Assembly (NCBI RefSeq): GCF_019603315.1
Contig: NZ_CP080649.1
Coordinates: 124,001 to 188,000 of the forward strand
Origin: Ruficoccus sp. ZRK36
GTDB lineage: Bacteria > Verrucomicrobiota > Verrucomicrobiia > Opitutales > Cerasicoccaceae
Length of the DNA: 64,000 nucleotides
Direction: 5' to 3'
Positions 1 to 64,000 of this stretch are shown here, piece by piece; position 1 is the first letter of the stretch, and each line of letters begins with the position of its first letter. The notes beneath the pieces were generated by a model, which saw nothing but the letters and a program-made list of their open reading frames with translations, searched no databases and had not been told where the DNA came from. Both the position numbers and the translations under genes were made by a program.

Positions 1-1723
1 GCAGGATTCCTTTACCGAGCGTCTTCTCAAACTCATCGAGTTCATAGCTGACCTCCTTGCCCTTCGTGGTCTTGCCGGGATTCGATTTTGAGCGGAAGTA
101 CTGCTTGTATTTAAAGTCGCCGAAATCCAGATCCTTGATTTCAAAAAACGGCGCTACCTCGCGGTAATCCGTATCTGCGCCACTGAAGGGAACGAACGAA
201 ATACTCACCCCTTTGGAGGGTGCGTCGGCCTTGACCTGGATCTTCGTGTTGTAGTCCGGGCGCGCCCCCCGCGAGTCGGACCAGCGCAGCCCATCACTTT
301 GCCCCTGCAGAGACACTCCAGTCTGAAAACAAAACCGGCGGGCCACACCCCGCGGCTGTGAGCCAGGGTTTGGGGCCATCGCACGGTAGACCTCACCCGG
401 TAGTAACACAGGGATATTCCCATCCTTACTCGGGGGGCTGATATCCAGCCAGCCGTTGATGTATCTTGCGTTGGTGTCTTCAGCCGCCCCTTTAAAGTTA
501 TCCAGATCATCCTCCAGATCGGGCACCTTGGAATCCCCGATCGCCTTGACCTCGATCTCGGGCATATTCTGGAAGACCACGACAATCGAGCGGTTCTTGT
601 TGCCCTCCTCATCCCCGGCATCAGCCGGGAACGTGATCGGCACCGGATACGGGTTCCAGAACTCGACCTCGACGTGGTAGCGGATGCGCACGATCCCGTC
701 CGACCATCCGTGAAAGAGCCCCATATACAGTACCACTTCGGTCGGGACGGGATAGAGGGCGTGGACGGGCTCGCCGGTCTTGATCTTATGCGCGGAGAGG
801 TCGGCGGCGGGTCCGCTCGCGGCTGATATCGGGGTCAGGAACTGCTGGAGGGCATCGTTGACAAATCCGTCCCGGTAGGCGTCGTCGGAGAGGTTGATTT
901 TGAGGCCACCGGTGGTGGGATTTTCCAGCACCGCGTAGGCACACGGCGTATAATCGTGAAAGGCCGCACGCGCGCGATGCGGCGCCACGCCCGCGCCGGA
1001 AGCGTTACTCAGCAGAGGGATTTCCCCGCGCGTGACAAGCTTGGTCAGATCCCCTTTCAAGGCATCGTCTACCAGGACATCTGCGCCGAACAGCTCCCTC
1101 AAATCAACCCCGGCAGGGGTCTGATTCTGCAGGGTAAGGGTTTCAAGATCCGAGAGCCCCGCCGCGCGTTTACGGCCCGCCGAGAGCGAGGCTTTTACGC
1201 CCTCATCGCCGACCCACCAGGCAAACGCGTGGGAGCTTCCGTCATCCTGCTGGAAGTGGACTTTTTCCACCCTCACAGCGGGAGCGCCCGCATCAGCATA
1301 GGCGGGCACGAGTACGACCGTATCGGCCGCTATCGTGGAGGCATTCGGTGCCTGCCCGGAGACGAGCCAGACCGGTGCCTGAGTGGGCATCGCAGCATCC
1401 CATACGCCGGTCCAGTAGCGATTCGACGCCGCTGTCGTACTCCCCAAGATCTCGGCCCTGGCCGTGAGGCGGCGATCGGGCCCCGCCGTCCGCTGGAGCG
1501 TCGCCAGCGCCTGCATCAGCCCCAGGCGCGCATTTTCGCGGGCGATCAACTGCCTTTTCGGCGTTGAAACCGCCGCGAGCTCGACTTGGCTCAGCGACGA
1601 TAACGCGAGGCCCAGCGTCAGAATGAAACTCAGGAGCAACAGCGCTACCACCAGGGCAAAACCCTGCGCCCCGGCAGACACACCCTGCCGGTGAGCACCG
1701 TTTTCGCCAGTTGCGCGTAACAT
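1..1723 (-). CDS. Prepilin-like protein, Verrucomicrobial PilX/cassette-A type (partial)
   Basis: The reading frame is open from an ATG at 1723 down to the window edge (about 574 codons), so the C-terminus is missing. The N-terminus has a basic stretch, then GFALVVALLLLSFILTLGL, a type IV prepilin-like cleavage and membrane segment (about residues 24-45). It continues into ENARLGLMQALATLQRTAG, a block I recall as typical of the Verrucomicrobial PilX-like 'cassette protein A' proteins. The rest is a large exported-looking domain without a motif I recognise. Such proteins are thought to be pseudopilin-related surface or secretion components; the exact role is unknown. The start is preceded by a G-rich stretch that could act as a weak ribosome binding site. 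No upstream partner gene is visible; other cassette members could lie beyond the left edge. The family call is from memory of the N-terminal pattern. Confidence 0.72.
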   Translation of the reverse strand, partial: MLRATGENGAHRQGVSAGAQGFALVVALLLLSFILTLGLALSSLSQVELAAVSTPKRQLIARENARLGLMQALATLQRTAGPDRRLTARAEILGSTTAASNRYWTGVWDAAMPTQAPVWLVSGQAPNASTIAADTVVLVPAYADAGAPAVRVEKVHFQQDDGSSHAFAWWVGDEGVKASLSAGRKRAAGLSDLETLTLQNQTPAGVDLRELFGADVLVDDALKGDLTKLVTRGEIPLLSNASGAGVAPHRARAAFHDYTPCAYAVLENPTTGGLKINLSDDAYRDGFVNDALQQFLTPISAASGPAADLSAHKIKTGEPVHALYPVPTEVVLYMGLFHGWSDGIVRIRYHVEVEFWNPYPVPITFPADAGDEEGNKNRSIVVVFQNMPEIEVKAIGDSKVPDLEDDLDNFKGAAEDTNARYINGWLDISPPSKDGNIPVLLPGEVYRAMAPNPGSQPRGVARRFCFQTGVSLQGQSDGLRWSDSRGARPDYNTKIQVKADAPSKGVSISFVPFSGADTDYREVAPFFEIKDLDFGDFKYKQYFRSKSNPGKTTKGKEVSYELDEFEKTLGKGIL

Positions 1724-1860
1724 GATCCCCCCCGTTGTATTCGACGGCAGAGCCTAGGCTGTTAACCTCAGTTCCGTCGAGCGGGAAAGCCAGTCACTGG
1801 AAAATTTACATTATTTGAGACATAAAATCTCCCAAATACCGACAGTGACCGCCCTCAGCA

Positions 1861-4437
1861 TCACTTCGCAGACGCCGGTTGCACACAGAGGCGCAGACGC
1901 TTCTGCGGGTCAAAGGTACGGCTGGCGAAGTCCGTCAGCTCATCCGCAGAAATCGCACGGATACGCTCGGCGTAATCACGCCAGCTGTTGACCGGCTGAC
2001 CGTAGAGCGTATTCAGTGAGGCCTGCATGGCCCGCGATCCGATGGCTTGCAGCCCCTGGCGCTTCTGCACGATGAGCCGCGTGCGGCAGGCCGCGAGTTC
2101 CTCCGCCGTGACGCCGCCCGAGCGCAGCCGCTGCGTTTCCTTGTCATACTCGGCCTGCACCGCGGCGACAGCTGCCGGGTGCGTGCCCGCATAGAGGCTG
2201 AACAGCCCGCCATCGAGGCCGGGGGTGCGGGCCGCGCCCACGTAGTAGGCCAGGCCGGCCTTTTCACGGACGGTCTCAAAGAGGCGGCTCGACATCCCGC
2301 TGAGCAGCTCGTCCAGCAGCTCTCCGGTGTGAAAATCTTTCGAGCGCACACCCGCGTCGGGATAAGCCTCCAGCACGACAGCCTGCTCGCGCGGCAAATG
2401 CTCCACCACATCCCCCACCTCGGCGGGAACACCGGGCAGCGCGGGAACGAGCGGCGCAGGCTCACCCGAAAGCTGGGCCAGCAGAGGCTCCAACCTATCG
2501 CGGACCGCCGCCTCCTCAATGGCACCGCTGACAGCGATCACCACATTCGGACCACGCACGAGCTGAGAGCGCAACGTCTCGACTTGGGCCAGGGTGAGGG
2601 CTTCGAGTCCCTCGCGGGTACCCAGATAGTCATTGGCAAAGGGATGTACCCCGTAGAAACGACGGCGCAGACGGCGGCGTCCGTAGTCGAGGATTTCATC
2701 CTCATCCTCCAGTAGCGAGGAGAGCTGACCCTCCCGCTCGAGTGCGAAGGAGGAACCGGTCGGACGCAGGGCGAGAAGCGCATCCGTTATCCATGAGGCT
2801 GCCAGCGAAAAATCAGCCGGGAGCGCCTCCGCAGAAAGGCCAAAAGTGTTGTTACCGATAAACTCGCCAAAGGTGCCGCCCACGCGATCGACTTCGGTTG
2901 CCAGCTCGGCCGCACTCCGTCGCTCTGTATCGCGGGTCATCAGCGAGGCTAGCACCCCGCAGGCACCGGGAGCACTGACCGGGTCAAGCCCCGGTCCACC
3001 CAACATCGCCAGACGCAGATGAACCTTGGGCAGGGTTGGGTCCGACTGCACGAGGAGGCGGGCGCCGTTGGATAACGTCGTCTCGGTAAAGTCCGGCTGC
3101 GCGCGCACCGCCGAGGTTTTCTTTGAGAGGTTCGCGGCTTTCGGCTTGGGCTCCAACGTGACTTCACACAAGCCCGGCTCCACCAGATAGCGCCGGGTAG
3201 CCGCCTGGAGGTCATCCACACGCAGCGCCGAGAGGCGCGTAAAGTACAGGCGCGGGTAGTCCAGCTCACCCACCACAACCTCGGCCACTCCCAGCCGCGA
3301 AGCCTGCCCGGACATGGTCTTGCGGCCATTGACCTCACCGACGACAGCCTGCCGCACCGCCTTGGCCAGCGACTCAGCTGTAATGGCCTTGGGTAAATCC
3401 TTGGCCAGCACACGGCGGATCTCGGTCTCGACCTCCTCGCGCTTACCCGGTTCGCAGAGGTAGGACATCCACAGAAGCCCCTGCGAGCCAGGGTTCCAAC
3501 AGCTGGCGTCGATGTGCTGGACGAGGCGTTTTTCCTCGCGCAGTTTCTGCCACAGGAGCGAGCTTTTGCCGTTACCGAGGATAAAGGCGAGCATGTCCAG
3601 CGCCGGGGCCGCCGGGTCCGCCAGACCGGGGATCTTGTACCCGGCCAGACCGCGCACGATATTGTAGTCGCCGCTCAGGCGCTCGGCCCGGGGAGCCAGC
3701 TGCGGAGGCTCGGCCGCGACAACCGGAGACGGGCTCAGACCCGGCAGCGCCTGCGCGAAGTATTGCCCCGCCAGCTCGTCCACCCGCTCTGTGGAGAGCG
3801 CTCCCGTCACCACCAGCACCATGTTACCCGGCTGGTAGCGGGCCTTGTAGTAGGCATAGAGGGCTTCGCGGGTCACCTGCTCAAAGAGTGGCCGCAGCCC
3901 GATGACCGGGAAGCGATAGGGATGCTCACGAAAGGCCGTGCGGGTAAAGGCCTGGAAAAGCTCACGGTCGGGATCGTCGAGCCCCATATCGATTTCGCGC
4001 AGGATCACATCACGCTCGGAGGTAAACTCCTCCTCGGGCAGCGTCGCCCGCAGGCCCATGTCAGCCAGGATATCAAAAGTTGCTTCGGCACCCTCGACTG
4101 GCGCATCGATATAGTAAACGGTTCGGTCGTAGGTCGTGTAGGCGTTGATGTGCCCTCCGATAGCGTGAGCCTCATGGCTGATGTCGAGCGGACCACGGGT
4201 CGGGGTCCCCTTGAAAAGCATGTGCTCCAGAAAGTGAGACAGACCGGCGCCGGTCCAGTCTCCCTCATGGACGCTGCCGGTCTTCACCCACAGCTGGACA
4301 GAGACCAGCTCCGCGGAGAAGTCCTCCCGCGAGACCACGGTGAGCCCGTTGGGTAAGGTGCGGCGGTTCACCGGTTGGCGGAAGAGATCGCGGAGAAGCG
4401 CCTGGTCGGGCGAAAGATTACGGGCTGGCTGACTCAT
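1861..4437 (-). CDS. M16 family zinc metallopeptidase (insulinase-like, two-domain)
   Basis: The 858-residue product has the inverted zinc motif HFLEH at residues 68-72, with the third ligand glutamate at about 148 (in VILREIDM). This is the HxxEH-(76)-E spacing of M16 peptidases. The first catalytic half is followed by a second, degenerate M16 half (from about residue 440, TETTLSNGARLLVQSD) without the zinc motif, the usual pairing in one-chain pitrilysin/PqqL-type enzymes. These proteases degrade peptides inside a closed clamshell chamber. I see no convincing signal peptide at the N-terminus (MSQPARNLSPDQ), so a cytoplasmic location is possible. The gene is transcribed leftward and stands alone; the upstream msrB transcript ends in its own terminator. 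Substrate is unknown. Confidence 0.93.
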   Translation of the reverse strand: MSQPARNLSPDQALLRDLFRQPVNRRTLPNGLTVVSREDFSAELVSVQLWVKTGSVHEGDWTGAGLSHFLEHMLFKGTPTRGPLDISHEAHAIGGHINAYTTYDRTVYYIDAPVEGAEATFDILADMGLRATLPEEEFTSERDVILREIDMGLDDPDRELFQAFTRTAFREHPYRFPVIGLRPLFEQVTREALYAYYKARYQPGNMVLVVTGALSTERVDELAGQYFAQALPGLSPSPVVAAEPPQLAPRAERLSGDYNIVRGLAGYKIPGLADPAAPALDMLAFILGNGKSSLLWQKLREEKRLVQHIDASCWNPGSQGLLWMSYLCEPGKREEVETEIRRVLAKDLPKAITAESLAKAVRQAVVGEVNGRKTMSGQASRLGVAEVVVGELDYPRLYFTRLSALRVDDLQAATRRYLVEPGLCEVTLEPKPKAANLSKKTSAVRAQPDFTETTLSNGARLLVQSDPTLPKVHLRLAMLGGPGLDPVSAPGACGVLASLMTRDTERRSAAELATEVDRVGGTFGEFIGNNTFGLSAEALPADFSLAASWITDALLALRPTGSSFALEREGQLSSLLEDEDEILDYGRRRLRRRFYGVHPFANDYLGTREGLEALTLAQVETLRSQLVRGPNVVIAVSGAIEEAAVRDRLEPLLAQLSGEPAPLVPALPGVPAEVGDVVEHLPREQAVVLEAYPDAGVRSKDFHTGELLDELLSGMSSRLFETVREKAGLAYYVGAARTPGLDGGLFSLYAGTHPAAVAAVQAEYDKETQRLRSGGVTAEELAACRTRLIVQKRQGLQAIGSRAMQASLNTLYGQPVNSWRDYAERIRAISADELTDFASRTFDPQKRLRLCVQPASAK

Positions 4438-4500
4438 GGTTACTCAAAAAATAAAAATGGGAGTGGCGCGGGCACATCCTTCAGCGCCCCGGTCTGGCCG

Positions 4501-4537
4501 ATCAAACAAAAACCGCCGGGTGGCTTAAACCCGGCGG
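4501..4537 (-). terminator. Rho-independent terminator downstream of msrB
   Basis: On the minus strand a perfect 9-bp stem (CCGCCGGGT paired with ACCCGGCGG, 4529-4537 and 4513-4521) with a 7-nt loop is followed directly by a T-rich tract (4501-4512). It lies about 140 bases past the msrB stop and before the M16 peptidase start. Confidence 0.85.
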
Positions 4538-4675
4538 CAATAGAGTGGTAACTTAACTAACTGAAACTCACAGGGAGCTCCGGCTCATTAGTCAAATATC
4601 ACGTGGCAGAGTTCCCTGCATAGAACAAGTTTTGCGTTTCACGCCATCTGTAACGACGGCTTCGTTAACCAGCAC

Positions 4676-5326
4676 TCAGTTCTTGGGCTGTGCCATGTCG
4701 GGCGGAGGCGGGAAGAGCTTCAGGTATTCGCCGTAGCCCTCTTTCTCCAGATCGCCCAGCGGGATGAATCTCAGGGAAGCGCTGTTGATGCAGTAGCGCA
4801 TGCCTTCCGGGCCGGGGCCATCGGGGAAGACGTGCCCCAGATGCGCATCCCCGGTTTTAGAGCGCACCTCCGTGCGGACCATCCCGTGCGAAGTATCCTG
4901 CACCTCGACGATCTCCTGCCCATCGACAGGCTTGGTAAAGCTCGGCCAGCCCGTGCCCGAGTCAAACTTATCCGTGGAGGCGAAAAGCGGCTCCCCAGAG
5001 ATAACATCGACGTACAACCCCGGTTCGTGGTTATCCCAGTAGGCGTTCTGGAAGGGCGGCTCGGTCCCGCCCTCGCAGGCTACCGCGTATTGGACAGGAG
5101 TGAGTTTGTCGCGCAGAGAGGATTTATCGGTCATGGTCGAGGTTTCCGTTGAGGATGAGAGCGTACCCGTGGCGGGTATCGAAAGTTTTTCGGCCTTGGA
5201 GGCCGTTTCGTCCGAAGAGCCCCCGGTAAAGGGGCAAGAACCGGTGCCGCAGGTGCGGTTGGAATACCCGTAAGTCAGCCAGGCGGCCACACCCAGTATG
5301 ATCAGGGGCCAGATAAGTTTACGCAT
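4676..5326 (-). CDS. msrB: Membrane-anchored peptide-methionine (R)-S-oxide reductase
   Basis: MsrB repairs methionine-R-sulfoxide in oxidised proteins. The SelR domain covers about residues 70-200 of 216, with GTGWPSF (124-130), HLGHVF (162-167) and the catalytic cysteine C179 in [11 protein letters not shown]. The two CxxC pairs that bind structural zinc in many MsrB proteins are absent: where the first is expected the sequence reads [11 protein letters not shown]. The N-terminus (residues 4-20) is a single hydrophobic segment that would anchor the enzyme to the membrane with the catalytic domain outside the cytoplasm. A low-complexity Ser/Thr linker follows. A small cysteine pair, CGTGSC (26-31), sits just after the anchor. 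The gene is divergent from the LacI regulator and ends at a clear terminator. Confidence 0.95.
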
Positions 5327-5450
5327 GGTTTTTCCTGTGTCGCACAGCCAGGCATAACCTTACAAGCCAAACTCACGCCGAGGGGGTATGGACTCTACCG
5401 CTTGCGCTTGACGTGGAAACACCCCTGCTGATTAGCTGTCAGCCTGTGTT

Positions 5451-6539
5451 ATGGAAAAGAAACGCGTCACTCAACTGGATGTGGCCAAGGTGGCCGGCGT
5501 CCATCGGGGGACGGTTTCGCTCGCCCTGAAGCACCACCCCAGCATCCCGCAGAAAACACGGGATCGCATAATAAAAATTGCCGAGGAGCTCGGCTACCAG
5601 CCCGACCCGCTGCTCTCCGCCCTCGCCGCCTACCGGACGCACTCCAGGCAGCAGCGCTCGTTTAAGGGGACCCTGGCCTGGCTCTTGATCCAGGACCCCG
5701 ACAAGCCCATGGGCTGGAAGCACTCCCCCATCTACTCCCAATACTACGCAGGTGCCAAAGCACGGGCCAGCCAGTACGGCTACACACTGGAGGAATTCGA
5801 AACCCCCAAGAGTAAAAGCAGCCTGAAACATATCGCCTCCGTCTTTCGGGCCCGGAACATCTCGGGCGTGCTCATGTGCCCGCAGGCTCGCCCAAACGCG
5901 GCCGTGGACTTCGAGTGGGACGATTTCTCGTTCGTCACTTTCGGCTACACACTCAGCCAGCCAGCCCTGCACACCGTGTCAGCCACTCAGTACCGGGCCA
6001 CTGTCCAGCTCATCAAAAAGATGCAGGCCTATGGCTACCGCCGCATCGGGCTGGTTTTCGATCACACCCACAGCGAACGCACCGACAACAACTACCTGGC
6101 CGGATACCTCGCAGCCCAGTATTCCAGTAAAGAAAAGCCGATTGTCTTTGATAACTACCGGGTGGAAGACTCGAAATTCCTGAAAATGCTACACAGCAAA
6201 GACCGCCCGGATGCCATCGTGTCAGGTAACGAGTCGTTGCATGAGTATTTGAAGAAAAATGGCATCCGCGTCCCCGAAGACATCGGCGTAGCCTGCCCGG
6301 TCCTAAGCAAAAAAGACGGCGATATGTCCGGCATCTTTGAGGACTCCTTTCACATCGGCGAGGTCGCCGTGGATAAACTGACGAACATGATCATGCGCAG
6401 CGAGCGGGGCATCCCCGAGCAGGTGCAGCGCACCCTCATCGAGGGTAAGTGGATCGAAGGAAAAACGCTCCCCGACAAAAACAAAAAAGCCTCGCGCAAG
6501 CCGCGAAAACGCGCCGCGAGCAAGACCCCAAAAGCCTGA
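5451..6539 (+). CDS. LacI-family transcriptional regulator
   Basis: The 362-residue protein begins with a LacI-type helix-turn-helix and hinge (VTQLDVAKVAGVHRGTVSLALKHHPSIP, about residues 6-33). A periplasmic-binding-protein-like sensor domain follows, which normally binds a sugar or sugar phosphate. A lysine/arginine-rich tail (about residues 340-362) extends beyond the usual fold. Such regulators repress or activate adjacent carbohydrate genes. The next gene downstream is a Gfo/Idh/MocA oxidoreductase, and sulfatase and fucosidase genes lie nearby, so I infer control of this glycan module. The effector is not evident. The ATG start immediately precedes the HTH, as expected. Confidence 0.93.
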   Translation: MEKKRVTQLDVAKVAGVHRGTVSLALKHHPSIPQKTRDRIIKIAEELGYQPDPLLSALAAYRTHSRQQRSFKGTLAWLLIQDPDKPMGWKHSPIYSQYYAGAKARASQYGYTLEEFETPKSKSSLKHIASVFRARNISGVLMCPQARPNAAVDFEWDDFSFVTFGYTLSQPALHTVSATQYRATVQLIKKMQAYGYRRIGLVFDHTHSERTDNNYLAGYLAAQYSSKEKPIVFDNYRVEDSKFLKMLHSKDRPDAIVSGNESLHEYLKKNGIRVPEDIGVACPVLSKKDGDMSGIFEDSFHIGEVAVDKLTNMIMRSERGIPEQVQRTLIEGKWIEGKTLPDKNKKASRKPRKRAASKTPKA

Positions 6540-6695
6540 ATGCAGGCGTGGGAGATTCCATCACAGGTCGGATAGACGGACCTGAAAGAGTTTTGATCAG
6601 TCAACCCAATGATTTGACAGGACTTTTCCGAGATTGGCCTAGCCATCCCCAGTTAACATCGGCAACGTCGGCTTTTTAACCCAACGCATACAATT

Positions 6696-7805
6696 ATGCC
6701 CCAGATTAAAAAAACCGGTATCGGAATCATCGGCTGCGGGAACATCGCCCAGGCCTACTTCAACGGCGCCAAGCTGTTTCAGAACCTCAACGTCGTCTCC
6801 TGTGCAGACCTCAACATGGAGGTCGCCAAGGCCAAGGCCGAGGAAAACGAGTGCACGGCACAGACCGTTGATGAGCTGCTCGCCAACCCGGATGTCGAAA
6901 TGGTCGTCAACCTGACCATCCCCGCCGTCCACGCCAAAGTCAGCCTTGCCGCCCTCGAAGCCGGCAAGCACGTCTACAGCGAAAAGCCGCTCGCCATCGA
7001 CTTGGATGAAGCCAAGAAGGTCATGGAAACGGCCGAGGCCAAGGGCCTCATGGTCGGCTGCGCTCCGGACACTTTCCTGGGTGGTGGTTACCAGACCTGC
7101 CGCAAGCTCGTCGACGACGGCTGGATCGGCAAGCCCATCGCCGGTACGGCGTTCCTCATGAGCCGCGGCCCCGAAGGCTGGCACCCGAACCCCGCCTTCT
7201 TCTACGAGCGCGGCGCAGGCCCCATGCTCGACATGGGCCCCTACTACATCACCGCTCTGGTCAACCTGCTCGGCCCGGTCAAGCGCGTCAGCGCCTTCGC
7301 CACCAAGGCCTTTGACGAGCGCATGGCCACCTGCAAGGAGCAGTTCGGCAAGATGCTGCCGGTCAGCGTCCCCACGCACAATGCCGGCCTGCTGGAGTTC
7401 CACAACGGTGCCGTCATCACGCTGACCGTGTCCTTCGACGTGTATAAGCACAACCACGGCCCGATCGAAATCTACGGCACCGGCGGCTCCCTCAAGGCTC
7501 CGGACCCGAACACCTTCGGCGGCCCGATCGAGCTGTGGACCCCCTCCACCAAGGAGTGGACCCCGCAGTCCTTCAGCCACCCGTACCTGCAGAACTCGCG
7601 CAGCATCGGTGCTGCCGACATGGCTGCCTCCATCGCCTCCGGCGGCAAGCGCAAGCACCGCGCCAGCGGTGCCCTCGCCTACCACGCCCTGGAGGTCATG
7701 CTCTCCTTCGAGAAGTCCTCGCTGGACGGCAAGCCGGTCGATATCGAGTCCCGCCCCGAGCAGCCCGAAGCCCTGCCGATGTATCTGCCCGAAGGCATGA
7801 TCTAA
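6696..7805 (+). CDS. Gfo/Idh/MocA-family NAD(P)-dependent oxidoreductase
   Basis: The 369-residue product starts with a Rossmann dinucleotide motif (GIGIIGCGNIAQAYF, about residues 8-22) and carries the family signature EKPLA near residue 100, whose lysine takes part in catalysis. The C-terminal half matches the alpha/beta substrate domain of the family. These enzymes oxidise or reduce sugars, sugar acids or cyclitols, and the substrate cannot be read from sequence. The location between a LacI regulator and sulfatase/fucosidase genes suggests a role in sugar catabolism. The gene is followed by a strong terminator, so it closes its transcription unit. Confidence 0.93.
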   Translation: MPQIKKTGIGIIGCGNIAQAYFNGAKLFQNLNVVSCADLNMEVAKAKAEENECTAQTVDELLANPDVEMVVNLTIPAVHAKVSLAALEAGKHVYSEKPLAIDLDEAKKVMETAEAKGLMVGCAPDTFLGGGYQTCRKLVDDGWIGKPIAGTAFLMSRGPEGWHPNPAFFYERGAGPMLDMGPYYITALVNLLGPVKRVSAFATKAFDERMATCKEQFGKMLPVSVPTHNAGLLEFHNGAVITLTVSFDVYKHNHGPIEIYGTGGSLKAPDPNTFGGPIELWTPSTKEWTPQSFSHPYLQNSRSIGAADMAASIASGGKRKHRASGALAYHALEVMLSFEKSSLDGKPVDIESRPEQPEALPMYLPEGMI

Positions 7806-7841
7806 GCAGCCCGGCGACTCGTACGGACATTCTTTGACGCC

Positions 7842-7877
7842 AAGAGCCTGAGGTGAGAAACCTCAGGCTCTTTTTTG
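7842..7877 (+). terminator. Rho-independent terminator after the oxidoreductase gene
   Basis: A perfect 13-bp stem (AAGAGCCTGAGGT at 7842-7854 with its complement at 7860-7872), a GAGAA loop and a run of T form a textbook terminator 37 bases after the stop codon. Confidence 0.95.
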
Positions 7878-7926
7878 TACTCAAATCCCTCGCCCAGACA
7901 CCTGAACAGTCCCCCGCCTGAGCAAG

Positions 7927-7992
7927 TTACTGAAACAATTCAGCACTTCGCCCTCATACGCCTCCCCCAAAGCTACTGTAACAGTTCAGCAC
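7927..7992. promoter_or_regulatory. Pair of near-identical palindromic direct repeats, possible operator
   Basis: Two 20-base copies 46 bp apart read TTACTGAAACAATTCAGCAC (7927-7946) and CTACTGTAACAGTTCAGCAC (7973-7992). The first contains the palindrome CTGAA-ACAA-TTCAG. They lie in the 318-base gap between the convergent oxidoreductase and sulfatase genes, which otherwise holds only the two terminators. The palindromic form suits a dimeric regulator, but the position between 3' ends is unusual for an operator. Function is not known. Confidence 0.3.
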
Positions 7993-8052
7993 GCGTGTTT
8001 TTTATCAGTGAACACGTCTCCTCAAAGTCGCCCGAAAGCCAGCCCCTACACG

Positions 8053-8083
8053 AAAAAGCTGCCACGGTGAATCCCATGGCAGC
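8053..8083 (-). terminator. Rho-independent terminator downstream of the sulfatase gene
   Basis: On the minus strand a 10-bp stem with one G-T wobble (8074-8083 with 8058-8067) and a six-base loop is followed by five T. It lies 41 bases beyond the sulfatase stop codon. Confidence 0.85.
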
Positions 8084-8123
8084 CTGTAGCCGTACCTGAA
8101 CAGCTAGGTCGAAGTGCCCTTAA

Positions 8124-9836
8124 CTAAAGCCGCTCGATATAGACGTAGTAAGCGCCCTGCAGGAGTTGACCAGCCTCGTCGAGGAAGTACGCCTCCAGCA
8201 CATCCTCACCGGCTTTCAGCTCAGCAGTGATCTCGGCAAAGACCTCACCGGATTTGACGGGGACGGTAGCCTCGACATCGCCGAGACGGATCTTTGCCGC
8301 CGAGGGGGCGATGATCTCGCAGGGCGCGCGGTCATCGTTGGCGACCGGAGCGTCGATGGACAGGTCGAGCTCTTCCGGCCAACGCTGGAGCTTGAAGCGG
8401 TACTTGCCGTCGGCCACGACCTTGACGTTCCAGCGGCCCGAGCAGGTCTGCGCGCGGATGATGTTCTCCTGCCGCCAGACCATATCGCCCATCACATCCA
8501 TGGCATCCAGCCGCACCGGGTTCTCCTCCGGGCACCCCAGATACAGGGGGCAAAAGACCTTCAGCCCCTCCTCGACCTCGGCCCAGTAGGCCTCGTAGTC
8601 CGCCAGCATCTGCGCGGCCAGCTCGGGATGCTCGGCGGCCACATCTTTGCGCTGACCGGGGTCCTCGCCGATATGGTACAGCTCCCGGCCCTTAACCAGA
8701 CGCCAGGGGCCGCGCATCATCGAGGTGTCCCACTTGCGGGGCGGCTCGGTATTCTGGCGAAAGTTGACGAAGATGTTGCGCTCCTCAGGGGCCGGAGCGT
8801 CCGGGCTGAGCTGTGCGCGGAAGGACTGGCCGTCGAAGGCGGTATCGGCTGGCGGCTCCAGTCCAAACAGCTCGATGAAGGTCGGCAAGAGGTCGATATA
8901 GTTGGCGGGCGAGGGAATATCCACCCCACCCTGCATGCCGCCCTGAGGCCAGCGGATGAAGAACGGCACACGGTGCCCGCCCTCGTAGACCGAGGCCTTT
9001 CTGCCGCGCATACCGGCGTTGTAGCCGCTGACACAGAACTCGTCTTCGTCCATCTGCATGCCGCCGGAGGTACCGTTGTCGGTCATGAAAATGAGCACCG
9101 TATTTTCAGCCAAGCCAGTTTCCTGCAGCATTCCCTCCAGGCGACCGACATTCTCGTCGATGTTCGTGATCATCCCGTAGAACTCCGGGTTGGCGATCTC
9201 GGGGTTACCCCGGTAGGGAGCGGCATAGCGGTCAGCTACCCGGTAGGGATCGTGCGGGGCGTTCGTCGCCAGGTAGCAGAAGAAGGGACGGTCCGCATCC
9301 TTGTTTTCGCGGATGTAGGCCATCGCCTCGTCAAACCACACGTCCGTACAGTAGCCGTTGTGCTCGACCGGATCGCCGTTGTGGAAATACGTGTCGTCGA
9401 AGTAGCTGTTACCCCAAAAGTCCGGCACCTGGCCGACGCCGCCACCCCTGTGCGCCACGACCTTTTCAAAGCCCCGGTCCTGCGGGCGGTACGGGTAGCT
9501 GTCCCCGAGGTGCCACTTACCGAAGAGGCCCGTCGCATAACCACTGGCACGGAAGACCTCGGGCATCAGCACCTGATCGGCACGCAGGATGGAGCGGCCC
9601 CAGGCGGTGGCCCAGGCTCCGTTGCGGGCCGGATAGCGCCCGGTCATCATCCCGCCGCGGGTCGGCGTACACAGCGGAGCGACGTGGAAGTCCGTCAGCC
9701 GGTAGCTGTCTCCATGGAGGCGGTCGATATTGGGCGTGTTGATCCACGGGTTACCGGTGCAGGCCAGGTCACCGTAGCCCTGGTCATCCGTCATGATCAG
9801 GATCACATTAGGTTTCTTCGCGGGGTCGGAATTCAT
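8124..9836 (-). CDS. Family S1 sulfatase (formylglycine-dependent)
   Basis: S1 sulfatases hydrolyse sulfate esters using a formylglycine made from cysteine or serine. The 570-residue product has the metal-binding start NVILIMTDDQGYGD (about residues 10-23). The maturation signature CTPTR (56-60) makes C56 the residue converted to formylglycine. Further conserved segments are GKWHLG and TDNG. The C-terminal ~120 residues form a beta-rich extension. I chose the ATG at 9836. The longer frame to 9929 adds a non-conserved stretch without a signal peptide. From either start no secretion signal is evident, so the enzyme may act in the cytoplasm on imported oligosaccharides. An anaerobic or FGE-type maturase would be needed and is not in this window. 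It is divergent from the GH29 fucosidase across the palindromic element. Confidence 0.93.
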   Translation of the reverse strand: MNSDPAKKPNVILIMTDDQGYGDLACTGNPWINTPNIDRLHGDSYRLTDFHVAPLCTPTRGGMMTGRYPARNGAWATAWGRSILRADQVLMPEVFRASGYATGLFGKWHLGDSYPYRPQDRGFEKVVAHRGGGVGQVPDFWGNSYFDDTYFHNGDPVEHNGYCTDVWFDEAMAYIRENKDADRPFFCYLATNAPHDPYRVADRYAAPYRGNPEIANPEFYGMITNIDENVGRLEGMLQETGLAENTVLIFMTDNGTSGGMQMDEDEFCVSGYNAGMRGRKASVYEGGHRVPFFIRWPQGGMQGGVDIPSPANYIDLLPTFIELFGLEPPADTAFDGQSFRAQLSPDAPAPEERNIFVNFRQNTEPPRKWDTSMMRGPWRLVKGRELYHIGEDPGQRKDVAAEHPELAAQMLADYEAYWAEVEEGLKVFCPLYLGCPEENPVRLDAMDVMGDMVWRQENIIRAQTCSGRWNVKVVADGKYRFKLQRWPEELDLSIDAPVANDDRAPCEIIAPSAAKIRLGDVEATVPVKSGEVFAEITAELKAGEDVLEAYFLDEAGQLLQGAYYVYIERL

Positions 9837-9989
9837 ACAAAAAAAATACCCCACGGCAAAGTTACCCGACAAATTGTTTTCAACCGTCGGGCATGCCGAC
9901 CCGCCCACACACCTGTGTAAGCCCGTCAAAACTTTTTTATCAGGAGCCGCCTTGATCAGGGGCTGAAGAAAATTTTTCTGGGCAACCGC

Positions 9990-10151
9990 GGTCGTGTCTT
10001 CAAATTACGGAACGAGTCCGCGAAGGTTGGTTTTGAGGTCGTTTTTCGGGCTTCGAGGCGAGGCAATTTGCCGAATTGTCGAGCCGAGGACACGAAAAAG
10101 GAGCCAAAATCCAGCCAAGGGGACGACATGAGATAATTTGAAGACGCGACC
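9990..10151. repeat. 162-bp near-complete palindrome, miniature mobile-element-like
   Basis: The ends are an 18-bp inverted repeat with one mismatch (GGTCGTGTCTTCAAATTA at 9990-10007 against the complement of 10134-10151). The interior also pairs: TTTTGAG...GTTTTTCG on the left mirrors CGAAAAAGGAGCCAAAA on the right, around a centre at about 10070. The whole unit could fold into one long hairpin. It fills most of the 374-base gap between the divergent sulfatase and fucosidase genes. No coding capacity and no clear target-site duplication were seen. Confidence 0.7.
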
Positions 10152-10210
10152 TAGTCCAGCCGACTTACCTAGCTGAAGCCCCGCACGCACACCCCGTCCA
10201 CCGTACCATC

Positions 10211-11965
10211 ATGACACCCGCACCCGATACCTCCGCCATTAACGCCTTTCGCCAAGCCCGCTTCGGGATGTTTATCCACTGGGGCCTCTACGCGCTGCCG
10301 GGTGGTCGCTGGAAGGGCGAGATCATGGACTACATCGGGGAGTGGCTGCAGGCACGATTCCGCATCCCCAACGCCGAATACGCCCGGCTGGCCGAGCGCT
10401 TCGATCCGGTAGACTTCGACGCGGACGCGTGGGTACGCCTCGCCGCCGAGGCTGGCATCCGCTATCTGGTTTTCACGACGAAGCACCACGACGGCTTTGC
10501 CATGTACCACAGCAAGGTCAGCCCCTTTAACATCGTGGACGCCACGCCCTTTGGCCGCGATGTGCTAAAGGAACTCGCCGAGGCCTGCGCCCGCCACGGC
10601 GTCAAACTCGGCCTGTACTACTCGCACGCGCTGGACTGGGAAGACCCCGACGGGGCCGACCCCGGCCCGGACATGCACTCCAACTTCGGGATGAGCTGGG
10701 GCAATGACTGGGAGTATCCCGAGCGCAAGGAAAAGGACTTTGCCCGCTATCTGGAGCGCAAGGCCAAGCCGCAGCTCAAAGAACTGCTCACCGGCTACGG
10801 CCCGATCTTCACCCTCTGGTTTGACTGCCCGCTGGTCATCACCCCCGAGCAGTCCGCCGAAATTCGCCAGTGGGTGAAAAGCTTCCAGCCCGATTGCCTG
10901 ATCAACAGCCGCATCGGACACGGGATGGAGGACTTCGGCAGCCTTGGCGACAATCAGCGCCCCACCGGTCGCTCCGAGTACCCACTGGAGTCACCCGTCA
11001 CCCTGAACAAAACCTGGGGCTTCAAGTGGGACGACGACAACTGGGTAGAGCCACGCAAGATCGCCTGCGAGCTGGCCACCCTCATGGACAAGAACGTCAA
11101 CTACCTCGTCAACGTCGGCCCTCAGCCCGATGGACGATTCCCGGAGGCGAGCGTGGACATCCTCCAGCAGCTCGCCCAGTGGCGCAAGGCCGAGCAGGTC
11201 ACCATCCAGGGTGCTGGCCCCAACCCCTTTGCGCAGGACTTCCCGTGGGGCTGCTGCACCACGACTGACAGTGGCCTGCAGCTGTTCGTCACGAACTGGC
11301 AGCCGATCTTAAACATCCACGGGCTTCTCAGCCCCGTGCGTAGTGCCAGCGTGCCCTTTACGCAAGACGGCGACTCCCTCACCCTCACCCTCCCGCAGTC
11401 ACACAGCCTGCTGCCCGTGATCCATATTGATTGCGGCGAACCACCCCGCGTGGACACACGCCTCATGCCGCAGCAGGGACGCCTCGACCTCATGCCCTCC
11501 CTGGCCGACATCCGCCATGGGGAGCCCACCAAGCTGGGCAAAGGCGCTAACCTCCTGGGGGCCGCTGCGGAGAAATTCGATGTCGATGCGCCCTGCTCGC
11601 TCGATGCCGGGGGTGCTCTCATGCACTGGCACCACCCCGGCGATAAATTAATCTGGCGCATCTACGTCCCCGAAGGCGGACGCTACCGCATCAGCGTCAT
11701 AACGGAGAACCAACTGCACAGCGCCCCGTGGGTGGGCGGACGCGAAGTCGCCATCGGCTTTGACAACCAGACGCTGAAGGGCTGTCTCGGGGAAGACTCG
11801 GTCCTGAGCACCGAGTTTTACGCCAGCAGTCTCTCACAGGTGGGAGAGCTGGAGATCAGCGCCCGCACCGAGCACGTCATTAGCTTGGAGAACCTCGCGA
11901 TCAGCACGCCTCAGGAGGCTCACATGAATCTCGTCGCGCTCCGCCTGGAGAAAATCGGAGACTGA
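10211..11965 (+). CDS. GH29 alpha-L-fucosidase
   Basis: GH29 enzymes remove alpha-linked L-fucose with retention of configuration. The 584-residue product opens with the family hallmark RFGMFIHWGLYALPGG (about 17-32), then KHHDGFAMYHSK (91-102), VDATPFGRDV and the nucleophile aspartate D205 in IFTLWFDCP. The catalytic (beta/alpha)8-like domain runs to about residue 350 (NYLVNVGPQPDG near 300 is conserved). A C-terminal beta-sandwich follows. There is no signal peptide, which suggests intracellular action on fuco-oligosaccharides. The neighbouring sulfatase and LacI/Gfo genes fit degradation of a sulfated fucan. The start is the first ATG before the conserved region. Confidence 0.95.
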   Translation: MTPAPDTSAINAFRQARFGMFIHWGLYALPGGRWKGEIMDYIGEWLQARFRIPNAEYARLAERFDPVDFDADAWVRLAAEAGIRYLVFTTKHHDGFAMYHSKVSPFNIVDATPFGRDVLKELAEACARHGVKLGLYYSHALDWEDPDGADPGPDMHSNFGMSWGNDWEYPERKEKDFARYLERKAKPQLKELLTGYGPIFTLWFDCPLVITPEQSAEIRQWVKSFQPDCLINSRIGHGMEDFGSLGDNQRPTGRSEYPLESPVTLNKTWGFKWDDDNWVEPRKIACELATLMDKNVNYLVNVGPQPDGRFPEASVDILQQLAQWRKAEQVTIQGAGPNPFAQDFPWGCCTTTDSGLQLFVTNWQPILNIHGLLSPVRSASVPFTQDGDSLTLTLPQSHSLLPVIHIDCGEPPRVDTRLMPQQGRLDLMPSLADIRHGEPTKLGKGANLLGAAAEKFDVDAPCSLDAGGALMHWHHPGDKLIWRIYVPEGGRYRISVITENQLHSAPWVGGREVAIGFDNQTLKGCLGEDSVLSTEFYASSLSQVGELEISARTEHVISLENLAISTPQEAHMNLVALRLEKIGD

Positions 11966-11976
11966 CCTCACCTGCC

Positions 11977-12771
11977 TTAGCGCGCACTCGCGTAGCCCGT
12001 GGCGGCAAAGGCTTCCTCATAAAAAGCCACAATCGGAGCCGGATCCGGCAAACCATGCGGGTGGTGTTTACCGCCGGGGATGGTGATCTCCCGGTAGTTG
12101 CCTCCCAGCGCCTTAAAGGTTTCGCGCAGCACGCAGGTGTTTTCCTCGTAGGGGACGGTCTCGTCACTGTCGCCGCACACATGCAGGACCGGGATTCCCG
12201 CCTGCACAATCGGGGCCAGCACGTCCTTTGACAGCGGTTGGCGTGCGTAGTTGCGGGCCTCGGCATCCGTCAGGCCATAGACAGCGAGCAGCTTGGCCCA
12301 GTCTCCGGGACCGCCGGGGCCAGCCCCCATGCCGCCCGGCCAGGTCCGAAAATCGCAGACCGGATTATCCGCGTACAAAGCGAAGACCTTCTCCGGGTGG
12401 GCCGAGGTGTAATTGTAAGCGGAGAGACCAGCCCGGCTCATGGCAAGAATCCCCATGCGGGGAGACAGACCGAGATCGGTGGTCGCCATCGTGTGCATGC
12501 GGTCAAAAGCCGCCACCGCGCGTGGGCAGCCGTAGTGGTCCGGCAACTCCAAAAAGGCCAGCACCCAGCCACGCTCCAGCAGCGCCAACTGCGTATTCGG
12601 AAAAGCCTCGAAGAACTCCGGCTTCCAGACCCACGGGTGTCCTGCCGCCAGCTCACGCGGCAAAACGAAGCGGCAGGGGATGCCCCCACACTCCAGCTTC
12701 CATTGTTCAAAACCTTCCCACTCGGAGCACTCGGCTCCGCGGGATTGAAAGAATTCACGCATGGCTTTCAT
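11977..12771 (-). CDS. Alpha/beta hydrolase (putative esterase/peptidase-like)
   Basis: With an ATG start at 12771 the product is 264 residues; the open frame extends to a TTG at 12858 without better support. The likely nucleophile is S112 in GILAMSRAGLSAYN, a variant of the GxSxG elbow in which the first glycine is alanine. It is followed by the segment ALYADNPVCDFRTWPGG. Candidate acid and base are D203 (CGDSDETVPY) and H236 (GGKHHPHG). This resembles uncharacterised alpha/beta hydrolases found beside glycoside hydrolases in Planctomycetes and Verrucomicrobia. It might remove acyl groups from glycans, but that is inferred only from neighbours. The gene is convergent with the fucosidase, 11 bases apart at the stops, with no terminator between. 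Confidence 0.75.
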   Translation of the reverse strand: MKAMREFFQSRGAECSEWEGFEQWKLECGGIPCRFVLPRELAAGHPWVWKPEFFEAFPNTQLALLERGWVLAFLELPDHYGCPRAVAAFDRMHTMATTDLGLSPRMGILAMSRAGLSAYNYTSAHPEKVFALYADNPVCDFRTWPGGMGAGPGGPGDWAKLLAVYGLTDAEARNYARQPLSKDVLAPIVQAGIPVLHVCGDSDETVPYEENTCVLRETFKALGGNYREITIPGGKHHPHGLPDPAPIVAFYEEAFAATGYASAR

Positions 12772-12950
12772 CGGTCGAAGCCCATCTCGATACACCCCAC
12801 ACAGCTCATTGACAACCCCTCTCTTTAACTGAACCACATCTCCGCACAAAGAGATCAAACCTTAGCGCAAAAAGGCACTCAGAACGGCAGTACGCCCATC
12901 CCTGAGACAGAGAACCATACAATCCGCTGAGAATTATCCGCAGTTATGAG

Positions 12951-12979
12951 TTGAATCAAACGACGGAGGGCAGACAATA
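12951..12979 (+). promoter_or_regulatory. Possible sigma-70-type promoter for the amidoligase operon
   Basis: TTGAAT (12951-12956) and ACAATA (12974-12979) are separated by 17 bases and lie about 30 bases before the first ATG of the operon. The match to consensus is moderate and Verrucomicrobial promoters are little studied. Confidence 0.3.
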
Positions 12980-13008
12980 GGCCGTTAATTCTCTCTGTCC
13001 CCGGACGC

Positions 13009-15579
13009 ATGACTGCTGCCCGCAAGAAACGCAAGTACGCTCACTTCAAGGCCGCCAACAGCCCGCGCGATGAACTCATCCATCCCGCCGCTGGCGAGGC
13101 CTCGGCCTATGCGCCTGTCCTGGACATTGTAGAATCACTCAGCCCCGCCGAGCTGCGTGAACGTCAGGAGCGCCTGGAGCGCTCGGCCCGCGACGTGGGC
13201 ATCCACTTCGGGGTCGTCGAGGACGGTAAGCCCCGCGAAGCCGATTGGCGGCTCGATGTGCTGCCACGCATCATCGCCCGTGGCGAGTGGGAGATGCTGC
13301 GTGAAGGCATCCTCCAGCGCGCCCGCGCCTTTGACGCCTTTATCCGGGACATGCACAACGAGCAGGACATCCTGCGGCAGCGCGTGCTCCCACACGGACT
13401 CCCTCTGGGGGACCCGGCCTTTCAGCGCCCCTTGACCACCATCGATGTGCCCGGCGGCCAGTACTGCCACATCGGAGCCTTTGACCTCGTGCGCGGGGAG
13501 GATGGCCAGTGGCGCGTACTGGAGAACCACATGGCGACCTCCTTCGGGATGTCGCTGGCCATGCAAAATCGCCGCATGCTCGCGCAGGCCTTTCCGGAGC
13601 TGTTCCAGTCCATGGACATCAGCCCGGTGGCCCCCTTCATCACCCAGTTTTCCGAAAACCTCCGCGCCGCCTCTGGCCAGTCAAACCCGCACATCGTCCT
13701 GTTGACCCGGGGTGAGACGAACCAGGCGTACTTCGATGAGAGCTTTCTGGCCCGCCAACTCGGTATCGCCATGGTCCGCCCGGCGGACCTGCTCATCCGC
13801 GAGGGCCGTGTATTCCTGAAGACCATCCGCGGGCTGGAGCAGGTGGACGTCATCTACCGGCGGCTGGCCAGCGCTGCCATCGACCCGATCGCCTTCGCCG
13901 AGTCGGGCATCCCCGGCATCCCCGGCATCGTCAACTGCGTGCGCAACGGCACGGTACGCTTCGTCAACGCCCTGGGCTGCGGCGTGGCCGACAACCGCTC
14001 GCTGCTGCGGCATTCGCGTCAGCTCATCGGCTTTTACCTCAAAGAGCACGCCATCCTCGACTCGGTCCCGACCTACAACTGCGCCGACCGCGACCAGTTC
14101 GACTACATCCTCTCGAATAAGGATGACATGGTCCTCAAGCCGATCCAGGACTCCTACACCCTGTTCCGCTACTTCGGGGGCAAACAGCTGCCCGAGAAAC
14201 GCAGCCGCCTGCTGCGTCTGGCCCGCAAGTGGCCGCACCTGTTCGTCGCCCAGCCTTATCTGCACCCTTCGCAGCTACCCTGCTACGGGCCGGACGGGTT
14301 CAAGTCGCACAGCGTGTACCTGCGAGTCTTTTTCCAGCTCGGAGAGAAACCCTCCGTGCTGCCCGGCGGGCTCACCCGCCAGAGCTGGGGCATGCACCGA
14401 GACAACCCGCTGACCATCATGTCCGAGGGCATGAAGGACACCTGGGTCCCCGCTCAGCCCTTTGAGTACGCCTCCACCCCGGACCGCGTCACACTCAACC
14501 CCGACGAGTACTCCATCAGCTCCCGTCTGGCCGAGGGCCTTTACTGGACTGGCCGCTATCTGGAGCGCATGCAGAACACCGCCCGCCAGCTCAACATCCT
14601 GGAGACCCTGCGCTGGGATCAGCTCGGCCGCGCCGCCCAGCGCAGCTACTGGCCACTGTGGAAAGCCGTGGCCGCCGCCAACGGCCAGAGCCAATGGTCC
14701 AAGCGCAAGAGCCCGCCCAAGGATACACTCGCCATGACGCGGGCTCTGGTCCTCAAGGCCGACGAGCCCTCGTCCATTATTTCCAGTGCCACCGCCGCCT
14801 TCCTCGGAGCCCAGCACATCCGCGACTCGATCAGCCCGGAGGTCTGGCAGGTATTGAGCGAGTTTTACTGGTTCCTGCAAGAGGCCGCGCGTACGCCCAA
14901 GGCTTCCCGCACCCGCCTGCGCGAAATCTGCCAACGCATCGTGGACGATGCGGCCCGCCTGGCCGGGACCGCCGACCGCACCATGCTTCATGACGACTCC
15001 TGGCAGTTCTTCCGGATTGGTTCCTTCATCGAGCGGGCTCAGGGCACCGCCACTGTGCTGTGCGAAGTGCTCTCCTGGGTCGCCGCCAACCGCGCCGAGG
15101 GTAACACCGACGAGGCCGACCTGACCTCCCTGCTGCGCCTGCTCACTTCTCTCGATGCCTACCGGCGTGAGTTCCGCTCCCGCGCCTACCTGGAGCGCGT
15201 GGTGAACCTCCTGCTGCAAAACGCCTGCAACCCCAGCTCGGTCAGCCACTGTCTACGCCAGCTGCGCTACGCGGTGAGCACCCTCTCCATCTCGGATGCC
15301 ACCAATGCCCCCACCGCGCTGGATGAGTCGGTTAATAAACTCATCGCCAAGGTCGAGGGCCTGCCCCTGCAGAGCTTGATGCCCTCCTCCGTCCAGGAGC
15401 TGGACTCTGGACTGCTCGAATCCGCTGCCGGACCGCGCCCGGAAATGAAATTTATCCTCGAATCTCTCACTCGGGAACTAGAATTGCTGCATGACCGCTT
15501 CGAAGACACGTTCTTCAGCCATCAGACTGAGTTCTATCCCGATCGCCAGCTCCCGCTGGACTGGCAACCCGACGAGTAA
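13009..15579 (+). CDS. Circularly permuted ATP-grasp fused to alpha-E domain
   Basis: The 856-residue protein has an N-terminal circularly permuted ATP-grasp domain (about residues 30-490), followed by an alpha-helical alpha-E (DUF403) domain (about 500-840, beginning SSRLAEGLYWTGRYLERMQNTARQL). Recognisable ATP-grasp segments are IDVPGGQYCHIGAFDLVR, VDVIYRRL, and SVLPGGLTR with DTWV near 445-485. Family members are predicted peptide amidoligases found beside transglutaminase-like and DUF2126 proteins; no substrate is established. The segment expected to contain a glycine-rich nucleotide loop reads VLKPIQDSYTLFRYFGGK, less glycine-rich than usual. The stop TAA overlaps the next ATG by one base (TAATG), indicating coupled translation. 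It is the first gene of a four-gene operon. Confidence 0.9.
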   Translation: MTAARKKRKYAHFKAANSPRDELIHPAAGEASAYAPVLDIVESLSPAELRERQERLERSARDVGIHFGVVEDGKPREADWRLDVLPRIIARGEWEMLREGILQRARAFDAFIRDMHNEQDILRQRVLPHGLPLGDPAFQRPLTTIDVPGGQYCHIGAFDLVRGEDGQWRVLENHMATSFGMSLAMQNRRMLAQAFPELFQSMDISPVAPFITQFSENLRAASGQSNPHIVLLTRGETNQAYFDESFLARQLGIAMVRPADLLIREGRVFLKTIRGLEQVDVIYRRLASAAIDPIAFAESGIPGIPGIVNCVRNGTVRFVNALGCGVADNRSLLRHSRQLIGFYLKEHAILDSVPTYNCADRDQFDYILSNKDDMVLKPIQDSYTLFRYFGGKQLPEKRSRLLRLARKWPHLFVAQPYLHPSQLPCYGPDGFKSHSVYLRVFFQLGEKPSVLPGGLTRQSWGMHRDNPLTIMSEGMKDTWVPAQPFEYASTPDRVTLNPDEYSISSRLAEGLYWTGRYLERMQNTARQLNILETLRWDQLGRAAQRSYWPLWKAVAAANGQSQWSKRKSPPKDTLAMTRALVLKADEPSSIISSATAAFLGAQHIRDSISPEVWQVLSEFYWFLQEAARTPKASRTRLREICQRIVDDAARLAGTADRTMLHDDSWQFFRIGSFIERAQGTATVLCEVLSWVAANRAEGNTDEADLTSLLRLLTSLDAYRREFRSRAYLERVVNLLLQNACNPSSVSHCLRQLRYAVSTLSISDATNAPTALDESVNKLIAKVEGLPLQSLMPSSVQELDSGLLESAAGPRPEMKFILESLTRELELLHDRFEDTFFSHQTEFYPDRQLPLDWQPDE

Positions 15580-16469
15580 TGCGCTTCAAGGTCACCCATA
15601 CCACCCGCTACCGGTACAAGACTCCCGCCTCGGAGTCTTACGCGGAGCTGCGCGTGTGGCCCCAAAACGGGCCGACGCAGAAAATACTCAGCCATAAGCT
15701 GGAGATCACCCCCGCTGTACCGGTGGACCACTACACCGATTACTTTGGTAACAAGGTCGAGTACTTCTCCATCCCTTTCCGGCACAACGAGCTCTCCGTC
15801 GACGCCGTAGGCGAGGTCGAAACCCATGAAGGGCCTGATCTGTCCCGCGTTCTGGAGACACGCGTCGGGGATGCCCGTCAGATCCTGGCCAGCCAGGCCA
15901 TCAACACTTTTGACTTCATCCAGAACACCGAGCTCGTCCCCTACTACCGCATCAAGGACGAAGTGGACCGCCCGAACTTCCGCGATGCCGAAACCATCGG
16001 CGAGGCCATCCACGGGCTTAACACCTGGATCTACGAGAACTTCGCCTACTCGCCCGGCAGCACCGACATCGGCACCCCCCTGCCCACCGTGCTCGAGACC
16101 CGCCAGGGCGTCTGCCAGGACTTCGCTCATTTGATGCTGGCCATCCTGCGCATGCAGGGCATCCCGGCCCGCTACGTCAGCGGCTACATCGAGCCCTACG
16201 ACCCGACCAAGCCCGGGGCCGAGATGACCGGGGCTGCCGCCAGCCATGCCTGGGTCGAGGTGTACCTGCCCGGCGGGCACTGGTACGGGCTCGACCCGAC
16301 GAACAATCAGGCCGCCGGTCTGCGGCACGTACGCGTGGCCTCCGGGCGCGACTACAACGACGTAGCCCCGATGCGTGGTGCCTACAAAGGCGCTCAGGAC
16401 CAGCGCCTGCAGGTTATTGTCACTCTTAAACGCCGCCGTCCCCGTAAAACCGTTTCTTCCCGATCATGA
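15579..16469 (+). CDS. Transglutaminase-like cysteine peptidase family protein (first copy)
   Basis: The 296-residue product starts with the beta-sandwich typical of bacterial transglutaminase-like proteins (MRFKVTHTTRYRYKTPASES). The papain-like catalytic domain has all three catalytic residues: C179 (RQGVCQDFAH), H223 (ASHAWVEVY) and D239 (GLDPTN). Such proteins may cleave or transfer at peptide amide bonds. In this gene neighbourhood they are predicted to work with an ATP-grasp ligase in peptide synthesis or modification. No signal peptide is seen. The gene overlaps its upstream neighbour by one base and its downstream neighbour by four (ATGA), so the proteins are probably made in fixed ratio. 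Confidence 0.92.
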   Translation: MRFKVTHTTRYRYKTPASESYAELRVWPQNGPTQKILSHKLEITPAVPVDHYTDYFGNKVEYFSIPFRHNELSVDAVGEVETHEGPDLSRVLETRVGDARQILASQAINTFDFIQNTELVPYYRIKDEVDRPNFRDAETIGEAIHGLNTWIYENFAYSPGSTDIGTPLPTVLETRQGVCQDFAHLMLAILRMQGIPARYVSGYIEPYDPTKPGAEMTGAAASHAWVEVYLPGGHWYGLDPTNNQAAGLRHVRVASGRDYNDVAPMRGAYKGAQDQRLQVIVTLKRRRPRKTVSSRS

Positions 16470-17359
16470 TCCAGGTCGAAATCGAACACACCACCCGCTA
16501 CCGGTACGACAAGCCGGTCAGCTTCGGCCCTCATCAGTTGTTCCTGTATCCGCGTGAAAACCAGGTTGTCCGCGCGCAGGACTTCAAGCTGGAGACCTAT
16601 CCGGCCGCTCCCACCCGCTGGGTGCGCGACTGCTTCGAAAACGTGGTCGCGCGTACGGACTTCGGAATTCACGTCTCCGAGCTGCTGGAGTTCAGCGCCC
16701 TGATTCAGGTACGGCTGCGCATCGAGAACCCCTTTGACTTCATCCTCGACCCCCACGCCATGGCCTACCCCATGCGCTACCAGCCCAAAGAGGAGACAGC
16801 CCTCGGGGCCTACCTGCAGGAAGGTGTCAGTGCCGGAGCCAACCGCGTGCTCGACTGGTTCTACCACGCCGTCAGCAACCCCATGCGCTCGGACAACATC
16901 GTTTCCTTTCTTTCCGAGATCAACACGGCCATCTTTAAGGACATCACCTACCAGCGCCGGGATGAAATGGGCATCCAGACGCCGGACGAGACGCTGGAAA
17001 CCCGCTCCGGCTCGTGCCGGGACATGGCCGTGCTCATGATCGCCCTCGTCCGCCAGCTCGGCCTGGCCGCCCGATTCGTGAGCGGCTATCTCTACGATCC
17101 GCCCCCCAAGGAGGGTGAGGAAGACCACTCCTTTAACCGTGCCCGCGGCTCCATGCATGCCTGGGTCGAGATCTACCTGCCCGGCGCGGGCTGGAAGGGC
17201 TTTGATCCGACCAACGGCATTCTCGCCAACCATTATTTCATCCCCACCGCCGTCTCCAGCGACCCCTACTGGGTCAACCCGATCCAGGGCCGCTACTATC
17301 ATGACGAGGCGGTGGAATCTCACATGGAGGTAGAACTCAACATCCGGGAAATCACATGA
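16466..17359 (+). CDS. Transglutaminase-like protein (second copy, DUF2126 partner)
   Basis: The 297-residue product has the same architecture as the preceding gene but is clearly divergent. Its triad is C184 (SGSCRDMAVL), H231 (SMHAWVEIY) and D248 (GFDPTNG). In many bacteria this domain is the N-terminal part of one ~1100-residue polypeptide whose C-terminal part is DUF2126. Here the two parts are separate genes joined by an ATGA overlap (17356-17359). That arrangement strongly suggests that this protein and the next one form one functional unit. The enzymatic reaction is not established. Confidence 0.92.
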   Translation: MIQVEIEHTTRYRYDKPVSFGPHQLFLYPRENQVVRAQDFKLETYPAAPTRWVRDCFENVVARTDFGIHVSELLEFSALIQVRLRIENPFDFILDPHAMAYPMRYQPKEETALGAYLQEGVSAGANRVLDWFYHAVSNPMRSDNIVSFLSEINTAIFKDITYQRRDEMGIQTPDETLETRSGSCRDMAVLMIALVRQLGLAARFVSGYLYDPPPKEGEEDHSFNRARGSMHAWVEIYLPGAGWKGFDPTNGILANHYFIPTAVSSDPYWVNPIQGRYYHDEAVESHMEVELNIREIT

Positions 17360-19455
17360 AAAACACGCCGCAGACTCTCGCCGCCGCCCTCGAAGCTTTT
17401 TTCACTGCCCGCGACATTCACCTGACCATGGGCGGCGAGCCCACCTTCGTGCCCCTCCAGCCGGAGGCAGCCGAGTGGAACACTGCGGCGATGGGCGAGG
17501 AAAAACTCGGCTATGCCCGACGCTTTACCGGCGAGCTGCTCAAGCAGGCCTATCCCGGTGGCCTCGCCATGCAGGTCTTTGGCAAGCACTACCCCGGCGA
17601 ACCTCTGCCGCGGTGGAACATGCTCACCCTCCACCCCAAAAAAGGCCCCGCTCTGTGGCCCTCACCCGAGCGCCTGCTACTGGACGATGTAGAAGGGCAC
17701 AACGAGCCTGAGGCTGCCCGCGATCTCGTCAAAGCCCTTGCCGCCGAGCTCAAGCTCTCCGACTTTGCCCTGCCCTGCGCCGAACAGGGCGAGCGCAAAA
17801 CCGCCGCATGGGTGCTCCCCCTCGACCATGAGGACGGCAAATGGATTTCCGCCACCTGGCCCTTCACGACACGCCAGCCGGTCAAGCTCATCCCGGGGGA
17901 CAGCCCCGCAGGCTTGCGCCTCCCGCTTTCCGAGCTGTCCGAAGATACCCTGAAGCGTGCCCTCACGGTTGAAGCACGCCACGGCGCCCTGGAGGTGTTC
18001 TTCCCGCCGCTGGAGTGGAAGCCTTTCCGCGAGCTGGCCGGGATGATTTTTTCCATCGTGGAGAAGCAGGACCTGCACGAGCTGGTCTTCTGTGGCTATG
18101 CCCCCTCCGGCTGCGGCCCGACCGTGGAGAAGTTTTCCCTCGCCGCCGACCCCGGCGTACTTGAGGCTAATCTCCCCCCCTGCCCGGACTGGGAGACGTA
18201 CCAGCGCTGTCTGGACCAGATGTATGACACCGCCGAGTCCACTGGACTGCGCGCGGTCAAGTACCACCTCAACGGCTCTGTCCAGGCCACCGGCGGCGGC
18301 TCGCACCTGTGCTTTGGCGGTCCCGACGAGAAGCGCAACCCCTTCCACCGCGACCCGGCCCTGCTGGCCTCCATCCTGCGCTACTGGCAGCACCACCCCG
18401 CTCTCGGGTACTTTTTTACCGGGCAGTACGTCGGCACCGGCTGTCAGGCCCCCCGCATCGACGAGAGCGGCACCCATGCCGCCTACGAGCTGGAGCTCGC
18501 CTGCGAGGCACTGGAATCCTCCCAGCCCGACCCCGAGCAGATCGACCGGCTCCTGCGCAACCTCCTGACCGACTCCAGCGGGAACACCCACCGCGCGGAA
18601 ATCTGCGTGGACAAGTACCATAACTACGCCGCCCCCAACGGCAAGACCGGCATCATCGAGCTACGCGCCTTCGAGGTCTTCCCCACCGCCGAGATGCTTG
18701 GGCTGGCCGGGCTCTTTATCCGCACCCTTATCGCCCGCCTCGTAGTAGAGCCTTTCCGGGAACCGATGCACCGCTTTGGCCCCGAGCTGCACGACAAGTA
18801 CTTCCTCCCCGCCGCCCTGTGGGCCGATCTGGGAGCGATCTGCCGCGACCTTAAAAAGCACGGCTTCGACTTCAAGCTGGAGTGGCTGCGCCCGCTGCTG
18901 GACTTCCGCTTCCCGCTGCGCGGCGAGCTCGATCTGGGCAAGGACGCGACACTGACCGTCCGGCAGGCCCTGGAGGCCTGGCCGCTCATGGCCGAGGAAA
19001 ACATCGGCGGGCCCACCGTGCGCATGGTGGACAACTCCACCGACCGGCTGGAGCTTTCGCTCTCCGACAAGTCCCTGCTCGAAACTCACGCCCTGCTCTG
19101 CAACGGCGTAGAAATCCCCTGGCAGCGTATCGGTGGTCAATCCGTCTGCGGCCTGCGCTACAAGTGCGCCAGCGGCTGGCCCGCCCTGCACCCGCATGTG
19201 CCCATCCAGGCGCCGCTGCTTTTCCAGTGGATCAACCGGAAAACCCGCCGCATCGCCAAAGCCGCCCACTACTACTACTGGAATCCACACGGCCCCGTCT
19301 ACCACGGCCGCCCCAAAGATGCCGAGGAGGCCACCAAGCGCTCGACCGAGCGCTGGCGCATCCTGCCCCCGACCGACGAAAAGGCTGACACCCGCGAGGC
19401 CCGGAGTTTCCCGGAAATGCGTTTTACCCTCGATTTGCGGCGGCACGCGCATTGA
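17356..19455 (+). CDS. DUF2126 protein, predicted amidoligase component
   Basis: The 699-residue protein corresponds to the DUF2126 (COG4196) region normally fused behind a transglutaminase domain. Recognisable family segments are HLTMGGEPTFV (about residues 22-32) and a glycine-rich stretch ATGGGSHLCFGGPD (about 313-326). Toward the C-terminus there are YYYWNPHGPVYHGRP (about 639-653) and a WRILPPT end. The family has been predicted to be related to the glutamine-synthetase/glutamate-cysteine-ligase fold, so an amide-bond-forming activity is plausible but untested here. It follows the second transglutaminase gene with a four-base overlap. A peptide-transporter operon starts 37 bases after its stop. 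I see no Anbu-type protease gene, a partner known in some related clusters. Confidence 0.88.
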   Translation: MKNTPQTLAAALEAFFTARDIHLTMGGEPTFVPLQPEAAEWNTAAMGEEKLGYARRFTGELLKQAYPGGLAMQVFGKHYPGEPLPRWNMLTLHPKKGPALWPSPERLLLDDVEGHNEPEAARDLVKALAAELKLSDFALPCAEQGERKTAAWVLPLDHEDGKWISATWPFTTRQPVKLIPGDSPAGLRLPLSELSEDTLKRALTVEARHGALEVFFPPLEWKPFRELAGMIFSIVEKQDLHELVFCGYAPSGCGPTVEKFSLAADPGVLEANLPPCPDWETYQRCLDQMYDTAESTGLRAVKYHLNGSVQATGGGSHLCFGGPDEKRNPFHRDPALLASILRYWQHHPALGYFFTGQYVGTGCQAPRIDESGTHAAYELELACEALESSQPDPEQIDRLLRNLLTDSSGNTHRAEICVDKYHNYAAPNGKTGIIELRAFEVFPTAEMLGLAGLFIRTLIARLVVEPFREPMHRFGPELHDKYFLPAALWADLGAICRDLKKHGFDFKLEWLRPLLDFRFPLRGELDLGKDATLTVRQALEAWPLMAEENIGGPTVRMVDNSTDRLELSLSDKSLLETHALLCNGVEIPWQRIGGQSVCGLRYKCASGWPALHPHVPIQAPLLFQWINRKTRRIAKAAHYYYWNPHGPVYHGRPKDAEEATKRSTERWRILPPTDEKADTREARSFPEMRFTLDLRRHAH

Positions 19456-19492
19456 CCCCGGCCCGGATGTGCGTTTTGATCTGCGCCCATTG

Positions 19493-21127
19493 ATGCGGTT
19501 CCTGCTCCTCATACTCGCCCTCACGCTGCTTGCTGGCTGCGGTCGCCACCGTACGCCGGTGGAAAAAGCCAACGAGGAGGGCATCCTGCTCATCGGTAAT
19601 GGCACCGACCCGAAGGACCTCGACCCGCAGATCACCACCGGGCTGCCCGAGTTTGTCGTGCAGACCTCGCTCTTTGAGGGGCTGACCACGCCCAACCCAA
19701 AGACCTCCGCCCCCGAGCCCGGCGTCGCCGAGAGCTGGACCGTCAACGCAGACAGCACGGTCTTCACCTTTCACCTGCGCCCCGAGGCCCGCTGGTCCAA
19801 CGGCGACCCCGTCACCGCGCAGGACTTCGCCTTCTCCTACGAGCGCATCCTCAGCCCGGCCTTTGCCGCCGAGTACGCGATGCTGCTCTTCCCGATCAAA
19901 AACGCCCGCGCCTTTAACGCCGGGGAGGTCACGGACTTCTCAAAGGTCGGCGTCAAGGCACTCGATACGCACACCCTGGAGCTCACACTGGAGGGCCCGA
20001 CGCCCCACCTGCCCACCGTTATCAGCCACAACGCCTACTTTCCGGTCCACCCGCCCACCATTTTAAAGTTCGGCAAGATGACCGACCGGCACACCCGCTG
20101 GACCAAGCCCGGCAACCTCGTCTCCAACGGCCCCTTCCAGCTCGAAGACTGGAACCTCAACGAGCGCGTCCTGGTCAAGCGCAACCCCTACTACTGGGAC
20201 GCCGACACCGTGCGCCTCAACGGCATCGCCTTCCTGCCCATCACCAACCAGAACACCGAGGAGCGGGCCTTCCGCTCCGGGCAGCTCCACGTCACCAACT
20301 CCGTGCCCCTGAGCAAGCGCGACGCCTACCGGCTCGCGGACTCGCCCGACCTGCACATGGACCCCTGGCTGGGCACCTACTACTACCTGCTCAACACCGC
20401 ACGCCCCCCCTTTGACGACCCGCTCGTGCGCGAGGCCTTCAACGCCGCCATCGACCGGCAGGCGCTGGTGGACACCGTCACCCGCGGCGGAGAGACCATA
20501 GCCTTCTCCATTGTCCCCCCCAACATGGAGCCCTACCAGCCCCCCGCCAGCCCGATAAGGGAAGACGTGGCGCACGCGCAAAAGCTCCTCGCCGAGGCGG
20601 GCTACCCCGGCGGCAAGGGCTTCCCCACGGTCGAGCTCCTTTACAATACCTCCGAGACACACCGCCCCATCGCCGAAGCCCTCCAGCGCATGTGGTACGA
20701 CAACCTCGGGGTCGAGGTCGATCTGGTCAACCAGTCCTGGCCCGTCTACCTCGACCGCCGCAAAAAGGGCGACTACGACATCGCACGGGCCGGGTGGTTC
20801 GGCGACTTCAATGACGCCAGCACCTTTCTGACCATGTGGACCGCCGACTCCGGCCTCAACCACTCCGGCTGGGCCAGCCCGGAGTTTGACGCGCTGATCA
20901 AGCAGTCCGAGATGACCGGCGACCCCACCGAGCGCTTAAACATCCTCCGCGAGGCCGAGTCGGTCTTTCTGCGCGACATGCCGATCATCCCGCTGTACTA
21001 CTACAACCGCATCTACCTCAAGCGCCCCGAGGTCAAAGGCTGGTACCCGAACCTGCTCGACCTGCACCCCTTCAAGTATGTGTATCTGGAAACGGATACA
21101 CCGGCCAAGAGCGAATCCGGCAACTAA
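19493..21127 (+). CDS. Peptide ABC transporter substrate-binding lipoprotein (OppA/DppA family)
   Basis: From the ATG at 19493 the product is 544 residues with a short lipoprotein signal ending LLAGCG (acylated C16). The open frame runs further upstream into the DUF2126 gene, but only this start gives the signal. The mature part is a family 5 extracellular solute-binding protein, with the features GTDPKDLDPQ, FHLRPEARWSNGDPVTAQDF and NAAIDRQALVDTV. Such proteins deliver oligopeptides to the permease pair encoded just downstream. Its position directly after the amidoligase genes suggests that this transporter handles a peptide related to that pathway, or recycles peptides for it; this is inference. 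No ATPase subunit follows in the window. Confidence 0.93.
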   Translation: MRFLLLILALTLLAGCGRHRTPVEKANEEGILLIGNGTDPKDLDPQITTGLPEFVVQTSLFEGLTTPNPKTSAPEPGVAESWTVNADSTVFTFHLRPEARWSNGDPVTAQDFAFSYERILSPAFAAEYAMLLFPIKNARAFNAGEVTDFSKVGVKALDTHTLELTLEGPTPHLPTVISHNAYFPVHPPTILKFGKMTDRHTRWTKPGNLVSNGPFQLEDWNLNERVLVKRNPYYWDADTVRLNGIAFLPITNQNTEERAFRSGQLHVTNSVPLSKRDAYRLADSPDLHMDPWLGTYYYLLNTARPPFDDPLVREAFNAAIDRQALVDTVTRGGETIAFSIVPPNMEPYQPPASPIREDVAHAQKLLAEAGYPGGKGFPTVELLYNTSETHRPIAEALQRMWYDNLGVEVDLVNQSWPVYLDRRKKGDYDIARAGWFGDFNDASTFLTMWTADSGLNHSGWASPEFDALIKQSEMTGDPTERLNILREAESVFLRDMPIIPLYYYNRIYLKRPEVKGWYPNLLDLHPFKYVYLETDTPAKSESGN

Positions 21128-21140
21128 ACAGTAATCCTTC

Positions 21141-22058
21141 ATGCTAACCTTTGTCCTTAGACGTTTCCTCGAAGCCATTCTGGTGCTCTGGCTCATCGTG
21201 ACGGCGACGTTCTTCATGGTGCGACTGGTGCCGGGTGGGCCGTTTGATGGCGAGAAGGACATCCCCGAGGTCACCCGCCAGCAGCTGGAGGCCTACTACG
21301 GCCTCGATAAACCGCTGCCCGTGCAGTACCTCAACTATCTCGGTAACCTCGTGCAGGGAGACCTCGGCACCACCTTTAAATATCAGGGCTGGACGGTGAA
21401 CGAAATCATCGCCCGCAAGCTGCCCGTCTCCTTTGAGCTGGGGGCGCTCGCCATGGGCATCGCGCTGGTCATCGGCATCGGCGCCGGTGTACTGGCCGCC
21501 TGGCGGCCCGGTACCACAACGGACACCGCCCCCATGTCGCTGGCCATGCTCGGTATCTGCCTGCCCACGTTTGTGCTGGGGCCGCTGCTCATCCTTGTAT
21601 TCGGATTAAAACTACACCTCGTCAATGTCATGGGCTGGAACCTGCCGCAGGACCGCATCCTGCCTGCGCTGACGCTGGGCCTGTTCTATGCCGCCTATGT
21701 GGCCCGCCTCACCCGTGCCAGCATGCTGGAGATTCGCCGTGAGGACTACATGCGCACGGCCCGCGCCAAAGGGCTGCCCGAGGCGCGCGTGTACCTGCTG
21801 CACGGCCTGCGCAACGGCCTCTCCCCCGTCGTCTCCTATCTCGGCCCCGCCCTGGCCGGGCTGATCAGCGGCTCCTTTGTGGTGGAGACTATCTTTAACA
21901 TCCCCGGACTGGGCCGGTTTTTCGTGCAGGCCGCCCTCGACAACGACTACACCATGGTCCTCGGCTGCGTGCTCTTTTACGCCGCTCTCATCATCGTCTT
22001 TAACCTGATCTCGGACATCCTGCTGGTTTGGCTCAACCCCCGGAGGAAGCTCTCGTGA
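21141..22058 (+). CDS. Peptide ABC transporter permease (OppB/DppB type)
   Basis: The 305-residue integral membrane protein has about six predicted membrane segments. The DppB/OppB N-terminus is present (MLTFVLRRFLEAILVLWLIVTATFFMVRLVPGGPF), with the family sequence YGLDKPLPVQYLNYLGNLVQGDLG. The EAA-type cytoplasmic loop (RTARAKGLPEARVYLLHGLRNGL) contacts the ATPase. It starts 13 bases after the binding-protein gene and overlaps the next permease by four bases (GTGA). With OppC it forms the inner-membrane channel of a peptide importer. Confidence 0.95.
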   Translation: MLTFVLRRFLEAILVLWLIVTATFFMVRLVPGGPFDGEKDIPEVTRQQLEAYYGLDKPLPVQYLNYLGNLVQGDLGTTFKYQGWTVNEIIARKLPVSFELGALAMGIALVIGIGAGVLAAWRPGTTTDTAPMSLAMLGICLPTFVLGPLLILVFGLKLHLVNVMGWNLPQDRILPALTLGLFYAAYVARLTRASMLEIRREDYMRTARAKGLPEARVYLLHGLRNGLSPVVSYLGPALAGLISGSFVVETIFNIPGLGRFFVQAALDNDYTMVLGCVLFYAALIIVFNLISDILLVWLNPRRKLS

Positions 22059-22927
22059 AGAACTTCGGGGAAAAAGCCGCGCCGGTGGCCGGACGCTCGC
22101 TGGGCGCCGATGCCTGGCGCCGCCTCTGCGCCAACCGCATGGCCATGGGCGGGCTGGCCTTTACCGTGCTGGTCACGCTGGCCTGCATCGTCGGCCCGTG
22201 GCTGCTGCCGCACGCTCCCGAGACGCAGGACCTCGCCCTCGGTGCCAGCGGTCCAAGCGCCACGCACTGGCTGGGCACGGACACCCTCGGGCGCGATCTG
22301 CTGGCGCGCATCCTCAGCGGCGGGCGCGTCTCGCTGATGGTGGGAGCCGTCGCCACGACAGTGGCCCTCGTCATTGGAGTCAGCTACGGGATCGTCTCCG
22401 GCTACGCCGGAGGCCGCACCGATCGCCTCATGATGCGCTTTGTCGAGATCATCTACTCGATGCCCTTCACGGTCTTCGTCATCATCCTGATGGTGGTCTT
22501 CGGGCGGCACCTGTGGCTGATATTCGTCGCCATCGGGGCGGTCGAGTGGCTGACCATGGCCCGCATCGTGCGCGGCCAGGTCCTCGCCCTGCGCGAGCAG
22601 GCCTTTGTCCAGGCCTCGCGCAGCCTCGGGCAGGGTCCCTTAAAGATCATGACCCGCCACCTGCTGCCCAACCTGCTGGGCGTGATCATCGTCTACGCCA
22701 CCCTGACCGTGCCCGGTGTCATGCTGCTGGAGGCCTTTATCAGCTTTCTCGGGCTGGGCGTGCAGCCGCCGGACACCAGCTGGGGCGACCTCATCCGCGC
22801 CGGAGCCGAGAGCATGGAGGAGTACCCCTGGCTGCTCATCTATCCCAGCCTGTTTTTCTCCGCCACCCTCTTCTCGCTCAACTTCCTCGGGGACGGCCTG
22901 CGCGACGCCCTTGACCCCAGGGCTTAG
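22055..22927 (+). CDS. Peptide ABC transporter permease (OppC/DppC type)
   Basis: I chose GTG at 22055 because it overlaps the preceding stop as GTGA and lies six bases behind a good ribosome binding site (GGAGG at about 22042-22046). This gives 290 residues. The frame upstream to a TTG at 22028 is unlikely to be used. Features are the OppC segment WLGTDTLGRDLLARILSGGRVSL, five to six membrane segments, and the EAA loop QASRSLGQGPLKIMTRHLLPN. The gene ends the operon. The ATP-binding subunits normally encoded after oppC are missing here and must be elsewhere, since a hairpin array and an oppositely oriented gene follow. Confidence 0.93.
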   Translation: MKNFGEKAAPVAGRSLGADAWRRLCANRMAMGGLAFTVLVTLACIVGPWLLPHAPETQDLALGASGPSATHWLGTDTLGRDLLARILSGGRVSLMVGAVATTVALVIGVSYGIVSGYAGGRTDRLMMRFVEIIYSMPFTVFVIILMVVFGRHLWLIFVAIGAVEWLTMARIVRGQVLALREQAFVQASRSLGQGPLKIMTRHLLPNLLGVIIVYATLTVPGVMLLEAFISFLGLGVQPPDTSWGDLIRAGAESMEEYPWLLIYPSLFFSATLFSLNFLGDGLRDALDPRA

Positions 22928-22932
22928 TGTTC

Positions 22933-23111
22933 ATGGGGGCTATGCGCCCCCATACCCCGCAGCAGGCGAAGCCTGCACTTTCGATGCTACGCATCGTGTC
23001 AGCGATACTAGTGTTTGGAATTGTCTGTTAACCGGGGCAGCGAACGCAGTGAGCGATGGGGCAGAGCCCCATCAATGCCACCGGGTGCAACCCGGGGGGC
23101 GCAGAGCCCCC
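22933..23111. repeat. Mini-hairpin array (six modules)
   Basis: The gap between convergent genes is almost filled by short hairpins. Pairs are ATGGGGGC (22933/22946), GCAGGC with a GAA loop (22962/22971), CGATGC with TAC (22982/22991), GATGGGGC with AGA (23055/23066), CCGGGT with GCA (23081/23090) and GGGGGC (23095/23106). Part of it (ACCGGGGCAGCGA followed by the GATGGGGC hairpin) is shared with the array before smpB. Confidence 0.8.
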
Positions 23112-23123
23112 AACGCAAAACTA

Positions 23124-23864
23124 CTACCCCCACACAAGGCGGCAGCGGCAGATGGCTTCGGAGCCGCGGAGGGTTTCGACCACGGTCTCGTCCTCGGAGA
23201 GATCGTGACGCGTCAGGCGCAGCGCGTCCCCGAAGTAACCCTCGGCCAGATAGGTAATTTCAAAACGCCGGATGGCTTTCTCCCGGTACTCAGACAGGTC
23301 GAACACATCGAGGCTATGCTCGATGTACTTCACGCTGTTGAGGTGGCCGTTGATATCGATGTCGCTGTAGCCCACCGTGTAATCGCGCGCGGATACACCA
23401 TCAGGTGTGCCAGCCGGGATCTTTTTCATGCGCGCAATCGGGCACTCGGTCTCTTCGCAGACATAGTCCGCGATGTCCGGACGCCAGGACGGGATGTTGA
23501 CCGGCCGGCGGGTCTCCATATTGAGGGCGACCCACACGCTGCGGGCGTAGCCGATGGGCTGCCCCTGCTCACCCAGAAAGCGGAAGCAGCGCTGCGTGTA
23601 AAAGCGGGCCACCGCCTCCACCCAGGTTTCAATCGTCAGCGACTGATCCCGGTGCGGCGGCTCCAGCCACTCGATCGCCATCTTTGTCAGTACCCAGGCG
23701 ACGCCGTCGCGTGAAATATGCTCGTACCCGAACCCGCGCTCGTGCGCGTGGCGGCTGGCTGCATGCAGGATCATCCCGCCCAGCAGCGGCATCGGAGCCC
23801 GCCCCTGAAAATCGCACATGTAGGACTGGATGTGAAAGGGGAAGGAACCGACTTTGGATGACAT
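23124..23864 (-). CDS. Acyl-ACP thioesterase (double hotdog)
   Basis: From the ATG at 23864 the product is 246 residues, the usual size for bacterial members of the plant FatA/FatB-like acyl-ACP thioesterase family. The first hotdog covers about residues 1-125 (AWVLTKMAIEWLEPPHRDQSL, RCFRFLGEQGQPIGYARSVW). The second contains the conserved YSDIDINGHLNSVKYIEH (about 172-189), whose Asn/His are catalytic in the family. It releases free fatty acids from acyl carrier protein in the cytoplasm. The open frame upstream of 23864 overlaps trmL and is not family-like. It follows trmL by 28 bases on the same strand and may be co-transcribed. Fatty-acid synthesis genes are present at 60-62.6 kb. Confidence 0.88.
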   Translation of the reverse strand: MSSKVGSFPFHIQSYMCDFQGRAPMPLLGGMILHAASRHAHERGFGYEHISRDGVAWVLTKMAIEWLEPPHRDQSLTIETWVEAVARFYTQRCFRFLGEQGQPIGYARSVWVALNMETRRPVNIPSWRPDIADYVCEETECPIARMKKIPAGTPDGVSARDYTVGYSDIDINGHLNSVKYIEHSLDVFDLSEYREKAIRRFEITYLAEGYFGDALRLTRHDLSEDETVVETLRGSEAICRCRLVWG

Positions 23865-23892
23865 GGGGTGCAAAAAATAGAATGAGCGGCTG

Positions 23893-24360
23893 CTAAATCC
23901 TGGCCGGGACCCGGAGCTGGCGCAGGGCCTCGTAGGTCGCGATGCCCACGGCCGTGGAGAGATTGAGCGAGCGCAGTTCGGGATTATACTGCGGCAGGGT
24001 AACGCGGTTCTCACCGACCTCGGTATGAAGCCACTCGGGGCTGCCGTGCCCCTCGTTACCGAAGACTAAGCCGTCACCCTCCTCAAACTTCGCATCCCAG
24101 TAGACCTGTGTGGCCTTGGTGGTAAAAAGCCAGAGTCGCTTCGGGGCGTGTTCGCTGGCCCGGAATGCCGTCCAGTCGGCGTGGTGGTGAACATCGAGCG
24201 AGTACCAGTAGTCCATGCCGCTGCGCTTGAGGTGCCGGTCGGTGATCGTGAACCCCAGCGGATGGATCAGGTGCAGGCGGCACTTTGTAATCGCACACAT
24301 GCGCCCGACATTACCCGTGTTTTGCGGGATTTCTGGCTGAAATAGGACGATGTGCAGCAT
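23893..24360 (-). CDS. trmL: tRNA (cytidine(34)-2'-O)-methyltransferase
   Basis: The 155-residue SPOUT-family enzyme methylates the ribose of the wobble base in certain leucine tRNAs. Diagnostic segments are HIVLFQPEIPQNTGNVGRMC (about residues 3-22) and IHPLGFTITDRHLKRSGMDYW (about 32-52). The knot segments are LVFGNEGHGSPEW and RSLNLSTAVGIATYEALRQL. All match TrmL/YibK, including the normal length. A GTG immediately before the chosen ATG could also serve as start. The gene precedes the thioesterase in the same direction. Confidence 0.95.
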   Translation of the reverse strand: MLHIVLFQPEIPQNTGNVGRMCAITKCRLHLIHPLGFTITDRHLKRSGMDYWYSLDVHHHADWTAFRASEHAPKRLWLFTTKATQVYWDAKFEEGDGLVFGNEGHGSPEWLHTEVGENRVTLPQYNPELRSLNLSTAVGIATYEALRQLRVPARI

Positions 24361-24432
24361 CACGAAGAAGTTTGGGAAGTCCGACTGGACCAGTCAACAA
24401 TAGCGTGCCTCATGGATAACGAGTCTTGTTTT

Positions 24433-24505
24433 TATCCACTGATTTCACAGATGAGCACAGATTTTTTCTTCATAAAAAATATCCGTGTTTCATCCGTGGC
24501 TAATT
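24433..24505. repeat. Degenerate 'ATCTGTG/CATCCGTGG' intergenic repeat
   Basis: Read on the minus strand, the stretch holds tandem variants such as ATCTGTGCTCATCTGTGAAA and, further right, ATCCGTGTTTCATCCGTGG on the plus strand. This wording recurs in intergenic regions of many bacteria of this and other phyla from memory. Similar G-T-G-rich phrases occur at 34025-34060 and 49113-49145. No function is established. Confidence 0.55.
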
Positions 24506-24550
24506 CGTCGTCTCAAAACAAATGAGAAGAGTATTGGCAGGGTAAGGCAG

Positions 24551-24634
24551 TACCGGGGCAGCGAGCCTTTGCGAACGATGGGGCGGAGCCCCATCGGCGA
24601 TGCGAAGCATCACGCGTGCAGGGCTTAGCCCTGC
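24551..24634. repeat. Mini-hairpin array abutting the smpB stop codon
   Basis: Three hairpins are visible: CGATGGGGC with loop GGA (24577/24589), GATGC with loop GAA (24599/24607) and GCAGGGC with loop TTA (24618/24628). The last ends at 24634, directly next to the smpB stop codon (24635-24637 on the minus strand). On the minus strand the order is GCAGGGC hairpin, ACGC, GTGATGC hairpin, GATGGGGC hairpin, the same order as in the array at 33852. Confidence 0.8.
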
Positions 24635-25111
24635 CTACCGGCGGTAGCTGATGGCGCGCTCGGCCTCGCGCATCTGGTCCTTCTTCTTGATGTCCTCGCG
24701 CTTGTCGAAGAGCTTCTTGCCCTTGCACAGGGCGATCTCGAGCTTGATCAGGCCAGATTTAAAATACAGGCGCAGCGGGATCAGTGCCTGCCCACCGGCC
24801 TCCATCTCGAGCTTGAGGCGGTCGATTTCCTTTTTATGCAGGAGCAGGACGCGGGGCCGGGTCGGGTTGTGGTTCTCCCGGTTGCCGAACTCGTACTCCA
24901 GGATATGCGAGCCGTAGAGCGTGGGCACATCCCCACGGTCGATGCGGACAAAGGCGTCGTTGATCTGGCCCTTACCGGCGCGGATAGATTTGACCTCGGT
25001 GCCGGTGAGTTTGATCCCGGCCTCGAACTTCTCACCAATAAAGAAGTTACGCCCCGCCTTGGAATTGCGGACCTCGCGGTAGCGCTCCTGTTCTTTCTTT
25101 TTGGCTGCCAT
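24635..25111 (-). CDS. smpB: SsrA-binding protein SmpB
   Basis: SmpB binds tmRNA and brings it to stalled ribosomes for trans-translation. The 158-residue product has the standard length and sequence. Visible are a basic N-terminus, FIGEKFEAGIKLTGTEVKSI (about 24-43), KGQINDAFVRI, the KKEIDRLK helix and the LVxLKLYFKxG-like segment (IPLRLYFKSGLIKLEIALCKGKK). It ends with the basic tail KREDIKKKDQMREAERAISYRR that inserts into the mRNA channel. I found no tmRNA gene in the surrounding sequence. A GCAGGGC hairpin begins immediately after the stop codon and could serve as a transcript end, although it lacks a T-tract. Confidence 0.97.
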   Translation of the reverse strand: MAAKKKEQERYREVRNSKAGRNFFIGEKFEAGIKLTGTEVKSIRAGKGQINDAFVRIDRGDVPTLYGSHILEYEFGNRENHNPTRPRVLLLHKKEIDRLKLEMEAGGQALIPLRLYFKSGLIKLEIALCKGKKLFDKREDIKKKDQMREAERAISYRR

Positions 25112-25199
25112 CGGTCAATCCGGGATGCAGAGGCCGCTCCGCCCAGTCGCCCAGACGGAAGAGTCTTTACGGGGTGTGCGAGGCCTCAGCGGCCCGTCA

Positions 25200-25412
25200 T
25201 CAAGCTTCGCTTTCGGGGCGATACAGCTCGTAGTCGATCTTGCCCTCGATGACTTCGCGCAGCGCAATGTCTTCGGGTTCAAGCTTTTCAAGCGACTCAA
25301 CCAGGGGCTTCATCCCGTACTTGAGCTGCTTGACACGGCGTGACACGACATTGATCAAAACGTTCGGATCGTCGATGACCTTCTGGGCCTCTATTAAGTA
25401 TTCGTCTCTCAA
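25200..25412 (-). CDS. rpoZ: RNA polymerase omega subunit
   Basis: The 70-residue product matches omega/Rpb6: DEYLIEAQKVIDDPNVLINV, VSRRVKQLKYGMKP, and the conserved end IALREVIEGKIDYEL. Omega helps assemble RNA polymerase by binding the beta' subunit. There is no ATG at the right place. I place the start at TTG 25412, because a perfect AGGAGG (25419-25424 on the minus strand) lies six bases upstream and the family homology begins right there. A longer frame to 25469 would add a non-conserved N-terminus. It lies 88 bases upstream of smpB on the same strand. Confidence 0.88.
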   Translation of the reverse strand: MRDEYLIEAQKVIDDPNVLINVVSRRVKQLKYGMKPLVESLEKLEPEDIALREVIEGKIDYELYRPESEA

Positions 25413-25418
25413 ACTAGT

Positions 25419-25424
25419 CCTCCT
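25419..25424 (-). promoter_or_regulatory. Strong ribosome binding site deciding the TTG start of rpoZ
   Basis: AGGAGG on the minus strand is six bases before TTG at 25412. It is one of the clearest Shine-Dalgarno sites in this window and supports the non-ATG start. Confidence 0.8.
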
Positions 25425-25564
25425 GTTGGTACCTGACTGGGGAAAAGCGGGAAAAAATGAACCCGCCACGCGATAGGCGCAAGCAAATTCTCACACCGTC
25501 CGAATTGCCCCTCAATCACTTTTGGCGTGAACTTCTGCCCACGGGCATCTATACCCGTCTCCGT

Positions 25565-25918
25565 ATGAAACAATTGATGATTGGCTGGACCACCGCCCCC
25601 AACGATGTCGATGCCCGGCGTCTGGCCGAAGGCTTGACCCGTGAGCGGCTGGCGGCCTGCGTGCAGGTCGAGGGCCCCATCATGTCCCATTACCACTGGG
25701 AGGGCCGCGATGAAATGCAGCCCGAGTTCCGCCTGGCCATTAAATTTCCCGAAGAACGGGGGCAGGACCTCGTCGAATGGCTTCACGAAAACCACCCCTA
25801 TCAGGTTTTTCAATGGGTCGCCCTGCCCGTGCCCGTCTCCACTCCCGAGTACATCCAATGGGCCGATGAAGTAACGCGCCCGCCCCGCCAGCAGCCACCT
25901 TTCCCGCCCCGCAGGTAA
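25565..25918 (+). CDS. cutA: CutA1-family divalent-cation tolerance protein
   Basis: From ATG 25565 the product is 117 residues, a normal CutA1 length. Family features are the ferredoxin-like start (LMIGWTTAPNDVDARRLAEGL), AACVQVEGPIMSHYHWEG (conserved C-x-Q/N...Y-x-W-x-G region) and EFRLAIKFPEE. CutA1 forms very stable trimers; a role in metal tolerance was proposed but remains unclear. The upstream open frame from 25457 is not family-like. The proline/arginine-rich C-terminus (PPRQQPPFPPRR) is an unusual tail. It is divergent from rpoZ. Confidence 0.88.
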   Translation: MKQLMIGWTTAPNDVDARRLAEGLTRERLAACVQVEGPIMSHYHWEGRDEMQPEFRLAIKFPEERGQDLVEWLHENHPYQVFQWVALPVPVSTPEYIQWADEVTRPPRQQPPFPPRR

Positions 25919-25982
25919 ATTTTTGTTTGCCTTTGCCGCAGGAAACGCTTTGCTCCCTCTCTTTTTCAACGAAAGACCAGTC

Positions 25983-26141
25983 ATGTCCCAGCATCCCAGC
26001 TTTATGAAAGGCGCTGCCGCCGCCCGCAAGAAACGTTCCGTGCTCAAGCGCTTTGAACGCGTAGACCTGCTGCGCGAACGCGGTGAGTGGAAAGAGGGCG
26101 ACCGCGTCCTGGGCCTGAAGAAGACCAAGCCCGACGAATAA
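25983..26141 (+). CDS. Small basic protein, Verrucomicrobia/Chlamydiae family
   Basis: The 52-residue product (MSQHPSFMKGAAAARKKRSV start, RFERVDLLRERGEWKEGDRV core, GLKKTKPDE end) matches the tiny basic protein that I recall as conserved in Verrucomicrobia, Chlamydiae and some Planctomycetes (TIGR04137, from memory). The function is unknown; size and charge suggest binding to RNA or ribosomes. I chose ATG 25983 because homology starts there. It is 64 bases after cutA and is followed by a strong terminator. It is a good marker for the taxonomic assignment of this window. Confidence 0.82.
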   Translation: MSQHPSFMKGAAAARKKRSVLKRFERVDLLRERGEWKEGDRVLGLKKTKPDE

Positions 26142-26168
26142 GCCAATACGCTTTTCAGCATTTTGCCC

Positions 26169-26196
26169 AAGCCCTTCCAAACGGAAGGGCTTTTTT
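26169..26196 (+). terminator. Rho-independent terminator after the small basic protein gene
   Basis: A perfect 10-bp stem (AAGCCCTTCC, 26169-26178, with 26183-26192), an AAAC tetraloop and a T-run form a strong terminator 27 bases beyond the stop. Confidence 0.95.
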
Positions 26197-26276
26197 CATG
26201 CATAAAGTTGAGCCGGGCCCGGCGGGGTCTTTTTCGTTTTGCCAGCTGCCAGCAGACAGCCCTGAATAAAGGCCAG

Positions 26277-27068
26277 ATGGCCTTTATCCAATGCAACCTG
26301 CACTCTGAGGCGCTCGGCATGGCCAGCGCCATTAATGTTATCCTGCCCCAACAGACCACCTCGCAGGTCGGCCTGAAGGGCCGCAGCGGTAAAGGCCCCC
26401 ACCCCACGCTGTGGCTGCTACACGGCCGCAGCGACGACCACACGATCTGGATGCGCCGCACCAGCATCGAGCGCTACGCCTCCGAGCTCGGGCTGGCCGT
26501 CGTCATGCCCAATGTCCATCTGAGCTGGTATCAGGACATGGCCTACGGGCCGCGCTACTTCACCTACCTCTCCGAGGAGCTGCCCCGGCTTTGCCGTGAA
26601 TTTTTCCACCTCTCGGACCGCCGGGAGGACAACTTTATCGCCGGGCTTTCCATGGGCGGGTACGGCGCCTTTCTCCATGCCCTGCGCAATCCCCAAAACT
26701 ACGCGGCTGCGGCCAGCCTCTCCGGCGCCCTCGACCTGCCCAGTCGCATCGCCGCCAGCCGTACCGATGGCAGCACCGTCCCCGCAGACATGCGGGCGGC
26801 ATTCACAGATCCCGACGCCATCACCGGCACCGATGCCGATTTGCTCGCCCTCATCCGGCAGGCCAAGGAAAAAGGCACGGACCTGCCTGCCCTCTACGCC
26901 TGCTGCGGTACGGAGGACTTTCTCTACGCCGACAACCAGAGCTTTCGCCAGCACGCCTCTGATCTCGGCCTGCCCCTCTCCTACGAGGAAGGCCCCGGCA
27001 CCCACGACTGGGGCTTCTGGGACCAGTGGATCCAGCGCGTGCTCGCCTGGCTACCGCTCTGCAGCTAG
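26277..27068 (+). CDS. Esterase D/tributyrin-esterase-like alpha/beta hydrolase
   Basis: The 263-residue product starts at ATG 26277 (MAFIQCNLHSEALGMASAINVILP), the canonical beginning of the EstA/S-formylglutathione-hydrolase-like family. The oxyanion region is LWLLHGRSDDHTIW, the nucleophile is S125 in IAGLSMGGYGA, the acid lies in CGTEDFLYADN and the base in GTHDWGFWDQW. No signal peptide is seen. These enzymes hydrolyse short acyl esters, including acetylated sugars; the substrate here is unknown. The longer frame upstream overlaps the terminator and is not credible. Confidence 0.9.
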   Translation: MAFIQCNLHSEALGMASAINVILPQQTTSQVGLKGRSGKGPHPTLWLLHGRSDDHTIWMRRTSIERYASELGLAVVMPNVHLSWYQDMAYGPRYFTYLSEELPRLCREFFHLSDRREDNFIAGLSMGGYGAFLHALRNPQNYAAAASLSGALDLPSRIAASRTDGSTVPADMRAAFTDPDAITGTDADLLALIRQAKEKGTDLPALYACCGTEDFLYADNQSFRQHASDLGLPLSYEEGPGTHDWGFWDQWIQRVLAWLPLCS

Positions 27069-27327
27069 CCAGGGGGAACCGTTAGGTTTTATCGAGATAC
27101 TGCCCGATCGCAGCGCGAGCATAAGAAACCACCGAGCATTCAATAAGACGAACTTATCAACCCGAGGCCCACCTGCCTCACCTTATTGAGACTTGGAATC
27201 GTTTAATTGCCTATTATTCAAGCCATCCGGGCAAGTCCGCCTGAAAGTGCGGAGATAAAAATATTGGTGCCTTTTTCCTTGTCGGCTCCATTTTATTCAT
27301 TACTTTTGCTAATTAGCATTTTTAATC

Positions 27328-27531
27328 ATGGAGGTGCTTTTCCTCACCCTCTTACTGAGCCTGATTCTGGCCGCGGTTTTTATTATTTTATTTTATCGCG
27401 ACCGGAACCGTAACCGCTTCGCCTCCCCTGAGAGCGATGCGTTAATTCCGTTTGAGGAGGAGAAGTCCCGCCCGGCCAAGCCGAAATCTCCACCACAGAA
27501 TCCGCCTGGGCCAACGCCCCCGGCCCACTAA
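27328..27531 (+). CDS. ccoS: cbb3 oxidase maturation protein CcoS
   Basis: The 67-residue product has one N-terminal membrane segment (VLFLTLLLSLILAAVFIILF) and then FASPESDALIPFEEE, matching the acidic segment after the helix in CcoS/FixS. CcoS is needed to insert cofactors into the cbb3 oxidase catalytic subunit. It lies 30 bases before the fused ccoNO gene. The proline-rich tail (KPKSPPQNPPGPTPP) is longer than in typical CcoS. The position and topology make the call likely although the protein is too short for certainty. The 259 bases before it carry no gene that I can see. Confidence 0.75.
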   Translation: MEVLFLTLLLSLILAAVFIILFYRDRNRNRFASPESDALIPFEEEKSRPAKPKSPPQNPPGPTPPAH

Positions 27532-27561
27532 GCCGAGCAATCTGTTTCTCTCTCCGCAATC

Positions 27562-30111
27562 ATGCCCGCTAAGACCGTTACCGTAGAATACAACGACCGC
27601 ATCGTCCGCTACTTCATGCTCGCCTCCATTTTCTGGGGGATCGTCGGGATGGCCGCGGGTGTCTTCATCGCCTGCCAGCTGAGTTTCTGGCAGCTGAACT
27701 TCGACACGTCGTTTCTGACTTTCGGGCGCCTGCGCCCGCTGCACACGAATGCCGCCATCTTCGCCTTTGTGGGGAACATGATGTTCGCGGGCATCTACTA
27801 CTCCACGCAGCGGCTGTGCCGGTGCCGTCTGGCCTCGGATTTCCTCTCCAACCTGCACTTCTGGGGCTGGCAGCTCATTATCGTAGCGGCTGCCATCACG
27901 CTGCCGCTGGGCTTCACGCAGGGTAAGGAGTACGCCGAGCTGATCTGGCCGATCGACATCGCAGTAGCCGGCATCTGGCTGGTCTTTGCCGCCAACTTTT
28001 TCTGGACCCTCGGCATCCGCCGCGAGAAGAGCCTCTACGTCGCGATCTGGTTCTACATCGCCACCATCGTGACGATCACGATGCTCTACGTGGTCAACAA
28101 CCTGGCGCTGCCCACCGGCTGGCTGCACAGCTACTCGATCTACGGCGGGTTTAAGGATGCACTCGTGCAGTGGTGGTACGGACATAACGCCGTGGCATTC
28201 TTTTTAACGACGCCGATCCTCGGTATCATGTACTACTACATCCCGAAGGCCGTCAATCGCCCCATCTACTCGTATCGTCTGTCTGTCGTTCACTTCTGGT
28301 CGCTGGTCTTCATTTACATCTGGGCCGGGCCGCACCACCTCCTGAACACCGCGCTGCCAGGGTGGCTGCAAGGCCTCGGGATGCTCTTCAGCCTCATGCT
28401 GTGGGCACCGAGCTGGGGCGGCATGCTGAACGGCCTGCTCACCCTGCGCGGGGCCTGGGACCGCCTCCGCACGGACCCGGTGATCAAGTTTCTCGCCGCA
28501 GGTGTCACCTTTTACGGGATGGCTACCTTTGAAGGGCCGCTCATGGCGGTCAAAGCCGTCAACTCCCTCAGTCACTACACGGACTGGACCATCGGCCACG
28601 TCCACGCCGGCACCCTCGGGTGGAACGGTTTCATGGCCGCGGGCATGTTCTACTGGCTGGCTCCTCGCCTGTGGAAAAACCGCCAGGGCAACGAGAGCGA
28701 CCCGAAGTACTCGGGCACGAGCTGCGCCGGACTGTGGTCACCCGGCCTCGCCAACATGCACTTCTGGGTCGGGCTGGTCGGCATCCTTCTTTACATCGCA
28801 GCCATGTGGGTCGGCGGTATCGGCTCAGGCCTGATGTACAACGCCACCACCCAGGAAGGCACCTTGCTGGCCTACCCGAACTTTGTGGAAGTGCTTGAAT
28901 CGGGCATCGTGCAGAACGCCTACATCCTGCGTGCCATCGGCGGGTTCCTCTACCTCAGCGGCTTCGGCATGCTGGCGGTGAATATCATCATGACCGTCCG
29001 CGCAGGCATGGCTGTCAACGGCACTATCGAGGTCACTGAGGAAGCCCACGGAGACGCCAAGGGCCGCTTCGCCACCTACCTCAACGCTCCGGTCCTGTAC
29101 ACCTTTGCGATGATCATCTGCTCGCTGCTCTGGATCTTCGGTGAGGGGCTGGTCCTGCTGGCCGGGCTTTTCGGCACGGCGTTCTTTGTCCTGATGGCGA
29201 TTATCCACTTCGAGGTCAGCGGCGCCAAGTGGAGCCAGTGGTACGATCAGCTTCTGGAGCACACTTTCGGGTTTACGATTTTAACCATCATCGCGGCCGC
29301 CATCGGCGGAGCCGTCCAGATCATCCCGACCCTCTGGGTCGATCCAGCCCATAACCGCGAGGGGCGTATCCAGATCGAGTACACGCCACTGGAGCTGGCC
29401 GGGCGCGACATCTATGTATCCGAAGGCTGCTACAACTGCCACTCGCAGATGATCCGCACGCTCGTCCCGGACGTGATGCGCTACGGACGCGACCACGGGT
29501 ACTCCCGCCTCGGCGAATCCATTTACGACCACCCCTTCCAGTGGGGCTCGAAGCGTACCGGCCCGGACCTCGCGCGTGAAGGCGGACCCATCGCCAAGGA
29601 TCACCAGTACATGCGCATCGGTCTGCGCGACAACACCTGGCACTACCGGCACTTCCTCAACCCGCGCGATCCCTCACCGGGCTCGAATATGCCCAAGTAC
29701 CCCTGGCTGCTTCAGCAGGACTACAGTAAGTCCGCCCTGCCGATGAAGATTAACGCCATGCGTAAGCTCGGCGTCCCCTACCCGCTCGACTACGGCGAGT
29801 CCGAGATCTACGAGCAGGTAAAAATCCAGGGCACGGAAATCGCTTCCAACATTATCGAAAAGGACCTGCGCGACCTCAACCCGGACTGGACCGACGAGCA
29901 GGTCAAAGCCCGCACCGCAGAGCTTGCTCCCGATCTGGCGGATAAGAAGATCATCGCCCTGATCGCCTATGTGCAAAAGCTCGGTGCCTTCCGCATGAAG
30001 GGCGAGGAGCCGGTCGAACAGGACTTTGAGGCCGTGGACGTCGTCTCCGAAATCACCGGTGAAGACGACCTCGACCCCACCGGCGACATCAAGGCCGACA
30101 CCAAGAACTGA
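27562..30111 (+). CDS. ccoNO: cbb3-type cytochrome c oxidase, fused subunits I and II (CcoNO)
   Basis: This 849-residue protein joins the catalytic haem-copper subunit CcoN (about residues 1-570, some 14 membrane segments) to the mono-haem c subunit CcoO (about 590-849). CcoN features include HTNAAIFAFVGNM, WYGHNAVAFFLTTP and HVHAGTLGWNGFMAAG with their metal-binding histidines. The CcoO part begins after a membrane helix and carries the haem-c site CYNCH at 623-627 (EGCYNCHSQMIRTL), with a candidate methionine axial ligand in GSNMPKYPWL. The enzyme reduces oxygen to water at the inner membrane with high oxygen affinity. Fused CcoNO is known in several phyla. It is followed by ccoQ and ccoP. 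Confidence 0.97.
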   Translation: MPAKTVTVEYNDRIVRYFMLASIFWGIVGMAAGVFIACQLSFWQLNFDTSFLTFGRLRPLHTNAAIFAFVGNMMFAGIYYSTQRLCRCRLASDFLSNLHFWGWQLIIVAAAITLPLGFTQGKEYAELIWPIDIAVAGIWLVFAANFFWTLGIRREKSLYVAIWFYIATIVTITMLYVVNNLALPTGWLHSYSIYGGFKDALVQWWYGHNAVAFFLTTPILGIMYYYIPKAVNRPIYSYRLSVVHFWSLVFIYIWAGPHHLLNTALPGWLQGLGMLFSLMLWAPSWGGMLNGLLTLRGAWDRLRTDPVIKFLAAGVTFYGMATFEGPLMAVKAVNSLSHYTDWTIGHVHAGTLGWNGFMAAGMFYWLAPRLWKNRQGNESDPKYSGTSCAGLWSPGLANMHFWVGLVGILLYIAAMWVGGIGSGLMYNATTQEGTLLAYPNFVEVLESGIVQNAYILRAIGGFLYLSGFGMLAVNIIMTVRAGMAVNGTIEVTEEAHGDAKGRFATYLNAPVLYTFAMIICSLLWIFGEGLVLLAGLFGTAFFVLMAIIHFEVSGAKWSQWYDQLLEHTFGFTILTIIAAAIGGAVQIIPTLWVDPAHNREGRIQIEYTPLELAGRDIYVSEGCYNCHSQMIRTLVPDVMRYGRDHGYSRLGESIYDHPFQWGSKRTGPDLAREGGPIAKDHQYMRIGLRDNTWHYRHFLNPRDPSPGSNMPKYPWLLQQDYSKSALPMKINAMRKLGVPYPLDYGESEIYEQVKIQGTEIASNIIEKDLRDLNPDWTDEQVKARTAELAPDLADKKIIALIAYVQKLGAFRMKGEEPVEQDFEAVDVVSEITGEDDLDPTGDIKADTKN

Positions 30112-30162
30112 GAACAGCGAACGGAGAACCGAACAACAGGTAACCGCTAACCGGCTTCACCC

Positions 30163-30354
30163 ATGTTTCACCGCATCACCTACGAGGACTGGACCAGTAT
30201 CGTGCCGATCATCGGCTTCGTGCTGACCTTTAGCGTGTTTCTGGTCATCGTCGTGCGCGCCATCCTGATGAAGAAAAAGAAGCGCGACCACATGGCAAAC
30301 CTCCCGCTGGAAAACGAACATTCTTCCCCCGATCATGGCTCAAAAGAAACCTGA
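30163..30354 (+). CDS. ccoQ: cbb3 oxidase small subunit CcoQ
   Basis: The 63-residue protein has a single membrane helix (IVPIIGFVLTFSVFLVIVVRAIL) followed by KKKKR, the usual CcoQ topology and position between ccoO and ccoP. CcoQ stabilises the assembled complex. Its 3' end overlaps the ccoP start by 20 bases, implying translational coupling. Confidence 0.85.
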   Translation: MFHRITYEDWTSIVPIIGFVLTFSVFLVIVVRAILMKKKKRDHMANLPLENEHSSPDHGSKET

Positions 30355-30895
30355 CATCACCCTGCGCGACCACGTCTACGACGGCATTCAGGAGTACGAC
30401 CAGAAGCTCCCCAACTGGTGGCTGTTCACGCTCTACAGCGCCATCATATTCTCCGTGGGCTACTGGTTCTTCTATTTCCAGAGTAACGTCGGCATGACAG
30501 ACGGCGAGCGCATCAACGCCGCCATGAACCGCATCGAGCGCATCAAGCTCTCGAACTCGATCGACGTCACCGACAACGACCTGTTCTGGAAGATGGAGGC
30601 CAACCCTGAGTTCGTCGCCGCCGGGGAGGCCACCTTTATGGCCAACTGCGCCGCCTGCCACAAGTCCGACCTCTCCGGGGACATCGGTGAGAACCTCGTG
30701 GACAACCAGTGGAAGCACGGCCACCTGCCCGAAAACATTTACGCCACCATCTACGACGGCGTTCCCGAAAAGGGCATGCCCACCTGGGGCGGCCTGCTGG
30801 GGCAGAAAAAGATCACCGAGGTCGTAGCCTTTATCCTCTCCAAGCACGGTGACCGCGAAAAGATGGAAAGCGAAGCCGTCGTCAAAACCGACTAG
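30335..30895 (+). CDS. ccoP: cbb3 oxidase subunit III, mono-haem CcoP
   Basis: The 186-residue protein has the CcoP N-terminus DHVYDGIQEYDQKLPNWWLF, one membrane helix (about 30-50) and a periplasmic cytochrome c domain with a single haem site CAACH at 105-109. A probable methionine ligand is in EKGMPTWGG. Canonical CcoP is about 300 residues with two haems, so this is the short, one-haem form. It shuttles electrons from cytochrome c to CcoO. It overlaps ccoQ by 20 bases and is followed, after 90 bases, by ccoG. Confidence 0.94.
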   Translation: MAQKKPDITLRDHVYDGIQEYDQKLPNWWLFTLYSAIIFSVGYWFFYFQSNVGMTDGERINAAMNRIERIKLSNSIDVTDNDLFWKMEANPEFVAAGEATFMANCAACHKSDLSGDIGENLVDNQWKHGHLPENIYATIYDGVPEKGMPTWGGLLGQKKITEVVAFILSKHGDREKMESEAVVKTD

Positions 30896-30985
30896 GCAGG
30901 GCCGAGTTCTGCACCCGTGATGTTGGTACAGCATTCTTTTGCAGAATGGCCTGCCCAAGAGCAGCTTTCATGATAGAGTAACCCC

Positions 30986-32383
30986 GTGGCTAAAGCATCC
31001 CCAGTCCGAGAATCCGTCACGAGCATCAACGTCGATGGCTCGCGCAACTTTCTGCGCCCGGCGGATGTGTCGGGGAAGTTCAGCCTGTGGCGGCGGATCA
31101 GCGGCATCGCTCTGATCCTCTTTTATGTGTTGATGCCGTGGATACCGATCAACGGCTACCCGGCGCTGTTCTTCGATGTCGCTAACCGGCGCTTTCACTT
31201 TTTCGGGTATACGCTGGCCGCGCAGGACATGTGGATGGCCTTCTTTTTTATCACGGGGTTGGGCTTCACACTGTTTTTGGTCACCGCGCTCTTCGGGCGA
31301 CTCTGGTGTGGCTGGGCCTGTCCGCAGACGGTCTTCATGGAGCACGTGTACCGGCGTATCGAGCGCCTGCTGGAGGGCGACGCGCTCAGCCAGCGCAAGC
31401 TCGACAAGGTCTCGTGGGCCGACCCGGTAAAAATCCTTCGCCGCGGCACCAAGTACGTCTTTTTCGCCATCGTCTCGGTCCTGATCACAAACGTCTTCCT
31501 GGCCTACTTCGTCTCGGTCCCCCAGCTGTGGGGCTACATTCTGGATGGGCCGCTCGAGCACTGGGACAGCTTTCTGTTCGTCGTAGTCTCGACCCTGCTG
31601 CTGTTTTTCAACTTCACCTGGTTCCGCGAGCAGCTGTGCATCTTTATCTGCCCCTACGGGCGGCTGCAGTCCGCACTGATCGACGACGACACCCTCGTCA
31701 TCGGCTATGACGACAAGCGCGGCGAGCCCCGCGGCCCGCCCAAGCGCGAGGGCGTGGGCGACTGCATCGGCTGCAACCGCTGCGTACAGGTCTGCCCGAC
31801 CGGGATCGACATCCGTCAGGGGCTACAGATCGAGTGTATCGGCTGCGCCAACTGCATCGACGCCTGCAACACCGTGATGGACAAGCTCGGGCGCGAGCGC
31901 GGACTGATCCGCTACGACTCGCTCAACGGCCTCGCCGGAAAGGCCCGCAAGATCATCCGACCCCGCCTCTTTGCCTATCTGGCCCTGCTTGCGCTGGGCG
32001 CGGGGGTGATGACCTTTGCCGCCAGCCACCTCAAGCCTGGCAGTGTCAGCCTCGTGCGCATGCCCGGCTCCCCCTACGTGGTCGACCAGAACGACGTGCG
32101 CAACCAGTTCCTCATCCGCCTCATCAACAAGCGCAACGCACCGGTCGCCTACACCCTCACCATCGAGAGCAGCGCGCCGGGAGTGAGCTTCGCCGGGTTC
32201 GACCAGGCCGTCGAGCTGGCCCCCATGGAGGAGGTCCAGCGGCCGCTCGTACTCATGCAGCAGCGTGCTGACTATAAGGGCGAAAGCACCGTGACGCTGC
32301 ACTTCAAGGGCGAGCCGGGAGAGTTTGAAGTGACCAAACAGGTAAACTTCCTCGGCCCCGACCCGCGCCTGATCTCTCCCTAG
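30986..32383 (+). CDS. ccoG: cbb3 oxidase accessory ferredoxin-like protein CcoG
   Basis: CcoG (RdxA/FixG) is a membrane-bound iron-sulfur protein acting in copper reduction and insertion during cbb3 assembly. The 465-residue product starts at GTG 30986. It has five or so membrane segments, the NapH-like CGWACPQT motif (about residues 107-114), and two cysteine clusters CIGCNRCVQVCP and CIGCANCIDACN (about 258-300). A C-terminal immunoglobulin-like FixG domain (about 350-465) follows a last membrane helix. The TAG stop (32381-32383) lies inside the terminal inverted repeat of the palindromic element that follows, so the last residues may have been set by its insertion. Confidence 0.95.
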   Translation: MAKASPVRESVTSINVDGSRNFLRPADVSGKFSLWRRISGIALILFYVLMPWIPINGYPALFFDVANRRFHFFGYTLAAQDMWMAFFFITGLGFTLFLVTALFGRLWCGWACPQTVFMEHVYRRIERLLEGDALSQRKLDKVSWADPVKILRRGTKYVFFAIVSVLITNVFLAYFVSVPQLWGYILDGPLEHWDSFLFVVVSTLLLFFNFTWFREQLCIFICPYGRLQSALIDDDTLVIGYDDKRGEPRGPPKREGVGDCIGCNRCVQVCPTGIDIRQGLQIECIGCANCIDACNTVMDKLGRERGLIRYDSLNGLAGKARKIIRPRLFAYLALLALGAGVMTFAASHLKPGSVSLVRMPGSPYVVDQNDVRNQFLIRLINKRNAPVAYTLTIESSAPGVSFAGFDQAVELAPMEEVQRPLVLMQQRADYKGESTVTLHFKGEPGEFEVTKQVNFLGPDPRLISP

Positions 32384-32551
32384 GGCCTGTTCAGGCAAAC
32401 GGAAAAGATGGAAAAATGAGGGATTTTTCGAGGCTGGATTGCGGTTTTGAGACGAGGTGAATCCAGATTCATCGAGTCGAAAAACCTCGATTCCAGACCG
32501 AAAAGACTCATTTTCTGCCGCTTTGAGCGTTTACCTGAACAGACCCTAGGG
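32379..32551. repeat. 173-bp near-complete palindrome, miniature mobile-element-like
   Basis: The ends are CCTAGGGCCTGTTCAGG... (32379-32401) and its complement at 32528-32551, matching at 21 of 23 positions. The inside pairs too: AAAATGAG...TTTTCG...CTGGA on the left mirrors TCCAG...CGAAAA...CTCATTTT on the right, around the centre TGAATCCAGATTCA (about 32459-32472). It resembles the element at 9990-10151 in size, fold and phrases such as GGTTTTGAG. It overlaps the ccoG stop and carries no gene. Confidence 0.75.
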
Positions 32552-32596
32552 AAAACGCTTTTGCCAAAGCCCAAAGAGGCCATCATCATTTCGTCC

Positions 32597-32797
32597 ATGA
32601 GCACCGCGCCCACCCCCACAACCGCACGCCGCCGCAGCCTGCTGCAATCACTCTGGTTCTGGGTCGTGCTGGCCTTTCTCCTCCTGATCGGCGCATGGAC
32701 CACGATCATCATGATCGCCACCAAAAACCGGCCTGCCAACGTCGAGCTGGAACAAGTGGAGCACACAGAGCAGACCGCCAGCAGCGCGGCGCCATAA
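32597..32797 (+). CDS. Small single-pass membrane protein in the cco cluster
   Basis: From ATG 32597 the product is 66 residues: a basic start (TTARRRSLLQSLWFW), one membrane helix (about 17-38, WVVLAFLLLIGAWTTIIMIA) and a short acidic tail. The longer frame upstream runs through the palindromic element and is unlikely to be translated. Position after ccoG and the N-terminal topology recall the first part of CcoH/FixH, an oxidase assembly factor. The conserved periplasmic domain of FixH is missing, so I do not assign it. Confidence 0.6.
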   Translation: MSTAPTPTTARRRSLLQSLWFWVVLAFLLLIGAWTTIIMIATKNRPANVELEQVEHTEQTASSAAP

Positions 32798-32820
32798 GCA
32801 CCCAAGGGGGCTGAAGGCCG

Positions 32821-33108
32821 ATGGAGGAAGTCCACACAGCCAGCAAATCCCAGCGCCCCTGGCCGCTGCTACCCACGCTATGGGTGTATCTGGGCGGGAC
32901 GCTGTTGTATAACGTCTTGGTCTATGCGCTCGATGGGCGCAATGAACCCCGCATGGTGTTGTTCCTCGGTCTGTCCCTGCTCTACTGGGGCCGCTTTGCG
33001 CTAGCCAGCGCGCTGCATGAGAAAAAGAGCCCGTACAAACTGTACTGGACGGTCATGCTGCTGAGCGGACCGATCGAAATCGTCGCCGAAATGTTGCTAC
33101 TGCGCTGA
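32821..33108 (+). CDS. Small membrane protein, unknown, cco cluster
   Basis: The 95-residue product has about three hydrophobic segments (LLPTLWVYLGGTLLYNVLVYAL, MVLFLGLSLLYWGRFALASAL, LYWTVMLLSGPIEIVAEMLLL). I recognise no family. It lies 23 bases after the preceding small membrane protein and 60 before the TauE/SafE-like gene, all on one strand between ccoG and ccoI. An assembly role for the oxidase is a guess from position only. Confidence 0.6.
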   Translation: MEEVHTASKSQRPWPLLPTLWVYLGGTLLYNVLVYALDGRNEPRMVLFLGLSLLYWGRFALASALHEKKSPYKLYWTVMLLSGPIEIVAEMLLLR

Positions 33109-33168
33109 AACTTGCGCTAAGGTGCGTCTCATTCGACCATCAGGGTCCTTTTAATTTCTCTCTGACGC

Positions 33169-33852
33169 ATGGATATCTACGTCATCGACGGAGCGGCCAC
33201 GGCCTTTGTTGCCGGGCTGCTGACCAGTCCGCACTGCCTGGGCATGTGCGGGCCGATCGGCTGCGCCGTGCTCCCGATGGGTAAGGCCGGAGGCGGATTG
33301 ACGCCCGCCATCGCCGGTTACCATGCCGCGCGCGTCGTCGCCTACGCGCTCTTCGGGGCCGTCGCGGGTTGGATTGGCTCGGCCGCCCTCAACGTCTTTT
33401 CGGCGCAGGCGGCACGGATTTTCCCGTGGGTGATGGTCGCACTGCTGCTCACGCTGGCCTTTAGGCTCGACCGCTACATCCCCAAGCCCGCCATCTGGCA
33501 CCGCACCTATGCCCGCGTGACCGCTAAGCTCCGCCAGTGGCCGCGTCCGCTGGTCGGCGTCGGGCTGGGGCTGTTTACGCCCTTCATTCCCTGCGGCCCG
33601 CTTTACCTGATCCTGACGCTGTGCCTGTTCAGTGGTTCTTCGGCCGTCGGCGCTCAGCTGGGGTTCGGGTTCGCGCTCGGGACTATCCCGCTCCTGTGGG
33701 CCGGGCAGAGCGGCTACTTCTGGCTGGGGAAAAGACTCCCGGCCAGCGGCCTGCGCTGGACGCAGTGCGGGATAGCCCTGGCAGCCGCCGCGCTCATCAG
33801 CTGGCGCATGCTTGCCAGCTCCGACGGCCTAAACGGCATGATCTGCCACTAG
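33169..33852 (+). CDS. TauE/SafE-like (DsbD_2/UreH-type) membrane protein
   Basis: The 227-residue protein has about six membrane segments and two cysteine/glycine motifs typical of this family: SPHCLGMCGPIG (about 20-31) and FIPCGPLYLILTLCLFSG (about 141-158). Members of this family are regularly encoded between ccoG and ccoI in cbb3 clusters and are thought to act in copper delivery or thiol-redox chemistry for oxidase maturation. The exact substrate is not established. Its TAG stop (33850-33852) runs directly into a mini-hairpin array. Confidence 0.85.
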   Translation: MDIYVIDGAATAFVAGLLTSPHCLGMCGPIGCAVLPMGKAGGGLTPAIAGYHAARVVAYALFGAVAGWIGSAALNVFSAQAARIFPWVMVALLLTLAFRLDRYIPKPAIWHRTYARVTAKLRQWPRPLVGVGLGLFTPFIPCGPLYLILTLCLFSGSSAVGAQLGFGFALGTIPLLWAGQSGYFWLGKRLPASGLRWTQCGIALAAAALISWRMLASSDGLNGMICH

Positions 33853-33913
33853 CAGGGCGCAGCCCTGCACCAGTGATGCTCCCGCATCACTGATGCCGCC
33901 GCCAACGCGGCTG
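33852..33913. repeat. Mini-hairpin array starting at a stop codon
   Basis: GCAGGGC with loop GCA (33852/33862), CAGTGATGC with loop TCCC (33871/33884) and a GCCGCC...GCGGC segment (33895-33912) follow in line. The G of the upstream TAG stop is the first base of the first stem. On the reverse strand, the array near 57.3 kb has the same order and shares TGATGCCGCCGCCAACGCGG exactly, while its stems differ. Confidence 0.85.
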
Positions 33914-34024
33914 TATGGGCAACAGAAGTTGACTCAACCCTAGCGGACTTTTCTGACCACATGGCCAAGCATAGATGTCGCTGCCAGTTTGCCTTTCCGA
34001 TTCCAGTGGACACGCTGAAAAAGC

Positions 34025-34060
34025 CTTTGTGATCTTCGTGTTTATTTGTGTTCTTCGTGA
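34025..34060. repeat. Degenerate 'TTTGTGNTCTTCGTG' intergenic repeat
   Basis: The stretch reads as imperfect tandem units of TTTGTGATCTTCGTG and TTTGTGTTCTTCGTG just before ccoI. It is of the same type as the phrases at 24433-24505 and 49113-49145. No function is known. Confidence 0.5.
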
Positions 34061-34089
34061 CCCATCCAGTTTATTAAAACACTCTCACC

Positions 34090-36465
34090 GTGAACGACTC
34101 CCCTAAGACTCCTGCCAGCCGCGAATGCACGCACTGTGGCACGCATTTTCGTCCGCACACACCGGATGAGCAGTATTGCTGCAAGGGCTGTGAGTTCGTG
34201 CACGGGCTGATCGAGGGACAGGGGCTGGATCAGTTTTACCAATTGCGGCGTGGGGCCTCAGACCCGGTCAAGGGCGTACCCTTCCAGCCCCGCGACTATG
34301 CCTGGCTGGAACCCCTGATCACCGAGGCAGAGACAGAGAACCCGCAAGAGCCTGCCCTCGTACTCGACGTGCAGGGCATCTCCTGTATCGGCTGTGTCTG
34401 GCTGATCGACAAGCTCTTTGACCGGCAACCCGGCGGACGCGGGATCGAGGTCAACGCCCAGCGCGGGCAAATGCGCCTGAGCTGGCAGGCCGGAGCGTTT
34501 GACGCGGTCGGGTTCTTGCGCGAGCTGCAGCAGTTTGGCTACCTGGCCGGACCCGCTACGGCCCGACGCGGGCACGACACGCACCGGCTGACCTCCCGGC
34601 TCGGCCTGTGCGGGGCCTTTGCCCTCAACGCCATGATGTTCACCCTGCCCCGCTATCTGGGCATGGAGGACGACTTTCCGCTGGCCCGCTGGCTCGACCT
34701 GCTCACCGTACTCTTCGCCACCCTGTGCATGGCCACCGGGGGCACGTACTTCATCACGCGAGCGGTAGCCGCCCTGCGTCGGGGTGTGCTGCATATCGAC
34801 CTGCCCATCGCGCTCGGGGTCAGTGCTGCCTATCTCGGCTCCCTGGCTGGTTGGCTCAGCGGGCACCCGAGCCTGATCTACTTCGATTTCGTCGCCATCT
34901 TCATTTTTCTCATGCTGCTGGGGCGCTGGACCCAGGAGTATGCGCTGGAAAAGAACCGCAACCGCCTCCTCAGCGCCGACCATCGACCTGAGAATGTTAC
35001 CGTCGAAACTCCCGGCGGTGAACGCGCCCCCGAACCTCTGGACAAGCTCCGCGCCGCGCAGCGGTTCTTCATCGAGCCGGGCGGGCTGGTGCCCGTCTGC
35101 GCCCGACTGGAGGGCTCGGAGGCGACCTTCTCGCTGGAGTGGATCAACGGCGAGTCCGAGCCGCGCATCATCCGTGCGGGTGAGCTCGTGCCTGCCGGCG
35201 CGCTGGCCAGCGGGATGACCGAGCTCTCGCTGGTGGCCGTAGAGACCTGGAAGGACTCGCTCCTGCGCCGCCTGCTCCTGATCAGCCAAAACTCTGGACG
35301 TCACGCTGTCCTCGAACGCGTCCTGAAGGTTTACCTCATCGCGGTGCTCACCCTCTCCGTCCTCGGCGGGCTCGGCTGGATACTGGCGGGCGCTGGCATC
35401 GTCAACGCGCTTCAAGTCTTCATCTCCGTGCTGGTCGTTTCCTGCCCCTGCGCTCTCGGGGTTGCCTTCCCCTTGGCCGGGGAGCTGGCCGTCTCCCGCC
35501 TGAGGCGCGAGGGGGTCTTCGTGCGCGAGGACAGCCTCTGGCAACGCCTTGGCCGCGTGCGGCATATTCTTTTCGACAAGACCGGCACCCTCACTCTGGA
35601 GGCACCACGCCTGCGTAACCCCGAAGCCCTCGCCACGCTCGATACGGAGGCGCGTGCAGCTCTCGGGCACCTGATCGAGCGTAGCCTGCATCCCGTCAGC
35701 CGTGCGTTGCGGGAAAATCTCGGGCAGGCCCCTGCCACGACGGCGGTGGATGACGTCGTCGATCACGCCGGGTACGGGCTGGTCTGGCATAGCGGTGATG
35801 ACCGCTGGTCGCTCGGTCGGCCCGGCTGGAGCGGCGAAGCCAGCACGGCGGGCACCATCCCGCCGGATGCCAGCAATGCCTTTGACTGTGAGTTTCGTCG
35901 CAATGGCGCCATCGTCGCGGCCTTTGCCTTTGAGGAGGAGGTGCGCCCCGACGCCATGGAGGAGATAGCAGCGCTCCAGCAGAAGGGTTTCCAACTGCAT
36001 GTGCTCAGCGGTGACCGCCAGCAAAAGGTCGGCAGCCTCATGGCCAAGCTCGGCCTGCCCGAGGCCAGCGGACTGGGCGGCCTCAGCCCCCAGCAAAAGG
36101 CCGACTGGATCGAGACCCATGCGCCTGACTCCTCGCTGATGATCGGCGATGGTGCCAACGATTCGCTGGCTTTCGATGCAGCCGCCTGCCGCGGCACCCC
36201 CGTGGTCGACAAGGGTCTGCTGGAGCAAAAGGCGGACTTTTATCTGGTCGGGCGCAGTCTGCGCGGGCTGGCTCGGCTATTCGAGCTGGCCCGGAGGCGT
36301 CGCCTGGCCGTCAGAAACGTTTTCGGGTTCGCCGTGGTCTACAACGCCCTGGCCGTCCTGCTGTGCCTGGCTGGCCTCATGAACCCCCTCATCGCGGCCA
36401 TCATTATGCCACTGAGCTCGCTCGTTACCCTGAGTATCGTGGGGCTGCAGCTCGGTCGTGCCTGA
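34090..36465 (+). CDS. ccoI: Copper-translocating P-type ATPase CcoI
   Basis: CcoI exports copper for insertion into the cbb3 oxidase. The 791-residue protein has the CcoI-specific N-terminal cysteine-rich segment (CTHCGTHFRPH...YCCKGCEFVH, about 14-37) and a metal-binding domain with GISCIGCVWL (about 97-106). About eight membrane segments follow, with the transport motif CPC at 452-454. The phosphorylation site is DKTGT (D496) and the hinge motif is GDGAND (about 685-690). The start is GTG 34090, preceded by no clear ribosome binding site. The last 189 bases overlap, in antisense, the end of the outer-membrane factor gene on the other strand. Confidence 0.95.
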   Translation: MNDSPKTPASRECTHCGTHFRPHTPDEQYCCKGCEFVHGLIEGQGLDQFYQLRRGASDPVKGVPFQPRDYAWLEPLITEAETENPQEPALVLDVQGISCIGCVWLIDKLFDRQPGGRGIEVNAQRGQMRLSWQAGAFDAVGFLRELQQFGYLAGPATARRGHDTHRLTSRLGLCGAFALNAMMFTLPRYLGMEDDFPLARWLDLLTVLFATLCMATGGTYFITRAVAALRRGVLHIDLPIALGVSAAYLGSLAGWLSGHPSLIYFDFVAIFIFLMLLGRWTQEYALEKNRNRLLSADHRPENVTVETPGGERAPEPLDKLRAAQRFFIEPGGLVPVCARLEGSEATFSLEWINGESEPRIIRAGELVPAGALASGMTELSLVAVETWKDSLLRRLLLISQNSGRHAVLERVLKVYLIAVLTLSVLGGLGWILAGAGIVNALQVFISVLVVSCPCALGVAFPLAGELAVSRLRREGVFVREDSLWQRLGRVRHILFDKTGTLTLEAPRLRNPEALATLDTEARAALGHLIERSLHPVSRALRENLGQAPATTAVDDVVDHAGYGLVWHSGDDRWSLGRPGWSGEASTAGTIPPDASNAFDCEFRRNGAIVAAFAFEEEVRPDAMEEIAALQQKGFQLHVLSGDRQQKVGSLMAKLGLPEASGLGGLSPQQKADWIETHAPDSSLMIGDGANDSLAFDAAACRGTPVVDKGLLEQKADFYLVGRSLRGLARLFELARRRRLAVRNVFGFAVVYNALAVLLCLAGLMNPLIAAIIMPLSSLVTLSIVGLQLGRA

Positions 36466-38103
36466 GGTCCCGGCGGAGTCAGAGTCCTCGTCCTCATCCT
36501 CCATCCACTGCGGGGCCAAGGGCTTGGGGTCGGGATCGCTTTTACGGAAAAGCCCGTCCACAGCCTGCTCCTCAAGCTCTTCCTTGGAGACCTTTGCGCG
36601 ACTGTAGCGCTCCTCGATCTGCTGGGCCGGCTGCGGCAGCGAGCCGACAGCGTTGGCGAGGTTGGCGATGGAGTTGGCCAGCTTGGACTCGGCATCGATC
36701 AGCAACTGCCGCTCGGCGTCGAGGTCCTGCTGCGCGGTGAGCAGGTCCAGCAAGCTGTTGATACCGGTCTCGTAGCCGATGGAAATCGCATCATAGGCCT
36801 GCTGCTGGGCGGCCACGGCCTCCTTGCGGGCATCGACCTGCTTGATGGCGGAGCGGAAGGCAAAGTAGTAGGTCCACACGTTTGAGACCACCTGAAGCTT
36901 CTGATTGATCACCGCCTGCTGCTGGGCGCGCAGGTCCGAGCGGGCCTTTTCGATGGCGTACTTCTTGTTAAAGCCCTGGAAAACATCCCACTCCAGCACG
37001 AGCGCCGCCTGGGCGTAAACCATCGGGTTATTGTACTGGTTGATTGCGTGCTGATAGGAACTCTCGGTCTGCAGGCTGAGCTCGGGCCAGAGGTCGGCCT
37101 TGGCCGCCTCAAGGTCGTACTCCGCCGAGCGCGTGGCCGCGTAGGCCTGAAGGATCTCGGGGCGCTGCTGGAGGGAAAGCGCGACCAGCGTGCTCACGCC
37201 CTCGTCGATCTCCGCAAAGCTGGGCGGCTCGTCGGGGGCCTGAATTTTCAGGTATTCGCCGACCTTGATCCCCATGGAGGCCGCGAGCTGGGCTCGGGCT
37301 TGCTCGATGCTCGCGTAGTCCTCTTCCAACTGCGCCTCGACGGCCTTCACTTCAGCCAGAGAGCGAAGCATGTCCTGCTTGTTCCCCAGGCCGGTGTCGA
37401 GTTTCGTTTTGGCGGCCTGATAGGTGGCCTTGGCGTTCTCCAGAGAAGCCTCCGTCGCCGCCAGCGAGGAGTTCGCAGCATGCAGATCGTAGTACGCGAT
37501 CACGACCTGCTGGACGATGTCCTGGTAAGTCTGGTTGTAGGAGAAATTCGCGGCGTAGAGGGACTCGCGGGCGGAGTCTGCCGTGGCCGAGCGCTTGCCG
37601 AAGTTGAACAGCAGCCAGTTCATGGTCAGCGAAGGACCATAGGTGGTGGCGCGCTCCGTACCGGGCACGAGGTAGTTCTTCAGGTACTCGCGGCCGATGC
37701 TGCCGCTGACCGTTACCGTCGGATAGTAATCACTCTGGCTCTGCCCATAGGCGGCGGCTGATGCCTTGGCCTGGTACCAGGATGTCCGTGTCTCGGGGTT
37801 GTTCTCCAGCGCCACATCCAGCAGCGAGGGCAGGTCCATGGGCTTCGTGCCGAGCTGGGCCGAGGCCGATGTCGGACGGGGGCCGGGCACCGTCACCACA
37901 CCACTGGGCAGGGCTTCGGAGGGCGGTTTCCACAGCTCACTGGGACGTCGTGAGACCTCCTCGTCAACATTCACACAGGAAGTCAGCAGGAGGCCGGCTC
38001 CAAGAGCGAGGACCCCGGCACTGAGGGGGAATCGGGTAAAACGCGTGCGAGTCATGGTCGTCACTGGCTGGGAGGAACAAAGGTGCGGATCGGGGCGGCT
38101 CAT
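36277..38103 (-). CDS. TolC-family outer membrane efflux lipoprotein
   Basis: The outer-membrane channel of a tripartite RND efflux system. The 608-residue product has a lipoprotein signal (VLALGAGLLLTSC) and two outer membrane efflux repeats with long coiled-coil helices (SLAATEASLENAKATYQAAK and YAATRSAEYDLEAAKADLWP are typical). I keep ATG 38103: it overlaps the pump's stop as ATGA and has an upstream AGGGGG. ATG 38055 would give a shorter signal. The C-terminal ~60 residues, after a DEDEDSDSAG stretch, are unusually polar. They are encoded antisense to the conserved end of ccoI, suggesting a stop codon lost by read-through into the neighbour. Confidence 0.9.
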   Translation of the reverse strand: MSRPDPHLCSSQPVTTMTRTRFTRFPLSAGVLALGAGLLLTSCVNVDEEVSRRPSELWKPPSEALPSGVVTVPGPRPTSASAQLGTKPMDLPSLLDVALENNPETRTSWYQAKASAAAYGQSQSDYYPTVTVSGSIGREYLKNYLVPGTERATTYGPSLTMNWLLFNFGKRSATADSARESLYAANFSYNQTYQDIVQQVVIAYYDLHAANSSLAATEASLENAKATYQAAKTKLDTGLGNKQDMLRSLAEVKAVEAQLEEDYASIEQARAQLAASMGIKVGEYLKIQAPDEPPSFAEIDEGVSTLVALSLQQRPEILQAYAATRSAEYDLEAAKADLWPELSLQTESSYQHAINQYNNPMVYAQAALVLEWDVFQGFNKKYAIEKARSDLRAQQQAVINQKLQVVSNVWTYYFAFRSAIKQVDARKEAVAAQQQAYDAISIGYETGINSLLDLLTAQQDLDAERQLLIDAESKLANSIANLANAVGSLPQPAQQIEERYSRAKVSKEELEEQAVDGLFRKSDPDPKPLAPQWMEDEDEDSDSAGTSGTTELQPHDTQGNERAQWHNDGRDEGVHEASQAQQDGQGVVDHGEPENVSDGQATPPGQLE

Positions 38104-41100
38104 GCGTCCCCCTTCTGCTTATCGGTCTCGGAGGCATGCTCCTCGTCCGGCTCGGGAGGTACCGAGGTGTTGATGCGCTCGCCACGGTGGAAGAGCGGGA
38201 TCTTGTCGGTCACCTTCTCCTGGAAAGCATCAAAGTACAGATAAAGCGCCGGGGTGATGTAGAGCGTGATCAACTGCGAGATGATCAAACCACCGACAAT
38301 GGAGGAGCCCAGCGGCTTACGGGCGGCGGCGTCAGCGCCCCAGCCCAGAGCAATCGGAACCGCACCAAGCAGGGCGGCAGCCGTGGTCATGATGATGGGG
38401 CGGAAACGCTCCATACAGGCCTCGTGGACAGCCTCGCGGCGGTCCATGCCCTCAGCCTGACGCATGATGGCAAAGTCGATCATCATGATACCGTTCTTTT
38501 TCACGATACCCATGAGCATGAACATCCCGATCCCCGCGTAGAGCGAGAAGGTCTGGTCCAGCAAGAGCAGCGTACCCAGGCCACCGACGACAGCGACCGG
38601 CAGCGAGGTCAGCACCGTAATCGGGTGGATGTAGCTCTCGTAGAGAATACCGAGGATCACGTACATGACGAAGATGGCCACGATGGCCATAATCCCCATG
38701 CTCACGATCGTCTCGCGGAAGAGCAGCGCCTGCCCCTGGAACTGGGTCATGACGTCCTCAGGCACAACCTGATCCGCCGTCTTCGATATAAAATCGGTGG
38801 CGGAGCCAATCGGAACCGAGGGCATAAGGTCAAAGTAGATCGTGACCGAGCTGAAGTTGTTGAAGTGGTTAACAGCCAGCGGGCCGACATCCTCCCTGTA
38901 GCTGGCGACCAGATCCAGCGGCACCAGATTGTTATCGATGACAAAGTCCTGTGACTGGCCGATATACAGATCGCTCTGGTTGAGGGCACTCGGCATGTAC
39001 AGTGCGCTGAGCTGACCGGGCTCGGCACGCCAGTCCGGAGCAGCTTCCACAATGACCTGATACTGCAGGAACGGGCTCTTGATCAGGTAGCTGTAGTTCA
39101 GCGAGTAGGCGTCCTTCAGGATCGTGGCGAAGTCCGTAGCGGTGACCCCGTAGACGGAGGCAATATCACGGTTGATATCCATCTCGATCTGCGGGTTGTT
39201 CAGGTACAGGTCACTCTGGACGCTGCTGAACATACCGCTCTGGTACATCGCGCCAACCAACTGCTGGGAGGCCTTGTAAATGCCGTCAGTGTCCAGACCG
39301 GAGAGCGTATAGGCGTAGGCACCGAGATTAGTGTTGGTGGCACCCGTACTGATTTCCAGCGAGGGCTGCGCACGCACGGCCGGGATGATCCCCGGGATCG
39401 TGGCCAGACCACCGTTAATCATCTGGGTGACCTCCTCAATCGGAGGGCGCTTGTCCGTGTCTACGAGTGAAATAAAGGCGATCCCGTAGTTGCTCTGGAT
39501 AAACTGCCCCACCCCGGTCACGGTCACGAAGTTCTTGATGTAGGGGTTGGTGCGCAGGACCTCTTTCACCTTTTTCTGGTAATCCTGCATCATGTCGTCC
39601 GAGGCACCGGACTTGGCGATAAACACCCCCTGGATAAAGCCGCTGTCCCCGGTCGGGATAAAGGTCTTCGGCACCAGCATGAGGAACCAGACCACACCCG
39701 CCATACAGGCCACCCAGCACAGGGCGGAGATCCAACGATGCTTGAGGAAGAAATGCAGGGACGAGCCGTAGTACTTGAGCAGCCACGCCTCCAGGTGGTG
39801 CGCCACGCGCTCCATTGCTGTCTGGCTGTTCTTGTCGTGCTGCTTGAGCATGCGCGCGCACATCAGCGGCGTCAGCGTGAGCGAGACCAGACCGGACATG
39901 AGCACGGCCACCACAATCGTGATCCCGAACTCGCGGAAGATGCGCCCCATCAGCCCGGCCATAAAGACCAGCGGGATAAACACCGCCGCCAGCGACAGGG
40001 TCATCGACAGAATGGTAAAGCTGATCTCCTTGGCACCGTTGAGGGTCGCCTTTAGCGGCGTCTCACCGTAATCCTGCATACGCCGCACCATGTTCTCCAA
40101 GAACACGACCGCGTCGTCCACCAGGAAGCCGATGGAGAGCGTCAGGGCCATGAGGGAAAGGTTATCCAGCGTGTAGCCCAGCAGGTGCATGACCACGAAG
40201 GTCAGCAGCAGGGACATCGGCAGGGCCACCACCGGGATCAGGGTATCACGGGCGCGCCCGAGGAAGAGGAAGATGACCCCGCAGACCAGCACAAAGGCGA
40301 TGATGAGCGTTTCCTGCACATCGTCCACCGAGGCCTTAATCGTCGTCGAACGGTCGTAAATCTCCTCGATGATGACCGAATCCGGGATCAGCTCCCGCAG
40401 CTCCGGGTAGAGCGCACGGACATCCTCAGTGATGGTCACGGCGTTGGCACCGTCGGCCTTCTGCACGGCCAGAACGACCACAGCGGCACCATCCGGGACG
40501 CCCTCCTGCCAGTAGTCCAGGGCGAGGTCTTCATCCTGGATACCATCCACAGCCTCGCCGATATCACGCAGAAAGATCGGGCGCCCGTCCTTGACGGCGA
40601 CAATCAGGTCACCGTACTGCTCGGCATGGTCGAGCTGGGCATTGGGCTGGATGGTGTAAATCATCGTGTTGCCCTTGATCTGGCCAGCCCCGAGGCTATT
40701 CGTCCCCTGCTGGATGGCCGTCGTGATGTCGCTGAAGGTCAGCCCACGCTGATAAAGCTTTTCCGGGTCGAGCTGGATACGCACAGCACGGGGCGAGGCG
40801 TACACATTAACCTGAGAAACCCCCGGCACGATCTGGATGCGCTGGGCCACCTGCATGAATGCGAGGTCGTACAGGTCGCCCTCGGTCATGGTGTTCGAGG
40901 CCAGGCCGATATAGTAGATCGGCTGCTCGTTCGGGTTCGTCTTCTGGTAAGTCGGAGGGCTGGGCAAGTCCTGAGGCAGGTTACCCTGAGCGCGGTTGAT
41001 GGCCGACTGCACGTCGGTGGCAGCCGCGTCGATACTCTTATCCAGCGAGAACTGCAGCACGATGCTGGTGTTCCCCTGGGTATTCGACGAGGTAATGATC

Positions 41101-41336
41101 TCGATCCCGTCAATCTGGAGGAACTGCTGCTCCAGCGGGGAGGCAACGTTCGCGGCCATGATCTGCGGGCTGGCGCCCGGGTAGCTGGCCTGAACCTGGA
41201 TGACCGGGTAGTCAACGTTGGGCAGGTCACTGACGGGGAGCTGAGTGTAGCTCCAGATGCCAAACAAGAGGGCCGACAACGCGCAAAGCAGCGTCATCAC
41301 CGGACGTTTGACGAAGGGTTCGGAAATGGATGCCAT
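38100..41336 (-). CDS. RND-family multidrug efflux pump (HAE1/MdtB-like)
   Basis: This 1078-residue inner-membrane transporter starts MASISEPFVKRPVMTLLCAL and has the twelve-helix, two-periplasmic-loop RND plan. Conserved segments include LPVSDLPNVDYPVIQVQASY, SLDKSIDAAATDVQSAINRA and the TM4 motif GFLVDDAVVFLENM with the paired aspartates of the proton relay. The second repeat has GIVKKNGIMMIDFA. It exports hydrophobic compounds using the proton gradient. A charged C-terminal tail (PPEPDEEHASETDKQKGD) is present. It sits between the adaptor and outer-membrane-factor genes, overlapping the latter by four bases. Confidence 0.96.
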   Translation of the reverse strand: MASISEPFVKRPVMTLLCALSALLFGIWSYTQLPVSDLPNVDYPVIQVQASYPGASPQIMAANVASPLEQQFLQIDGIEIITSSNTQGNTSIVLQFSLDKSIDAAATDVQSAINRAQGNLPQDLPSPPTYQKTNPNEQPIYYIGLASNTMTEGDLYDLAFMQVAQRIQIVPGVSQVNVYASPRAVRIQLDPEKLYQRGLTFSDITTAIQQGTNSLGAGQIKGNTMIYTIQPNAQLDHAEQYGDLIVAVKDGRPIFLRDIGEAVDGIQDEDLALDYWQEGVPDGAAVVVLAVQKADGANAVTITEDVRALYPELRELIPDSVIIEEIYDRSTTIKASVDDVQETLIIAFVLVCGVIFLFLGRARDTLIPVVALPMSLLLTFVVMHLLGYTLDNLSLMALTLSIGFLVDDAVVFLENMVRRMQDYGETPLKATLNGAKEISFTILSMTLSLAAVFIPLVFMAGLMGRIFREFGITIVVAVLMSGLVSLTLTPLMCARMLKQHDKNSQTAMERVAHHLEAWLLKYYGSSLHFFLKHRWISALCWVACMAGVVWFLMLVPKTFIPTGDSGFIQGVFIAKSGASDDMMQDYQKKVKEVLRTNPYIKNFVTVTGVGQFIQSNYGIAFISLVDTDKRPPIEEVTQMINGGLATIPGIIPAVRAQPSLEISTGATNTNLGAYAYTLSGLDTDGIYKASQQLVGAMYQSGMFSSVQSDLYLNNPQIEMDINRDIASVYGVTATDFATILKDAYSLNYSYLIKSPFLQYQVIVEAAPDWRAEPGQLSALYMPSALNQSDLYIGQSQDFVIDNNLVPLDLVASYREDVGPLAVNHFNNFSSVTIYFDLMPSVPIGSATDFISKTADQVVPEDVMTQFQGQALLFRETIVSMGIMAIVAIFVMYVILGILYESYIHPITVLTSLPVAVVGGLGTLLLLDQTFSLYAGIGMFMLMGIVKKNGIMMIDFAIMRQAEGMDRREAVHEACMERFRPIIMTTAAALLGAVPIALGWGADAAARKPLGSSIVGGLIISQLITLYITPALYLYFDAFQEKVTDKIPLFHRGERINTSVPPEPDEEHASETDKQKGDA

Positions 41337-41359
41337 GGCTTAGAGTCTCAGGGCCGGGT

Positions 41360-42769
41360 TTACTTGGAGGTTTGCCCGGAGGCATCCTGCGAGGTTTTCT
41401 GTCCTGGCTTGTCCTTGCCGGCGTCACCGTAGCCTTCCAGTTGCTCGATAAAGGCGGCTTCTTTGGTGGAAAGTTTGTCGTGCTTCTTGAGCCCCTCGAT
41501 CAGGTCGAGCGGCAGCTGCCCGGACTCTTCGATCTGCTTGTAGAGCTCGGGAGAGCCCTTGTCGTACTTCTTGAGGATCTCAATAACCCCGTCCAGCGTG
41601 GACTTGGGGAGGCGGTTTTGCTTCGGGTTGTCGCTGGCCACGATGACCTCGTTACCCGGCATGAGAAATACCTGCCCCTCGACGACCACGCGCTCGCCCT
41701 TGTTCAGGCCCTTGCTGATAACCATCGTGTTATCGGCCTGGAGCTGCCCGACCTCGATCGGTCGCTGCTCGACGGTGTTGTCGGACTTGATGACAAAGGC
41801 GTAGGCGCCCTGCTGGCCGTAGGCCACGGCCCCCTTCGGGACAACCAGTGCGTCCTGAAGGACCGTCATGATGATGCGTACGGCGATGGGCTGATTCGGC
41901 CAGAAGGCGTAATCGCTGTTCTTCATCGTGGCACGGAGGTTGATCGTCCCGGTGTTGGAGGCCACGAGATTACCGAGGATGGTCATGTCCGCGTCGCGCA
42001 CGATTTTCTTCTCCATCGTGCCGCTACCGAGCGGGCTGACCTCGATGGTGAGCTTACGGTCGGCCTTGTCGTAATATTCCTGAATCTCCGGGAAAACCGT
42101 GATCGGGACGATAAAGTCCACGTAAATGGGGTTCATCTGCTGGATCGAGGTCAACTGCGTGTTCGCAGAGGCGTAGACCACGTTGCCCTTATTGACCTGA
42201 TAAACGCCGATCATGCCGGAAACCGGCGCGGTGATCGAACAGTAGTTCAGGTTGATCTGGGCGGCTTCGAGGGCACCGGTGTTCTCCTGGACCTGCCCCT
42301 CCAGCTGGATGACATTGGCCTCCATCTGCTCGAAATTCTGCTCAGCGACGAGTTTCTGGGGCACGAGGGGGCGGCTACGCTCAACCTCGAGCTTGGCGAT
42401 CTCCAGAGCGGCAATCGACTGCTGCAGGCGGCCTTTAGCCTCGGTCACCATGGCCTCATAAGGCGGCTGGTAGATCGTGTAGAGCAGGTCGCCCTCCTTG
42501 ACGATGCTCCCCTGCTCGAAATGGATGTCCACGATCTGGCCATCGACCTGCGAGACGATGTTGACGCTCTGCAGGGCGGTGATCTTACCCAGCGAATCGT
42601 AGTACAGGGGTACGTTTTTAGCCTCTACCGTGGCGGCCGTTACCGTGCGCGCGTGGGACTTCTGCTGCGGGGGAGCCTCATCAGCGCAACCGGCGAGCAA
42701 AAGAGAAAGAGTAGTTAGAGAGATGGCCAGTCCTCCCAGGCCGGACCCGAACGTTTTTGACAGGTTCAT
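41360..42769 (-). CDS. RND efflux periplasmic adaptor (membrane fusion lipoprotein)
   Basis: The 469-residue adaptor carries a lipoprotein signal (LTTLSLLLAGCADE). The usual fusion-protein order follows: a lipoyl half (VNIVSQVDGQIVDIHFEQGS), an alpha-hairpin (about 105-165) and a second lipoyl half (INLNYCSITAPVSGMIG). Beta-barrel and membrane-proximal domains run to about residue 385 (KGERVVVEGQVFLMPGNEV). The last ~75 residues (from KSTLDGVIEILKKYDKG) are a helical, charged extension beyond the normal family length, of unknown role. It is the first gene of the adaptor-pump-channel operon, 23 bases before the pump. Confidence 0.94.
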   Translation of the reverse strand: MNLSKTFGSGLGGLAISLTTLSLLLAGCADEAPPQQKSHARTVTAATVEAKNVPLYYDSLGKITALQSVNIVSQVDGQIVDIHFEQGSIVKEGDLLYTIYQPPYEAMVTEAKGRLQQSIAALEIAKLEVERSRPLVPQKLVAEQNFEQMEANVIQLEGQVQENTGALEAAQINLNYCSITAPVSGMIGVYQVNKGNVVYASANTQLTSIQQMNPIYVDFIVPITVFPEIQEYYDKADRKLTIEVSPLGSGTMEKKIVRDADMTILGNLVASNTGTINLRATMKNSDYAFWPNQPIAVRIIMTVLQDALVVPKGAVAYGQQGAYAFVIKSDNTVEQRPIEVGQLQADNTMVISKGLNKGERVVVEGQVFLMPGNEVIVASDNPKQNRLPKSTLDGVIEILKKYDKGSPELYKQIEESGQLPLDLIEGLKKHDKLSTKEAAFIEQLEGYGDAGKDKPGQKTSQDASGQTSK

Positions 42770-42920
42770 AGATAGTGGAAGTTGTTAGTTCGCAGAACAC
42801 CGCTCCCCTGTCAACATCAGGTATCTACTGGGGGTGAACAGTCCAGTTGTAAAAACTGCAATACGCCATAAGTTTACCTTGTCATTACGAAAATGCACTG
42901 TTAGCTCTACTAATGAATCT

Positions 42921-46469
<3,549 letters not shown>

Positions 46470-46472
46470 CCG

Positions 46473-47474
46473 ATGAACCTGAAAACCACTTATCTGGGCT
46501 TCGAGCTGCCGCACCCCTTCATGGTCGGTGCCTCGCCAATCTCCGCCAAACTCGACCGGGTTCGCCTGGCTGAAGACGCCGGTGCCGCCGCCATCGTCAT
46601 GAACTCTCTCTTCGAAGAGCAGATCGTGCACCATGAGGCCGGCCTGGAGGAACACGTCCTCAGCCACACGGAGTCCTTTGCCGAGGCCACCAGCTACTTC
46701 CCCGCCGCTCAGGACTTCCACCTGGGCCCGGACGAGTATCTGGAGCGCATCCGCGAGATGAAGCAGGCCGTGGACATTCCGGTCATCGCCTCCCTCAACG
46801 GCACGAATCTGGGCACCTGGATGGAGTACGCCAAGTACATGGAAGAAGCCGGGGCCGACGCTCTGGAGCTGAACCTGTACTACCAGCCGCGCTCCGAAGA
46901 GGAAACCAGCGAACAGGTCGAAAGCGGCCTGATCGAGGTCGTTGAAAAGGTGCGCCAGAGCGTAAAGCTGCCGCTGGCGGTCAAGCTCTCGCCCTTCTTC
47001 TCCTCGCTGCCGCACTTCGTCAAGCAGATCGAGGAAAAGGGCGCGAACGCCGTGGTGCTCTTCAACCGCTTCTACCAGCCGGACATCGACATCGAGAACC
47101 TCGAAGCCGTGCCCTCGCTCAAGCTCTCCGACTCATCCGAACTGCTGCTGCGCCTGCGCTGGCTCGCCATCCTGGCTGGCCGCTACGAGAAGCTCAGCCT
47201 CGGCATGACCGGCGGTGTCCACACCGTCGAGGACGCAGCGAAGGCGATCATGGCCGGTGCCGACGGTATCCAGCTCGTCTCCACCCTCCTGCGCCACGGC
47301 CTGCCCCAGCTCACCAAGCTGCGCGGCGACCTGTCCTCGTGGATGGAAGAGCACGAGTATGAGTCCCTCGAGCAGATGAAGGGCAGCATGAGCTATCAGC
47401 ACGCCCCGAACCCAGAGGTGATCGAGCGCGCCAACTACCTGCGCATCCTCCAGAGCTGGGACGTCGAAGCCTAA
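46473..47474 (+). CDS. Dihydroorotate dehydrogenase-like flavoprotein, PFOR partner
   Basis: The 333-residue FMN-binding TIM barrel resembles class 1 dihydroorotate dehydrogenases (MNLKTTYLGFELPHPFMVGASPIS, ALELNLYYQPR, VKLSPFFSSL, GMTGGVHTVEDAAKAIMAGADGIQLVS). It belongs to the divergent group regularly encoded directly after nifJ. It is separated from nifJ by only three bases and ends at a strong terminator, so the two form one operon. The link to PFOR suggests a redox role with ferredoxin rather than pyrimidine synthesis, but this is inference. Confidence 0.9.
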   Translation: MNLKTTYLGFELPHPFMVGASPISAKLDRVRLAEDAGAAAIVMNSLFEEQIVHHEAGLEEHVLSHTESFAEATSYFPAAQDFHLGPDEYLERIREMKQAVDIPVIASLNGTNLGTWMEYAKYMEEAGADALELNLYYQPRSEEETSEQVESGLIEVVEKVRQSVKLPLAVKLSPFFSSLPHFVKQIEEKGANAVVLFNRFYQPDIDIENLEAVPSLKLSDSSELLLRLRWLAILAGRYEKLSLGMTGGVHTVEDAAKAIMAGADGIQLVSTLLRHGLPQLTKLRGDLSSWMEEHEYESLEQMKGSMSYQHAPNPEVIERANYLRILQSWDVEA

Positions 47475-47503
47475 GGGTTCATCCAAGCAAACGTTTTCCA
47501 ATC

Positions 47504-47534
47504 AACGCCGGGCCTAACCGCCCGGCGTTTTTTT
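47504..47534 (+). terminator. Rho-independent terminator of the nifJ operon
   Basis: A perfect 10-bp GC-rich stem (AACGCCGGGC at 47504-47513 with 47520-47529), a CTAACC loop and a run of T. Confidence 0.95.
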
Positions 47535-47586
47535 ATGCGGGCATATGTGGCCGCACTCGCATGGATGGGGCTCGACCCCACAGGCC

Positions 47587-49101
47587 TTACATCGCCTCTA
47601 AGGTCTTCAACACGATAGCTTCGTCCGGGGCGAGAGTTTCGCGAATGCGGTAGAGCGTACGCGCGGTCTGGGCGTAGTCGGCCTCTTGCCCGGTGCGGCG
47701 GTGGTGCAGCTCGCGGATATAGCGCACCGCACGGTCGATGAGCTTGTTATTGGAGGGCTTGACCCAGGTCATGAGATTGCCCTCGTAGCGGCCGAGTCTG
47801 CCCATCACGAGCGTCGAGTGGGTGTTGAGGATGAGCTTGAGTAGCAGGTGCCGGTGCAGCAGCGGAGCCCCGGCAACGGGCAGGGTGTGGCGCAGTCCAC
47901 CCAGATGCAGGGCAACGCCTTTCTCATCCGTGGTGACGCGGAATCGGTCAAAGGTCTCGCTGGCGCGGTGGAGGCGGGCCTTTAGGGAAATGTCAAAACC
48001 CAGCAGCGTCTCCAGTCCGGCCACAGCGCGGCACTCGTCCCACTCCAGACAGCGCGGCGCGCGATGCAGGAGCGTAGCCCATGCCTCGTCCGCGCTACGG
48101 GTCTGCGGCAGACACAGGTAGCAGAGGCTGGGCGGCTGATCGGGCAGACGGGTGTTCTCAAAGGCGGGCAGCGAAAAGGTCGGGGCGCGCTCAGTGGTAT
48201 CGGTCAGCACGGTGATCCCGTAGTCGTCAGTCTCGTAGAGCACTTGTTCGCCCTCGGCGTAGCGGCGGGCTTCCTCGGCGGTAAATTCCTCAATAAAGCT
48301 CCAGTCCGTTTCCATCGCCAGCCGGGTAAATGCCGCCAGCGCGGCGGGAATCTTTTCCGGTGCGGCGTGATGCTCCAGGGCAAGGCCGGCGGCGAGCATC
48401 TGCACGGTGCTGGCCTGCATGCGGGTGCTTCCGGCCAGCGCCATCGGGCCGACGGTGAGGTTGAGTTTGCGAATGGTGGGGTTCTCAAGCACACGCCGCG
48501 AGCGTTCGGCCACGCGTGCAAGGACCGTATCCGGATTACAATACAAGAACCACGGCGCATGCCGCGAGAGCGTAGCTGCAGCTTCACAGGCCCCGATGAC
48601 GAACGGCGTCTCACCACCCTCGGTGATGGCCAGCAGCAGGTCGTCTTCGGTAAAGCCCAACTCGCGCAACTGGCGCTCACCGTAGCCGGGGAAGTCCTCG
48701 AAGCCCTCCAGAGAGCGGATGAGCGCGGCGTCACCCCCGGCCATAAATCCGACCACGCGCCCGGCCAACTCCGGGAGCAGCATGCCCTCGCGGGAGAGGG
48801 TTTCGAGCGAGAGGGAGAGCCGCCCGGTAGCGCCGCAACCACACAGGTAAACGCTGCCGCCAGCGGCCAACACTTCGCCCACAGCAGTGGCCAGCTCGGT
48901 GATGCCACCTGCGTACTCGGCCATTTGCTCCAGGGCGAGCCGGTCCACTTCCTTGAGGGTGGCGATGGCGCGGGGCAGGTCGTGCTGAGCCTGCTCGGAA
49001 AGCGTCTCGGTGAGCGGATGCGGCTGCTCGGTCACGAGCTCGCCCAGTTTAAACTGATCCGCCATGGACAGGAATTCGTCTGCGTTCGCCGCTGTCTTCA
49101 T
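47587..49101 (-). CDS. Double-SIS-domain protein, glucokinase-regulator/MurQ-like
   Basis: The 504-residue protein begins like MurQ (LVTEQPHPLTETLSEQAQHD). It has a first SIS domain with GCGATGRLSLSLETL (about 89-103), FMAGGDAALIRSLEGFEDFP and VGPMALAGSTRMQASTVQML. A second SIS-like half and helical end bring it to well over the ~300 residues of MurQ. The overall pattern is closer to animal glucokinase regulatory protein (GKRP), which shares the GGD...EGxED and GSSRMKxG-like segments. MurQ's general-acid glutamate in DASE is displaced here, so etherase activity is doubtful. It probably binds a phosphosugar. A GGGGT...GCCCC hairpin follows the stop. Annotation pipelines may call it N-acetylmuramic acid 6-phosphate etherase. 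Confidence 0.75.
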   Translation of the reverse strand: MKTAANADEFLSMADQFKLGELVTEQPHPLTETLSEQAQHDLPRAIATLKEVDRLALEQMAEYAGGITELATAVGEVLAAGGSVYLCGCGATGRLSLSLETLSREGMLLPELAGRVVGFMAGGDAALIRSLEGFEDFPGYGERQLRELGFTEDDLLLAITEGGETPFVIGACEAAATLSRHAPWFLYCNPDTVLARVAERSRRVLENPTIRKLNLTVGPMALAGSTRMQASTVQMLAAGLALEHHAAPEKIPAALAAFTRLAMETDWSFIEEFTAEEARRYAEGEQVLYETDDYGITVLTDTTERAPTFSLPAFENTRLPDQPPSLCYLCLPQTRSADEAWATLLHRAPRCLEWDECRAVAGLETLLGFDISLKARLHRASETFDRFRVTTDEKGVALHLGGLRHTLPVAGAPLLHRHLLLKLILNTHSTLVMGRLGRYEGNLMTWVKPSNNKLIDRAVRYIRELHHRRTGQEADYAQTARTLYRIRETLAPDEAIVLKTLEAM

Positions 49102-49112
49102 GGAGTGTTGTG

Positions 49113-49258
49113 ATTAACCACAAAGCCCTAAAGACACAAAGCAATATCTGCGTCCGGGGATTGATTCCCGGCGAAGGACACACCCAGAGGTCCCAGGCGT
49201 ACCAGTATGATGAGGCAGAGGCCCATCATTGCTGCTCCAGCCGGAGCGTCCTGTGCGG
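49113..49258. repeat. Intergenic stretch with TTTGTG repeat and degenerate hairpins
   Basis: Read on the minus strand the right half contains GCTCC-GG-CTGGAGC and GATGGGC...GCCTCATC hairpins close to the phoU stop, and CCGGGAATCAATCCCCGG. The left end (49113-49145) has the TTTGTGTC...GCTTTGTGG phrase. It looks like a worn copy of the hairpin arrays seen elsewhere in the window. No gene is seen. Confidence 0.45.
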
Positions 49259-49945
49259 TTACGCACCGCCGGACTGGACCGAGCGCTTGACGGCCTCGGT
49301 GTGGCGCACGTCGTCGCCCTCCAGCAGGTAGATGACGTCCTCTGCCACATTAGTGGCATGGTCGCCGATACGCTCCAGGGCCTTGGAGATAAAAATCATT
49401 TCGATGAGCTGCTCGGTCAACTCCGGCGTCTTGCGGATAGCATCGGTCAGCTCGCGGTAGTTCTGGCGGTGCAGGTCGTCGATCTCGCGGTCCTGCTTCG
49501 GCACCGAGTAGGCGACTTCGGCGTCCTCGCCGATAAAGCTGTCCATCGCGTTACGCAGCTGCTCGATCACCTTCTCGGCCATCTGAGGCACAGCGTAGAG
49601 GTTACGCGGCGGGTAGTTCTCGTGCATACGGCGGGCGTACTTGGCGATGGTGGTGGCTTCGTCACCGACCCGCTCCAGATCGTGGCAGGCCTTCATCGCC
49701 ATAGTCAGAAGCCTCAGGTCAGAGGCAACCGGTGAGCGCAGCGAGATATAGCGGATAGCCTCACTGTCGATCGAGAGCTCCAGCTCATCGATACGGTCAT
49801 CCATCTCGATAACCTTATCCGACAGCGAAGGGTTTCCCTCAACCAGGGCCTGGACAGAGAAACGGACGACCTCGATCGCACGCTCGCCCATCAGGACAAG
49901 GTTTTGCCTGATCTGTTTAAGTTCTACCTGATAAAAAGGGTGCAT
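49259..49945 (-). CDS. phoU: Phosphate signalling/transport regulator PhoU
   Basis: From ATG 49945 the product is 228 residues with two PhoU three-helix repeats. The first holds FYQVELKQIRQNLVLMGERA and SVASDLR-type segments (SLRSPVASDLRLLTMAMKACHDLERVGDEATTIAKYA). The second holds LIEMIFISKALERIGDHATNVAEDVIYL. PhoU damps the Pho regulon by linking the Pst transporter to the PhoR kinase. No pst or phoR/phoB gene is adjacent, which is unusual but not rare. The longer frame upstream to 50041 is not PhoU-like. The ~290 bases upstream hold no gene that I can see. Confidence 0.95.
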   Translation of the reverse strand: MHPFYQVELKQIRQNLVLMGERAIEVVRFSVQALVEGNPSLSDKVIEMDDRIDELELSIDSEAIRYISLRSPVASDLRLLTMAMKACHDLERVGDEATTIAKYARRMHENYPPRNLYAVPQMAEKVIEQLRNAMDSFIGEDAEVAYSVPKQDREIDDLHRQNYRELTDAIRKTPELTEQLIEMIFISKALERIGDHATNVAEDVIYLLEGDDVRHTEAVKRSVQSGGA

Positions 49946-50234
49946 GAAGGTGTAGATTGCGGGGAGGATGGCGATGGACCACGCGGAAACAAAGTGAGAG
50001 GTGGCCGTACAGATCCGGCTCAGTCTCACAGTGCAAAGCAAAGCTGATGCCGGGTTTTAGGTAAAGATTCAACGAAATAAAGATGCACGGCCCGTAAGTA
50101 AACGCAATGGCCGTAATGTGAAATTGCCGTAACAATCAGGGATTCAGCCGGTTTTGTATAAAAGCGGACCGGGCAAATCTTAACGCCATATCCCTCGCGA
50201 CAACAACCCCTCGCACACTGCAAAAGCCGGGGCG

Positions 50235-52766
50235 CTATTCCCCACCCTTGTCCGGGAGGAGATCGATCAACTCGTGCAGGGAGTGGAAGTACTGGGTGAA
50301 GTCCGCCCCACCCGGCGCAGCCCGCATTGTCTCCTCAAAGATGAAGCGCTTGCTGTTCTTGAGCTGCTGGACGCGGTCCTCGACCGTGCCTGCGGTGACC
50401 AAGCGGTAGACAAAGACGGTCTTGCGCTGGCCGATACGGTGGACACGGTCGATGGCCTGATTTTCCACGGCGGGGTTCCACCACGGATCCAGCAAAAAGA
50501 CATAGTCCGCACTGTGCAGGGTGACCCCGGTGCCCCCTGCTCGCAGGCTGACGAGCATGACCGCGGCGTTTTTTGCCGTCTGGAAGGCCTCGACGGGTTT
50601 GGCGCGGTCAGCGGTCTTACCGGTCAGGGTGTACAGGTCCAGGTCGGGCAGCTCGATATCGAGCATATGCTTCACCCGGTCGAGGAAGGTCACAAACTGG
50701 CTGAAGACGACGGCCTTGTGTCCGTTGGCAACGACTTCGCGCAGACGATCAACGAGCGTGAGCAGCTTACCGCTCTGCTGCCAGTCGGTCTGCTTCATCC
50801 ACGGCAGCAGCCCCGGATCACAGGAGACCTGCCGCAGACGCGTGAGCAGCGTCAGCAGGCTAAATGTATTCTCCGCGGTGTAGGACTGGAGGTTGTCGCC
50901 CATACGTGCCACACCCTCTGTCGCCAACTGCTGGTAGAGGCGGCGCTGCAGCTCGGTCATGGAGCAGACGAGGTCTGTCTCGACCTTGCCGGGCAGCTCC
51001 TTGAGGACCTTGTCCTTGGTCCGGCGCAGGACAAAGGGCGCGATCTGGACGCCGACCTTCTTCATGAAAGCCTCGGGATCGGCGGTGTACTGCTCCTCGA
51101 AGCGGCGGCGGCTGCCCAGCAGCCCCGGCATGAGGAATCGGAAAATCGTCCACAGGTCCAGGAAGCGATTCTCCAGCGGCGTACCGGTCATTGCCACACG
51201 GTGCTCGGCACGGATATTCATACATGCCTGGGTGACCTTCGCCTCCGGGTTCTTAATGTACTGGGCCTCGTCGAGCACCGCGTACCCAAACTCGATCTGA
51301 TCGAGCTGCGACTTGTGGCGGCGCAGCTGCGTGTAGCTGGCGATCCAGAGGCACGGCTCCTGCGAGCTGCTGAAATCCTCGCCCTTGCGCAGGATGCGGC
51401 AAAGCTGGTCCGGGAAAAACTTGCGCAGCTCACTCTGCCAGACCGGTACGACACTGGCCGGGCAGACGATGATTGAGCGCTTCCCAGCTACCGGGTGGGC
51501 AACCAATAGCGAAAGGATCTGGAGCGTCTTACCCAGCCCCATCTCGTCGGCAAGGAGGCCGTGGCAACCGTTGCGGCACAAGTGTGCGAGCCAGTGGCAG
51601 CCGTAGCGCTGGTAGGGGCGCAGGATGGGCAGCAACTCGTCCTTGGTGGAGCGCGGCGAGCTCAGGCGCTTGCGCCAGCTCTCTAGCCGTTCGCTCAGGT
51701 CGAGTTTGACCTCATCACGCCCGAAAAGGGAACAGAGCAGGTAAAGCGGCAGCACACCGTTACCCTGCTGCATGAGAGAGGAACGCCAGTCGGCGAGGGC
51801 CTCGCTCTGACGCTTGGAGAGGCGGACCAGCCCCTTACCCTTGAGAAAGACCAGGCTCTCGCCACGGAAGAAACGCTGCTGCGCCTCACGCTCGGCGATG
51901 CGCTCGCCCTCGATCTCGAAGCGCCAGTTCAGCTCAAAGGCGCCGTTGTTGAGCTCGTGTGCCTCGGCGGCGATGTTCAGCTCGCGGATGCCGTTTTTCA
52001 GCGCCAGCGCGTCCGGCGTCAGCAAGCAGGCGAAGTATTTACGCCAGCGATCGAGCTCGTTCTTAAAGAAGCTGGGGACCTCGTCCAGGCGGCCCAGCTG
52101 GTAGCGGTTGGCGGCACTGGAGAAGCGGAAGCCCGCCTTGCGGGCGAAGTTGGCCAGACGAATAAGCTTTTCGCGGTCGGCGACGGAAAGAGCGTCGCCG
52201 CTGAGGGCATTCTCCCCCAAGGCCGCAACCTTGACGCCGTTATCGAGCCAGTGGACGGAAAAATCCAGCCCCTGCTCAGACGCACTGAAGTCGAGCTGGA
52301 GTTCACGCGTGGCACTGATACCCGGCGCGGGAGCATCGTCCTCCTGGGCGCTCTCCGCAGCAGGCTCGGTGGCGTTTGACTCGCCGTCGCCTTCGGGCTG
52401 CTTCTCGGGGGCTTTGCGCTCAGTCGGCAGGGGCGATATCTCCTCGGCAATCAGCTCCTCGATCTCGTACAGACCGGCGGCAGCCAGGCAACGCCCACGG
52501 ATGTTATCCTCCGTCGAGCTGCGCACCTGAAGCTTGTTCTTGTGCCACTCGACAACGGCGTAACTCTCCTGATCGCGCCAGTTACCGTGGATAATAGCGT
52601 CATCGGCGGTGAGCTCGATTTCGCGGATGCCACCGTCGCGGTAACAGGCGCGCCCCTCACGCAGCTGGCCCTCGCTGAAGGTCCGCTCCCAATCCTGACA
52701 AAGCTTGCCAAACCAAGCCTCAAGGGCATCGGCAGAGTACAGGCGTTTGGCGGAGCGGCAATCCAT
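50235..52766 (-). CDS. SNF2/Swi2-family helicase-like ATPase
   Basis: The 843-residue protein has an N-terminal region of ~380 residues without a family I can name. It starts like SWIM-domain SNF2 proteins but lacks visible zinc-binding cysteines and includes an acidic linker (about 128-152). The SNF2 ATPase core follows: Walker A LADEMGLGKTLQILSLL (about 403-419), the DEAQ box in AVLDEAQYIKNPEAK and MTGTPLENR. The helicase C-terminal lobe has LRAGGTGVTLHSADYVFLLD and DRVHRIGQRKTVFVYRL. Such proteins move along DNA and remodel nucleoprotein complexes, often in repair or transcription. The gene stands alone. Confidence 0.92.
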   Translation of the reverse strand: MDCRSAKRLYSADALEAWFGKLCQDWERTFSEGQLREGRACYRDGGIREIELTADDAIIHGNWRDQESYAVVEWHKNKLQVRSSTEDNIRGRCLAAAGLYEIEELIAEEISPLPTERKAPEKQPEGDGESNATEPAAESAQEDDAPAPGISATRELQLDFSASEQGLDFSVHWLDNGVKVAALGENALSGDALSVADREKLIRLANFARKAGFRFSSAANRYQLGRLDEVPSFFKNELDRWRKYFACLLTPDALALKNGIRELNIAAEAHELNNGAFELNWRFEIEGERIAEREAQQRFFRGESLVFLKGKGLVRLSKRQSEALADWRSSLMQQGNGVLPLYLLCSLFGRDEVKLDLSERLESWRKRLSSPRSTKDELLPILRPYQRYGCHWLAHLCRNGCHGLLADEMGLGKTLQILSLLVAHPVAGKRSIIVCPASVVPVWQSELRKFFPDQLCRILRKGEDFSSSQEPCLWIASYTQLRRHKSQLDQIEFGYAVLDEAQYIKNPEAKVTQACMNIRAEHRVAMTGTPLENRFLDLWTIFRFLMPGLLGSRRRFEEQYTADPEAFMKKVGVQIAPFVLRRTKDKVLKELPGKVETDLVCSMTELQRRLYQQLATEGVARMGDNLQSYTAENTFSLLTLLTRLRQVSCDPGLLPWMKQTDWQQSGKLLTLVDRLREVVANGHKAVVFSQFVTFLDRVKHMLDIELPDLDLYTLTGKTADRAKPVEAFQTAKNAAVMLVSLRAGGTGVTLHSADYVFLLDPWWNPAVENQAIDRVHRIGQRKTVFVYRLVTAGTVEDRVQQLKNSKRFIFEETMRAAPGGADFTQYFHSLHELIDLLPDKGGE

Positions 52767-52906
52767 GAGTCACATTCCAGCTATAAGGAACCGGGAATGG
52801 TAAGCCAGCTAACCGAGGCGAGGCAAGCGAAACCGGGGCAGTATTTTCGCACAGTATAACCATTCGTGCGGTTAATCGCCGATCAGCGTACGCGCTCCCC
52901 CACTAA

Positions 52907-54418
52907 TCAGGGATGAGGCGTGCGATCCAGAATCCCCATGCCCCGCAGGCGAGCGTCCTGCGCCCAGTGGTAGACATCGAGATACTTATCAGCCGACTGC
53001 GTCCAGCTCAGGTCCGTACGCATGGCGTTTTGCTGGAGCATGCGGTAGTCATCGGGACGGTCGTACCAAGTCGAGCAAGCCCAACCAATGGCGTAGTAGA
53101 GCGCCTTGGCGCTGGCCTCATCAAAGCGGAAACCTGTACCCCGCTCGCGACCCTCCACGTATTGCTGGACGCTATCGACCAGGCCCCCGGTGGAGCGCAC
53201 GATGGGCAGCGTACCGTAGGCCATCGAGTACATCTGGTTCAGCCCGCAGGGCTCGAAGCGGCTTGGCATCACGAAAAAGTCGGACCCGGCCTCCATCAGG
53301 TGGGCCAGCTGGTTATTGTAGCCGATGTAGACCCCGACCTTACCATGGAAACGCTCCTGCAGAGCCAGGAAAGACTGCTCCAGACCACCATCACCGGCTC
53401 CCAGCAGGGTGATTTGGACGTTCATCTCGCTCATGATCCATGGGACGATCTCGGCCAGCAGGTCGAGCCCCTTTTGATCAAAGAGGCGCGCGATGGCGCA
53501 GAAGATCGGCACCTTGGAGTCGTGCTCCAGACCCATGCGCTCCTGCAGTTTGCGCTTGCACTTGGCCTTACCGGAGAGGTCATCGGCGGAGAAATTGGCG
53601 GGCAGGTGCTTATCGGTGGCGGGGTTCCACTCGTCGGTGTCGATCCCGTTAATAATCCCGATCAAGTCCCCGGCGCGGTACTTGAGCACATGGTTCAGGC
53701 CGCAGCCATACTCAGGCCCCTGAATCTCGGCCGCATAGTTCGGGCTGACCGTGGTGATCTTTGTGCTGTTGTAGATCCCTCCCTTCATCATGTTCACCAG
53801 GCCCATCGACTCCAGATTATCGGGGCGGAAAACCTCCGGCGGCAGCCCGGCGAACTGGAGCACCTCGCGCCCAAAGATACCCTGGTGCATGAGGTTATGG
53901 ATGGTAAAGACCGTGGCAGCACGCCCGAGCGGTGTGTTGTACTCCGTGGTGTTCAGGTAGACCGGGACAAAGCCCACCGTCCAGTCGTGGCAGTGGATGA
54001 CGTCCGGGTACCACTGGCGCGAGTGGCAGTAGTCGATCGCGGCACGGCTGAGGAAGGCGAAACGCTCGTGGTTGTCGCTGTGGCCACCCCAGGGACCGGT
54101 GTAAATCTCGTGGCGGTCGTAGTACTTGCCGTACTCGATGAAGTAGACCTGCGCGTCAGAGCCGGGGTACGTCGTCTTCCACAGGCGAGTAAACTCCTCC
54201 TTGTAACCACCCAGATGGACCGAGAACGCGCCGGGCTCGGCCGTCCAGTCCTCCTTCGGCTCCAGAAAGCCGTACAGCGGTGTGATGACGCGCACGTCAT
54301 GCCCGGCCCGGGACATTTCCTTGGTCAGAGCTCCAACGACATCGGCCAGGCCTCCGACTTTGGAGAAAGGGGTCACCTCAGGGGCGACTTGCAGGATTTT
54401 CAAAGGAGCTTTCGGCAT
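52907..54418 (-). CDS. glgA: Glycogen synthase (ADP-glucose type)
   Basis: GT5 glycogen synthase extends alpha-1,4-glucan from ADP-glucose. The 503-residue product has the KVGGLADVVGAL loop (K20, ADP-glucose binding) and DVIHCHDWTVGFVPVYL. Other family segments are TIHNLMHQGIFG, NGIDTDEWNPATD, FCAIARLFDQKGLDLLAE and the C-terminal PSRFEPCGLNQMYSMAYGTLPIVRSTGGLVDSV. Length and motifs are normal. It follows the exosortase gene by 29 bases in the same direction, though a functional link is not obvious. Other glycogen genes are not in the window. Confidence 0.97.
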   Translation of the reverse strand: MPKAPLKILQVAPEVTPFSKVGGLADVVGALTKEMSRAGHDVRVITPLYGFLEPKEDWTAEPGAFSVHLGGYKEEFTRLWKTTYPGSDAQVYFIEYGKYYDRHEIYTGPWGGHSDNHERFAFLSRAAIDYCHSRQWYPDVIHCHDWTVGFVPVYLNTTEYNTPLGRAATVFTIHNLMHQGIFGREVLQFAGLPPEVFRPDNLESMGLVNMMKGGIYNSTKITTVSPNYAAEIQGPEYGCGLNHVLKYRAGDLIGIINGIDTDEWNPATDKHLPANFSADDLSGKAKCKRKLQERMGLEHDSKVPIFCAIARLFDQKGLDLLAEIVPWIMSEMNVQITLLGAGDGGLEQSFLALQERFHGKVGVYIGYNNQLAHLMEAGSDFFVMPSRFEPCGLNQMYSMAYGTLPIVRSTGGLVDSVQQYVEGRERGTGFRFDEASAKALYYAIGWACSTWYDRPDDYRMLQQNAMRTDLSWTQSADKYLDVYHWAQDARLRGMGILDRTPHP

Positions 54419-54447
54419 TTAGGCGTAAAGGTTTCAGATTAATACGC

Positions 54448-55839
54448 TTAAGCCCCACGCTCGGCAAGTCTGTCTTCCTTGGATTTCATAAAGGCTAGAA
54501 AAACAGAATAAACGAGCGATATTCCTGGAATCAAAAGAAGTATGAGCGACCATTTTGACATACCAGTGTCTTGACAGCGTCCGTTTGCCAATACCGCCAT
54601 AACGGCTACGATGCCGATAATACCGAGCGCCAGACCAACATGCACTCCAGACGTTGATTGAATCCCTAGTTGAAGGATAAGCAGGACAAAGTTGCACACC
54701 GCAATCGCACCAATATACGGGCCTCGCTTAATCCGATAAGAGAAGACCGAACGATCCTGTTCTGTTTCGGAATCGTTTGTTTCCTGAATTTCAAAATCTT
54801 CCGCTTCTTCTTCATCCTCATCGGGGGGAGCGATCTTAAAATTGAAGATCGGGAGGAGCACCAACAACGCGATAAAAGTCAGGCCCATGACCGAATACCC
54901 GGCAATGTCATGCACCGAAGCGAAGACGAAGTCCGGGTTTTCCGAGCCATCAGGAAGGGTGTGGGGATTGCGGAAAATGTCACCGTCGATAGCCCCCGAG
55001 CCGTATGCATAGGCCCAGCCGGTCAGGAAGATACTGCGGAAGATATTCGTGATAACCGCGAGGATCATCGACACGAAGACCATGAGCACCTTTTTCCAGA
55101 AGCGATCCAGAAAGACCGCCGCCATAAAGGAGCCCACGAAGATACAACCCGTGAGCGAACGCACGCCCGAGCAGGCATCGGCCACCCCGACTTCGCCCTT
55201 GGGGAGTTCGAGGATGTTGCCATTACGGATGACCGTGTAGCCGAGGAAATTAAACAGCGTGTAGACGATCTTCGTGACCCACTCCAGCAGGACGAGCTTC
55301 ACGGTGGAGTCCATGTACATCACCATCGGAGCCGAGATGAGCCACGCCAGCGCCGGGAACAAAAACAGGAAGGTAAAGCCCAGTCGCTCCTTCCAGGACA
55401 GGATGCGGCCCTTGGAGTCGTCCCGCGCCACCATAAAGGCCAGCCCCAGCACGATGCCTCCGAGACCTGTGGCCATGAGCATACTGCCTTGGTTCGACGG
55501 TCCCTGTGAGGCCAGAATCAGCCCACCGAGCAGGAACATGAGCAGAGCCATCGTCAGCCCCAGATAAACGACCAGCTCGGTCAAACGCATCAGGAGCGAG
55601 GGTGGGGTCGAGGTCAGCTGATCATCGTTATCCCCCAGCAGGAGCGCCCGGATCTTCGGCCAGCGGTCATAGATGACATAACCCACGAAAATAGGCACGA
55701 GATAGCCGAAGCTATAGTCCTCCATCGTAGACCAGTAAAAAAGCTGATCGTAGATAACCAGTCCGACAAAAACCAACCCGAGCCAAAAGGCGAATTGGGT
55801 TGTCCGGGGCAGAGAGAAGAAATCGGCTTTCTTGGGCAT
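54448..55839 (-). CDS. Exosortase/archaeosortase-family transpeptidase with C-terminal membrane extension
   Basis: Exosortases process and anchor exported proteins that carry PEP-CTERM-like tails. The 463-residue protein has about eight membrane segments in the exosortase core. The catalytic set is complete: C223 (VADACSGVRSLTG), R268 (TNIFRSIFLTGWAY) and H310 (FASVHDIAGYSVM). The segment YSFGYLVPIFVGYVIYDRWP near residue 42-61 is also typical. After the core comes an acidic cytoplasmic linker (PPDEDEEEAEDFEIQETNDS, about 337-356), then three to four more helices (about 375-452) that are not part of the usual ~280-320-residue family. No PEP-CTERM substrate gene was recognised nearby. Confidence 0.87.
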   Translation of the reverse strand: MPKKADFFSLPRTTQFAFWLGLVFVGLVIYDQLFYWSTMEDYSFGYLVPIFVGYVIYDRWPKIRALLLGDNDDQLTSTPPSLLMRLTELVVYLGLTMALLMFLLGGLILASQGPSNQGSMLMATGLGGIVLGLAFMVARDDSKGRILSWKERLGFTFLFLFPALAWLISAPMVMYMDSTVKLVLLEWVTKIVYTLFNFLGYTVIRNGNILELPKGEVGVADACSGVRSLTGCIFVGSFMAAVFLDRFWKKVLMVFVSMILAVITNIFRSIFLTGWAYAYGSGAIDGDIFRNPHTLPDGSENPDFVFASVHDIAGYSVMGLTFIALLVLLPIFNFKIAPPDEDEEEAEDFEIQETNDSETEQDRSVFSYRIKRGPYIGAIAVCNFVLLILQLGIQSTSGVHVGLALGIIGIVAVMAVLANGRCQDTGMSKWSLILLLIPGISLVYSVFLAFMKSKEDRLAERGA

Positions 55840-55963
55840 GGGGATAAGACTTTATGATCACAGGATTTCCTCGCCTGGGGCAACCCGTAAATAGCGGAAG
55901 AAAATAACCGGAGGACGCAAAAAAGCTGTCCTCGGTCCGAGCCATGGACAAGATGAAAGCGTT

Positions 55964-57175
55964 TTGGTTCACAACGATATCGTCATCGCCGGAGGCGGCC
56001 TGGCCGGGGCCATGGCTGCCATCACCGCCGCCGAGAAGGCCACAGGTCAAGTCACCTGGCTGATTGCAGAGGAAGCCCCGCTGGCCGAGCTGCAACGCAC
56101 CGGCAGCGATGCGCGGCTGGTCACCTGCTCCTGCGCTGACCCCTCCGAACTGCTCCCCTCCTATCCACGCGGTGGCCATGACGCCCTGCCCGAGCTCTAC
56201 GCCTTTGGGCCAGAGCAGACCCAGGAGTGGTGCCACCACCACAACATCGACCTTTACGAAACAGCCGAGGGCACCCTGCGCCTTCCCGACGAAGCCCCCG
56301 ACCTCCCTGCCCGCCTGATCGAGCTGGCCCGTAAAGCCGGAGTCGACATTCGCACGGGCGAAAAGCTCGTTGCCGTCGAGGCCAAGCCGCAAGGCGGGTT
56401 TTGGCTCACGGTGACCGCCGAGCGCACCGTACAGTGCGCACAGCTCGTGCTGGCGGGAGACCCGGAGAACATCCCGCAGGTGATCCGGGCGGCGACCAGT
56501 CTGGGCCACAGCGTAGAGCGACCGGTCCCCAGCCTGTTTCATTTCCTGATCGACGATCCCCTCTTCAAAGGCATGCGGGCCGAGCATGTTTCAACCGTCC
56601 GGCTTTTTCTACCTGCCCTCGGGCTGGAAACGACGGGGCCACTGCTTCTGGAGCCATGGGGACTAGCCGGGGAGAGCGTGCTGGAGCTTGCCTGTCTGGC
56701 CGCCCCTGAGCTGGCCAAGCCAAACGACCAGGCCCTGCGCATTAACTGGTGCGGACGCCTCAAAGCCTCTCGCCTGCTGGAGGAGCGTGTACGCCTGCAC
56801 CCGCGTCAGCGCTTGATCTCCGAGCCGCTGGCCGAGCTGCCAGCTCCGCTCTGGAGCTACCTGCTCGAAGCCGCCGGGCTCGACCCCGACCGGCACTGGG
56901 GGCAGCTGAAAAAAGGCGAGCTGCGCAGCCTGCAAGACCATCTGGAGAACACTGAGCTGCACCTCGTCCGCAAGAAACTTGCCGCCTCCGAGCGCGCCCT
57001 GTGCGGAGGCGTTGCCCGCACCGAGATCGACTTTGAGACGATGGGCAGCCTCCTCGTCCCGGGCCTCTATCTCGTGGGTGATCTGGTCGATGTGGATGGG
57101 TTTGCCAACGGCCCGCACCGCCAATGGCTCTGGACCAGCGGCCACGCAGCAGGCAGGGCATGCCCTGCACCCTAA
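55964..57175 (+). CDS. HI0933/YhiN-type FAD-dependent oxidoreductase
   Basis: The 403-residue flavoprotein begins with a dinucleotide-binding motif right at the start (DIVIAGGGLAGAMAAITAAEKA). It ends with the family signature CGGVARTEIDFETMGSLLVPGLYLVGDLVDVDGFANG, matching the YhiN/HI0933 group, whose substrates are unknown. The only usable start consistent with the homology is TTG at 55964; no ATG or GTG lies in frame nearby upstream. The last residues (GRACPAP) are encoded by a GCAGGGC/GCCCTGC palindrome that belongs to the mini-hairpin family, so the 3' end may have been extended by that element. Confidence 0.82.
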   Translation: MVHNDIVIAGGGLAGAMAAITAAEKATGQVTWLIAEEAPLAELQRTGSDARLVTCSCADPSELLPSYPRGGHDALPELYAFGPEQTQEWCHHHNIDLYETAEGTLRLPDEAPDLPARLIELARKAGVDIRTGEKLVAVEAKPQGGFWLTVTAERTVQCAQLVLAGDPENIPQVIRAATSLGHSVERPVPSLFHFLIDDPLFKGMRAEHVSTVRLFLPALGLETTGPLLLEPWGLAGESVLELACLAAPELAKPNDQALRINWCGRLKASRLLEERVRLHPRQRLISEPLAELPAPLWSYLLEAAGLDPDRHWGQLKKGELRSLQDHLENTELHLVRKKLAASERALCGGVARTEIDFETMGSLLVPGLYLVGDLVDVDGFANGPHRQWLWTSGHAAGRACPAP

Positions 57176-57333
57176 GTGCTTCGCGCCTGGATGGCATTTC
57201 AGGAGAAATGCCATGGAGAGAACCACCCCTACACAGAGGATAACCGCCTCTGCCCATGTCGCCGCGTTGGCGGCGGCATCAGTGATCCATAGGATCACGG
57301 GTGCAGGACTGTGTCCTGCCAGGTGCAACCTGG
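57153..57333. repeat. Mini-hairpin array overlapping a gene end
   Basis: Modules in order: the 16-bp palindrome GCAGGGCATGCCCTGC (57153-57168, inside the coding end of the flavoprotein gene), ATGGCATTTC with loop AGGA (57191/57205), GCCGC...GCGGC (57259-57275), GTGATCC with loop ATA (57282/57292), GCAGGAC with loop TGT (57303/57313) and CCAGGT with loop GCA (57319/57328). On the minus strand the right part aligns in order with the array at 33852-33913. Confidence 0.8.
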
Positions 57334-57340
57334 TGACGGA

Positions 57341-57398
57341 ATTGTCACAATATCGCCCTTGCGGCCCAAGCCTTCCGCAGTCAGGAGTTTGTGACAAT
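57341..57398. promoter_or_regulatory. Inverted repeat upstream of the glycosyltransferase start
   Basis: ATTGTCACAA (57341-57350) and its exact complement TTGTGACAAT (57389-57398) are 38 bases apart, just before the ATG at 57407. The right arm directly follows the probable ribosome binding site (AGGAG, 57383-57387). It could be an operator or an mRNA structure that affects initiation. Confidence 0.35.
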
Positions 57399-57406
57399 CC
57401 TCTGAC

Positions 57407-58696
57407 ATGCGCGCGGTCCTCACATCCCACGGCTCCACTGGAGATATTTACCCAATGATCGCCCTCGGCAGAGCCCTGCTTGAGGCCGGGCACGAGGTGG
57501 TCTTTGCCACCGCTCCCCTCTACCGGGCAGCCATCGAGCGCGCCGGTCTGGAGTACCGCCACCTGCCCCCGGACTGGGAGAAGGAGATTTTCATCGAGTT
57601 CATGCGCGAGCTCAACCGCGCCCCGCTGCCCCTGCTGCAACTGCGCTGGATCTATAAGGGTGCCCTCCCCTTCATGGGTGAGCTCATCGACGCCATGGAC
57701 GAGGCCCTCAAGGGCGCGGACCTGCTGGTGAGCTCGTACTTCTTCCCGCAGTATCGCAAGCTCGCTGAACGCCACGGCATCCCCTTCGCGACTTTCGCCT
57801 TCTGCCACAACCTCGTGCCGACGTCGGACTATCCGCCCGAGGGCACCCCGGCGCTGTATAATTTCCCCCGACGCCTCCAGCAGCGCTGGAACCGCTTCCT
57901 GTGGCGCATCTCGAACCAGGTGGTGGACTTCACTGTCAACCGCACCGTGGGCGAACTCTATCAGCAAAAGGGACTCGGACGCTCCGAGGGCTTCCTGCTC
58001 ACCCCGGCCGAGCTGTGCATGGTCGCTGTTTCTCGGGAGCTGATGGGCGGGATCGAGCACGACCCGCGTTTCAAGTTCACGGGGTTCCTGCGCTGGCAGT
58101 CCGAGGAGGCCCCCGAAGTGCAGGCCGAGCTGGAGGCATTCTGCGCGGGCGAGAAAGTGCCGATCATGACCTTTGGGAGCGTGGCTTTCGACGACACGCA
58201 CACCATCATGAGCCGCTTTCTGAAGAACTGGCCACGCGGCAAAAAGATCATCCTGCAAAGTGGCTGGGCGGGTCTTTCGGTCGAGCTGGAGAGGCCCGAG
58301 ATCAAAGTCGTCCACCAGATGTCTCATGACCAGCTTTTCCGCTTCGCCTCTATGGTCATCCATCATGGTGGAGCGGGTACGACGGCCTCTGTGCTGCATG
58401 CAGGGGTGCCGAATATCATCATCCCCCACATCGCCGACCAGCAATGGTGGGCAAGCGAGGTCGTCCGCCTCAAAGCTGGGCTCTGTCTGGGCAAACGCAA
58501 GTGGCCCGAGAAACTCCCCTCCTACGTGCGCAAGATCGAGAAACACGCCGAGTACGCCGAGCGCGCCCGTGAAGTAGCCGACACCCTCGCCCACGAGAAC
58601 GGCCCCACCTACTCCGTACGCCTGCTGGAAGACTTCGTCCGCACCCGTGCCGAGCGCGCCGCCCACGGCAAACGCACGGCGTTTGATCCGAACTAG
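57407..58696 (+). CDS. Family 1 (UGT-like) glycosyltransferase
   Basis: The 429-residue GT-B enzyme starts RAVLTSHGSTGDIYPMIALGRALLEAGHEVVFAT, the N-terminal acceptor-domain signature of GT1. The nucleotide-sugar site is MVIHHGGAGTTASVLHAGVPNIIIP (about residues 318-342), with QQWWASEV after it. Bacterial relatives glycosylate lipids, carotenoids or small natural products. The acceptor cannot be told here. The desaturase on the opposite strand nearby is compatible with a lipid acceptor but does not prove it. A hairpin begins within its TAG stop. Confidence 0.9.
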   Translation: MRAVLTSHGSTGDIYPMIALGRALLEAGHEVVFATAPLYRAAIERAGLEYRHLPPDWEKEIFIEFMRELNRAPLPLLQLRWIYKGALPFMGELIDAMDEALKGADLLVSSYFFPQYRKLAERHGIPFATFAFCHNLVPTSDYPPEGTPALYNFPRRLQQRWNRFLWRISNQVVDFTVNRTVGELYQQKGLGRSEGFLLTPAELCMVAVSRELMGGIEHDPRFKFTGFLRWQSEEAPEVQAELEAFCAGEKVPIMTFGSVAFDDTHTIMSRFLKNWPRGKKIILQSGWAGLSVELERPEIKVVHQMSHDQLFRFASMVIHHGGAGTTASVLHAGVPNIIIPHIADQQWWASEVVRLKAGLCLGKRKWPEKLPSYVRKIEKHAEYAERAREVADTLAHENGPTYSVRLLEDFVRTRAERAAHGKRTAFDPN

Positions 58697-58818
58697 GGGC
58701 TCCCGCCCCTACGGCACTTCGTGCCTACCCCATCAACAGACGAGCCAACCACAACAGCAGGATAAAGTCCTGCACCTGTGACCAAGGCTCGCCCTGCACC
58801 TGTGATCCTACGGATCAC
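58695..58818. repeat. Mini-hairpin array starting at a stop codon
   Basis: AGGGGC with loop TCCC (58695/58705) shares two bases with the glycosyltransferase TAG stop. Then follow GGCAC with loop TTC (58713/58721), GCAGGA...TCCTGC (58757/58768) and GTGATCC with loop TAC (58802/58812). The linker TGCACCTGTGA occurs twice. Module order matches the other arrays. Confidence 0.8.
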
Positions 58819-58879
58819 TCATGGGTTTACCGGAGCCAACGAGGGAGACACTGTGCACCCCCTGCCAATACTTGGTTCT

Positions 58880-60025
58880 TTAGGCTCTGGCGGGCAGTTG
58901 CTGGCCTTCGAGGAGCTCGTCGAGGTGGCGCAGGGCGTGGTTGATCTCGCGACGCCACTCGGCGATCTTTCCCTTCGAGAACTCGACGCGCTCGGTCACG
59001 CCTTTCTGCACCTGGTAGTAGCAGCTGGCGAGCTCCTCCTGCTTGGTGTGCAGGTAGTCGAGCGAGGAGCGCATCTTCGCGCAAGCAGCCTCGGTCAGGT
59101 CCGGGCTCTTAAAGTAGGCCAGTCCCTTGTCCATCCGGCGACGGGCCTCGGACAGCTCGGCCAGGAGGATTTTCGCATCGGACACCCGGCGGAGATTATA
59201 GGTCATACCGACCTTTGAGAGCAGCCAGATGGCCCACTTCGTCGGGTCAAACTGCCAGGGCTTTACGCCATTACGGTAGTCATGCTGAAACTCGTGGTGG
59301 TAGTTGTGGTAGCCCTCCCCGTAGGTAATGAAGGCGATCCACCAGCTATCGCGCGCGCTGTGCTTGCTGGAGTACGGCTGCTTACCGAAGTAGTGGCAGG
59401 CGGAGTTGATGCAGAACGTGGCGTGCTGCACGATAACCGTGCGCAGGACACCGACCACGAGAAACCCGCCCAGCGCGGCCATCCACGAGCCATAGTAGAA
59501 GCCGCAGAGCGCCGCAGGCAGGATAATACCGACGACCAGCGCGATCCAGTGCACATTACGGTGCTGCCAGAGAACCCACCGGTCCTTGCGCAGGTCGTTC
59601 ACGTTGTCCATCGGGGGCTCAGGGCTGAGCTTGAAAAGCAGCCAGCCCACGTGCGCGAAAAAGAAGCCGTTGTTGATGTTGTACGGGTCGTCGTCGTGGT
59701 CTACGTGCTTGTGGTGACGGCGGTGGTCCGAGACCCAGTCCAACACGGAGTTCTCCCAGGCGGCCGCGCCAAAGAGCAGCACAAACATCCGCACCGGCCA
59801 CTTAGCACCAAAGGACAGGTGCGCAAACAGGCGGTGGTAGCCAAGGGTGATGCTAAGACCCGTGGCGATCAGGTAAAAGGCGAACAGCGCGGCCATGAAG
59901 CCACCCATCCCCTGGAGGATGAGGTAGGCGGGAGCAGCCGTCACGGCCAGCAGGAGCGTAAGGCTCAGAAAGACCGTCGTCGGCCAGGAGACACGCTCAA
60001 GGGGGATGTGCTTAAAACCCATCAT
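58880..60025 (-). CDS. Membrane fatty-acid (acyl-CoA/acyl-lipid) desaturase
   Basis: The 381-residue enzyme introduces a double bond into fatty acyl chains using a di-iron centre. The three histidine boxes are present: HRLFAH (64-69), HRRHH (101-105) and HNYHH (240-244), with four or so membrane segments between them. This is the delta-9 type layout. The C-terminal ~100 residues (from LRRVSDAKILLAELSEARRR) form a long helical tail, probably coiled-coil, of unknown purpose. Two tandem ATG codons begin the gene; either could be used. Together with the fab genes just upstream on the same strand it suggests membrane-lipid adjustment. Confidence 0.93.
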   Translation of the reverse strand: MMGFKHIPLERVSWPTTVFLSLTLLLAVTAAPAYLILQGMGGFMAALFAFYLIATGLSITLGYHRLFAHLSFGAKWPVRMFVLLFGAAAWENSVLDWVSDHRRHHKHVDHDDDPYNINNGFFFAHVGWLLFKLSPEPPMDNVNDLRKDRWVLWQHRNVHWIALVVGIILPAALCGFYYGSWMAALGGFLVVGVLRTVIVQHATFCINSACHYFGKQPYSSKHSARDSWWIAFITYGEGYHNYHHEFQHDYRNGVKPWQFDPTKWAIWLLSKVGMTYNLRRVSDAKILLAELSEARRRMDKGLAYFKSPDLTEAACAKMRSSLDYLHTKQEELASCYYQVQKGVTERVEFSKGKIAEWRREINHALRHLDELLEGQQLPARA

Positions 60026-60197
60026 AGGATGTCAGAGATCAGAGTGTAAGAATAAGGGGGAATGCGAGGGATCGCTGGGGATGCTAAGCGCCTCGCTACA
60101 AAAGAATTTATAAGCAAAGCTCAAAAACGTCATCAGCGCAACTCAAACCGACCGCTTGCCGGGCTGGAAGTTGCCAAAAATCGAAGCGACCGGACAC

Positions 60198-60229
60198 AAA
60201 AAACCTCCGTCCCAGAGTGGAACGGAGGT
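60198..60229 (-). terminator. Rho-independent terminator of the fabG-acpP-fabF unit
   Basis: On the minus strand ACCTCCGT (60222-60229) pairs with 60203-60210 over an 11-base loop and is followed by a T-run (60198-60202). It lies 27 bases past the fabF stop. Confidence 0.88.
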
Positions 60230-60255
60230 CTTGGAAATTGTTTAACTCGCTGAGC

Positions 60256-61509
60256 TTAAACTTCTTTGAAGACCAGAGTGACGTTGTGGCCACCAAACCC
60301 GGAATTGTTGCTGATGGCAACCTTGACCGGGGCCTCACGCATGGCGTTGGGCACATAGTCGAGGTCACAGTCAGGATCCGGCGTGGTGTAGTTGATGGTC
60401 GGAGCAATCTTCTTCGTCTGAAGCGTCTTGCAGGAGACCGCAGCCTCCACACCACCAGCGGCGCCCAGCAGGTGACCGGTCATCGACTTCGTCGAGCTGA
60501 TCATCAGCTTGTTGGCGTGCTCACCGAACGCCTTCTTCAGGGCGATGGTTTCAAACTTGTCGTTATACGGCGTCGAGGTGCCGTGCGCGTTGACGTAGTC
60601 CACCTCTTCCGGAGTAATACCGGCGCTCTTGAGCGCATTGGTAATGCAGCGGGCCAAGCCCTTACCCTCAGGGTCAGGCATGGTGATGTGGTGGGCGTCA
60701 CAAGTGGAAGCGTAACCGGCAACCTCAGCGTAGATGCGGGCACCGCGGGCCTTGGCGCTTTCCTCGGTTTCGAGGATCAGCACACCGGCACCGTCACCCA
60801 TGACAAAACCATCCCGGTCCTTATCGAAAGGACGGCTGGCCTGCTCAGGGCAATCGTTGTACTTCGTGCTCATGGCGCGCATGGAGCAGAAACCGCCGAA
60901 ACCAAGCTCGGTGATGGCCGACTCGCTACCGCCTGCGATCATGATGTCCGCCTCGCCGCGCTGAATCACGCGAAGGGCCTCGCCGATGGCATGAGCCCCC
61001 GTCGAGCAGGCGCTCACGACCGACATATTCGGGCCGCGGGCCTTCATCTGGATCGCTACAATGCCGGAGGCCATGTTAGCGATCAGCGAAGGAATCATGA
61101 AAGGCGAGAGCTTGCGCGGACCCAGCTCAAAGAGTCGCTTGCTCTGCTCCTGAATGGTAATCATCCCACCGATGCCGGAGCCGATGATGACACCGGCACG
61201 GTCGGGGTCCCAGGACTCGGGATCGAGCCCGCTGTCCTTGACGGCCAGGCACGAAGCAGCGACCGCGAAGTGTGTGTAGCGGTCGTTGCGCTTGGCTTCC
61301 TTGCCGTCCATGTAGTCCTCGATATTGAAATCGCGGACTTCGGAAGCGACTTGGGAAGAATAGGTGGAGACGTCGAACTGCTCCAGACGACGCACGCCGC
61401 TTTTACCGGCGAGCAGGTTCGTCCACAACGTTTCGATGTCGTGGCCGAGCGAGGATACAACCCCCAGCCCGGTCACCACTACTTTGGAGACTGGTTTATC
61501 CGATTCCAT
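60256..61509 (-). CDS. fabF: 3-oxoacyl-ACP synthase II
   Basis: FabF condenses malonyl-ACP with acyl-ACP in fatty-acid elongation. The 417-residue product has the thiolase fold with the active-site cysteine C168 (SVVSACSTGAHA) and the two histidines H309 (NAHGTSTPYND) and H346 (STKSMTGHLLGAAGG). NNSGFGGHN near the end is also conserved. Length is standard. It is the last gene of a fabG-acpP-fabF unit with gaps of 32 and 57 bases and ends at a terminator. Confidence 0.97.
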   Translation of the reverse strand: MESDKPVSKVVVTGLGVVSSLGHDIETLWTNLLAGKSGVRRLEQFDVSTYSSQVASEVRDFNIEDYMDGKEAKRNDRYTHFAVAASCLAVKDSGLDPESWDPDRAGVIIGSGIGGMITIQEQSKRLFELGPRKLSPFMIPSLIANMASGIVAIQMKARGPNMSVVSACSTGAHAIGEALRVIQRGEADIMIAGGSESAITELGFGGFCSMRAMSTKYNDCPEQASRPFDKDRDGFVMGDGAGVLILETEESAKARGARIYAEVAGYASTCDAHHITMPDPEGKGLARCITNALKSAGITPEEVDYVNAHGTSTPYNDKFETIALKKAFGEHANKLMISSTKSMTGHLLGAAGGVEAAVSCKTLQTKKIAPTINYTTPDPDCDLDYVPNAMREAPVKVAISNNSGFGGHNVTLVFKEV

Positions 61510-61566
61510 TCAGGGCAATAACAACTGGATCCTAGGGAAGGGTCCGTGTGTGCGAGATGGGCAGCC

Positions 61567-61824
61567 TCAGGAGGCTTGCTTTTCCTTGATGTAAGCGACG
61601 ACGTCGCCCACCGTGCGGAGCTTTTCCGCGTCGGACTCGGGGATTTCGCCCTGGATCTCGTCCTTGAATTCTTCCTCAAAAGCCATGACGAGCTCGACCT
61701 GGTCGAGTGAGTCGGCACCGAGGTCTTCCATAAAGGAAGCTTCGGGAGTCACCTGCTCTTCATTCTTGTTGAGCTGGTTGACGATGATTTCCTTAACGCG
61801 TTCTTCGATCGTTTTGTCGGCCAT
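61567..61824 (-). CDS. acpP: Acyl carrier protein
   Basis: The 85-residue acidic four-helix protein carries the growing acyl chain on a phosphopantetheine attached to S39 in the [18 protein letters not shown] motif. It starts [18 protein letters not shown] and is slightly longer at the C-terminus than E. coli AcpP. It lies between fabG and fabF, the classical order. Confidence 0.97.
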
Positions 61825-61856
61825 ATTCTTGATGGTATAAGTAAGTTAGCAGTTGT

Positions 61857-62603
61857 TTACATCGCCATGCCGCCGTCAACCGTAAAAGTTTGACCGGTGA
61901 TGTAGCCAGCCTCCCCCGATGCGAGGTAGGTGACCATGCTGGCGATTTCTTCGGGTTGTCCAAAGCGTTTGAGCGGAACAAGCTTTTTAGCAGCTTCAGA
62001 GACTTCCTCGTTGAGCGCGGCGGTCATGTCCGTGGCGATAAAGCCGGGCGCAACCGCGTTGACCGTGATGCCCCGGGAGGCAACTTCGCGGGCCATGGAC
62101 TTGGTCAGGCCGAAAATACCGGCCTTGGCGGCGGCATAATTGACCTGTCCAGGGTTCCCCATGATCCCGACGACCGAGGAAATATTGATCACGCGGCCCC
62201 AGCGCTTCTTCGTCATCGGACGAAGCAGCCCCTTGGACCAGTAGAAGCAGCTGGAGAGGTTCGTGGAGATGACCTCGTTCCAGTCCTCGTCGCTCATGCG
62301 CAGCATGAGGGTATCGCGGGTGATCCCGGCGTTGTTGACGAGGATATCTACGTTTTCGTGCTCCTTGATGAGCGATTCGCAGGCGTCGGCTACCATGGCG
62401 CCGTCGGAGACGTCCACGGCCAGTGCGGAGGCCTTGCCCCCCTGGGCCTTGATGGCGTCGGCAGCAGCGCCGCAGGAGGATTCGTTGCGGCTGACGCACA
62501 CCACGTGCACGCCCTCGGCCGCAAGGCCTTCGGCGATTGAGCGGCCAATTCCACGGCCTGCTCCTGTGACCACGGCCACTTTGTTGTCAAATGTCAGCTT
62601 CAT
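61857..62603 (-). CDS. fabG: 3-oxoacyl-ACP reductase
   Basis: FabG reduces 3-oxoacyl-ACP with NADPH. The 248-residue short-chain dehydrogenase has the cofactor loop TGAGRGIGRS (13-22), NNAG (90-93), and the catalytic S142/S143, Y156 and K160 (VNYAAAKAG). The C-terminal VTYLASGEAGYITGQTFTVDGGM is typical. It is the first gene of the fab unit. The ~195 bases upstream, shared with the divergent cardiolipin synthase gene, contain no recognisable gene. Confidence 0.97.
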   Translation of the reverse strand: MKLTFDNKVAVVTGAGRGIGRSIAEGLAAEGVHVVCVSRNESSCGAAADAIKAQGGKASALAVDVSDGAMVADACESLIKEHENVDILVNNAGITRDTLMLRMSDEDWNEVISTNLSSCFYWSKGLLRPMTKKRWGRVINISSVVGIMGNPGQVNYAAAKAGIFGLTKSMAREVASRGITVNAVAPGFIATDMTAALNEEVSEAAKKLVPLKRFGQPEEIASMVTYLASGEAGYITGQTFTVDGGMAM

Positions 62604-62797
62604 TCAGCAAAAGGGTAAACAGGCGACTGTGCCCGAGCCGCCCGTCAAAGCAAGCAAAAACCTGCCACGAAAACCCCGCGCACGCATGCAAGGCGCATCA
62701 GGGCTCACAAACATCCGCATGCCAGAGCCTTACGAGCACACATCGCCGGGGTCGATAAGGATTGATTTGTCACACGCCGTGCCCATAAATCGGGGGC

Positions 62798-64000
62798 GTG
62801 GACAGCCAACCGGATTACGTCGTCGATGTGTTTTTCCTGATCCACTGGATGCTGGCCATTGTCGTCACGCTCCGGATCATCATGCGCCGCAACTCGGTCG
62901 GGGTCGCCCTAGCCTGGTTGACGTTAGTTTTCTTCCTGCCGATGGCTGGCTCCATCCTCTATATAATCTTTGGGGAGATCAGTGTCGGCCGTGCCCGTAC
63001 CCGGCGAGCCTTGCAGCTCATCCAGCCCTTTAAGCAGCTGATCAACGACCGGCAAAAGCGCTTCACCCTCGACTGGTCGCAGCAGAGCGAAGCCTCCCGG
63101 CTGCTCGCCCGCCACGCCTACAATACGACCAACCTCCCCACCCTGCCCGGTAACGACCTCGAACTGCTCGACAACTGCCAGGACATCCTGCGCCGCATGA
63201 TCGATGACATCCAGCAGGCCACCCACCGCGTGCACATGGAGTTCTACATCTGGCACCTCGGGGGGATCGCAGACGAGGTCATGGCCGCCGTCATTGAGGC
63301 CCGCAAGCGCGGTGCGCACTGCCGCATCCTGCTGGACTCCATCGGCAGCCACGATTTCCTGAAAAGCGAGCTGTGCAAAAAGGCCCGGCAGGCCGGGGTC
63401 GAAATCGCCGAGGCCCTCCCCGTGCGCTGGCTGCGCAACTTTTACCGCCGACAGGACCTGCGCCTGCACCGCAAGATCGTCTGCATCGACGGAGAGATCG
63501 CCTACACCGGCAGCCTCAACCTCGTCGATTCGCGCCACTTCAAGACCAAGGCCGGAGTCGGCCAGTGGGTGGACAGCATGGTCCGCGTCAAAGGCCCCGT
63601 CGTCGAGGCGCTGGCAGTCGTCTTCCTCGCCGACTGGAGCATCGAGACAGGCATGAGCTTTGACCAGATCACCGAGGAAGGCGGGCTCAAGGAGCTCGAC
63701 GAGGCCGGCGAATCTTTCGTCCAGGTCGTCCCCTCGGGGCCGGGCTTCTTTAACCAGTCCAGCTACCAGAGTATCCTGACCGCCATTTACCTCGCGAAGA
63801 AGGAGCTGGTGCTGACGACCCCGTACTTCGTGCCGGACGAGGCCGTGCAGATCGCACTGGTCTCGGCCGTCATGCGCGGGGTCAACGTCACCCTCATCAT
63901 GCCCGAAAAGGTGGACTCAAAGCTCGTCCACCACGCCAGCCGCGCCTACTTCGAGGAGCTGCTGGAGGGCGGCGTACGCATCGCGCTCTTTACCGGCGGG
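62798..64000 (+). CDS. cls: Cardiolipin synthase, PLD family (partial)
   Basis: The frame is open from GTG 62798 to the window edge (401 codons), with a G-rich ribosome binding site just before the start. The N-terminus has the two membrane segments of ClsA-type enzymes (FFLIHWMLAIVVTLRII and ALAWLTLVFFLPMAGSILY). The first phospholipase-D HKD motif follows at about residues 224-241 (HRKIVCIDGEIAYTGSLN). TTPYFVPDEAVQIAL leads toward the second HKD motif, which lies beyond the edge. The enzyme makes cardiolipin from phosphatidylglycerol at the inner membrane. It is divergent from fabG. Confidence 0.93.
   Translation, partial: MDSQPDYVVDVFFLIHWMLAIVVTLRIIMRRNSVGVALAWLTLVFFLPMAGSILYIIFGEISVGRARTRRALQLIQPFKQLINDRQKRFTLDWSQQSEASRLLARHAYNTTNLPTLPGNDLELLDNCQDILRRMIDDIQQATHRVHMEFYIWHLGGIADEVMAAVIEARKRGAHCRILLDSIGSHDFLKSELCKKARQAGVEIAEALPVRWLRNFYRRQDLRLHRKIVCIDGEIAYTGSLNLVDSRHFKTKAGVGQWVDSMVRVKGPVVEALAVVFLADWSIETGMSFDQITEEGGLKELDEAGESFVQVVPSGPGFFNQSSYQSILTAIYLAKKELVLTTPYFVPDEAVQIALVSAVMRGVNVTLIMPEKVDSKLVHHASRAYFEELLEGGVRIALFTGG

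Follow-up and report, generated by a model that had tools for sequence, protein, structure and literature searches.

Operons that combine an ATP-grasp ligase, an Alpha-E protein and transglutaminase-like proteins are already in print, as passages of two papers relate (PMC5666114, PMC6376114, both citing Iyer 2009). According to these passages, the Anbu protease is up in nitrogen-limited P. putida and the expression of the Anbu operon is unchanged under various conditions (both PMC5666114), no stable complexes were found between Anbu and its operon partners, and the role of the ATP-grasp, Alpha-E, transglutaminase and DUF2126 genes is called unconfirmed (both PMC6376114). The rlo operon, as excerpts of two other papers portray it, is a different one, with an inactive transglutaminase that carries transmembrane helices (PMC12239564, PMC12096838). 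Our literature search found no paper mentioning "DUF2126".

The window analyzed here, a stretch of 64,000 nucleotides from Ruficoccus sp. ZRK36, holds a block with all four marks of the Iyer 2009 kind: a circularly permuted (CP) ATP-grasp domain, an Alpha-E domain with its ER motif, transglutaminase triads and DUF2126, whose Pfam name is putative amidoligase. As in the Anbu operon, insofar as the excerpts describe it, the CP-ATP-grasp, Alpha-E and transglutaminase-like genes stand in one operon; by contrast, the block in the window has no Anbu, its ATP-grasp and Alpha-E parts are fused, its short DUF2126 protein is separate from the transglutaminase, and OppABC-type genes are appended. The earlier note had put the enzyme genes forward as part of a candidate undescribed system, a suggestion that the published operon overturns for the enzyme core (PMC5666114, PMC6376114, as excerpted). 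The core is of a known kind, with a transporter appended to it in one lineage. The absence of Anbu, also claimed in that note, extends beyond the operon: PF00227, the Anbu/HslV family, was matched in 0 of 15 genomes (the window genome and 14 relatives) and in 10 of 14 control genomes, so the idea of a copy hidden elsewhere in the genome was dropped.

Seven co-directional genes, A to G, occupy positions 13009-22927 on the + strand. Our reading of open frames and Pfam domains upheld the earlier description of them: the gene identities are firm, with Pfam matches for all seven, and the coordinates agree with overlaps of 1, 4 and 4 bases at A-B, B-C and C-D, followed by gaps of 37 bases (D-E) and 13 bases (E-F) and a 4-base overlap (F-G). 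Gene A (13009..15579, 856 aa) encodes a CP-ATP-grasp ligase fused to an Alpha-E domain (Pfam PF14403/PF04174/PF04168). Its CP_ATPgrasp_2 match reaches 381 bits (PF14403, 5.8e-114) and its Alpha-E match 201 bits (PF04168, 3.5e-59), with the ER motif present in WTGRYLER at residue 513. A PDB sequence search matched it to 3n6x at 1.9e-83. Its structure model (pLDDT 81.2) scores Z 39.0 against 3n6x, and against glutathione synthetases, YgiC/YjfC and glutathionylspermidine synthetase the values are about 19-25. Together with the Foldseek comparison, the model predicts for the ATP-grasp part the fold of peptide-amine ligases such as glutathione and glutathionylspermidine synthetase; the Alpha-E part matched only structures of helical-bundle type, at Z 12.5 and below. 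Although A shares its predicted fold with glutathionylspermidine synthetase, YgiC and YjfC, Pfam finds no amidase domain in it.

Genes B (15579..16469, 296 aa; PF08379 and PF01841) and C (16466..17359, 297 aa) encode transglutaminase-like proteins, each with Bact_transglu_N and Transglut_core domains. Protein B, in which a signal peptide is not evident by eye, matches PDB 3isr at 2.8e-15. The intact triads that had been read in both proteins are located at C179/H223/D239 in B and C184/H231/D247 in C, and they are kept in the loci of relatives, in 15 of 15 B matches and 36 of 36 C matches when only transglutaminase matches at E<=1e-30 and 38% identity are counted and weaker ones are left out.

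Gene D (17356..19455, 699 aa) encodes a short-type DUF2126 protein (PF09899, 595 bits against a cut-off of 27) for which modeling predicts a glutamine-synthetase (GS) fold, in common with GS, GmaS and Dop. With its AlphaFold2 model (pLDDT 89.7) as query, the 50 best Foldseek matches were all GS, GmaS or Dop, at weak scores (best E 4.1e-3, none at E<=0.001); VIA-align gave Z 10.3-11.7, and the 50 rows shown, picked from Foldseek's own candidates, were all GS. Searching PDB sequences with a profile of D returned a single match, at E 0.73, which we take as chance. Across 41 short- and long-type sequences (the window's and 40 of those at the 80 DUF2126 loci), 62 polar or aromatic positions are kept in at least 95%. 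The conserved E28, H317, N410-H412-R413-E415 and E435-x-R437 may correspond to GS motifs.

It is instructive to compare this short type with the long type, in which transglutaminase and DUF2126 form one protein (1,117-1,186 aa in the first seven found). The order of the two parts is the same, and the long-type clusters L045, L046 and L050 likewise have CP-ATP-grasp/Alpha-E and transglutaminase genes nearby; however, C and D are separate frames that overlap by 4 bases. Short D is 35-41% identical to the long type, and two alignment segments are missing from it, one of about 36 columns behind residue 143 and one of about 37 behind residue 196. The transglutaminase part of seven long-type loci is matched better by C than by B, and by this measure C is the counterpart of the fused domain. 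The earlier note treated the separation as a departure from fusion. It is instead the usual state of the short subfamily, found in 46 of the 372 genomes of the order (67 of 372 have the DUF2126 family), so we no longer regard the split as special to the window. An apparent DUF2126-ATP-grasp fusion in L091 and L115 (frames of 1,752 and 1,793 aa) was also rejected, since the DUF2126 match of L115 sits in another frame. A first contig scan of genomes with D as sole query confirmed no relative.

The three genes that follow resemble the start of the OppABCDF importer of E. coli, with an SBP_bac_5 lipoprotein, OppB and OppC in the same order. Gene E (19493..21127, 544 aa; SBP_bac_5, 335 bits) encodes an OppA-like peptide-binding lipoprotein with a lipobox-like LLAGC at residue 12. 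Its residues R432/W435/D438 align with OppA chain positions R413/W416/D419, which we take to be contact positions. Gene F (21141..22058, 305 aa; PF00528, BPD_transp_1) is an OppB-type permease, and gene G (22055..22927, 290 aa; PF00528 and OppC_N) an OppC-type permease; in our judgment the GTG start of G at 22055, with its GTGA overlap, is better than TTG at 22028. Two features set E-F-G apart from Opp: none of the three reaches its NCBIfam equivalog cut-off (OppA 402/947, OppB 325/388 and OppC 326/433 bits), and OppD and OppF do not adjoin them. As the earlier note stated, the transporter is physically linked to the enzyme genes and without adjacent ATPases; no OppD or OppF lies between 22927 and the opposite-strand gene that ends at 23124. 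One relative (G029, locus L177) has a complete OppABCDF set. Identity between E and its counterpart is 50-56% in the sister-genus genome G005 and in five of the six other genomes of the family; for F and G it is 61-68% in G004 and G005. These identities would fit vertical descent, and we set aside a foreign origin of E-F-G.

How far does the linkage extend? The seven-gene order is identical in all four genomes of the genus, with spacings of -4 to 104 nt and 68-95% protein identity to the window, which suggests that the block is more than a chance assembly. The downstream genes trmL and smpB are also syntenic in all four, so shared descent accounts for part of this conservation. Upstream of A, a by-eye reading of the four-congener alignment shows a promoter-like TTGAAT-N16-GACAAT (12951..12978, + strand), in which all four share the 16-base spacing and the first hexamer reads TTGCGC in G003 and TTGAAT in the other three; we grade this candidate weak because a consensus promoter scan of the region found no sites, against a mean of 1.5 in shuffled sequences. 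Co-transcription of A-G is plausible from this layout. The linkage that the earlier note proposed to look for in relatives thus holds throughout the genus (4 of 4 genomes), where E, F and G follow D, and in part in G005, where E alone does; it fails in the 37 other short-DUF2126 loci among the 42 with readable downstream sequence, four of the 46 (L152, L168, L172, L173) being left out for having almost none. In the set of 80 DUF2126 loci, no match to E, F or G appears at 1e-8. The linkage of D to E-F-G is therefore real but lineage-restricted.

The missing ATPases likely come from a second peptide transporter operon, y. In three congeners and one sister genus (G001-G004), oligo_HPY ATPase matches occur only in the y pair, although these genomes hold the y permeases plus separate OppB and OppC. 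ATPase sharing would be the simplest reading of this arrangement. Operon y also lies upstream of A, in the same orientation, at 82 nt in G002, at 36 nt in G004 (whose genus is without DUF2126) and at 1.3 kb in G001, where an opposite-strand frame intervenes and a contig break falls inside y. Among the distinct unbroken A matches that have 1 kb or more of sequence before them, 31 in total, 3 have y no more than 3 kb upstream, a count without L195 (the region of L039 read twice) and without three matches with less than 1 kb upstream (the second match of L167, L172 and L204). The window genome has y at 2.09 Mb, not upstream of A, and a third transporter, z, with its own ATPases; its oligo_HPY ATPases are at 2.09 and 2.96 Mb of contig 1. 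ABC ATPases of 24-36% identity near the long-type loci L079, L083, L095, L115, L116, L120 and L134, and others in L145, L155, L161 and L169, were taken as ordinary. There is precedent for parts common to several peptide transporters: MppA uses the Opp translocator, according to an excerpt of PMC12136057. Here, by contrast, a binding protein and both permeases are orphans that would borrow ATPases.

Together, these features lead us to a tentative explanation that we prefer while holding it short of probable: the seven genes form a single operon in which a cytosolic peptide-bond module of a known type is combined with an oligopeptide importer with shared ATPases, and the enzymes are functionally coupled to that importer in peptide salvage and remodeling. 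Lipoprotein E would capture short peptides, and permeases F and G would carry them inward, powered by the y ATPase pair that also serves y's own permease. By their family chemistry, B and C may cut or transfer amide bonds of the incoming peptides through the Cys-His-Asp triad, and ligases A and D may use ATP to activate carboxylates as acyl phosphates and then build new amide or gamma-glutamyl bonds. The outcome would be salvage and remodeling of peptides, possibly for nitrogen economy. A more ambitious version, in which handling imported peptides is the core task of the enzyme module, a two-importer super-cluster y-A-B-C-D-OppABC can arise as in G002, and one ATPase pair drives two peptide permeases, strikes us as unlikely.

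The transporter may instead be a passenger. The module would then have its own job, such as tagging proteins or producing a peptide for storage or signaling, and orphan OppABC genes would have come to lie downstream of it through rearrangement and been kept because read-through expression suits them. Tagging is relayed as a published, unconfirmed idea in the excerpt of PMC6376114, and 37 of the 42 readable short-DUF2126 loci have no Opp genes directly downstream. OppA/B/C orthologues are also dispersed across the family: in G004, E stands by itself and F-G form a pair elsewhere, and in G005, F and G are separated from each other. Parts of the module are separable too, since A, B and C are retained in G004, which has no DUF2126 match. 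However, two different peptide transporters stand at the two ends of the module, y beside A in two genera and E beside D in two genera, which is rare for random neighbors, and we consider the passenger explanation rather unlikely.

A secreted peptide product, such as a signal, a metallophore or another natural product, that A-D synthesize and the Opp importer takes back up is improbable. Substrate-binding families related to E bind nickel or opine metallophores, judging by their NCBIfam names, and such families act in metallophore retrieval. The stand-alone ATP-grasp ligase Cp1B of fungal E-64 biosynthesis, to which the A model aligns at Z 20.6 and 16% identity, makes a small pseudodipeptide (PMC12568646, as excerpted). 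Against this, no exporter, precursor, tailoring enzyme or regulator is found among the seven genes, and the frequency of the DUF2126 family in the order is more like that of a general function. A defense role for A-D was also rejected, as none of the four proteins matches a PADLOC model. Finally, recycling of cell-wall peptides, in which E-F-G would import murein tripeptide as MppA does via Opp and the ligase module would rejoin or trim gamma-D-Glu peptides, could draw on YejBEF-YepA, which recycles peptidoglycan in Agrobacterium (PMC9790009, as excerpted), and on the match of E to MppA structures 4toz/3o9p at about 1e-94, but E is nearer OppA (1.1e-108 against 1.4e-94 for the best MppA) and keeps OppA residues R413 and D419, which makes this very improbable.

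If the more ambitious version were correct, it would open a physiological approach to a module for which the published hypotheses on its role remain unconfirmed in the excerpts cited above, and whose ATP-grasp, Alpha-E, transglutaminase and DUF2126 genes are widespread. Should the linkage to two transporters be functional, the enzymes would have peptides from outside the cell as substrates, which would narrow the relevant assays to peptide uptake, peptide binding by the lipoprotein and ATP-dependent ligation. The locus would also offer a case of two peptide permeases that depend on one ATPase pair.

The gene identities of this enzyme and transporter module are close to certain. The earlier note had named a CP-ATP-grasp/Alpha-E protein (A, 13009-15579), two transglutaminase-like proteins (B and C), a DUF2126 protein (D, here of the short type), a peptide-binding lipoprotein (E, OppA-like) and two permeases (F and G, OppB- and OppC-type), and Pfam bears out every assignment; both triads claimed for B and C are intact. 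It had also stated that the Anbu protease is absent, and indeed no proteasome-family protein was found in the window genome or 14 relatives. The window spans bases 124001-188000 of contig 1 in a 3.76-Mb genome that is 98.6% complete. The A-G block (13009-22927) lies entirely on the + strand, with spacings of −1, −4, −4, +37, +13 and −4 bases from A to G, and flanking opposite-strand neighbours end or start at 12858 and 23124. Four congeners share a pair of promoter-like hexamers 16 bases apart in front of A (12951-12978), including the genome in which the peptide-transporter operon y ends 82 nt away. The adjoining frame (11980-12858, −) has no Pfam match at 1e-3; farther upstream, translations read by eye suggest a sulfatase (8124-9929, −) and an alpha-L-fucosidase-like protein (10211-11965, +).

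Structural comparison bears on both putative ligases. A matches its one PDB relative, 3n6x, at 284 bits, and its predicted model (pLDDT 81.2) aligns with 3n6x at Z 39.0 over 442 residues and with glutathione synthetases, YgiC/YjfC and glutathionylspermidine synthetase at Z of about 19-25; Foldseek E values reach 8.8e-31. A PDB sequence search with D found no relative. Foldseek matches to its predicted model (pLDDT 89.7, pTM 0.91) are weak (best E 4.1e-3, none at 0.001), and every one of the top 50 is a glutamine synthetase, GmaS or Dop. VIA-align lists glutamine synthetases in 50 of 50 cases (Z 10.3-11.7, about 200-290 residues aligned). Because these matches are glutamine synthetase kin, the Pfam label "putative amidoligase" for D is supported at the level of the predicted fold.

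DUF2126 occurs in 67 of the 372 genomes of the order: 46 carry the short type, separate from the transglutaminase, and 25 the long, fused type, with both in 4; we assigned the type from the length of each listed match. Aligned to the long type, the short one has two gaps, of about 36 columns after window residue 143 and about 37 after residue 196. Of the 46 short-type loci, 39 have the C gene next to D and 20 include an A match within the stretch read. In genus g25, three loci (L032, L034, L160) carry short D, and neither A nor B nor C is matched within the 19-20 kb examined; two genomes whose loci hold a lone short D (G030, G048) carry A and B relatives elsewhere. Among the best 80 of 579 named relatives, four are short (L062, L063, L064, L086), all Verrucomicrobiota records 44-47% identical to the window protein; two of these repeat genomes already counted, L062 (Opitutaceae) and L086 (Verrucomicrobia bacterium IMCC26134) being identical to order genomes over the stretches compared. 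L063 is a 5.3-kb contig labelled Akkermansia muciniphila, possibly mis-binned. L140:10001-20589 holds several DUF2126 and transglutaminase matches on both strands, perhaps a local duplication. Two or more Alpha-E matches occur in 25 of 27 genomes searched; in the window genome, a second, split CP-ATP-grasp is paired with a stand-alone Alpha-E (L192:8195-10527, C1, near 1.545 Mb).

The linkage of these enzymes to the transporter is taxonomically narrow. We read downstream of D in all 46 short-type loci, four of which break off just after D. Every one of the four genus g1 genomes (window, L037, L039, L042) has E-F-G directly behind D; in one sister genus (G005, L035) only E is there, and in the other 37 loci none of the three genes lies immediately downstream. 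Farther off, G105 (L174, 44% identity) has an E-like gene 5.4 kb downstream of D, and G008 (L049, 50%) has one at 5.5 kb from a long-type D. At 1e-8, the loci of the best 80 of 579 relatives show no E, F, G or binding protein or permease of the two other peptide-transporter operons, y and z. Outside g1, orthologues of the transporter genes sit elsewhere; an E relative is present in 15 of 15 genomes searched, and G029 (L177) has a full OppABCDF set.

Two pairs of oligo_HPY ATPases are encoded in the window genome, one in y (2.09 Mb) and one in z (2.96 Mb). Operon y comprises a binding protein, a fused 820-aa permease and two ATPases. The fused frame (L058:5441-7900, C1) joins OppB- and OppC-type permeases, with two BPD_transp_1 stretches; its counterpart in G007, G008 and G041 is two separate frames. 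Near 2.96 Mb, a 1,098-aa frame (L059:4478-7771, C1) combines a peptide-binding-protein part (about 150-534) with an OppB permease part (758-1092). Since the y pair gives the only oligo_HPY matches in three congeners and a sister genus (G001-G004), which also carry F and G relatives without adjoining ATPases, F and G would have to draw on either that pair or some different kind of ATPase. The y ATPases lie upstream of A, at a distance of 82 nt in G002, 36 nt in G004 (start codon read directly) and 1.3 kb in G001, where an opposite-strand frame intervenes and y itself is interrupted by a contig break. We counted 31 A matches that are distinct, unbroken and preceded by 1 kb or more of sequence; only these three have y within 3 kb upstream, and in L145 that interval holds one ATPase of low similarity (33-34%). 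In G004 (L191, L206), A, B and C are present, B and C apart from A, with no DUF2126 match; because y still precedes A, the y-A linkage is, judged by gene order, independent of D.

Shared descent accounts for part of the conserved order, since trmL and smpB also lie downstream of the block in all four congeners. Moreover, the two transporters differ in the window genome. Given these points and the narrow taxonomy, we regard the seven genes as likely one operon, and hold functional coupling of enzymes and transporter as tentative, at somewhat under an even chance.

E resembles OppA (1.1e-108) and MppA (1.4e-94) in the PDB and retains residues aligned with the peptide-contacting OppA positions R413, W416 and D419. 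We take A-D as cytosolic, since no signal peptide is evident by eye in B or C. In the simplest chain, short peptides would be imported, B and C would cleave or transfer amide bonds, and A and D would carry out ATP-dependent ligation. One study describes Anbu as raised in nitrogen-limited P. putida and its expression as otherwise unchanged (PMC5666114), which gives no more than a hint that the module may be linked to nitrogen.
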